A DNA stretch of 32,424 nt, from contig CACCJO010000009.1 of the NCBI GenBank assembly GCA_902546375.1, positions 1-32,424 of the forward strand, written 5' to 3'. The notes under the pieces were generated by a model. That model was not told the origin of the DNA. It did no database searches and saw only the letters and a program-made list of their open reading frames with translations. The stretch comes from an uncultured Pelagibacteraceae bacterium. GTDB taxonomy: Bacteria; Pseudomonadota; Alphaproteobacteria; Pelagibacterales; Pelagibacteraceae. Below are positions 1 through 32,424 of the stretch, in pieces (within the stretch, counting starts at the first letter, position 1; every line of letters starts with the position of its first letter). Both the position numbers and the translations under genes were made by a program.

Positions 1-45
1 GCCAGACTCGAACTGGCACTCCGCAAGCGGCAAGGATTTTAAGTC
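1..45 (-). repeat. tRNA-Leu(UAA) 3'-half fragment, cut by the window edge; likely recombination scar
   Basis: Positions 1-45 match 688-732 of the intact tRNA-Leu exactly. The match stops just past the anticodon loop (46 t vs 733 c, then divergent). Confidence 0.9.
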
Positions 46-102
46 TACTTCCAAAGTCATTATGCCAATCATATCAAGCCGTTTAATTTTCTGTTTTTTT
101 TC

Positions 103-130
103 AATGCACACTAATGCACAATTAATGCAC
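103..130. repeat. Three short direct repeats AATGCAC at ~10-11 bp spacing; candidate recombinase arm sites
   Basis: tcAATGCACactAATGCACaattAATGCACatt; copies at 103, 113 and 124. Confidence 0.6.
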
Positions 131-171
131 ATTCTTTTTAAAAATTTAAAGGATTTTTTAACATATTTGTA

Positions 172-205
172 GGTAGACCGTAAGTCCTTGACGTCTACCA
201 ATTCA
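172..205. repeat. Inverted repeat GGTAGAC...GTCTACC containing a degenerate tRNA-Leu D-arm/anticodon-like stretch
   Basis: GGTAGAC (172-178) and GTCTACC (193-199) are perfect inverted arms. taagtccttgacgtctaccaattc resembles tRNA taagtcctttgtgtctaccaattt at about 20/24 by hand. Confidence 0.5.
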
Positions 206-226
206 AAACTATTTATCATTTAGCTA

Positions 227-673
227 TTAAAATTTTTTCTTTTTAAAGATTTCACACTTTCCATTAAAGGTCATCATAAATTCATAAGGATTTTTATTAT
301 TAATATTGATTACTTCAGCTTCAAATTTTCCACTAAATCTATTTATATAAAAAGTCTCAGAAAACATTCTTGGTTTGGTTCCAATTACTTTACCAGCATT
401 ATCCAACTTCCAAACTTTATCATTAATAATTTTTATATTTTCGTTAAAATCAAATACTTTTTCACTACAAGTAGGTGATGAGCCAATACACCATAGATGA
501 CTACCATCATCATTATCTTTTTTAAAAAAAGACCATGGAAATTTTTTATCAGGCTTTTGTAATTCTCCATTTGGAAAATTCATTGTCACTGGAGTGCAGA
601 TTAACCTCTCAAGTTCTTTAGCATTTGCTGCTAAAGTGAAAACAAGAAATATTGCCAAAATAGTTTTAAACAC
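227..673 (-). CDS. Small secreted hypothetical protein (signal peptide-like N-terminus)
   Basis: ORF track 227..706 overlaps the tRNA-Leu. The likelier start is GTG at 671-673, giving VFKTILAIFLVFTLAANAKE..., a plausible signal peptide. Confidence 0.6.
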   Translation of the reverse strand: MFKTILAIFLVFTLAANAKELERLICTPVTMNFPNGELQKPDKKFPWSFFKKDNDDGSHLWCIGSSPTCSEKVFDFNENIKIINDKVWKLDNAGKVIGTKPRMFSETFYINRFSGKFEAEVININNKNPYEFMMTFNGKCEIFKKKKF

Positions 674-676
674 TAA

Positions 677-762
677 TGGTGCCCTCGGCCAGACTCGAAC
701 TGGCACTCCGCAAGCGGCAAGGATTTTAAGTCCTTTGTGTCTACCAATTTCACCACGAGGGC
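677..762 (-). tRNA. tRNA-Leu (UAA anticodon), CCA encoded
   Basis: Reverse complement GCCCTCGTGGTGAAATTGGTAGACACAAAGGACTTAAAATCCTTGCCGCTTGCGGAGTGCCAGTTCGAGTCTGGCCGAGGGCACCA: 7-bp acceptor stem, GGTAGAC D-arm, anticodon arm AAGGA-CTTAAAA-TCCTT, long variable arm, GTTCGAGTC T-arm. Confidence 0.96.
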
Positions 763-834
763 ATTAATGAATTTCATGAGTGTTTATGCCAATATTTATA
801 ATTGAACAAGATGAATAAGTAAATTTTTTTTATT

Positions 835-885
835 TTATCTCTCTGTTTCCGAGTTTGTTCCGAGTTATCCTATAATATCCTATTA
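835..885. repeat. Left copy of an end-associated repeat (TTATCTCTCTnnnnCCGAGnnTGTTCCGAG) plus a 10-bp tandem TATCCTATAA/TATCCTATTA
   Basis: 835-865 ttatctctctgtttccgagtttgttccgagt; 866-885 tatcctataa|tatcctatta. Related copy at 4390-4420. Confidence 0.6.
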
Positions 886-1830
886 AATAATGTAGTTATT
901 ATATTTTTTTGAGATTGTTTGTAGATCTATATTTGGAAACTCTGGAAGTAAAATACTTGATAACCGCTCCCCTTTTGGCTTTCTGCCGTATGAAAATTTA
1001 TATCTATATTTAGTTATTGAAAATGCATAAAATAATTTTTCTATAATAGTCATCGATCTTTTAGGAATCAAAACAATAACATTGCTATTAGGAACAAATT
1101 CAAAAATTGATAAATATGCATATGAATGACTTCCTTGACCATCTGTGGAAACATATAAAGTATTTTTGGGAAAGATATATTTATTTTGAATATAATTTTT
1201 ATCAACATATGCATCTATTGAATATCTTTGATCTTTTGTGGGTCTAATATAAGGTAAAAAATTATCATTAATTTTAGTATCTAATCTTTTTACTTCTGAT
1301 GACGCAATTCCATTATATGGATCAAATAGATCTCCAAGATAGACATTTTTAACAGATGTGTTCAAAGTTTTAAATTTAAAGTCATCTTTTTTAAAAAATT
1401 CGTACTTTTTATTTTCATTAAAGTTTATTTCTTTTGGTAAATCTTTTAATTTGGGTATTTTTATATAAGGCAAAGTTTTATTCACTTGTCTGCCATAGCT
1501 AAATTTATATCTATTAGATGAAATCACTGAAGCATAAAATATCATTTGTTGAGTATTGAGCTTTATTTTTGGTTTTAAGTAATAAAGATCTCTACCACTG
1601 TAATATTCTTCATCTTGATAAAAACACTCCATTACTGAGCCCCCACATGAAACAGAAATTGTATGTGCTGGATTAATCTTCTCGTTTGGAATTTTCTTTA
1701 CTCTTGTAATAACACCGTTATTTCTTGAGGTTCTTGCAACAAATGGAATTCCACTTTCACTTTCCTCAAGTTTGTAAAATTCTAAATTTGACCCATATAC
1801 ACAATGAAATAAATCCTCTATATTAGTCAT
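883..1830 (-). CDS. Specificity (S/B) subunit of a type I / BcgI-like type IIB restriction-modification system
   Basis: 315 aa with two half-repeats (FYASVISSNRYKFSYGRQVNKTLPYIKIPKL and LFYAFSITKYRYKFSYGRKPKGERLSSILLPEF), typical of two tandem target-recognition domains. Overlaps the start of the methylase-nuclease gene. Confidence 0.82.
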   Translation of the reverse strand: MTNIEDLFHCVYGSNLEFYKLEESESGIPFVARTSRNNGVITRVKKIPNEKINPAHTISVSCGGSVMECFYQDEEYYSGRDLYYLKPKIKLNTQQMIFYASVISSNRYKFSYGRQVNKTLPYIKIPKLKDLPKEINFNENKKYEFFKKDDFKFKTLNTSVKNVYLGDLFDPYNGIASSEVKRLDTKINDNFLPYIRPTKDQRYSIDAYVDKNYIQNKYIFPKNTLYVSTDGQGSHSYAYLSIFEFVPNSNVIVLIPKRSMTIIEKLFYAFSITKYRYKFSYGRKPKGERLSSILLPEFPNIDLQTISKKYNNYII

Positions 1831-3661
1831 TAATTAATTTGTATCCCATATAAGATTTTAAAGTTTTTTCAAATTCTGAAATGTCAAAATCTGTATAATC
1901 AGTCTCTAAATAATTCTCTATACACCATTCCTCATTTGGTTTAACGACCCTTCTTAATCCAAAACCATTAATACCAATGTTTTTTATATCTTTCATTTTG
2001 ACAATACCTTCAGTATTTTTTGTATTCCAATAAGAGTCTAGCCAATTTTTTCTTACTTTACCCCAGGCTCCAATATCTATCCTTCCTAAATTTTTTCTTT
2101 TTTCAAACAAATCTTCTCTCCAATATCCAAGATAAGTTTTGAAATTATCAGGATGAGGCTCATGTGCTTTTATAACAAGTAAACAAGTTACCACATTGGT
2201 TTTAGAATCATGGAATAGATCTGGTGGAACACTCATCACACCTAATACAGTGTGTTTTTTTTGTATAATTTCCTTTAACGCCAGATTATTTCCTGAAAAT
2301 TCATTAACACAACTGACAGGAATAATAGAAACACAGGTTGCTCCCTTTTGCAAAACTTCTAGGTTATTCAATATAAATTCAAGTTCCTCTGTATCATCTT
2401 TATCTGCTTTATAGGGAGGGTTTAAAAAACCAACATTTGGTTTTAATTTTTTAATTTTATTTATCAAATTTTCATCAAAACAATTTTCATTGTACATTCT
2501 GCTTTTTCCATCTCCATGTAAAATCATATTACTTGCGGATAGTGTAAAAATATCATCCATATATTCTACCCCAATAAAATTATTGTTCTTTATCTTTAAA
2601 ATTTCTTTATCTGATTTCACATTTTTTAAAATTTTTTTCATTGATGAAATTAAAAATCCTGCAGTACCACAGCAATTATCGAATACTATGCTGTCTTTAT
2701 TTATTTCAGCTATTTCACAAAATAATTCTGTTATATGCGGGGGTGTCAAAACTATACCTAAGCTTTTATCGCTATTAGCATATTTTAAAAATTTTATATA
2801 AAATTCTCCTAATAAATCATGATACTCAATACTTTTATTGAATTTATTAATACTTTTATCTATCTCACTTATCATCGTTATTAAAAAATCTTTACTTGTG
2901 GTTAAAGTTTTGTGTGTTTTTATAAAAGCAAAATTATTTTTAATTACATCCTTATAATTTTCAAAAACATCTGATTGTGAAAACTCCTCATAAATTGCCG
3001 CTAACAACGCATTGGTTAAACTTTTTGGGTTTTTATGTTTTTTATAGGATATTGAAAAAGGTCTATTTTTTAATGCCACAAGAATTCCACTAAATAGCAG
3101 CGCCCTTTGTTTTTCTTGAATTTTATTTTTATGTAGAAAAGTATTTAAATGAATTGAAAATTTAAGAATGTTTTCATGTTGAGTTTTTTTTTTATCATTA
3201 GATTTTAAATAAAGTTCAATTAAATCTTCAATTTGAACTAAATCTTTTAATTCAAAATCTTTATATTCTTCTCCTTTTAATTGTAAAAAAAAGGATTTTC
3301 TTAATAGATTTTTTTTATTTCCACTAATTGCAATAGATAGAACGTCATATTCCTTCGATAAATATTGTGAGTAAAGAAGTGCTCCATCAACTGCATAATC
3401 CTTAAATTTATCTCTATTTTTGCTCTCATGTTTTTTAATGTCATCTTTGCACTCTACAACAATCAAAAAATCATCGAGTTCTTTATGTTGAATTATAAAC
3501 TCTGGGCGACCACTCCCTGGTCCAGATTTAGAGGCATTTTGAAGTAATTTTTTAATTCTAGGATTATTGCTTATTTGCTCCTCAACAATAACTTTATTGT
3601 TATAAAATTTATTTTTTCTTAGAAGGTCCCTAAAAATTGCTACTGTTTCTACTTCTACCAT
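1823..3661 (-). CDS. Fused restriction-methylation subunit (N-terminal PD-(D/E)XK-like region plus N6-adenine methylase), BcgI A-like
   Basis: N-terminus GSGRPEFIIQHKELDDFLIVVECK fits a PD-(D/E)XK core. Methylase motif I-like VFDNCCGTAGFLISSM and motif IV NPPY (VGFLNPPYKAD). 612 aa. Confidence 0.85.
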   Translation of the reverse strand: MVEVETVAIFRDLLRKNKFYNNKVIVEEQISNNPRIKKLLQNASKSGPGSGRPEFIIQHKELDDFLIVVECKDDIKKHESKNRDKFKDYAVDGALLYSQYLSKEYDVLSIAISGNKKNLLRKSFFLQLKGEEYKDFELKDLVQIEDLIELYLKSNDKKKTQHENILKFSIHLNTFLHKNKIQEKQRALLFSGILVALKNRPFSISYKKHKNPKSLTNALLAAIYEEFSQSDVFENYKDVIKNNFAFIKTHKTLTTSKDFLITMISEIDKSINKFNKSIEYHDLLGEFYIKFLKYANSDKSLGIVLTPPHITELFCEIAEINKDSIVFDNCCGTAGFLISSMKKILKNVKSDKEILKIKNNNFIGVEYMDDIFTLSASNMILHGDGKSRMYNENCFDENLINKIKKLKPNVGFLNPPYKADKDDTEELEFILNNLEVLQKGATCVSIIPVSCVNEFSGNNLALKEIIQKKHTVLGVMSVPPDLFHDSKTNVVTCLLVIKAHEPHPDNFKTYLGYWREDLFEKRKNLGRIDIGAWGKVRKNWLDSYWNTKNTEGIVKMKDIKNIGINGFGLRRVVKPNEEWCIENYLETDYTDFDISEFEKTLKSYMGYKLIND

Positions 3662-3802
3662 AAAAATTTATTACATTTATTAAATTAGCTAAAAGCAAAA
3701 TCACATAAGCTTTTAAATGATAATAACAGAACAAAGTGTAATTTTCTATTTTATTTATCTCTCTAGAATGGTCATCGTAAATGCATTATAAGATAATTGA
3801 TT

Positions 3803-3913
3803 ATGAAAGATCCAAACACCATAAATAAAAAGAAGCCTTCTTGGTATTATCCACTAATCATAATACTTGGGATATATGCGGGTGCCGCTGCGAATATGTT
3901 TATAAATTTCTAA
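3803..3913 (+). CDS. Putative 36-aa single-transmembrane microprotein
   Basis: Manual translation MKDPNTINKKKPSWYYPLIIILGIYAGAAANMFINF*: positive N-terminus, one hydrophobic segment. Not in the supplied ORF track. Confidence 0.5.
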   Translation: MKDPNTINKKKPSWYYPLIIILGIYAGAAANMFINF

Positions 3914-3917
3914 AGTT

Positions 3918-3934
3918 AAGGTTAAGGGAACCTT
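3918..3934. terminator. Small hairpin downstream of the microprotein ORF; weak terminator candidate
   Basis: AAGGTT-AAGGG-AACCTT perfect 6-bp stem; no clear T-run. Confidence 0.25.
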
Positions 3935-3986
3935 GTAACAAAACGCTCCTTAATTCTGACACTTTTATTAATTAATATTAAAATTG

Positions 3987-4011
3987 TTAAAGTTAATTTT
4001 AAAAACTTTAA
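3987..4011. promoter_or_regulatory. 8-bp inverted repeat just upstream of the 4024 ORF; possible operator or hairpin
   Basis: TTAAAGTT (3987-3994), 9-nt spacer, AACTTTAA (4004-4011), 12 nt before ATG 4024. Confidence 0.3.
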
Positions 4012-4023
4012 TAACTCCAAAAT

Positions 4024-4356
4024 ATGCAACAACAAGAACTATTTGATTTCAGAAGAGACATTCTCTTTGAAAAAGATAATCAAATCGCTAGTTTTTATGA
4101 TGTCCTTAGCGAATCTGAAGACACAATTAGTTATGCTGAACATATAGATCCAAAAAAAAAATTCTCTATATGTGGTATGGATTATGAAGAGTATGTTGAT
4201 GTTAAAAAGAGATACTTAAAGGGTTTAACTTATGATCAAATACTCAACTACTTAAAAAAATTTAAGAAGGAAGAAAGATTAGAAAAATATAAAATCTTAC
4301 TTAAATTTAGAAACATACCTTTTGATGCTGATCTATTTACTTGGAACAGCGATTAA
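4024..4356 (+). CDS. Hypothetical 110-aa protein in the island, divergent from the RM genes
   Basis: Complete ORF, charged, no family recognised. Confidence 0.65.
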   Translation: MQQQELFDFRRDILFEKDNQIASFYDVLSESEDTISYAEHIDPKKKFSICGMDYEEYVDVKKRYLKGLTYDQILNYLKKFKKEERLEKYKILLKFRNIPFDADLFTWNSD

Positions 4357-4389
4357 TTAACTTGCGGGATTGAAGCACCTGGCAACAAA

Positions 4390-4420
4390 TTATCTCTCTA
4401 GATCCGAGAATGTTCCGAGA
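4390..4420. repeat. Right copy of the end-associated repeat
   Basis: ttatctctctagatccgagaatgttccgaga, same spacing as 835-865. A third partial TTATCTCTCT is at 3755-3764. Confidence 0.55.
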
Positions 4421-4480
4421 ATCTGAAAATTAATCAGTAAGTTTTTCCAATGAAAATAATCCAATGATTTAAAAAGTTAT

Positions 4481-4522
4481 GGGATTATAAGGGATAAAGA
4501 CCATTAGAGACTATTAGAGACT
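4481..4522. repeat. 10-bp-period direct repeats: GGGATTATAA GGGATAAAGA CC ATTAGAGACT ATTAGAGACT
   Basis: GGGAT at 4481 and 4491; ATTAGAGACT at 4503 and 4513; about 22 bp from the tRNA fragment at 4545. Confidence 0.65.
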
Positions 4523-4544
4523 CTGAAATTCCTCAACTCAAACT

Positions 4545-4645
4545 ATTTTAAGTCCTTTGTGTCTACCAATTTCACCACGAGGGCATTAATGAATTTCATG
4601 AGTGTTTATTCTAATATTTATAATTCAGCAAGTTTAATAAGTAAA
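4545..4645 (-). repeat. tRNA-Leu(UAA) 5'-half plus upstream flank duplicate; displaced 5' portion of an attachment site
   Basis: 4545-4642 aligns gap-free to 723-820 (offset 3822) with about 6 mismatches, all outside the tRNA part. Homology begins in the anticodon loop. Confidence 0.92.
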
Positions 4646-4646
4646 A

Positions 4647-6275
4647 TTATTTAAATTCAAGTTTGCAAAAATCATACACAGTAAAATCATTATTACTGTG
4701 AAGATGGTGTATTCCAATTAAGTTTTTTGAAAATTTAGGTTCTACTATACAATAATTATTCTCAATAAAATTATCTGGATCAAGTTTTTTTATCTCTTGA
4801 ATGTTAACTTTTTCTCCGTAAGTATTAAAACCAAAAGATTGGGCTACTCTAAATAGTTTTTTATTACAACTCAATATTCCACCATTTCGGCCTAAAGATG
4901 GATCAATTATTACTGGATTCTTTTTGAAACTAATCCACTCATTAGTTAATGGGCCCTTTTCTGAATAAAAAATTTGTAATTCGCTTTCATTTCCATGACC
5001 AGTGTTAGAAAAGGTGGTCATTAACCACCAAAAATTATTTAGGTTAAATATGATTGAGTCAGTTGATTTCTTATTTTTCATTATTGTTTTTTCATATTTC
5101 CATTTTAAAGGAAATTCCTCACACTTATAAATTCTTATTTCATTTAAATCACTTGTTTCTGGTAACATGTAATAATTATTTTCATATTCAAAAATATAAG
5201 GAAAAGATAAATGAAAATTTTCTTCAAGCGCCAGTCCTATTCTTTGTGAATTATTTTTGGAAATTTTGTAAACAGAAATTACACCCTTTTTATTTTTAAA
5301 GTTATACTCTTCAACAAATACATAATTTTCTTTTTTATATTTAACAACAAAAGGGTCTGCTAGAAAAGAATTTTTAGGATTTTCTATGACTTTAGATTTG
5401 TAGAAATTAAATTTATCGAAAGTTTCATCTTGAAAACCAATGTGCCAAACTTTATTAAAAATTTTATCTATAATAAATTTTTTTATTTTGTCAAAAGATA
5501 AAGTAAATAAATACTTGGTTGACTCACGAAAGTTTGGAGATTTATACAACCTATTAAAATAAGGGTAATTTTTCATTGATGGGGGAAGTGTGTTTGTTTG
5601 ACTAATTTCATTCAAAATACTTTTCATATAATGATTACTTCTCTCCTTTAATATGATTTGATTCAAAAGATAAAATTGTTCGGTTCTAAAGTTACCTCTT
5701 TTTAAAACGTTGCCACCGTCTAATTCTTCTGTCAAAATTTGTATAGTAAAACCTGTTTTTGGATTTTTTTCATAAACTTCCCAAAAACCTGATGGGCCGC
5801 CTCGATTGACTGAGTTATCGCCATGATGAAAAGAAATTATACCAAATTTTGAGCTGTTTAGGACTTTGCCTTTTAATATACCAGAACCACCTCTTATAAT
5901 TATATCTAAATTTAATGCTTTGATTTTGTCTATGGTTTTATCACTATAATTAAAATTTCTATCATTATTTGATTTTTCAAATTCAACATTTAGTTCTTTT
6001 ATATTTAAGTTTTTTAAATCATATTTTCCGAAATGTTTTTTATACTGAGGATATTTTTTAGAAATCAATTTTTTTTCTAAGATATTTACGATCTTAAATA
6101 AAATTCTGTCAACTATTTTGGATAATCCACCGCTGTAAATAGATTTTCTTTTATTATCAACATTTTGTATTAACAATACTTCTAAGTTAAGATTTGGGTC
6201 TTTTTTTATCCATTTAACTAAATCATTAATATACCAAGAAACTTTTGTTGAGTCTAAAATGATACCAATTTTCAT
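4647..6275 (-). CDS. Formyltransferase-like domain fused to a C-terminal beta-propeller domain resembling the GINT1 N-terminal / GH43-like fold; putative sugar N-formyltransferase
   Basis: Formyltransferase-like GGSGILKGKVLNSSKFGIISFHHGDNSVNRGGPSGFWEVY...DGGNVL. C-terminal WHIGF...FLADPFVVKYKKENYVFVEEYNFKNKKGVISVY...SFPYIFEYENNYYMLPETS resembles propeller blades. Confidence 0.7.
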   Translation of the reverse strand: MKIGIILDSTKVSWYINDLVKWIKKDPNLNLEVLLIQNVDNKRKSIYSGGLSKIVDRILFKIVNILEKKLISKKYPQYKKHFGKYDLKNLNIKELNVEFEKSNNDRNFNYSDKTIDKIKALNLDIIIRGGSGILKGKVLNSSKFGIISFHHGDNSVNRGGPSGFWEVYEKNPKTGFTIQILTEELDGGNVLKRGNFRTEQFYLLNQIILKERSNHYMKSILNEISQTNTLPPSMKNYPYFNRLYKSPNFRESTKYLFTLSFDKIKKFIIDKIFNKVWHIGFQDETFDKFNFYKSKVIENPKNSFLADPFVVKYKKENYVFVEEYNFKNKKGVISVYKISKNNSQRIGLALEENFHLSFPYIFEYENNYYMLPETSDLNEIRIYKCEEFPLKWKYEKTIMKNKKSTDSIIFNLNNFWWLMTTFSNTGHGNESELQIFYSEKGPLTNEWISFKKNPVIIDPSLGRNGGILSCNKKLFRVAQSFGFNTYGEKVNIQEIKKLDPDNFIENNYCIVEPKFSKNLIGIHHLHSNNDFTVYDFCKLEFK

Positions 6276-6384
6276 AATTTATATTTTGATACTTATATAG
6301 TAACTTAAATAGTGGATAAAAAAATTACAATGTAGTAAATTTTTTTATCTTATTCCATCTAGATCTTAGACAGATCCTAGTTTG

Positions 6385-8529
6385 TTAAAATGTACTTACA
6401 ATTTCTAGGTTTGCACCATATTCAGGTATTTGACTCATCAAGCTATAATTAGAATTAATTCTGATATCGAAACCATTTAAATCTCTCTTATAACTCAAAG
6501 ATGCTTTGTCATTATCTAAAGTCATAGCATATTCAATATTGTCTGTCGGTATATAACCAAATCCTAAATATAAAGTATCACTATGAGAATTATCACTTTG
6601 ATTTCTCTCATAAATAGTCATTACAGAAAAACCATCATTTGTTAATATATCAAATCCAATATTTGCTCTTAAATTTTTTGAGTCTTGGCTGATAGATTTT
6701 GTGTATTCCGTAGTTTCCGATAGGTAACGATATTTTGCATCTGAAGACGGACTAAAATCTACTCCAAGCTCTAATCCACCATTTGGTTTAAAAGTAAAAG
6801 TATCAAAATTTAAAATATCACTTATGGTAAAACCAGCAGATATCATTCCAGTTTCAATTTTTTGAGATTTAAAAACTAAAGCTGAAGGACCTTTTTCTCT
6901 ATATGTCGACAATTCTGTATAGCTTAAATCAATTCTGAAATTAGGAGTAATATTAAAATTTTCTTTTTTATATGTTGTTAAGTAGTTAAGTGAACCAAAT
7001 ATTTGTGCACCATCTCTCTCTCCTGTTCTTGTGCTTCCTCCCCCTTTTCTAATATGATCAGTTTTTAAAGTGCTCATTCCAATGATGCCTTCTGTAAATC
7101 TTTTATCATCATGAATAAAAGTTCCATAATAAGATACACTAAAAGAGTCAGTATCTAAACTAGTCCCAGATGTGCCGACATCAACATCGTCTTTACCTAA
7201 TCTAAAAGCATAACCGTATAATCTATTTTCGCTTATCTTTTTATCCATGCCAAGTGTAATACCTCTGGTATTAATTTTCTTTGATGATGAAGTAGATGTG
7301 TCTCCAGTTCTACCAAAACTTACACTACCCTCACTCCAAAATGACCAATCATCTGATAATTTATCTAGAACTTCATTTGTTTTATTTGATATAGGAATAA
7401 TGTTAGAAAGCGATGCCATCATTGAATTAGAAAAATTTAATCTAATATTTTGGTTACTTAATTGATCATTAGTTCTATGTCTTCTTAACCAATACATACG
7501 GTTAAGAACTGGAGTACTTGCTTGAATAGCAATTTGTTTAGCAGTTGCAGTTTGAGACTCAATTGAGCTTAAAATATCTTTACCCTCATCAGAAGTAGTT
7601 ATTGGATCATCACAAGCACCAACGATTATGCTCCAATTACAAGTTAAATCAAATTCATAAACTTCTCCATCCTGATCAATTACAAACATTTTACTTCCAT
7701 CAGAATTAAATGCTGTTTCTCTTGCATTTCCTAAGCCGCTGTAGTTAGATAAATCAAGAGTTCCCTCAAGTGATAGAGTGGAGGTATCAAAAGCTGTTGT
7801 TAGTTTATATTGATTAATTAAATTATCTTCATCGTCAGTTGTATACATTTTAGTGCCGTCGTAATTAAAGACAATTCCGTCTATATAACTGTGATCAGAA
7901 CTTAGGTCTTCAGTATTAATATGAGTAACTCCTGATGTAATGACAAATGGGGTATCAAGTGTGTATTCATTCACTTCACCAGGATTGGCATCACTTTTTT
8001 CATTTCCAGCAACATACATTTTAGTTCCATCATTATTAAACGCAACTGAGGTCGGTCTTTTTTCTTGACCGCCTGTATCAAAACTTTGACCTAAATCAAA
8101 AGTAGTACTTGCAGTATCAATGTCATATGGTGTAGTTAACGTCCATTCAATAATAGTTTTATTATGATCAGCAATAAACATTTTTGTACCATCATTATTA
8201 AATACAACTTGCATAGCTCCATGATTACCAGTGTTTGAAAGTCCTGGTTCGGGATATGAACCTACATCTATACTGGTTCGTAAGGTTGCAGTAGAAATAT
8301 TGTAAGCTGTTGTTAAATCATACTCGTAAACCTTATCTCCTGTTTGCGATGCTTTCATCGATGATGTATACATTTTGGTTCCATCGTTATTAAAAGTTAA
8401 TGCGTGTGTGTTGAAGCCACTTACATTTTCAACTGCTTTACTTCGTACAAGAGTTGGCTCCGCAATAGCTTTAGAAAAAAATAAAGCTAAAAAAAATACA
8501 ATGTAATGAATTTTATAAATACTTTTCAC
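6385..8529 (-). CDS. Autotransporter-type outer membrane protein: signal peptide, N-terminal propeller-like repeats, C-terminal beta-barrel
   Basis: Five FNxDGxKM[YF] repeats at about aa 46, 110, 164, 221 and 274. C-terminal half has alternating barrel-like strands and ends in ...LEIVSTF (terminal Phe). Confidence 0.82.
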   Translation of the reverse strand: MKSIYKIHYIVFFLALFFSKAIAEPTLVRSKAVENVSGFNTHALTFNNDGTKMYTSSMKASQTGDKVYEYDLTTAYNISTATLRTSIDVGSYPEPGLSNTGNHGAMQVVFNNDGTKMFIADHNKTIIEWTLTTPYDIDTASTTFDLGQSFDTGGQEKRPTSVAFNNDGTKMYVAGNEKSDANPGEVNEYTLDTPFVITSGVTHINTEDLSSDHSYIDGIVFNYDGTKMYTTDDEDNLINQYKLTTAFDTSTLSLEGTLDLSNYSGLGNARETAFNSDGSKMFVIDQDGEVYEFDLTCNWSIIVGACDDPITTSDEGKDILSSIESQTATAKQIAIQASTPVLNRMYWLRRHRTNDQLSNQNIRLNFSNSMMASLSNIIPISNKTNEVLDKLSDDWSFWSEGSVSFGRTGDTSTSSSKKINTRGITLGMDKKISENRLYGYAFRLGKDDVDVGTSGTSLDTDSFSVSYYGTFIHDDKRFTEGIIGMSTLKTDHIRKGGGSTRTGERDGAQIFGSLNYLTTYKKENFNITPNFRIDLSYTELSTYREKGPSALVFKSQKIETGMISAGFTISDILNFDTFTFKPNGGLELGVDFSPSSDAKYRYLSETTEYTKSISQDSKNLRANIGFDILTNDGFSVMTIYERNQSDNSHSDTLYLGFGYIPTDNIEYAMTLDNDKASLSYKRDLNGFDIRINSNYSLMSQIPEYGANLEIVSTF

Positions 8530-8656
8530 AATTAATCATTAATACCTTAATAAATTCAAAAAATGAGTGTTAAAAATGTTAAAACATTACAATTCAAATG
8601 TCTAGGTAGGACAAAATTCATGATGAATATATATCTTTAATAGTTATTATTATTCA

Positions 8657-8866
8657 ATGAAAAGCAATATTGTTAAATCTCACTTAAAAAAAAAGTCACA
8701 GGCAAAGCTTGCTTTATCAATCAGCCTATTTATTGTGCTTTTAACCGCAACTGGATACCTCTTTAATTCTAAAGAAGTAATTTTTCTATTTTATATTTTT
8801 TGTTTTGTATTTATCTACAATTTAGTAATCCAATTTTTATTAGAAAAATTTGATATTAAATCATGA
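8657..8866 (+). CDS. Small membrane protein, 69 aa, two predicted TM segments
   Basis: AKLALSISLFIVLLTATGYLF and VIFLFYIFCFVFIYNLVIQFLL hydrophobic segments. Confidence 0.6.
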   Translation: MKSNIVKSHLKKKSQAKLALSISLFIVLLTATGYLFNSKEVIFLFYIFCFVFIYNLVIQFLLEKFDIKS

Positions 8867-9009
8867 TTAAAACACTTATTAAATTAAAGGTATTAAAATT
8901 TATACTAATAGGTGGTGTATCAACAGCTTATACTTTTAAGAAATATTGTGACCAAAAAAATAAAGAAAAAGTAAAAAAAGACAATAAACCATTGCTTCTT
9001 ACTCGATAA
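8863..9009 (+). CDS. Putative 48-aa small protein overlapping the previous stop (ATGA)
   Basis: Manual translation MIKTLIKLKVLKFILIGGVSTAYTFKKYCDQKNKEKVKKDNKPLLLTR*; 4-bp overlap with the upstream CDS. Not in the ORF track. Confidence 0.5.
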   Translation: MIKTLIKLKVLKFILIGGVSTAYTFKKYCDQKNKEKVKKDNKPLLLTR

Positions 9010-9040
9010 AAATTTTCTATTATTTATAGTAATATGAATA

Positions 9041-9841
9041 ATGAAAAAAAAACTTACAATCGTAATTTTTACTGATTTAGATGGATCTCTTTTGCACAGA
9101 GATACTTTTGAATTTGATAGCATCAAAGATTATATAAAAAGTCTTGTAAATAAAGGTGTGATTATTATTCCAAATTCTAGCAAAACAGAAAAAGAAATTA
9201 AAAAATTCAATGAAGAGCTCGGAGTAAATCTACCTTTTATATCAGAAAATGGATCATCTATTCATGGATTAAATTTAATAACCTCTAATTTTCCAGATAA
9301 ACTTGTCCTTAGCCGAGAGAAAGAAGAACTAATTAAGATTTTTGAAAATAAAGTTCCTGAAAAATTGAAAGAAAAATGTTTTCAAATTTCAAAAATGAGT
9401 AAAAAAGAGCAAGAAAATATTTTAGGACAAAAGGATGTGAAACTCAAAGATGCTTTAAATAGAAAGTATACTTTACCTTTTTTATTTAAAGGAGACAAAA
9501 ATGAGAAAAATAAATTATTAAAAATTTTAAATTCTAATTCATTAACGCTTCAAGAAGGTGGGCGTGTTTTAAACCTTTGTGATAATATTAATAAAGTTAA
9601 ATCCATGAATAGAGTTATAAAAATTTTAAAAAAAACTGAGGATAAAATTAAGACCATTGCAGTTGGCGACAATTATAATGATTTAGATATGTTAAAAAGT
9701 TGTGACATACCTTGTTTAGTATTCAATGATCAATTTATTCAAGATCAAATAAACATTGATAATCTTATATTTTCAAACAAGCCATCACCTGAAGGCTGGG
9801 CTGATGTGATCAAAACGGCACTACTTAAATTGGGTTATTAG
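9041..9841 (+). CDS. HAD-family mannosyl/glucosyl-3-phosphoglycerate phosphatase
   Basis: FTDLDGSLL HAD motif I, C-terminal GDNYNDLDML motif; next to a GpgS-like glycosyltransferase. Confidence 0.85.
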   Translation: MKKKLTIVIFTDLDGSLLHRDTFEFDSIKDYIKSLVNKGVIIIPNSSKTEKEIKKFNEELGVNLPFISENGSSIHGLNLITSNFPDKLVLSREKEELIKIFENKVPEKLKEKCFQISKMSKKEQENILGQKDVKLKDALNRKYTLPFLFKGDKNEKNKLLKILNSNSLTLQEGGRVLNLCDNINKVKSMNRVIKILKKTEDKIKTIAVGDNYNDLDMLKSCDIPCLVFNDQFIQDQINIDNLIFSNKPSPEGWADVIKTALLKLGY

Positions 9842-9856
9842 GATAAAAAAACCGCC

Positions 9857-11077
9857 ATGGGTGACTTTTCACAAAATGGAATAATCTCTACTTTGCATGA
9901 CTTTGGAACTAAGTCCACATCAGTCATAGAAAATGAATTACTAAAATTTTCCAAACAAAGAAAAATGGAATTAATTTTACCATGTCTTTATTCTGAATTG
10001 GAGGGAGAAGCTTTACCAAAAATTATTGATGAAATAAGTAAAACTAAATATTTAGATCACATAATTATTGGATTAGATAAAGCAAATGAGGCTCAAGCAA
10101 AAAAAGCTTGGAAATTTTTTAAAAAATTAAAAACCCCCTTTTCTATCCTTTGGAATGATGGTCCAGCATTAAAAAAACTTGATCAAGAGTTAAAGAAAAA
10201 TAATTTGGCTCCAAGTGAGCTAGGAAAAGGCCGGAATGTTTGGTATTGCATTGGTATGTGTATTGCAAGAGATAGTGCTCGTTCAGTTGCTTTACATGAT
10301 TGTGATATAAAAACTTATGATCGGAGAATGCTTGCAAAACTTTTTTATCCTGTTGTAAATCCTCTTTTTAACTTTGAGTTTTGTAAGGGATATTATCCAA
10401 GAGTGGCCAATAACAAAATGAATGGCAGAGTTGCAAGATTACTTGTTTTCCCGTTATTAACAGCTTTAGAGAAAACGATTGGTAAAAGTGATTACTTAAA
10501 CTTTATGAAATCTTTTAAATACCCTTTAGCTGGAGAGTTTTCATTTAGACGAAATGTTTTACCAGAGTTAAGGATTTCGTCTGATTGGGGAATTGAAGTA
10601 GGAATTTTATCCGAAATGCAAAGAAGTTTCTCACCACAGAATATTTGCCAAGTTGATTTAGCTGATACATACGATCATAAACATCAAGTTTTATCTTTGG
10701 ATGATGAAACCAAAGGATTATCTAGAATGTCTATAGATATCATTAAAACATTTATCAAAAAATTAGCTACTCAAGGTAATACCTTTAGTAGAGAAAAATT
10801 TAGATCATTGAAAGCGACATATTACAGATCTGCCTTAGATCTAATTGATATTTATAGAAGTGATGCAGCAATGAATGGTCTAGAATTAGACTCACACACG
10901 GAAGAAAAAGCTGTTGAGTTATTTGCAATAAATATAATGAAAGCTGGAGAAGCATTTATCCAAAATCCCATGGATACTCCTTTTATACCAACGTGGAGCA
11001 GAGTAAAAAGTGCCATACCAGATTTTCTTGGAAGACTTGAAAAAGTAGTTAATGATGATAATAAAAAACATTCTTAA
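9857..11077 (+). CDS. Glucosyl-3-phosphoglycerate synthase-like glycosyltransferase
   Basis: LPCLYSELEGEALPKIIDEI..., GKGRNVWYCIGMCIARDSARSVALHDCDIKTYDRRML; pairs with the adjacent phosphatase. Confidence 0.82.
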   Translation: MGDFSQNGIISTLHDFGTKSTSVIENELLKFSKQRKMELILPCLYSELEGEALPKIIDEISKTKYLDHIIIGLDKANEAQAKKAWKFFKKLKTPFSILWNDGPALKKLDQELKKNNLAPSELGKGRNVWYCIGMCIARDSARSVALHDCDIKTYDRRMLAKLFYPVVNPLFNFEFCKGYYPRVANNKMNGRVARLLVFPLLTALEKTIGKSDYLNFMKSFKYPLAGEFSFRRNVLPELRISSDWGIEVGILSEMQRSFSPQNICQVDLADTYDHKHQVLSLDDETKGLSRMSIDIIKTFIKKLATQGNTFSREKFRSLKATYYRSALDLIDIYRSDAAMNGLELDSHTEEKAVELFAINIMKAGEAFIQNPMDTPFIPTWSRVKSAIPDFLGRLEKVVNDDNKKHS

Positions 11078-12801
11078 TGCTATTTCAGAAAAACCAAAAA
11101 AAAATTAGTTCTATACTAAGGACTATTTACAAACCCTCTTTAAATGAAAGAGATATTGATCATTTAAAAGATCAAATAATACAAATAATCAAAAAATTTA
11201 ATCAAAATAATTCAAAAAAAAAACTTACTATCTCAGAAAAAACTTCATTAGTAATATGTTATGGGGATAATGTAAATTCAAATCAAAAAAGTTCTATTCA
11301 AGTTTTTCAAAATTTTTTTAAGAAAAATTTAAAAAAATACTTTGATGCTATTCATTTTTTACCTTTCTATCCTTCCAGTAGTGATAGTGGTTTTGCTGTA
11401 AAAGATCATTATAAGATTGAAAAAAGAATAGGTAGTTGGTCTGATATAAAAAAGATTTCAAAATCTAGTCATGTAATGGCTGATATCGTAATTAATCACT
11501 CATCAGCTAGAGGTTTCTGGTTTAAAAATTTTCTTAAAAAAAAAAGACCTGGTAAAGATTATTTTTTAACTGTTAATTCTAAATTTAACACATCTAAAGT
11601 GGTAAGACCAAGAGATCACAAATTATTAAAAAAAATAGACATCTTTGGAAAATCGGATTTTTTATGGCGTACTTTTAGTGCTGATCAAATAGACTTAGAT
11701 TTTAAGAACCCATCAGTGCTTCTTAGATTTATTAAAATCATGGTTCACCTCGTTAGCAATGGAGTCACAATTTTCAGATTAGATGCTATTGCTTATCTTT
11801 GGAAAAAAAATGGAACCGACTGTATAAATTTAAAACAAACTCATGAAATAGTAAAACTATTGAGACTTATCAGTAATCTCTTAAACGTTGAAACTATAAT
11901 CATTACAGAAACAAATTTGCCAGAAAAAGAAAATTTAAGTTATTTTGGTAAAAATGATGAAGCTAACTGGATTTATAATTTTTCTCTTCCGCCCTTATTA
12001 ATCCATGCTTTTTTATTTGAAAATAGTTCTTATCTCAATAAATGGAGTAAAAAACTTCCCAATGCTAAATTTCAGAATAGTTATTTAAATTTCATTGCAT
12101 CACATGATGGTATTGGCATGAGACCTACTGAAGGAATATTAAACGAAAGATCATTAAGTAATTTTCTTAAAAGACTAAAAAAAAACGGATCAAAATTTTC
12201 GTATAGAAAAATCCAAAATAAATCTAAAAAAGTATATGAAGCTAATATCACTGTTTTTGATGCATTAAAAAAATCAGATGCTGATCCTAATGGGAAATTT
12301 TTTTTAGAACGCTATATTGCAGCTCATGCAATAATGATTTCTTTTGAGGGTGTTCCAGCTATTTATTTCAACTCTTTGTTTGGCAAATCTAATGATGAAG
12401 CAAAATATGTAATTACAGGGAATAATAGAGATATTAATAGATATAAATGGAACTATGAAAATATTACAAAAAATTTAAAAGATAAAAACTCTAAACAAAG
12501 TATTTTTTATCAAAATCTTGGAAAATTATTAGAAATAAAGAGAAAACAAAAAGCATTCCATCCTAATGCTAAAAGATTAAATATCAATCTAGGGTCTAAA
12601 ATTTTTTGTTATGAAAGAATTAGTTTAGATAAAAAACAAACTATAATCTGTATCACAAATCTTTCTACTAAATTACAATATATTAAAATTAATAAAAATT
12701 TGATTAAATATAGAGATTTACTTGGTAGAAAAACATTTTTTACACTTGATAAAAAAATTAAACTAGATCCTTGTCAAACAATCTGGTTGTCTAATAGATA
12801 A
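11077..12801 (+). CDS. GH13 sucrose-phosphorylase-family enzyme; candidate glucosylglycerate phosphorylase
   Basis: GH13 motifs DIVINHSS, IFRLDAIAYLWK, ITETN, FIASHDGIGMRPTEGIL. Overlaps the synthase stop (TAATG). Confidence 0.8.
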   Translation: MLFQKNQKKISSILRTIYKPSLNERDIDHLKDQIIQIIKKFNQNNSKKKLTISEKTSLVICYGDNVNSNQKSSIQVFQNFFKKNLKKYFDAIHFLPFYPSSSDSGFAVKDHYKIEKRIGSWSDIKKISKSSHVMADIVINHSSARGFWFKNFLKKKRPGKDYFLTVNSKFNTSKVVRPRDHKLLKKIDIFGKSDFLWRTFSADQIDLDFKNPSVLLRFIKIMVHLVSNGVTIFRLDAIAYLWKKNGTDCINLKQTHEIVKLLRLISNLLNVETIIITETNLPEKENLSYFGKNDEANWIYNFSLPPLLIHAFLFENSSYLNKWSKKLPNAKFQNSYLNFIASHDGIGMRPTEGILNERSLSNFLKRLKKNGSKFSYRKIQNKSKKVYEANITVFDALKKSDADPNGKFFLERYIAAHAIMISFEGVPAIYFNSLFGKSNDEAKYVITGNNRDINRYKWNYENITKNLKDKNSKQSIFYQNLGKLLEIKRKQKAFHPNAKRLNINLGSKIFCYERISLDKKQTIICITNLSTKLQYIKINKNLIKYRDLLGRKTFFTLDKKIKLDPCQTIWLSNR

Positions 12802-12802
12802 A

Positions 12803-13528
12803 TTATTTTTCCCAATCAAATCTTGGGAAAGAATTAAAAATTTTAAAAATACCATCTGACCATTGATTGCATACTTTTGAATATTCATCATCAGTTATAT
12901 TTAAGCATTTTTGGGAAAGAATTTTATATCCATCTTTTTTATAAACTACAAAATCAATTGGTGGCCCAACAGTTAAGTCACTTTTTAAAGTTGAATCAAT
13001 TGAAATTAAAGCACATCTAGAAGCATCTCCAATTGAAACATCAGGTTTAATTACTCTATCTAAAATTGGCTTACCATATTTAACCTCACCAATTACTAAA
13101 TATGGTTTGCTATCTGCTGGTTTGATATAATTACCCTGTGGATAAACTAAATAAAGCTCCATAGGTTGATCTTTAATTTGTCCACCAACTATAAAAGTTG
13201 ATCCTAATAAAACCGTATCAGTATTAATTCCTTTTGGCATTGAATGTTCAATATTTAAGGACCCAACATAGGAAGCAATTTGATCAAAATCTTTACAAGT
13301 ATTTAAATTTATAATTCCTGACGTATCTTTTAAATCTTTTTCAATAGACTTATATACGGCTTGTGAGGTACCTAAATTTCCTGAAGTAACGATAATTATT
13401 GTTCTATCACCAACATCATAAGTAAACATTTTAGAGTAAATGTTTACGTTATCTAAACCAGCATTTGTTCTTGAGTCTGACGCAAAAACAAGACCATTAT
13501 TTGCTTTTATACCAATACAATAAGTCAT
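12803..13528 (-). CDS. Anbu-type (ancestral beta-subunit) proteasome-like Ntn hydrolase
   Basis: N-terminus MTYCIGIKANNGLVFASDSRTNAGLDNVNIYSKMF, matching predicted proteasome-type protease/Anbu proteins, with potential Thr2 nucleophile. Confidence 0.85.
   Translation of the reverse strand: MTYCIGIKANNGLVFASDSRTNAGLDNVNIYSKMFTYDVGDRTIIIVTSGNLGTSQAVYKSIEKDLKDTSGIINLNTCKDFDQIASYVGSLNIEHSMPKGINTDTVLLGSTFIVGGQIKDQPMELYLVYPQGNYIKPADSKPYLVIGEVKYGKPILDRVIKPDVSIGDASRCALISIDSTLKSDLTVGPPIDFVVYKKDGYKILSQKCLNITDDEYSKVCNQWSDGIFKIFNSFPRFDWEK
12808..12830. terminator. Hairpin between convergent GH13 and Anbu genes, inside the Anbu 3' coding end; possible terminator
   Basis: TTTCCCAA-TCAAATC-TTGGGAAA perfect 8-bp stem. 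No strong T-run on the + side. Confidence 0.35.
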
Positions 13529-13633
13529 AATTACTATTATTTAATTTATCATTTATCATACAATTTAAAAATAACATATCTGATATATCTATTATGCAAT
13601 TGATTGTTATTGGGAATTATTAAACATTTAGTT

Positions 13634-15076
13634 ATGGTCTCTAAATTATGGAAGAATTATAATTCAAGTAAAGCTTACGATGGATATTTTACCGAAGATA
13701 ATAAGCTAAGAAAGCATGCTATTATCATTTCTAGTATTCTAGAAAGACATGGAAAGAAAAAGCTCCAAGAAATTGAGAAAAATTGCCAAAGTACGATTAA
13801 TGCACGTGGAATAAATTTTAGAGTTTATGCGGCAAATAATAGAGCTGAAGAAAAGAGATGGCCTTTGGATATTATTCCAAGAATAATTCCAAAGAAACAA
13901 TGGAACAAAGTTTCGAAAGGTTTGAAGCAAAGAGCAAAAGCCTTAAATTTATTTATTGATGATGTTTATAATCAAAAGAAAATTTTTAAAGATAATATAG
14001 TTCCAAAAGATATAATTTATAAATCACCGTACTACGTTAAGGAGTGTGAGGGTTTTTCTCCAAAGTTTAAGGCATGGTCTAATATCTCTGGTATAGACTT
14101 AATTAGAAATAAATCTGGTGATTATTTAGTTCTAGAGGATAATTTAAGAGTTCCATCTGGTGTTTCCTACATGTTGGAAAACAGAATGGTAATGCGCGAT
14201 GTTTTTCCTGAATTATTTACTAGATATAAAGTTTCATCAATCCACCAATACACTAATAAATTATATAATTGTATGATTGAGTGTATTCCAAAAAAAACTT
14301 CTAATCCACATATGGTGCTCTTAACTCCAGGAGTTTATAACTCAGCGTATTTTGAGCATGAATTTTTGGCAGATCAGATGGGTATAGCTTTGGTAGAGGG
14401 TAAAGATCTTTTTGTTGAAAATGATAATGTTTATATGAAAACAGTAAAAGGTCCATTAAGAGTAGACTGCATATATAGAAGACTTGATGACAGTTTCTTG
14501 GATCCAAAAGCTTTTAATAAAGATTCTTTGATTGGTGTCCCTGGTTTATTTAAATGTTGGTTAAAAAAAAATGTTGGTATACTCAATGCTGTTGGAACTG
14601 GGGTTGCTGATGATAAAGTTGTTTATTCTTACGTTAACAAGATGATAACATATTATTTAGGTGAACAGCCAATTTTAGATCAAGTGGAAACTTATTTATG
14701 TCATGACGAAACACATAAGAAATATGTAATAGAAAATATATCAAAACTAGTTGTAAAACCTGCAAATGCTTCTGGGGGTTATGGTATAATGATTGGACCA
14801 AAGGCACCTAAAAAAGAAATCGAGGAGACAATCATCAAGATAAAAAAAAATCCTCGAGAATATATTGCTCAACCATTGGAAATTTTATCTACTGCTCCAA
14901 CAATTACGGAACATGATATTGAGCCACGTCATTTAGATCTAAGACCATTCGTTTTAACAGGAAAATCAAATTATGTGACTTCAGGTGGACTAACAAGAGT
15001 AGCTTTAAGAAAGGGTAGTACTATTGTAAATAGTTCACAAGGTGGTGGATCCAAGGATACTTTAATTGTTGGTTAA
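13634..15076 (+). CDS. Circularly permuted ATP-grasp type 2 protein (COG2308-like)
   Basis: LVLEDNLRVPSGVSYMLENR, VKPANASGGYGIMIGP, LDLRPFVL and terminal SSQGGGSKDT. Likely start is ATG 13634 rather than the TTG at 13604 in the track. Confidence 0.9.
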   Translation: MVSKLWKNYNSSKAYDGYFTEDNKLRKHAIIISSILERHGKKKLQEIEKNCQSTINARGINFRVYAANNRAEEKRWPLDIIPRIIPKKQWNKVSKGLKQRAKALNLFIDDVYNQKKIFKDNIVPKDIIYKSPYYVKECEGFSPKFKAWSNISGIDLIRNKSGDYLVLEDNLRVPSGVSYMLENRMVMRDVFPELFTRYKVSSIHQYTNKLYNCMIECIPKKTSNPHMVLLTPGVYNSAYFEHEFLADQMGIALVEGKDLFVENDNVYMKTVKGPLRVDCIYRRLDDSFLDPKAFNKDSLIGVPGLFKCWLKKNVGILNAVGTGVADDKVVYSYVNKMITYYLGEQPILDQVETYLCHDETHKKYVIENISKLVVKPANASGGYGIMIGPKAPKKEIEETIIKIKKNPREYIAQPLEILSTAPTITEHDIEPRHLDLRPFVLTGKSNYVTSGGLTRVALRKGSTIVNSSQGGGSKDTLIVG

Positions 15077-15081
15077 AATAT

Positions 15082-15483
15082 TTATTCAACAAGAGCTTTT
15101 TCTAAATATTTTATATTAAGTTTACAATCTTTGTACCCATGCTTGATTACATTTAGATATCTTTCTGTAGGAAATCTAAATGGCGTTTTTTTTGTCATGG
15201 TGTAAGTCATTACTTTTTTACCCTCATACAAAAAATAATATTTTTTATATAAAATAGGAAAGTCTTCATAAACATCCAGTTTTTTTTCATCACTCTTGGA
15301 AATTTCAAATAAGCCACCCGGTACTATAGAATTTTTTTTTGGTTCAATATCAGCAGCTCTATACTTGCTTCTAAAAGTTAATCTAAAATCCTTAAGATTG
15401 ATCTTTTTAATAAAAGTACTATCTTTACATCTTCTCTTCATTTGAAAATGATGAAGATTACTTCCGTAAGCAAAATAAAGCAT
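15082..15483 (-). CDS. Gamma-glutamylcyclotransferase-like (GGCT/AIG2 fold) protein
   Basis: N-terminal MLYFAYGSNLHHFQMKRRC; ~130 aa typical of the family. Confidence 0.85.
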   Translation of the reverse strand: MLYFAYGSNLHHFQMKRRCKDSTFIKKINLKDFRLTFRSKYRAADIEPKKNSIVPGGLFEISKSDEKKLDVYEDFPILYKKYYFLYEGKKVMTYTMTKKTPFRFPTERYLNVIKHGYKDCKLNIKYLEKALVE

Positions 15484-16233
15484 TTATCTATCGACAACTT
15501 CTATTTTTTTATCACTAACAAATTTTAATATTTGAGAATTACATTGATCGATTTTAGATTGATTCTCTGAACGAAGTACTATTGAAACTCCAAGTTTGCC
15601 AGCATGGAAAAATGGATAGCTTCCTATCTCAACATCTTGATTTTCCTCTTGTACTTTTGTTAAAGAGTTTGCAATTTCACTTTCTACTGTTTTTAAACTA
15701 ATAGTGTGACTTAAGATAGGGTCACCCCCCACAATCTTATTTTTTAGTCCGCCCAACATTGATTTCATTATTGATGGTACCCCTGGTAAACAAAAAACAT
15801 TTTCTACGCTAAAGCCAGGAGCCCCACTAGTTGGATTAAGAATTAAATCTGCATTTGCTGGCATCCAAATCATTTTTTGTCTTCCTTCATTAAACTCACC
15901 TGGTTGGTAATAAGCTTCTAATATTTTATATCCTTCTTTATGAAGTTCGTATTTAAGGCCAAAAGCTTTTGCTACTGATTGAGCAGTTATGTCATCATGT
16001 GTTGGGCCAATACCACCAGTTGTGAAAACATAATTATTAGATTTCCTCAAAAGGTTTAGTGTCTCTACGATTATATCTTCTTGATCTGGAATTATTCTTA
16101 CTTGATTTACTTTTACACCAATGGAATTTAACCATGTTGCTAATGTGCTCGTGTTAGTGTCTTGAGTTCGACCAGAAAGAATTTCGTTACCGATGATTAA
16201 TATTGCAGCATTTACTTTTGTGTTTTTACTCAT
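15484..16233 (-). CDS. CinA N-terminal / molybdopterin-binding-domain protein
   Basis: AAILIIGNEILSGRTQDTNTSTLATWLNSIGV, TTGGIGPTHDDITAQSVAKAFG, LPGVPSIM; no C-terminal deamidase domain. Confidence 0.9.
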   Translation of the reverse strand: MSKNTKVNAAILIIGNEILSGRTQDTNTSTLATWLNSIGVKVNQVRIIPDQEDIIVETLNLLRKSNNYVFTTGGIGPTHDDITAQSVAKAFGLKYELHKEGYKILEAYYQPGEFNEGRQKMIWMPANADLILNPTSGAPGFSVENVFCLPGVPSIMKSMLGGLKNKIVGGDPILSHTISLKTVESEIANSLTKVQEENQDVEIGSYPFFHAGKLGVSIVLRSENQSKIDQCNSQILKFVSDKKIEVVDR

Positions 16234-16253
16234 TTTATATGTATAATTCGAAT

Positions 16254-16952
16254 ATGGAATTTACCAAGTCTTTATTAAAAGGTAAATTAATCAAAAGATA
16301 TAAGCGTTTTTTTGTTGATGTAAATCTAAATAAAGAAATTGTCACTGCACATTGTCCAAATACTGGATCTATGAAAGGTTTGCTAGATGAAGGTAATGAA
16401 GTGCATTTATTCAAGCATGATGATCCAAAAAGAAAGTTAAAATATGGTCTAGAAATTATTAAGGCTAAAAAAAACTTTGTTGGAATAAATACTCATAGAG
16501 CAAATAAAATTGTACACCACGGATTAATTAATAACCTCATCAAGGAATTCAAAAATAACGATAAGATTAATTCAGAAGTTTTTTTTAATAAAGAGACTAG
16601 ATTTGATTTTTTAATTGAAAAAAAAGGTCAAAAAAGTTTTCTAGAAGTGAAGAATGTTACTCTTTTCAGAGATAAAAAAACAGCTGAGTTTCCAGATGCT
16701 ATAACAACTAGGGGATCTAAACATTTGCTTACTCTTATTGATGCCATAAAAAAAGGCTATAAGTCTTACTTAATATTTTTAGTACAAATACAAAATATGG
16801 AGTATTTTAAAATAGCAAAGGATATTGATAGTAAGTATTATGAAAATTATTTGATAGCTAAAAAAGCTGGGGTAAATTTTTTGGCTTATAGATGTAATAT
16901 TAGTTCTAAAAAAATTTATATAGATAAAAAAATAAAAATTATTGATGAGTAA
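16254..16952 (+). CDS. sfsA: SfsA family DNA-binding/sugar fermentation stimulation protein
   Basis: LIKRYKRFFVDV, HCPNTGSMKGLL, FLEVKNVTLF, FPDAITTRGSKHL. ATG at 16254 preferred over the longer ORF. Confidence 0.93.
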   Translation: MEFTKSLLKGKLIKRYKRFFVDVNLNKEIVTAHCPNTGSMKGLLDEGNEVHLFKHDDPKRKLKYGLEIIKAKKNFVGINTHRANKIVHHGLINNLIKEFKNNDKINSEVFFNKETRFDFLIEKKGQKSFLEVKNVTLFRDKKTAEFPDAITTRGSKHLLTLIDAIKKGYKSYLIFLVQIQNMEYFKIAKDIDSKYYENYLIAKKAGVNFLAYRCNISSKKIYIDKKIKIIDE

Positions 16953-17718
16953 TTACACTGAAAAATTTGAAAAAATGAGAATAGCTGGAAAGCTAGCTGC
17001 ACAAACTTTAGACATGTTAACAGAAAATATTAAAGAAGGTGTTTCAACAGCTTACATAGATAAGCTTGGCTATGAGTTTATAAGGGATAATGGTGGCCAC
17101 TCTGCCCCACTTTACTATCGTGGTTTTACTAAATCTTTATGTACATCTCTAAATCATGTTGTATGTCATGGTGTCCCCTCTGAGGATAGAGTTTTAGTTG
17201 AAGGAGACGCCCTTAATGTAGATGTAACTGCTATCATTAATGAACATTATGGAGATACAAGTAGAATGTTTTGTATTGGAAAAACCTCAGTAAAATTAAA
17301 TAATCTAATTGATGCAACTTATCAGTCTATGATGAAAGCAATCAGAATCTTAAAACCTGGCATTAAACTTGGAGATATAGGACATGAAATACAATCTTAT
17401 ATTGAAGAGAAAGGATTTTCTGTAGTTAAGGATTTTTGTGGTCATGGGATAGGGACATCATTTCATGAACCACCAAACATTTTACATTATGGAACAAAGA
17501 ATACAGGTATGGAATTAAAACCTGGGATGACATTTACAATAGAACCAATGATTAATGCTGGTAAATTTAATGTAAAAATGCTTAATGATGGGTGGACTGC
17601 AGTTACAAAAGACAAATCTTTATCTGCACAATTTGAGCATACTGTTGGAATTACTGAAAATGGTTATGAAATATTTACAGAATCTGCTAAAGGTTATTCA
17701 AAGCCTCCATACTTATAA
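16945..17718 (+). CDS. map: Type I methionine aminopeptidase
   Basis: NHVVCHGVPSEDRVLVEGDALNVDVTAIINEHYGDTSRMF, CGHGIGTSFHEPPNILHY, MTFTIEPM, FEHTVGIT. Confidence 0.96.
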   Translation: MSNYTEKFEKMRIAGKLAAQTLDMLTENIKEGVSTAYIDKLGYEFIRDNGGHSAPLYYRGFTKSLCTSLNHVVCHGVPSEDRVLVEGDALNVDVTAIINEHYGDTSRMFCIGKTSVKLNNLIDATYQSMMKAIRILKPGIKLGDIGHEIQSYIEEKGFSVVKDFCGHGIGTSFHEPPNILHYGTKNTGMELKPGMTFTIEPMINAGKFNVKMLNDGWTAVTKDKSLSAQFEHTVGITENGYEIFTESAKGYSKPPYL

Positions 17719-17721
17719 TTA

Positions 17722-19014
17722 ATGATTAAAAGATACTCTCGAAAAGAATTAACAGATATTTGGTCTGAGGAAAATAAATACAAAATATGGTTGGATGTTG
17801 AAATTGCTGCAGCTCAAGCAATGGAAAAACTTGGTCAAATTCCGAAAGGTGTTTCGTCAATAGTTAGGAAAAAAGCTAGAATAAATGTAAAAAGAATTCA
17901 TCAAATTGAAAGTAAAGTTAAACATGATGTAATTGCTTTTTTAACTTCTGTAACTGAAAAAGCAGGAATTAAAGCTAGATACCTCCATCTTGGCATGACT
18001 TCATCTGATGTAGTAGACACAAGTTTTAACATTCAATTGGTTCAGTCAGGAAAAATTATCTTAAAAGACATAGATCTAATTTTAAAAGTATTAAAAAAAC
18101 AAGCTAAAAAATATAAATTTACTCCTTGTATTGGTCGTAGTCATGGAATTCATGCTGAGCCAATAACATTTGGATTAAAATTAGCTTCCTTTTATGAAGA
18201 GTTTAAAAGAAATAGAGAGAGATTAGTTTACGCTATAGATCAAATATCAACTTGTGCAATTTCTGGAGCTGTTGGAACATTTGCAAATGTAAACCCTAAT
18301 GTTGAGAAACATGTTGCAAAAAAACTTGGATTAAAAGTTGAGCCAATCTCTACTCAAATTATCCCTAGAGATCGACATGCATTTTATTTTTCAGTTCTAG
18401 GCATCATTGCAGGAAGTATAGAGAGAGTTGCTATAGAAATTAGACATTTACAAAGATCAGAAGTTTATGAATTACAAGAATACTTTTCTAAAAGTCAAAA
18501 AGGTTCATCTGCAATGCCACATAAAAAAAATCCAATTTTAAGTGAAAACTTAACAGGACTAGCAAGAATGGTAAGAAGTTCTGTTGTTCCAGCGCTTGAA
18601 AATATTGCACTTTGGCATGAAAGAGATATTTCACATTCAAGCGTAGAGAGAAATATTGGTCCTGATGCAAATATTACTCTAGACTTTGCGCTTGTAAGAT
18701 TAGCAAGTGTTTTAGATAATATGATTGTTTATCCAAAAAAAATGCTAGAAAATCTTAATCTTACTAAGGGGCTAATTTTTTCACAAGAAGTGATGCTAGA
18801 ACTAACAAAAACTGGTATCACAAGAGAAAAATCCTATAAGTTAGTTCAAGGATATGCAAAAAAATGCTTTGCTGAAAATTTAGATTTGTTTAATGTTATC
18901 CAGTCTGACAAGTTAATAATGAGTAAAATTTCAATCAAAAAGTTAAAGTCTATCTTTAGTTATTCTAAACATTTTAAAAATGTAAATCTAATTTTTAGGC
19001 GGGTTTTCAAATAA
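17722..19014 (+). CDS. purB: Adenylosuccinate lyase
   Basis: [24 protein letters not shown], signature [24 protein letters not shown]. Confidence 0.96.
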
Positions 19015-19799
19015 TGAAAAAAGGTAAAAAACTTTACGAGGGAAAAGCCAAAATAATTTATTCAACCTCAGATAAAAATTTAGTAATCCAATACTTTAAA
19101 GATGATGCTACAGCATTCAATAATGAAAAAAGAACTACTATTGAGGGTAAGGGAGTTTTAAATAATAGAATTTCTGAACATATACTTACAAATTTGTCTC
19201 AAATAGGTATTGAAAATCATTTAGTCAAACGACTAAACATGAGAGAACAATTAATTAAATTTGTAGAAATAATTCCAATTGAATTTGTTATTCGGAATGT
19301 GGCGACAGGATCTTTAACTAAAAGACTTGGAATAGAAGATGGAACCGTACTAAAAGAACCTTTAATTGAATACTGTTTGAAAGATGACAAACTTGGCGAT
19401 CCTTTAATTTCTGAGGATCATATTTACGCATTTGATTGGGCAAATAAAAAAGAAATTGAAAAGATAAAAAAAACTATTTTTAGAATTAATGATTTTATGA
19501 TTGGAATGTTTAGAGGAGTAGGAATAAAATTAATTGATTTTAAATTAGAATTTGGACGAACTAAAATTGATGGACGAAAAGATATAATTTTGGCTGACGA
19601 AATAAGTCCTGATACTTGTAGATTGTGGGATTCTGCAACTGATAAAAAACTTGATAAAGATAGATTTAGAAAAGATTTAGGAGATTTGTTACCAGCTTAT
19701 ACCGAAGTTGCCAAAAGACTTGGAATTCTACATGAGCAATCGAATGTTTCTGCAGTAAATGTAACCAAACTATCTTCAATTAAAAAGAAACGAAAATGA
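19014..19799 (+). CDS. purC: SAICAR synthase
   Basis: [58 protein letters not shown]. Confidence 0.97.
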
Positions 19800-20038
19800 A
19801 AGTTTCTGCAGTAATAACTTTAAAAAAGGATGTTTTAGATCCACAAGGCAAAGTAATCCATGAAACATTAGATGGTATGGGTTTTAATTCTGTGAATGAA
19901 GTAAGACAAGGAAAATATTTTGAAATTGATGTTAAAGAGAATGATCCAAAAAAAGCTAAAGATCTTGTAGAAGATATGTGTAAAAAACTTTTAGCTAATC
20001 TTGTTATTGAAAACTATAAAATTATTGAGACACAATAA
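19796..20038 (+). CDS. purS: Phosphoribosylformylglycinamidine synthase subunit PurS
   Basis: 80 aa between purC and pur[26 protein letters not shown]. Confidence 0.95.
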
Positions 20039-20041
20039 TTA

Positions 20042-20725
20042 ATGAAATCATCGGTTATAACCTTCCCTGGTTCAAATTGTGATCGAGATATGGATGTGGC
20101 TCTCACAAAATTTGGATTCAAAAATAAAATGGTTTGGCATAATGATCAAGAATTGCCCAAAAGTGATTTGATTGTTTTGCCTGGTGGTTTTTCTTACGGT
20201 GATTATTTGCGTTGTGGCAGTATGGCCTCAAAGTCAAAAATTATGCATTCAGTAATTAATTTTGCAAAATCAGGTGGATTGGTAATGGGAATTTGTAATG
20301 GTTTTCAAATTTTGGTTGAGTCTGGTTTGGTACCAGGAGTATTATTAAGAAATAAATATCTTCAGTTTATCTGTAAAAATATCCATGTAAAAGTTGACAA
20401 CAAAGAGAACACATTTTTTAAAAATCTAGATAAAAAAGTTTTGGAGTTTCACATAGCTCATAATGAGGGTAACTATTTTTGTACTAACGATCAACTTAAA
20501 GAAATTGAAGATAATAATCAAATAGCAATTTATTATTGTGATCAAAATGGCAATACGAATGATCAAATAAATCCTAATGGTTCAATAAAAAATATTGCAG
20601 GTATTTTAAACAAAGAAAAAAATGTTTTAGGAATGATGCCTCATCCTGAGAGAATGATAGATCAAAGTTTATCTGGGGAAGATGGATCCATCTTTTTTAA
20701 AAATCTTTTAAATAATATTAAATAA
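20042..20725 (+). CDS. purQ: Phosphoribosylformylglycinamidine synthase subunit PurQ
   Basis: [47 protein letters not shown]. Confidence 0.97.
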
Positions 20726-22914
20726 TGTTGGTTAACGAAAAAATTGCAATTGAACATGGTTTAAAATCAGATGAGTATAAAAAGATTTGTAAATTATTAA
20801 AAAGAACACCTAATATTACTGAATTAGGTATATTTTCTGCAATGTGGAATGAACATTGTTCCTATAAATCTTCACGAATTCATTTAAAAAAATTACATAC
20901 TAAAGGAAAAAAAGTAATTCAAGGGCCAGGTGAAAATGCTGGCGTTATTGATATTGAAGACGGAGATGCAATAGTTTTTAAAATCGAGAGTCATAATCAC
21001 CCATCGTTTATTGAGCCTTACCAAGGAGCAGCAACAGGAGTTGGTGGAATTATGCGAGATGTTTTTACCATGGGTGCAAGACCCATTGCTAACTTAAATT
21101 CAATACATTTTGGTTCAACTCAAAATAAAAAAACAAAAAATTTATTAAGAGGTGTTGTTCATGGAATTGGTGGTTATGGAAACTGTATGGGAGTACCTAC
21201 CATAGCAGGACAAACATCTTTTGATCGATCATATAATGGAAATATCTTGGTGAATGCGATGACTTTAGGATTAGTTAAAAAAGATAAGATATTTTACTCT
21301 AAAGCAGCTGGTTTAAATAAACCAGTTATATATGTTGGATCAAAAACCGGTAGAGATGGAATTCATGGGGCAAGTATGGCCTCTGCAAGTTTTGATGAAA
21401 AAATTGAGGAAAAAAAACCAACTGTGCAAGTTGGAGATCCTTTTACTGAAAAACTTTTATTAGAAGCATGCCTAGAGTTAATGTCAGGAGACTCAATTAT
21501 TGCAATTCAAGATATGGGAGCTGCAGGACTAACCTCTTCAAGTATTGAAATGGCATCGAAGGGAAATTTAGGTATTGAAATTAACTTAAACAAAGTTCCA
21601 TGTAGAGAAACCAAAATGACACCTTATGAAATTATGTTATCAGAAAGCCAGGAACGAATGCTTATAGTTCTTGAGAGTGGCAAAGAGGAAATAGCCAAAA
21701 AAATATTTGATAAATGGAATTTAGACTTCGCTGTAATTGGAAAAACAACCAACACAAAGAATATTGAATTGTTTTTTGATAACAAACAAGTAGCTAATAT
21801 TCCAGTGAATACATTGGTTGAAAACTCACCGATGTATGATCGAAAATGGAAAAAATCAAAATTACCAAAAAAAAATAAAATAGATAAAACAATATTTAAA
21901 AGTCTAAAAATCAAAGATACGTTAAAAAAAATCTTATCCAGCCCAAATGTTTGTAGCAAAGAATGGATTTGGCAACAATATGATCACACCGTAATGGGTG
22001 ATACTATACAAAAACCTGGTGGAGACTCTGGTGTAGTAAGAGTTCATAAAACAGATAAAGCTATAGCTGCTACAGTTGACTCATCTGCAACTTATTGTTG
22101 GGCACATCCACTCACAGGAGGTAAGCAAGTCGTTTGTGAAACTTGGAGAAATTTAATCTCAGTAGGTGCTAAGCCTATAGCAGTTACGAATTGTTTAAAT
22201 TTTGGAAGTCCAGAGAAAGAAGAAAATATGGGTGAGTTTGTAGAATGTGTTCAAGGTATCAGTGAAGCATGTAAGTATTTAGATTATCCTGTTGTTTCAG
22301 GAAATGTATCTTTTTACAACGAAACTAAAGACATCGGAATTAAACCAACTCCTACGATAGGAGGTGTGGGTTTGATTAAAGATTACAAAAAAATGATCAC
22401 AATGGATTTTAAAGAAATTGACAATATCGTATTAGTGATTGGTAAAACAGAGGGTCATATAGATCAAAGTTTATTATCAAGAATAATATTAAATGAAAAT
22501 AATGGACCCCCACCTGAGGTAAATTTATTTAATGAAAAAAATAATGGTCTGACTCTTCTTAATTTAATAGAGAAAAATTTCATAAAAAGTGCCCATGATG
22601 TATCTCTCGGTGGAATAATCATAGCGATAAGCAAAATGTGTATAAAAGGAAATAAAGGTATACAAATTAAAAAACCAAAATTTTTGATTAATGAAATTGA
22701 ATACTTTTTTGCTGAAGATCAAGGAAGATATTTGATTGAAATAAATCCAAAAGATTTAAAAGAAGTCTCTAAAATTTTAGATAAAAATTCAGTACATTAT
22801 GATGAGATAGGTAAAATCATCGATAAAGAGATGATAATTGATCAAAAGACGAAACTAACAATTGACGAATTAAAATCATATAATACTAATTGGCTTAAGA
22901 GTTACATGGTTTGA
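20725..22914 (+). CDS. purL: Phosphoribosylformylglycinamidine synthase subunit PurL
   Basis: [48 protein letters not shown]. Confidence 0.98.
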
Positions 22915-22916
22915 TT

Positions 22917-23147
22917 ATGGCAATGGATTTAAAAGAGATTGAGAAATTTATTAAAGAAGCAATGCCAGATGCTTCAATTGAAATACAAGATTTAGCTGGA
23001 GATGGTAATCATTATTCTGCTACTGTAACATCGTCTCAATTCGCTGGAAAAAGTAAAATTGAACAACACAAAATGGTTTATAATTCATTAAAAGGCAGAA
23101 TGGGGAATGAATTACATGCCTTAGCTATTAAAACAAAGGAACAATAA
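22917..23147 (+). CDS. bolA: BolA family protein
   Basis: ~76 aa; ASIEIQDLAGDGNHYSATV, KSKIEQHKMVYNSLKGRMGNELHALAIKT; upstream of the monothiol glutaredoxin. Confidence 0.92.
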   Translation: MAMDLKEIEKFIKEAMPDASIEIQDLAGDGNHYSATVTSSQFAGKSKIEQHKMVYNSLKGRMGNELHALAIKTKEQ

Positions 23148-23479
23148 TGGATGATAAAACAAAAAATATAATTCAAAATCATATCGACACTAACGATGTA
23201 TGTTTATTCATGAAGGGAACTCCAGATGCTCCACAGTGTGGATTCTCAATGGCAGTTTCAAACATGCTAAAAATTTTAGAGGTAAATTTTAAAAGTGTAA
23301 ATGTTCTTGAAGACCAATCAATAAGAGAGGGAATTAAAATTTTTAGTGATTGGCCTACTATTCCTCAACTTTACGTAAAAAAAGAATTTGTTGGTGGGTG
23401 TGATATTGTAAAAGAAATGTACGAAAGTGGTGAATTAAAAAAAGTTTTTGAGGAAAAAAACATAAAATTTAAAAACTAA
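23147..23479 (+). CDS. grxD: Monothiol glutaredoxin (Grx4 family)
   Basis: FMKGTPDAPQCGFSMAV (CGFS), WPTIPQLYVKKEFVGGCDIV. Confidence 0.96.
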   Translation: MDDKTKNIIQNHIDTNDVCLFMKGTPDAPQCGFSMAVSNMLKILEVNFKSVNVLEDQSIREGIKIFSDWPTIPQLYVKKEFVGGCDIVKEMYESGELKKVFEEKNIKFKN

Positions 23480-24219
23480 TTTTTTTCAAAAAAAACTATA
23501 TCAGATATATCAGTGTTACCTTTATATTTGTAAACATTCTTAATAGTGTCTAGTAAAAGATTTATTACTTTGCTTGAAACTAACGAAGAAGAAAACGGTT
23601 TTTTTTGTAAGATATAATCAGCTAATTCATCGATTTTAATATCATTTACATCATTAAGATGTTTAAAGTAATTTGGAAATTTATAGTCCTCAATTACATA
23701 AAAACCACCACCAACAAGATATTCATAAAAGTGATTTAACGCATTTAATTGATCGCTGAGTTTATGGGAACCGTCATCAATTATAACATCAAAATGCTCA
23801 AAAGTTTCTTTATGATTTATCTTTTTAATAAATTTCGAAACCATTTTTGGATTTGATGAATTTAAACCAAATACGTTAATTTTTTTCGAATAATATTTAA
23901 AATTCGAAATGTTTATGTCTAGACAATAAATTTCACAATTCGGAAAGTATTTAGAAAATGCAGCAGCTGAGGCTCCAGAAAACGATCCTATTTCTAAAAT
24001 TTTAATTTTCTTTTCTTTTAAAAAAAATAGATGTTTTTCATAATATTTTGAAAAACCGTGAGTTTTGTTTTTTTTGTCTTTACTATATTCAGATTTATCT
24101 GTTCCATAATGGGAAAAAAGTTTATCTAGAGAAGAGTCTTCTATTCCATCTAAATCAATATTATCTTTTTTTTTAAGCTTATAAATTAAGCTTCTTTTAA
24201 ATAAACTTAGAAAGTTCAA
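23476..24219 (-). CDS. Class I SAM-dependent methyltransferase
   Basis: HYGTDKSEYS...HGFSKYYEKHL, motif I ILEIGSFSGASAAAFSKYF, FDVIIDDGSHK. Confidence 0.82.
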   Translation of the reverse strand: MNFLSLFKRSLIYKLKKKDNIDLDGIEDSSLDKLFSHYGTDKSEYSKDKKNKTHGFSKYYEKHLFFLKEKKIKILEIGSFSGASAAAFSKYFPNCEIYCLDINISNFKYYSKKINVFGLNSSNPKMVSKFIKKINHKETFEHFDVIIDDGSHKLSDQLNALNHFYEYLVGGGFYVIEDYKFPNYFKHLNDVNDIKIDELADYILQKKPFSSSLVSSKVINLLLDTIKNVYKYKGNTDISDIVFFEKN

Positions 24220-24221
24220 TT

Positions 24222-24839
24222 TTATCTAGAGTAATATTCAATAACTAAATTTGGTTCCATTACTACAGGATAAGGAACTTCTTCAAATTTTGGAATTCTG
24301 ACAAACTTAAATTTTTTGTTTTTTTGATCTAATTGAATATATTCAGGTGCTTCTCTCTCTTTACTTGCTAAAGCTATATCAATGATTGCGAGTTGTTTAG
24401 ATTTATCTCTTATTTCAATGCTATCTTCCTCTTTAACCAAGTAACTAGAAATATTTACTTTTTTTCCATTCACTTTAACGTGTCCGTGGTTGATCAACTG
24501 TCTAGCTGAAAAAATTGTTGTAGCAAACTTAGCTCTGTAAATTACTGCATCTAGTCTTCTTTCTAAAAGACCAATTAAATTTTCACTGGTATCTCCTTTA
24601 ATCATAGAAGCCTTTTTATAAATATTCCTAAACTGTCTCTCATTAATGTTTCCATAATAAGCTTTAAGTTTTTGTTTTGCTTGTAATTGAATACCATAAT
24701 CAGAAGGTTTTCCTTGTTTACTCTGACCATGCTGACCTGGTCCGTAAGCTCTTTTATTGAATGGGCTTTTCGGCCTGCCCCACAGGTTAACCTTTAGTCT
24801 TCTATCGACTTTGTGTTTAGAGTTAATTCTTTTTGTCAT
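24222..24839 (-). CDS. rpsD: 30S ribosomal protein S4
   Basis: [39 protein letters not shown]4 domain [38 protein letters not shown]. Confidence 0.98.
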
Positions 24840-24879
24840 TTAATATTGGGTCTTATAAACTTACTCTTTTGTTTGTCAA

Positions 24880-25593
24880 TCAACGTTTTTTACCTAAACT
24901 TGCGAATACACCTGATAATATACGTGTTTCTTTATCAGATAACTCCATTTTATAAAAAATATTTCTCAGGTTCTCAAGCATTTTAGGTTTCTTTTCTTTG
25001 GGTCTAAAAAAATTAATTTCATCTAAATTTTTAATGCAAAGACTTAACATCGATTGAATTTCTTTTTTATTAGCTGATTTGATTTTTTTTGATCTTTTAA
25101 ATGAAGTATTTTTTAGTTTGATAAGGCTAGATACGTGTTGAGCAATAATAATCAAACTATGGGATAAATTCAAAGATTTAAAATCAGGGTTAGTAGGTAT
25201 TTGTAAAGTATAATTAGCATAACTGATTTCATCGTTTGATAAACCTGACGCCTCTGAGCCAAACAGAAAACCGATTTTCTTTTTAAAATCAATTTTTTTT
25301 AAATCATATAAGTTTATATGTTTGATATTTTTATTTCTAAATCTTGCAGAAGTGGCGATAATAATATCAATTTTGCTTATTGCATCTCCCAAATTATCAT
25401 AATTTTTGCTTTGTTTGATAATATCTTTAGCTCCAACCGATGTGGCTAGAATTTTATCATTTGGAAAAGTAGTTTTTGGGTTTACCAAAATCAATTTATT
25501 AAAATCGAAGTTTTTAATTGCTCTGGCACAGGCACCAATATTTTCTGATAATTGAGGTTTATGAAGAATAAATGAGATATTATTTTTACTCAT
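24880..25593 (-). CDS. RNA methyltransferase, TrmJ-like SPOUT family
   Basis: ISFILHKPQLSENIGACARAIKNFDFNKLILVNPK, FLFGSEASGLSNDEI, LNLSHSLIIIAQ. Confidence 0.9.
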   Translation of the reverse strand: MSKNNISFILHKPQLSENIGACARAIKNFDFNKLILVNPKTTFPNDKILATSVGAKDIIKQSKNYDNLGDAISKIDIIIATSARFRNKNIKHINLYDLKKIDFKKKIGFLFGSEASGLSNDEISYANYTLQIPTNPDFKSLNLSHSLIIIAQHVSSLIKLKNTSFKRSKKIKSANKKEIQSMLSLCIKNLDEINFFRPKEKKPKMLENLRNIFYKMELSDKETRILSGVFASLGKKR

Positions 25594-27195
25594 TTATTTA
25601 CTTGCAGGCGCATTATCTTTAAATAATTTATAATCCAAACTATCAATTAATGCTTTAAACGAAGCTTCGATAATGTTTGTTGAGACACCAATAGTAAACC
25701 AATTTTTTCCTTGAGAGTCCGTGCTTTCAATTGAAACTCTTGTGACAGCCTCAGTCCCTGTATTTAAAATTCTTACTTTATAATCTACCAGTTTTAAATC
25801 TTTTAAATATTTTGAGTATTTTGCTAATCTATCAACGTTTTGTCTGATAGCATTATCTAGAGCATTTACTGGACCATTCCCTTCTCCTTCACACATAATC
25901 TTTTCTCCATCAACTTCTAATTGAGCTTTTGCAGATGAAACTATTTCGCCAGAATTACTTTTTTTTACTGAGACGTCATATTCATTAATAGATATATATC
26001 TTGGTATTTCTCCAATAATTCTTCTAGCTAATAATTCAAATGATGCATCTGCACCATCATAACTATAACCAATGAATTCTCTGTCTTTCACTTCATCTAA
26101 TAATTTTTTAATTTTTGGATCGTTTTCTTGAATATCAATTTTAATACTTTTTAATCTAGAGATAATATTTGATTTTCCTGATTGATCAGAAATAACAATA
26201 TTTCTTGTGTTGCCAACTTCCTCTGGATTAATGTGTTCATAAGTTTTTGGATTTTTTTGTACAGCAGATACATGCAATCCCCCTTTATGTGAAAAAGCTG
26301 CTGCACCCACATATGGTAAATGTTGGTTAGGTTTTCTATTTAAAATTTCATCTAAAAGTCTTGAACAATCAGTTAGATTTTTAATATCTTTTGATTTTAT
26401 TCCAATTTCAAATTGAGATGAAAAATCTTTCTTTAAAAAAAATGTTGGTATTAATGACATTAAATTTGCATTTCCACATCTTTCACCCAATCCATTTATT
26501 GTACCTTGAATTTGTCGAACACCAGACAATACTGCTGCTAATGAATTAGCAACCGCATTACCAGTATCGTTATGTGCGTGAATTCCTAAGTTTTTTCCCG
26601 GTACTACTTTTGTAACCTCACTAACTATCTGTGTAACTTCATGTGGAAGTGTACCTCCGTTCGTATCACATAATATCACCCACCTTGCACCTTGGTCATA
26701 AGCAGCTTTAATACATGAAAGTGCATATTTTGGATTTGCTTTATAACCATCGAAAAAATGTTCTGCATCGAACATGAATTCTTTTTTTGCTTTAACAAAA
26801 TGTTTCGCACTTTCAGAAATATTATCTAAATTTTCTTCATTGGTAATTCCTAAAGCAACATCAACATGAAAGTCCCAAGACTTACCAACTAAACATACTG
26901 CAGAGGTATTAGAGTTCATGAGTGCAGATAAACCAGTGTCATTTTCTGCACTTCGTCCAGATCTTTTTGTCATTCCAAAAGATGTTAGCTTTGAATTCTT
27001 AAAATCATGTTTCTTTTGAAAAAATTCTGTATCAGTTGGGTTAGCTCCAGGCCATCCTGCCTCTATATAATCCACACCCAAATTATCCAAAGCTGAAGCA
27101 ATTTTTTCTTTATCTTCTAAAGAAAAATCAACTCCTTGTGTTTGAGCTCCATCTCTTAGAGTTGTATCAAATATGTATAATCTTTCTTTGCTCAT
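25594..27195 (-). CDS. cimA: Citramalate synthase
   Basis: LYIFDTTLRDGAQTQGVDFSLEDKEKIASALDNLGVDYIEAGWPGANPTD; HMGL fold plus LeuA dimer domain. Confidence 0.93.
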   Translation of the reverse strand: MSKERLYIFDTTLRDGAQTQGVDFSLEDKEKIASALDNLGVDYIEAGWPGANPTDTEFFQKKHDFKNSKLTSFGMTKRSGRSAENDTGLSALMNSNTSAVCLVGKSWDFHVDVALGITNEENLDNISESAKHFVKAKKEFMFDAEHFFDGYKANPKYALSCIKAAYDQGARWVILCDTNGGTLPHEVTQIVSEVTKVVPGKNLGIHAHNDTGNAVANSLAAVLSGVRQIQGTINGLGERCGNANLMSLIPTFFLKKDFSSQFEIGIKSKDIKNLTDCSRLLDEILNRKPNQHLPYVGAAAFSHKGGLHVSAVQKNPKTYEHINPEEVGNTRNIVISDQSGKSNIISRLKSIKIDIQENDPKIKKLLDEVKDREFIGYSYDGADASFELLARRIIGEIPRYISINEYDVSVKKSNSGEIVSSAKAQLEVDGEKIMCEGEGNGPVNALDNAIRQNVDRLAKYSKYLKDLKLVDYKVRILNTGTEAVTRVSIESTDSQGKNWFTIGVSTNIIEASFKALIDSLDYKLFKDNAPASK

Positions 27196-28535
27196 TTAAA
27201 TTTCCAAAGTGTTTTACCATCTTTATCTTCTATTAAAACACCTTTGTCCAAGAGCTCGTCTCTAATTCTATCAGCTTCTTTATAGTTCTTATTTTCTCTA
27301 GCTTTGTCTCTTAAACTAAGCATATTTTCAATTTCAGACTCCGTAATTGATACTCTTTTCTTTTTAAATTCATTCCATTGCTCACTAGTTTCATTCATCA
27401 AGCCAATAAATTTGCATGCTGAAACAAATAAGTCTATTTTTTCACCTTTGTTAGCTTTTTCGAATAACTTGTGAAGGTTGGCAATATATCCAGGTGTATT
27501 CAAATCCTCATAAAGTGGTTTTAGAATTTCGTCTGAAACTTTGACAAATTTGAGATCAGATGAATATACTTTATACCACTTATCTAAAGTACTTTCACAA
27601 TCACTTAATAATTTGTCGTTCCAATCTAATGGTTGTTTATAGTGTGCACTCATTAAAGCCAATCTGATTATTTGACCGCTAATCTTATTTCTAAAATCTT
27701 TTATTTTTAGAATGTTACCTTGTGACTTAGCCATTTTTTCATTAGACATGGTGATAAACGCATTGTGGATCCAATAATTTGCAAAAACTGCTGTACCGTT
27801 AGCACATCTAGATTGAGCAATTTCATTTTCATGGTGAGGAAAAATTAAATCTATACCTCCACCATGAATATCAAATTCATTGCCTAAGAATTTTTTTGAC
27901 ATCGCTGAACACTCTAAATGCCAACCTGGTCTACCTTTGCCCCAAGGTGAATCCCAAGCAGGTTCATCATTATTTGATGGTTTCCAAAGAACAAAGTCTT
28001 CAGAATTTTTTTTATTTTCACTAATTTCTATTCTAGATCCAGCAACTAAATCCTCTAAATTTTTATTTGATAATTTTCCATAATCAGAAAATTTTTTGAC
28101 CTCAAAATAAACATGCTTTTTATTTTCGTATGCAAATCCTTTTTTTATTAAATCATCAATCATCTCAATCATTAGATCAATATGCTCTGTTGCTTTCGGC
28201 TGATGAGTGGGATTTTCACAATTTAGGAATTTACAATCATCTAAAAAATTTCTTGTTACTTTTTCAGTTAAATCTTTTATAGAAATTTTTTGTTCTTGTG
28301 ATGATTTAATTATTTTGTCGTCAATATCAGTAATATTTCTAACATATGTAACTAAAGGAAATTCATTTTTTAATAATTTGAATAAAATATCAAAAATTAC
28401 TAGGGGTCTTGCATTCCCTATATGGGGATCATCATAAACTGTAGGTCCACAAACATACATTCCAACATTTTTTTTTTCTTTTGGAACAAAATGTTCTTTT
28501 TTATTACTCAAATTATTTGTTAAAAAAATATCCAT
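27192..28535 (-). CDS. cysS: Cysteinyl-tRNA synthetase
   Basis: MYVCGPTVYDDPHIGNARPLVIFDIL, GRPGWHLECSAMS, HGGGIDLIFPHHENE, KMAKSQGN. Confidence 0.98.
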   Translation of the reverse strand: MDIFLTNNLSNKKEHFVPKEKKNVGMYVCGPTVYDDPHIGNARPLVIFDILFKLLKNEFPLVTYVRNITDIDDKIIKSSQEQKISIKDLTEKVTRNFLDDCKFLNCENPTHQPKATEHIDLMIEMIDDLIKKGFAYENKKHVYFEVKKFSDYGKLSNKNLEDLVAGSRIEISENKKNSEDFVLWKPSNNDEPAWDSPWGKGRPGWHLECSAMSKKFLGNEFDIHGGGIDLIFPHHENEIAQSRCANGTAVFANYWIHNAFITMSNEKMAKSQGNILKIKDFRNKISGQIIRLALMSAHYKQPLDWNDKLLSDCESTLDKWYKVYSSDLKFVKVSDEILKPLYEDLNTPGYIANLHKLFEKANKGEKIDLFVSACKFIGLMNETSEQWNEFKKKRVSITESEIENMLSLRDKARENKNYKEADRIRDELLDKGVLIEDKDGKTLWKFK

Positions 28536-28586
28536 ATCTGATGATTAAGAAATATACCTTATTTGATGATTTGTTAATCGAATTGA

Positions 28587-29324
28587 TTAACTAGGAATTT
28601 TGCAAACAGGAATAGGGTCCATTTTATGCAAATTTTGTTTTCTAATTTTTTCGTATTTAGCTTTGTGAGGTGAGTCGGGATTAGTCATTGCATCTTCTAG
28701 TTCATCATAACTGAAACCAAGTTGACCTTCGTCAGTTCGTCCATCGTCCCATAAGCCGTCTGTTGGAGGTGCATCAATAATCTCTTTCAATATTCCTAAT
28801 TCTTTACCTAATTCCCAAACTTCAGTCTTATTACAATCTGCTATTGGTGAAATATCTACTCCACCATCTCCATATTTTGTATAAAATCCTACACCAAAGT
28901 CCTCTACTTTGTTACCTGTACCTACAACGATACCTTTGTTTGCTGCTGCCACTTGATAAAGTGTTGTCATTCTCAATCTTGCTCTAGAATTTGCAAAACC
29001 ATGTTCATTATCAAATTTATTTAATGTCAAAGAAAAAGTTTCAAATAATTTATCTAAGCTAATTGTGTGGGCTTCAACATTTTTAAAATTCTTAACTAGC
29101 CAATTCTGGTGCTTTAAACTTAAATCGTGCTGGTTTTCTATCTGTTTTATTGGCATTGTAAGAACTATTGTTCTTAAGCCAGTCATGGCACTTAATGTGC
29201 TTGAAACAGAAGAGTCAATACCTCCAGAAATGCCAATTACTAAAGATTCTGCTTTTGAAGGCATTCCTTCAGCATAAGATTTAATCCAATTTGATATAAA
29301 TTTTGTTTTTTCTTTAGGATTCAT
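28587..29324 (-). CDS. nadE: NH3-dependent NAD+ synthetase
   Basis: VIGISGGIDSSVSSTL; VVGTGNKVEDFGVGFYTKYGDGGVDISPIADCNKTEV; no glutaminase domain. Confidence 0.95.
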   Translation of the reverse strand: MNPKEKTKFISNWIKSYAEGMPSKAESLVIGISGGIDSSVSSTLSAMTGLRTIVLTMPIKQIENQHDLSLKHQNWLVKNFKNVEAHTISLDKLFETFSLTLNKFDNEHGFANSRARLRMTTLYQVAAANKGIVVGTGNKVEDFGVGFYTKYGDGGVDISPIADCNKTEVWELGKELGILKEIIDAPPTDGLWDDGRTDEGQLGFSYDELEDAMTNPDSPHKAKYEKIRKQNLHKMDPIPVCKIPS

Positions 29325-29363
29325 GACATTCTATTTAATTATCTTAGATCAGATAGCAATAGC

Positions 29364-30749
29364 TTAAGATGCCGCTTGAATAGCATTTTTAGAATAGCTG
29401 CTATTCTTTTTAATCTCATCGGAAATTAAAAAAGCTAACTCTAAAGCTTGATCTGAATTTAGTCTTGGGTCGCAATGAGTGTGATATCTGCTTGATAAAT
29501 CAGCATCAGATATTTTTCTAGCTCCACCTGTACACTCTGTCACATCTTGGCCAGTCATTTCAACATGTAGACCACCTGCGTATGATCCCTCAGACTGATG
29601 AACACCAAAAACATTTTTAACTTCACTTACTACATCGTTAAAAGGTCGTGTTTTAAAACCAGTGGTAGATTTTATAGTGTTACCATGCATGGGATCACAT
29701 GACCAAATAACATTTAGACCTTCTTTTTTAATTCCTCTAATTAACTTTGGTAAAAACTTTTCTACATTTTGATAACCAAATCTTGAAATTAAAGTAATTT
29801 TACCTTTTTCATTTTTTGGATTTATTAACTCACAAATTTTTGCAATCTCCTCAGGTTTAGAGGTAGGACCACACTTTATTCCAATAGGATTTTCTATTCC
29901 TCGACAAAATTCAACATGTCCACCATCTAACTGTCTTGTTCTATCACCAATCCAGACAAAATGAGCAGACGTGTCGTGATACTCACCCGTAGTAGAGTCT
30001 ACTCTAGTCATACTTTCCTCAAAGGGTAAGTGTAACGCTTCATGAGATGTCCAGAAATTTACAGTGTATAGTCTATTATTAAAGTCTGAAGTGATTCCAC
30101 ATGCTTCCATAAAAGCTAGTGCATCAGCAATTTTGTCCTCTAAGTCTTTAAATTTTTTCGCTTGAGGACTTTTTTTAATGTAATCTAAATTCCATAAATG
30201 AACTTTGTTCAAATCTGCAAAACCACCTTTTGAAAATGCTCTAAGTAAATTAAGCGTTGAAGCTGATTGAGAATACGCTTTGTACATTCTTTTTGGATCA
30301 GGTCTTCTAGCTTTTTCGTTAAAGTCTATTGCATTAATGTTATCACCTAAATAACTTGGTAATTCTACATCCCCTTGTTTTTCTGTTGGAGCACTTCTTG
30401 GTTTAGAAAACTGTCCAGCAATCCTTCCAAGTTTTACAATAGGTAAAGACGCAGAGTATGTCATCACCAAAGCCATTTGAAGAATTACTTTAAAAGTATC
30501 TCTTATATTGTCAGGATGAAATTCTGCAAAACTTTCAGCACAGTCACCGCCTTGCAATAAAAAAGCTTTGCCGTCAACTACTTTAGATAATTGATCTTTT
30601 AAATGTCTTGTCTCACCTGCAAATACAAGTGGTGGAAATGTTTTTAATTTGTTTAAAACACTATTAAGCTCCTTCTCATCACCATACGTTGGTATGTGTT
30701 TGACAGGATACTTTCTCCAGCTATTTATTTTCCAATTTTTCATGTTCAA
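29364..30749 (-). CDS. Class II 3-deoxy-7-phosphoheptulonate (DAHP) synthase
   Basis: FAGETRHLKDQLSKV, FLLQGGDCAESF, GRIAGQFSKPRS, VDSTTGEYHDTSAHFVWIGDRTRQLDGGHVEF. Confidence 0.96.
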   Translation of the reverse strand: MNMKNWKINSWRKYPVKHIPTYGDEKELNSVLNKLKTFPPLVFAGETRHLKDQLSKVVDGKAFLLQGGDCAESFAEFHPDNIRDTFKVILQMALVMTYSASLPIVKLGRIAGQFSKPRSAPTEKQGDVELPSYLGDNINAIDFNEKARRPDPKRMYKAYSQSASTLNLLRAFSKGGFADLNKVHLWNLDYIKKSPQAKKFKDLEDKIADALAFMEACGITSDFNNRLYTVNFWTSHEALHLPFEESMTRVDSTTGEYHDTSAHFVWIGDRTRQLDGGHVEFCRGIENPIGIKCGPTSKPEEIAKICELINPKNEKGKITLISRFGYQNVEKFLPKLIRGIKKEGLNVIWSCDPMHGNTIKSTTGFKTRPFNDVVSEVKNVFGVHQSEGSYAGGLHVEMTGQDVTECTGGARKISDADLSSRYHTHCDPRLNSDQALELAFLISDEIKKNSSYSKNAIQAAS

Positions 30750-30778
30750 CTCAGAATTGTTGTATCAGAGTTTTTCTA

Positions 30779-32424
30779 TTATTCAACGGTTACTGATTTA
30801 GCTAAATTTCTAGGCTTATCTATATCAAATCCTTTTTTTAGAGCTGAATAATAAGCTAATTTTTGCAAAGGAATAGTTAAAAGAAAGGGCAAAAGATCCT
30901 CATTAGCACTCTCAACTTCAATTTTTTCCCAAATATTTTCTGAAACCACTTCATCACTACTTTTATTCGTTACTAACAAAACTTTTGCTCCTCTTGCAAT
31001 AACTTCCTGCATATTAGAAATAGTTTTTTTATAATAATTGTCTCTTGGTGCTAACACAACAACAGGCATCCCTTCTTCAATGAGTGCTAATGGTCCATGT
31101 TTCATTTCCCCAGCTGGATAGCCTTCAGCATGAATATAAGATAGTTCTTTTAATTTTAATGCACCTTCTAATGCTATTGGAAAAGAAAAACCTCTTCCTA
31201 AAAACATTGAACCTTTAGCCTCATTAAAGGTATTAGAAATTGTCTGTATCTTATTATCGGTTAATAAAGTCTTTTCTGCTAATTTAGGAAGAGATTTAAG
31301 ATCTTTAAGTTTTTCATTAAATAATTCTTTTTTTAAATCTTTTCTTAATAATCCAATTTTTAGAGCTAAAATGTATAATATAAGGATTTGACCCAAAAAA
31401 GCTTTGGTAGAAGCAACCCCTATCTCGGTCCCACAATGTATCGGTAAAACAAATTTAGAGTCTCTAGCAATCGAACTCTCGATTACATTAACAACCGCAC
31501 ATGTTTTCATATCATTTTGATTACACAAATCTAATGCTGCATAAGTATCTGCTGTTTCACCAGATTGAGATACAAATATATATAAAGTCTCTTTCTTAAA
31601 TCTGTTTTTTCTATATCTAAACTCTGAAGCAATATCTATATTAACATCTAATGTAGTTAATTCCTCGAACCAGTATTTTGCAAGTAGACATGAATGATAA
31701 GCTGTTCCACAACCAATTAGAGTTACTGAGGAAATTTCATCCATTTTCCAGGGAAAATTATAAATATTAATATCATTATTTAATGTATCTACATATTCAT
31801 TAATTCCATTTTTTAACGTTGTTGGTTGTTCCTCTATTTCTTTAGCCATGAAATGTTTATAATCACCTTTGTCATATTTTTCATCTTCAAGAGATAATTC
31901 TAAAACTTTTTTATTTATTTTATCTCCATCCTCGTTAAAAAATTCAACATGATCTTTTTTTATAATACAGAATTCACCATCATTTAGATACGTAATCTTA
32001 TTTGTCATCGCTTTAAGCGCATATGAGTCTGAACCTAAATAATTTTCATTTGGACCATACCCAACAGCTAAAGGTGACCCTCTTCTTGCACCAACAATCA
32101 AGTCAGGTTGATCTTTAAAAATTATACCTAGTGCAAAACTACCATGAAGAGATTTAAGCGTTTTTTGAATTGAATTAACAATATTTTCCGTTTTTAAATT
32201 TTCTGTGATTAAATGTACAATCACCTCAGTATCCGTTTGTGACTTAAATTTATGACCTTTACCTACTAAAAATTTTTTTAATAATGTAGAATTTTCAATT
32301 ATTCCATTATGAACTACAGAGACATTTTGCGATGAGTGAGGATGAGCATTAATACTATTTGGCAATCCATGTGTAGCCCAACGAACATGTCCTATACCAA
32401 TGGTTCCTTCCATTTTTTTAACTA
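30779..32424 (-). CDS. glmS: Glutamine-fructose-6-phosphate aminotransferase, 5' end truncated by the window edge
   Basis: IGIGHVRWATHG...VHNGIIEN; SIS motifs IGCGTAYHSCLLAKYWFE, SQSGETADT; C-terminal DIDKPRNLAKSVTVE. Confidence 0.96.
   Translation of the reverse strand, partial: VKKMEGTIGIGHVRWATHGLPNSINAHPHSSQNVSVVHNGIIENSTLLKKFLVGKGHKFKSQTDTEVIVHLITENLKTENIVNSIQKTLKSLHGSFALGIIFKDQPDLIVGARRGSPLAVGYGPNENYLGSDSYALKAMTNKITYLNDGEFCIIKKDHVEFFNEDGDKINKKVLELSLEDEKYDKGDYKHFMAKEIEEQPTTLKNGINEYVDTLNNDINIYNFPWKMDEISSVTLIGCGTAYHSCLLAKYWFEELTTLDVNIDIASEFRYRKNRFKKETLYIFVSQSGETADTYAALDLCNQNDMKTCAVVNVIESSIARDSKFVLPIHCGTEIGVASTKAFLGQILILYILALKIGLLRKDLKKELFNEKLKDLKSLPKLAEKTLLTDNKIQTISNTFNEAKGSMFLGRGFSFPIALEGALKLKELSYIHAEGYPAGEMKHGPLALIEEGMPVVVLAPRDNYYKKTISNMQEVIARGAKVLLVTNKSSDEVVSENIWEKIEVESANEDLLPFLLTIPLQKLAYYSALKKGFDIDKPRNLAKSVTVE

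Follow-up and report, generated by a model that had tools for sequence, protein, structure and literature searches.

Tandem islands at the ssrA gene of Dehalococcoides (PMC3146451) are the nearest described arrangement to the locus reported here: islands have inserted serially at a single RNA gene, pieces of which lie between them, and about half lack an integration module and were proposed to be cis-mobilizable. Serial insertion, RNA-gene fragments, and units devoid of an integration module are all features that these islands share with the SAR11 locus. SAR11 bacteria are very abundant in the ocean, and their genomes are streamlined and poor in recognizable mobile DNA, yet they contain hypervariable regions. 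An analysis by Wilhelm et al. (2007; PMC2217521) detected no integron signature in these regions and left the mechanism open. The tRNA-Leu(UAA) gene of SAR11 is an attB, with crossover in the DNA of its anticodon loop (TTTTAAG), and we consider it quite probable that cassettes mobilized in trans and addressed to particular integrases accrete on the 5′ side of this gene. Here, gene gain at one SAR11 locus receives a defined and testable mechanism, comprising a site, a crossover, element ends, an order of arrival, and a candidate family of helper enzymes.

The stretch of DNA analyzed (32,424 nucleotides, hereafter the window; Table 1) comes from a SAR11 (Pelagibacter)-type genome that is 72% complete. 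Its single tRNA gene is a tRNA-Leu(TAA), which ARAGORN called exactly where an earlier note on this DNA had placed an intact gene. The note had also reported two partial copies. The exact copy of the 3′ half stands (E = 2.7e-17). The copy of the 5′ half is present as well, and its tRNA portion is exact, but it is longer than the note had it (4545 to 4642, matching 723 to 820): 4545 to 4652 matches 723 to 830 at 93% identity (E = 2.4e-40), and the full duplication with its flank spans 113 bp, to 4657 (against 723 to 835), at 91% identity overall. No further copies of tRNA-Leu fragments occur elsewhere in the source genome. The two fragments overlap solely in 723 to 732, as the note had claimed and as the coordinates bear out, loop edges included; this segment is the 7-nt anticodon loop plus A723, T731, and C732, and the arms AAGGA/TCCTT (719 to 723 and 731 to 735) are the anticodon stem proper. 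The 3′ copy in the window appears short because the contig begins within it; in another genome (G398), the matching displaced 3′ half is complete, with 56 bp that reach the 3′ end of the tRNA. A contig start inside this copy is as expected for an assembly break at a repeat. It is very unlikely that the tRNA-Leu arrangement in the window is an assembly artifact, because the same architecture is found in dozens of other genomes, two of which are single contigs (G384 and G297).

Table 1. Features of the tRNA-Leu(UAA) locus in the window
Feature	Position	Strand	Basis or remark
Displaced 3′ half of tRNA-Leu(UAA), truncated by contig start; core loop copy 37-43	1..45	-	100% identity to 688-732; full version in G398 adjoins NAD kinase gene
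Body of 687-bp classic-orientation (3′-side) mini-element	46..676		Repeats ATGCACA at 104-110, 114-120, 125-131; hairpin GGTAGAC/GTCTACC at 172-199
159-aa ORF, secreted-protein-like N terminus, no family	227..706	-	ORF list, profile search
Intact tRNA-Leu(UAA), with its anticodon loop (724-730) as crossover core	677..762	-	ARAGORN
5′-side element without an integrase; 3,822-bp unit measured between crossovers	724..4552		ORFs, Pfam, repeat mapping
tRNA upstream/promoter flank brought by element; promoter-like TTGTTC at 809-804	763..835	-	Conservation across 77 loci
Left arm: TCCGAG twice, 11 bp apart	848..864	+	Sequence, word search
TATCCTATAATATCCTAT, inverse of right-end GGGAT repeat	866..883	+	Sequence; recurs in other elements
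Restriction specificity subunit	883..1830	-	Methylase_S, E = 2.9e-18; PADLOC Specificity_II, E = 1.1e-64
Restriction enzyme-methyltransferase fusion (Type IIG-like)	1823..3661	-	N6_Mtase, E = 1.4e-21; PADLOC REase_MTase_IIG, residues 2-611, E = 2.5e-145
110-aa ORF, no family	4024..4356	+	Other genomes have copies near tmRNA at 95% identity
Right arm: TCCGAG twice, 11 bp apart	4403..4419	+	Sequence, word search
GGGATTATAAGGGAT, accessory right-end repeat	4481..4495	+	Sequence; recurs in other elements
ATTAGAGACT twice, inner right-end repeat	4503..4522	+	Sequence; recurs in other elements
Displaced tRNA 5′ half (4545-4584; core 4546-4552) with the upstream flank it formerly had	4545..4657	-	Sequence match
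Phosphatase-like gene (MPGP in our scripts), which on this side serves as the chromosomal anchor of the locus	9041..9841	+	99-100 bp from tRNA in empty sites

We read 77 loci with an intact tRNA-Leu, the window among them, chosen by their resemblance to the window. The earlier note had proposed looking among relatives for an empty tRNA-Leu, and three such sites were found (L137, L117, and L141), with the phosphatase-like gene 99 to 100 bp from the tRNA 5′ end and the NAD kinase gene 4 bp from the tRNA on the opposite side. The outermost displaced 5′ half lies 92 to 100 bp from the phosphatase-like gene in five arrays (L125, L052, L044, L147, and L131). Given that the distances in empty and filled loci agree within a few base pairs, the intervening DNA entered between the two tRNA halves. 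The identity of the displaced fragment ends in the anticodon loop, and the tRNA stays intact. These comparisons support serial site-specific insertion with crossover in the anticodon loop, as the note had proposed, and its count of at least two recombination events also holds, with one on the 3′ side and one on the 5′ side in the window.

At least one displaced 5′ half was found at 41 of the 77 loci, which is not a population frequency because the loci were selected for resemblance to the window; seven loci have two, giving 48 units on the 5′ side that range from 0.9 to 11.4 kb (median, 2.8 kb; n = 48). Displaced copies decay outward, with a mean identity to the consensus of 0.986 at the tRNA, then 0.917 and 0.888. 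Displaced 3′ halves are rare (the window, L034, and L123), and the 5′-side, or reversed, class dominates the tRNA-Leu locus. Zhao and Williams are said to have described in 2002 a reversed-orientation class in which the 5′ part of the RNA gene comes from the element. Here, the displaced fragment is the 5′ half, and the upstream/promoter flank is carried by the element. A stretch of about 110 bp from the crossover, including upstream DNA, is 87 to 100% conserved across the 77 loci, after which conservation collapses. Since the element imports a 5′ half and a flank of about 110 bp, the working tRNA gene has an imported upstream region and an imported 5′ half.

The 3′-side mini-element of the window has a close counterpart in G398, where the stretch at 46 to 676 is 99.84% identical, whereas the core DNA around it shows only about 82% identity between these genomes. 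In G398, this match is followed by the 56-bp 3′ half and then by the NAD kinase gene that normally adjoins the tRNA, and the layout recurs in L123. Judging from the displaced 3′ half at the contig start, the mini-element probably brought the current 3′ half, so that this half of the window's tRNA also appears to be imported. With one 5′-side element and one 3′-side mini-element, both present tRNA halves would, on this model, be imported. The true start of the 159-aa ORF in the mini-element is probably downstream, because the listed start falls within the tRNA.

Neither the ORF list nor Pfam revealed an integrase in the 5′-side element of the window. Both attachment ends are retained, and integration and transfer genes are absent; the cargo is a two-gene restriction-modification system and the 110-aa gene. 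We considered the 110-aa ORF as an excisionase on account of its size, and its copies near tmRNA argue against this. Across units, the cargo is highly mixed (restriction-methylation, nucleases, pilin-like N-methylation proteins, ATP-grasp, proteases, and autotransporters), and 122 of 137 cargo ORFs are oriented as the tRNA gene. An integrase is encoded by 2 of the 48 5′-side units, leaving 46 integrase-less. No Pfam integrase lay near tRNA-Leu in 23 genomes, which have about one Xer-like gene each, far away.

Each element has, at both ends, a direct repeat of a 6- to 8-bp word with an 11-bp period, following a TATCTCTC-like lead. On the left, the word lies beside the conserved flank; on the right, it lies roughly 120 to 150 bp before the crossover. 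The words of other elements include TGTGCTGG, GTTTCTAG, GGTACTGG, TGTACGAG, and TGCTCCAG, and 22 distinct left words were extracted from 37 elements, a few of which are the same word in a different register. Left and right words are equal in 25 of the 37 elements, compared with 69 of 1,332 mismatched pairs (5%). The mean word distance is 1.24 within elements versus 4.11 between elements, none of 20,000 permutations was as low, and an independent first scoring agrees. The words at the two ends, as extracted, are alike yet nonidentical in 12 of the 37 elements. The exact 17-bp word pair of the window occurs in 18 of 379 genomes, where the hits with known tRNA coordinates are at tRNA-Leu, and a reversed-pattern control had no hits among the 379.

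A 2,654-bp integrase-less unit (ATP-grasp and proteasome-like genes, by Pfam counts) is 98.6% identical between G176 and G259 and 96.3% identical in G338; over 700 bp on the NAD kinase side, these genomes are only 77 to 79% identical. Of the 41 differences between G176 and G259, 38 are located in the att ends and 3 in the body of about 2.4 kb, and, at three of four positions, GCTACTAG is replaced by GTTTCTAG as the word. With a near-identical body and differing ends, the cargo has moved recently and the ends have been exchanged. In L050, L135, and L144, the ends appear exchanged around identical cargo. We saw no excised circles of integrase-less elements. These sequence comparisons suggest that elements of the window's type may be moved by the integrase of a helper.

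Candidate helpers were found among autonomous relatives. IMG/VR contigs with the same tRNA 5′ half include a family that shares the end layout (L059, L074, L078, and L080) and encodes a 545- to 549-aa tyrosine recombinase and, where read, a DUF5906 primase-helicase. One of these contigs (L059; 7.8 kb) has the same attP and a 99-bp terminal repeat and hence is probably circular. Autonomous elements of about 8 kb are integrated in the same orientation on the 5′ side of tRNA-Leu(UAA) in L092, L093, and L152; the genomes with this kind at the site are G120, G168, and the SAG AG-909-L14. Among 399 congeners, just 7, including some distant ones, have integrases of the 545-aa type. We found no helper integrase with the window's TCCGAG word in the 399 congeners or in IMG/VR contigs; IMG/VR holds 86 stretches with the window word, and none of those checked has the tRNA-Leu core or the 545-aa-type integrase.

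The integrases of L092 and L152 are 94 to 96% identical from column 165 on and 47 to 60% identical in columns 1 to 125, and their words differ (TGTGCTGG and GGTACTGG). L059 and L090 have the same word and N-domains that are 92 to 94% identical, and in L074 the word differs by one base and the integrase diverges mainly in the N-domain. With just seven integrases whose words are known, this covariation of domain and word is suggestive only. In the AlphaFold model, the N-domain (pLDDT, 75 to 86) has beta strands at 57 to 103 and a helix at 111 to 125. Foldseek aligned it to the arm-type binding domains 3jtz, 3rmp, and 3ju0 of the HPI, P4-like, and HAI7 integrases (TM scores on target, 0.65 to 0.75), with E values (0.06 to 0.2) that are weak because the whole integrase model is of low confidence; a search of the integrase sequence against the PDB gave no match. 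We infer that the word is an arm-type site of the cognate integrase.

These observations can be combined into the following model. A 5′-side element carries its own tRNA 5′ half and promoter flank of about 110 bp, and its insertion rebuilds a working tRNA gene from the imported 5′ half and the resident 3′ half, pushing the old 5′ half outward. Repeated insertions yield tandem arrays in which the newest element adjoins the tRNA. Most 5′-side elements, although integrase-less, possess complete attP-like ends with usually equal word pairs. These words would be recognized by an integrase acting in trans, through its N-terminal domain for arm binding, so that a cassette could be mobilized only by a helper with the matching address. 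The integrase would presumably come from the rare autonomous, satellite-like elements of about 8 kb (integrase and primase-helicase), which have the same attB and end design. The circle junction of an integrase-less element would read right end, TTTTAAGTCC, 5′ half, and left arm. Phage packaging as the vehicle between cells is a guess. We lean slightly toward the fuller version of this model, in which end words select the mobilizing integrase, cargo can be readdressed by exchange of words or arms, and the tRNA port stacks units by arrival.

The small elements might instead be dead remnants left by deletion, descended from autonomous elements or prophages that carried out their own integration and then lost the integrase, and now immobile. 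Their ends are indeed common to autonomous elements at the same site (the right end ...GGACTGACTCGTCTGTGAATCCCTCGGC, for example, is the same in L092 and L131), and some distal copies have decayed. However, both ends are intact with matching words, the integrase-less unit that is 98.6% identical is shared by genomes that are 79% identical at the neighboring core gene, and integrase-less units outnumber autonomous ones 46 to 2, with many adjoining the tRNA. We therefore regard immobile remnants as unlikely. Swapping of cargo by homologous recombination between the conserved tRNA or flank and the outer gene, in place of site-specific recombination, would be helped by the promoter flank common to all copies, which offers possible homology, and the exchanged ends of L050, L135, and L144 do resemble recombination between ends. 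Such exchange creates no displaced half-tRNAs with boundaries fixed at TTTTAAG and does not yield words matched across an element, which makes it very improbable.

We give slightly less credence still to the idea that the tRNA pieces are footprints of lysogeny by T7-like pelagiphages, with no separate family of elements. HTVC105P, HTVC109P, and MedDCM-OCT-S35-C6 have the same 5′ half (39 to 46 bp) beside an integrase, and a 46-bp tRNA-Leu att was reported for such phage (PMC3861242). The flanks of the pelagiphage attP, however, are without paired words and without GAGACTA or GGGAT repeats, the 25 commonest Pfam families of the cargo include none for phage structure, and the element ends are common to the 545-aa integrase family, not to pelagiphages. 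In the window's element, phage structural genes and pelagiphage attP arms are absent.

The matched-word code also offers natural data on the way in which the arm-binding domains of integrases recognize DNA. The nonautonomous elements appear to be partitioned among helpers, and the cassettes carry cargo such as anti-phage genes while replacing the front half of a tRNA gene at the anticodon loop. Within the literature searched, which stops short of the first papers on tycheposons and VEIMEs and of that by Zhao and Williams, we found no paper describing these SAR11 cassettes, nor an account of matched, variable words with their apparent exchange; a prior description may exist.

Each of the known systems resembles the SAR11 locus in part. 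The Dehalococcoides islands use a serine-type integrase (DsiB, CcrB-like) and the 3′ end of ssrA, whereas SAR11 has a tyrosine recombinase, a displaced 5′ half, and element-specific words. CIMEs, in the accretion model of ICE/IME biology (term as used in PMC3146451), likewise keep att sites, lack integrase and transfer genes, and accrete side by side; unlike CIMEs, the SAR11 units outnumber the autonomous form, and their ends bear a variable matched address. Tycheposons and VEIMEs (marine satellites listed in PMC11389934 and PMC10872708) are tRNA-targeted recombinase elements with cargo, and the autonomous SAR11 relatives of about 8 kb, with their integrase and primase, resemble them; the window's unit differs in its reversed tRNA orientation and is not a tycheposon because it has no recombinase. 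The pelagiphage tRNA-Leu att (PMC3861242) involves the same host group and the same 46-bp 5′ half but belongs to a full phage with other attP arms. A Fonsibacter prophage at tRNA-Leu(TAG) (PMC6811365) is likewise a full phage with other attP arms in the same host group, and integrase-less cassettes were described in neither case. The additive flexible islands of Methylophilaceae (PMC10872708) share with SAR11 recurring tRNA fragments in streamlined aquatic bacteria, but the fragment is the last 20 bp of tRNA-Lys and an arm-word system was not reported. Integrons and CALIN (PMC11389934) are ordered cargo arrays with the newest cassette at the anchor and an integrase possibly elsewhere, and cargo in SAR11 is likewise mostly in one direction; in contrast to integrons, the SAR11 elements contain no IntI-type gene and no attC hairpins and have instead a tRNA anchor and attP-like ends that bear arm sites. 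Overall, the SAR11 system behaves as cis-mobilizable elements do when they accrete, or as an array of cassettes for which a tRNA gene is the entry port.

The right ends of three autonomous elements that integrate at tRNA-Leu(UAA) (L092, L093, and L152) have their right-arm words within the very start of the integrase coding sequence, in its first codons. This placement suggests that integrase binding may also regulate the integrase's own expression in these elements.

Homologues of the window's autotransporter gene lie directly behind a left arm with the word TTCTAG, beside the tRNA, in G398, G111, and other genomes; the gene is therefore probably cargo of an older element within the window. 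A stretch of about 400 bp containing the 110-aa ORF of the window element is present at 88 to 95% identity in about 20 other SAR11 genomes, with a tmRNA gene nearby in four of the five that were opened. Genome G156 (L263) encodes a 75% homolog of this ORF after the same restriction pair, distant from tRNA-Leu.

Window features
Feature	Position	Remark
GGTAGAC/GTCTACC-type hairpin	172-199	
110-aa ORF	4024-4356	no known family
Autotransporter gene	6385-8529	

The hairpin is common to the 3'-side mini-elements (that of the window and the left element of locus L123), in which arm-like ATGCACA repeats adjoin it. The hairpin is similar in sequence to the tRNA-Leu 5' half (D3 repeat).

Relatives of the helper integrase (29 to 38%) are also carried by fragments with tRNA-Ser(TGA) and tRNA-Ser(GCT) (L094 and L096), and thus systems of this kind may also exist at tRNA genes other than tRNA-Leu. 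The same tRNA-Leu(UAA) 5' half occurs in several other attP designs, including pelagiphage-like ones, among IMG/VR contigs (L060, L062, L064, L069, L075, L077, and L081). In L075 and L077 both arms carry the words, GGGCAACT and GGGTAACT, and the integrases share 31 to 35% identity with the helper family.
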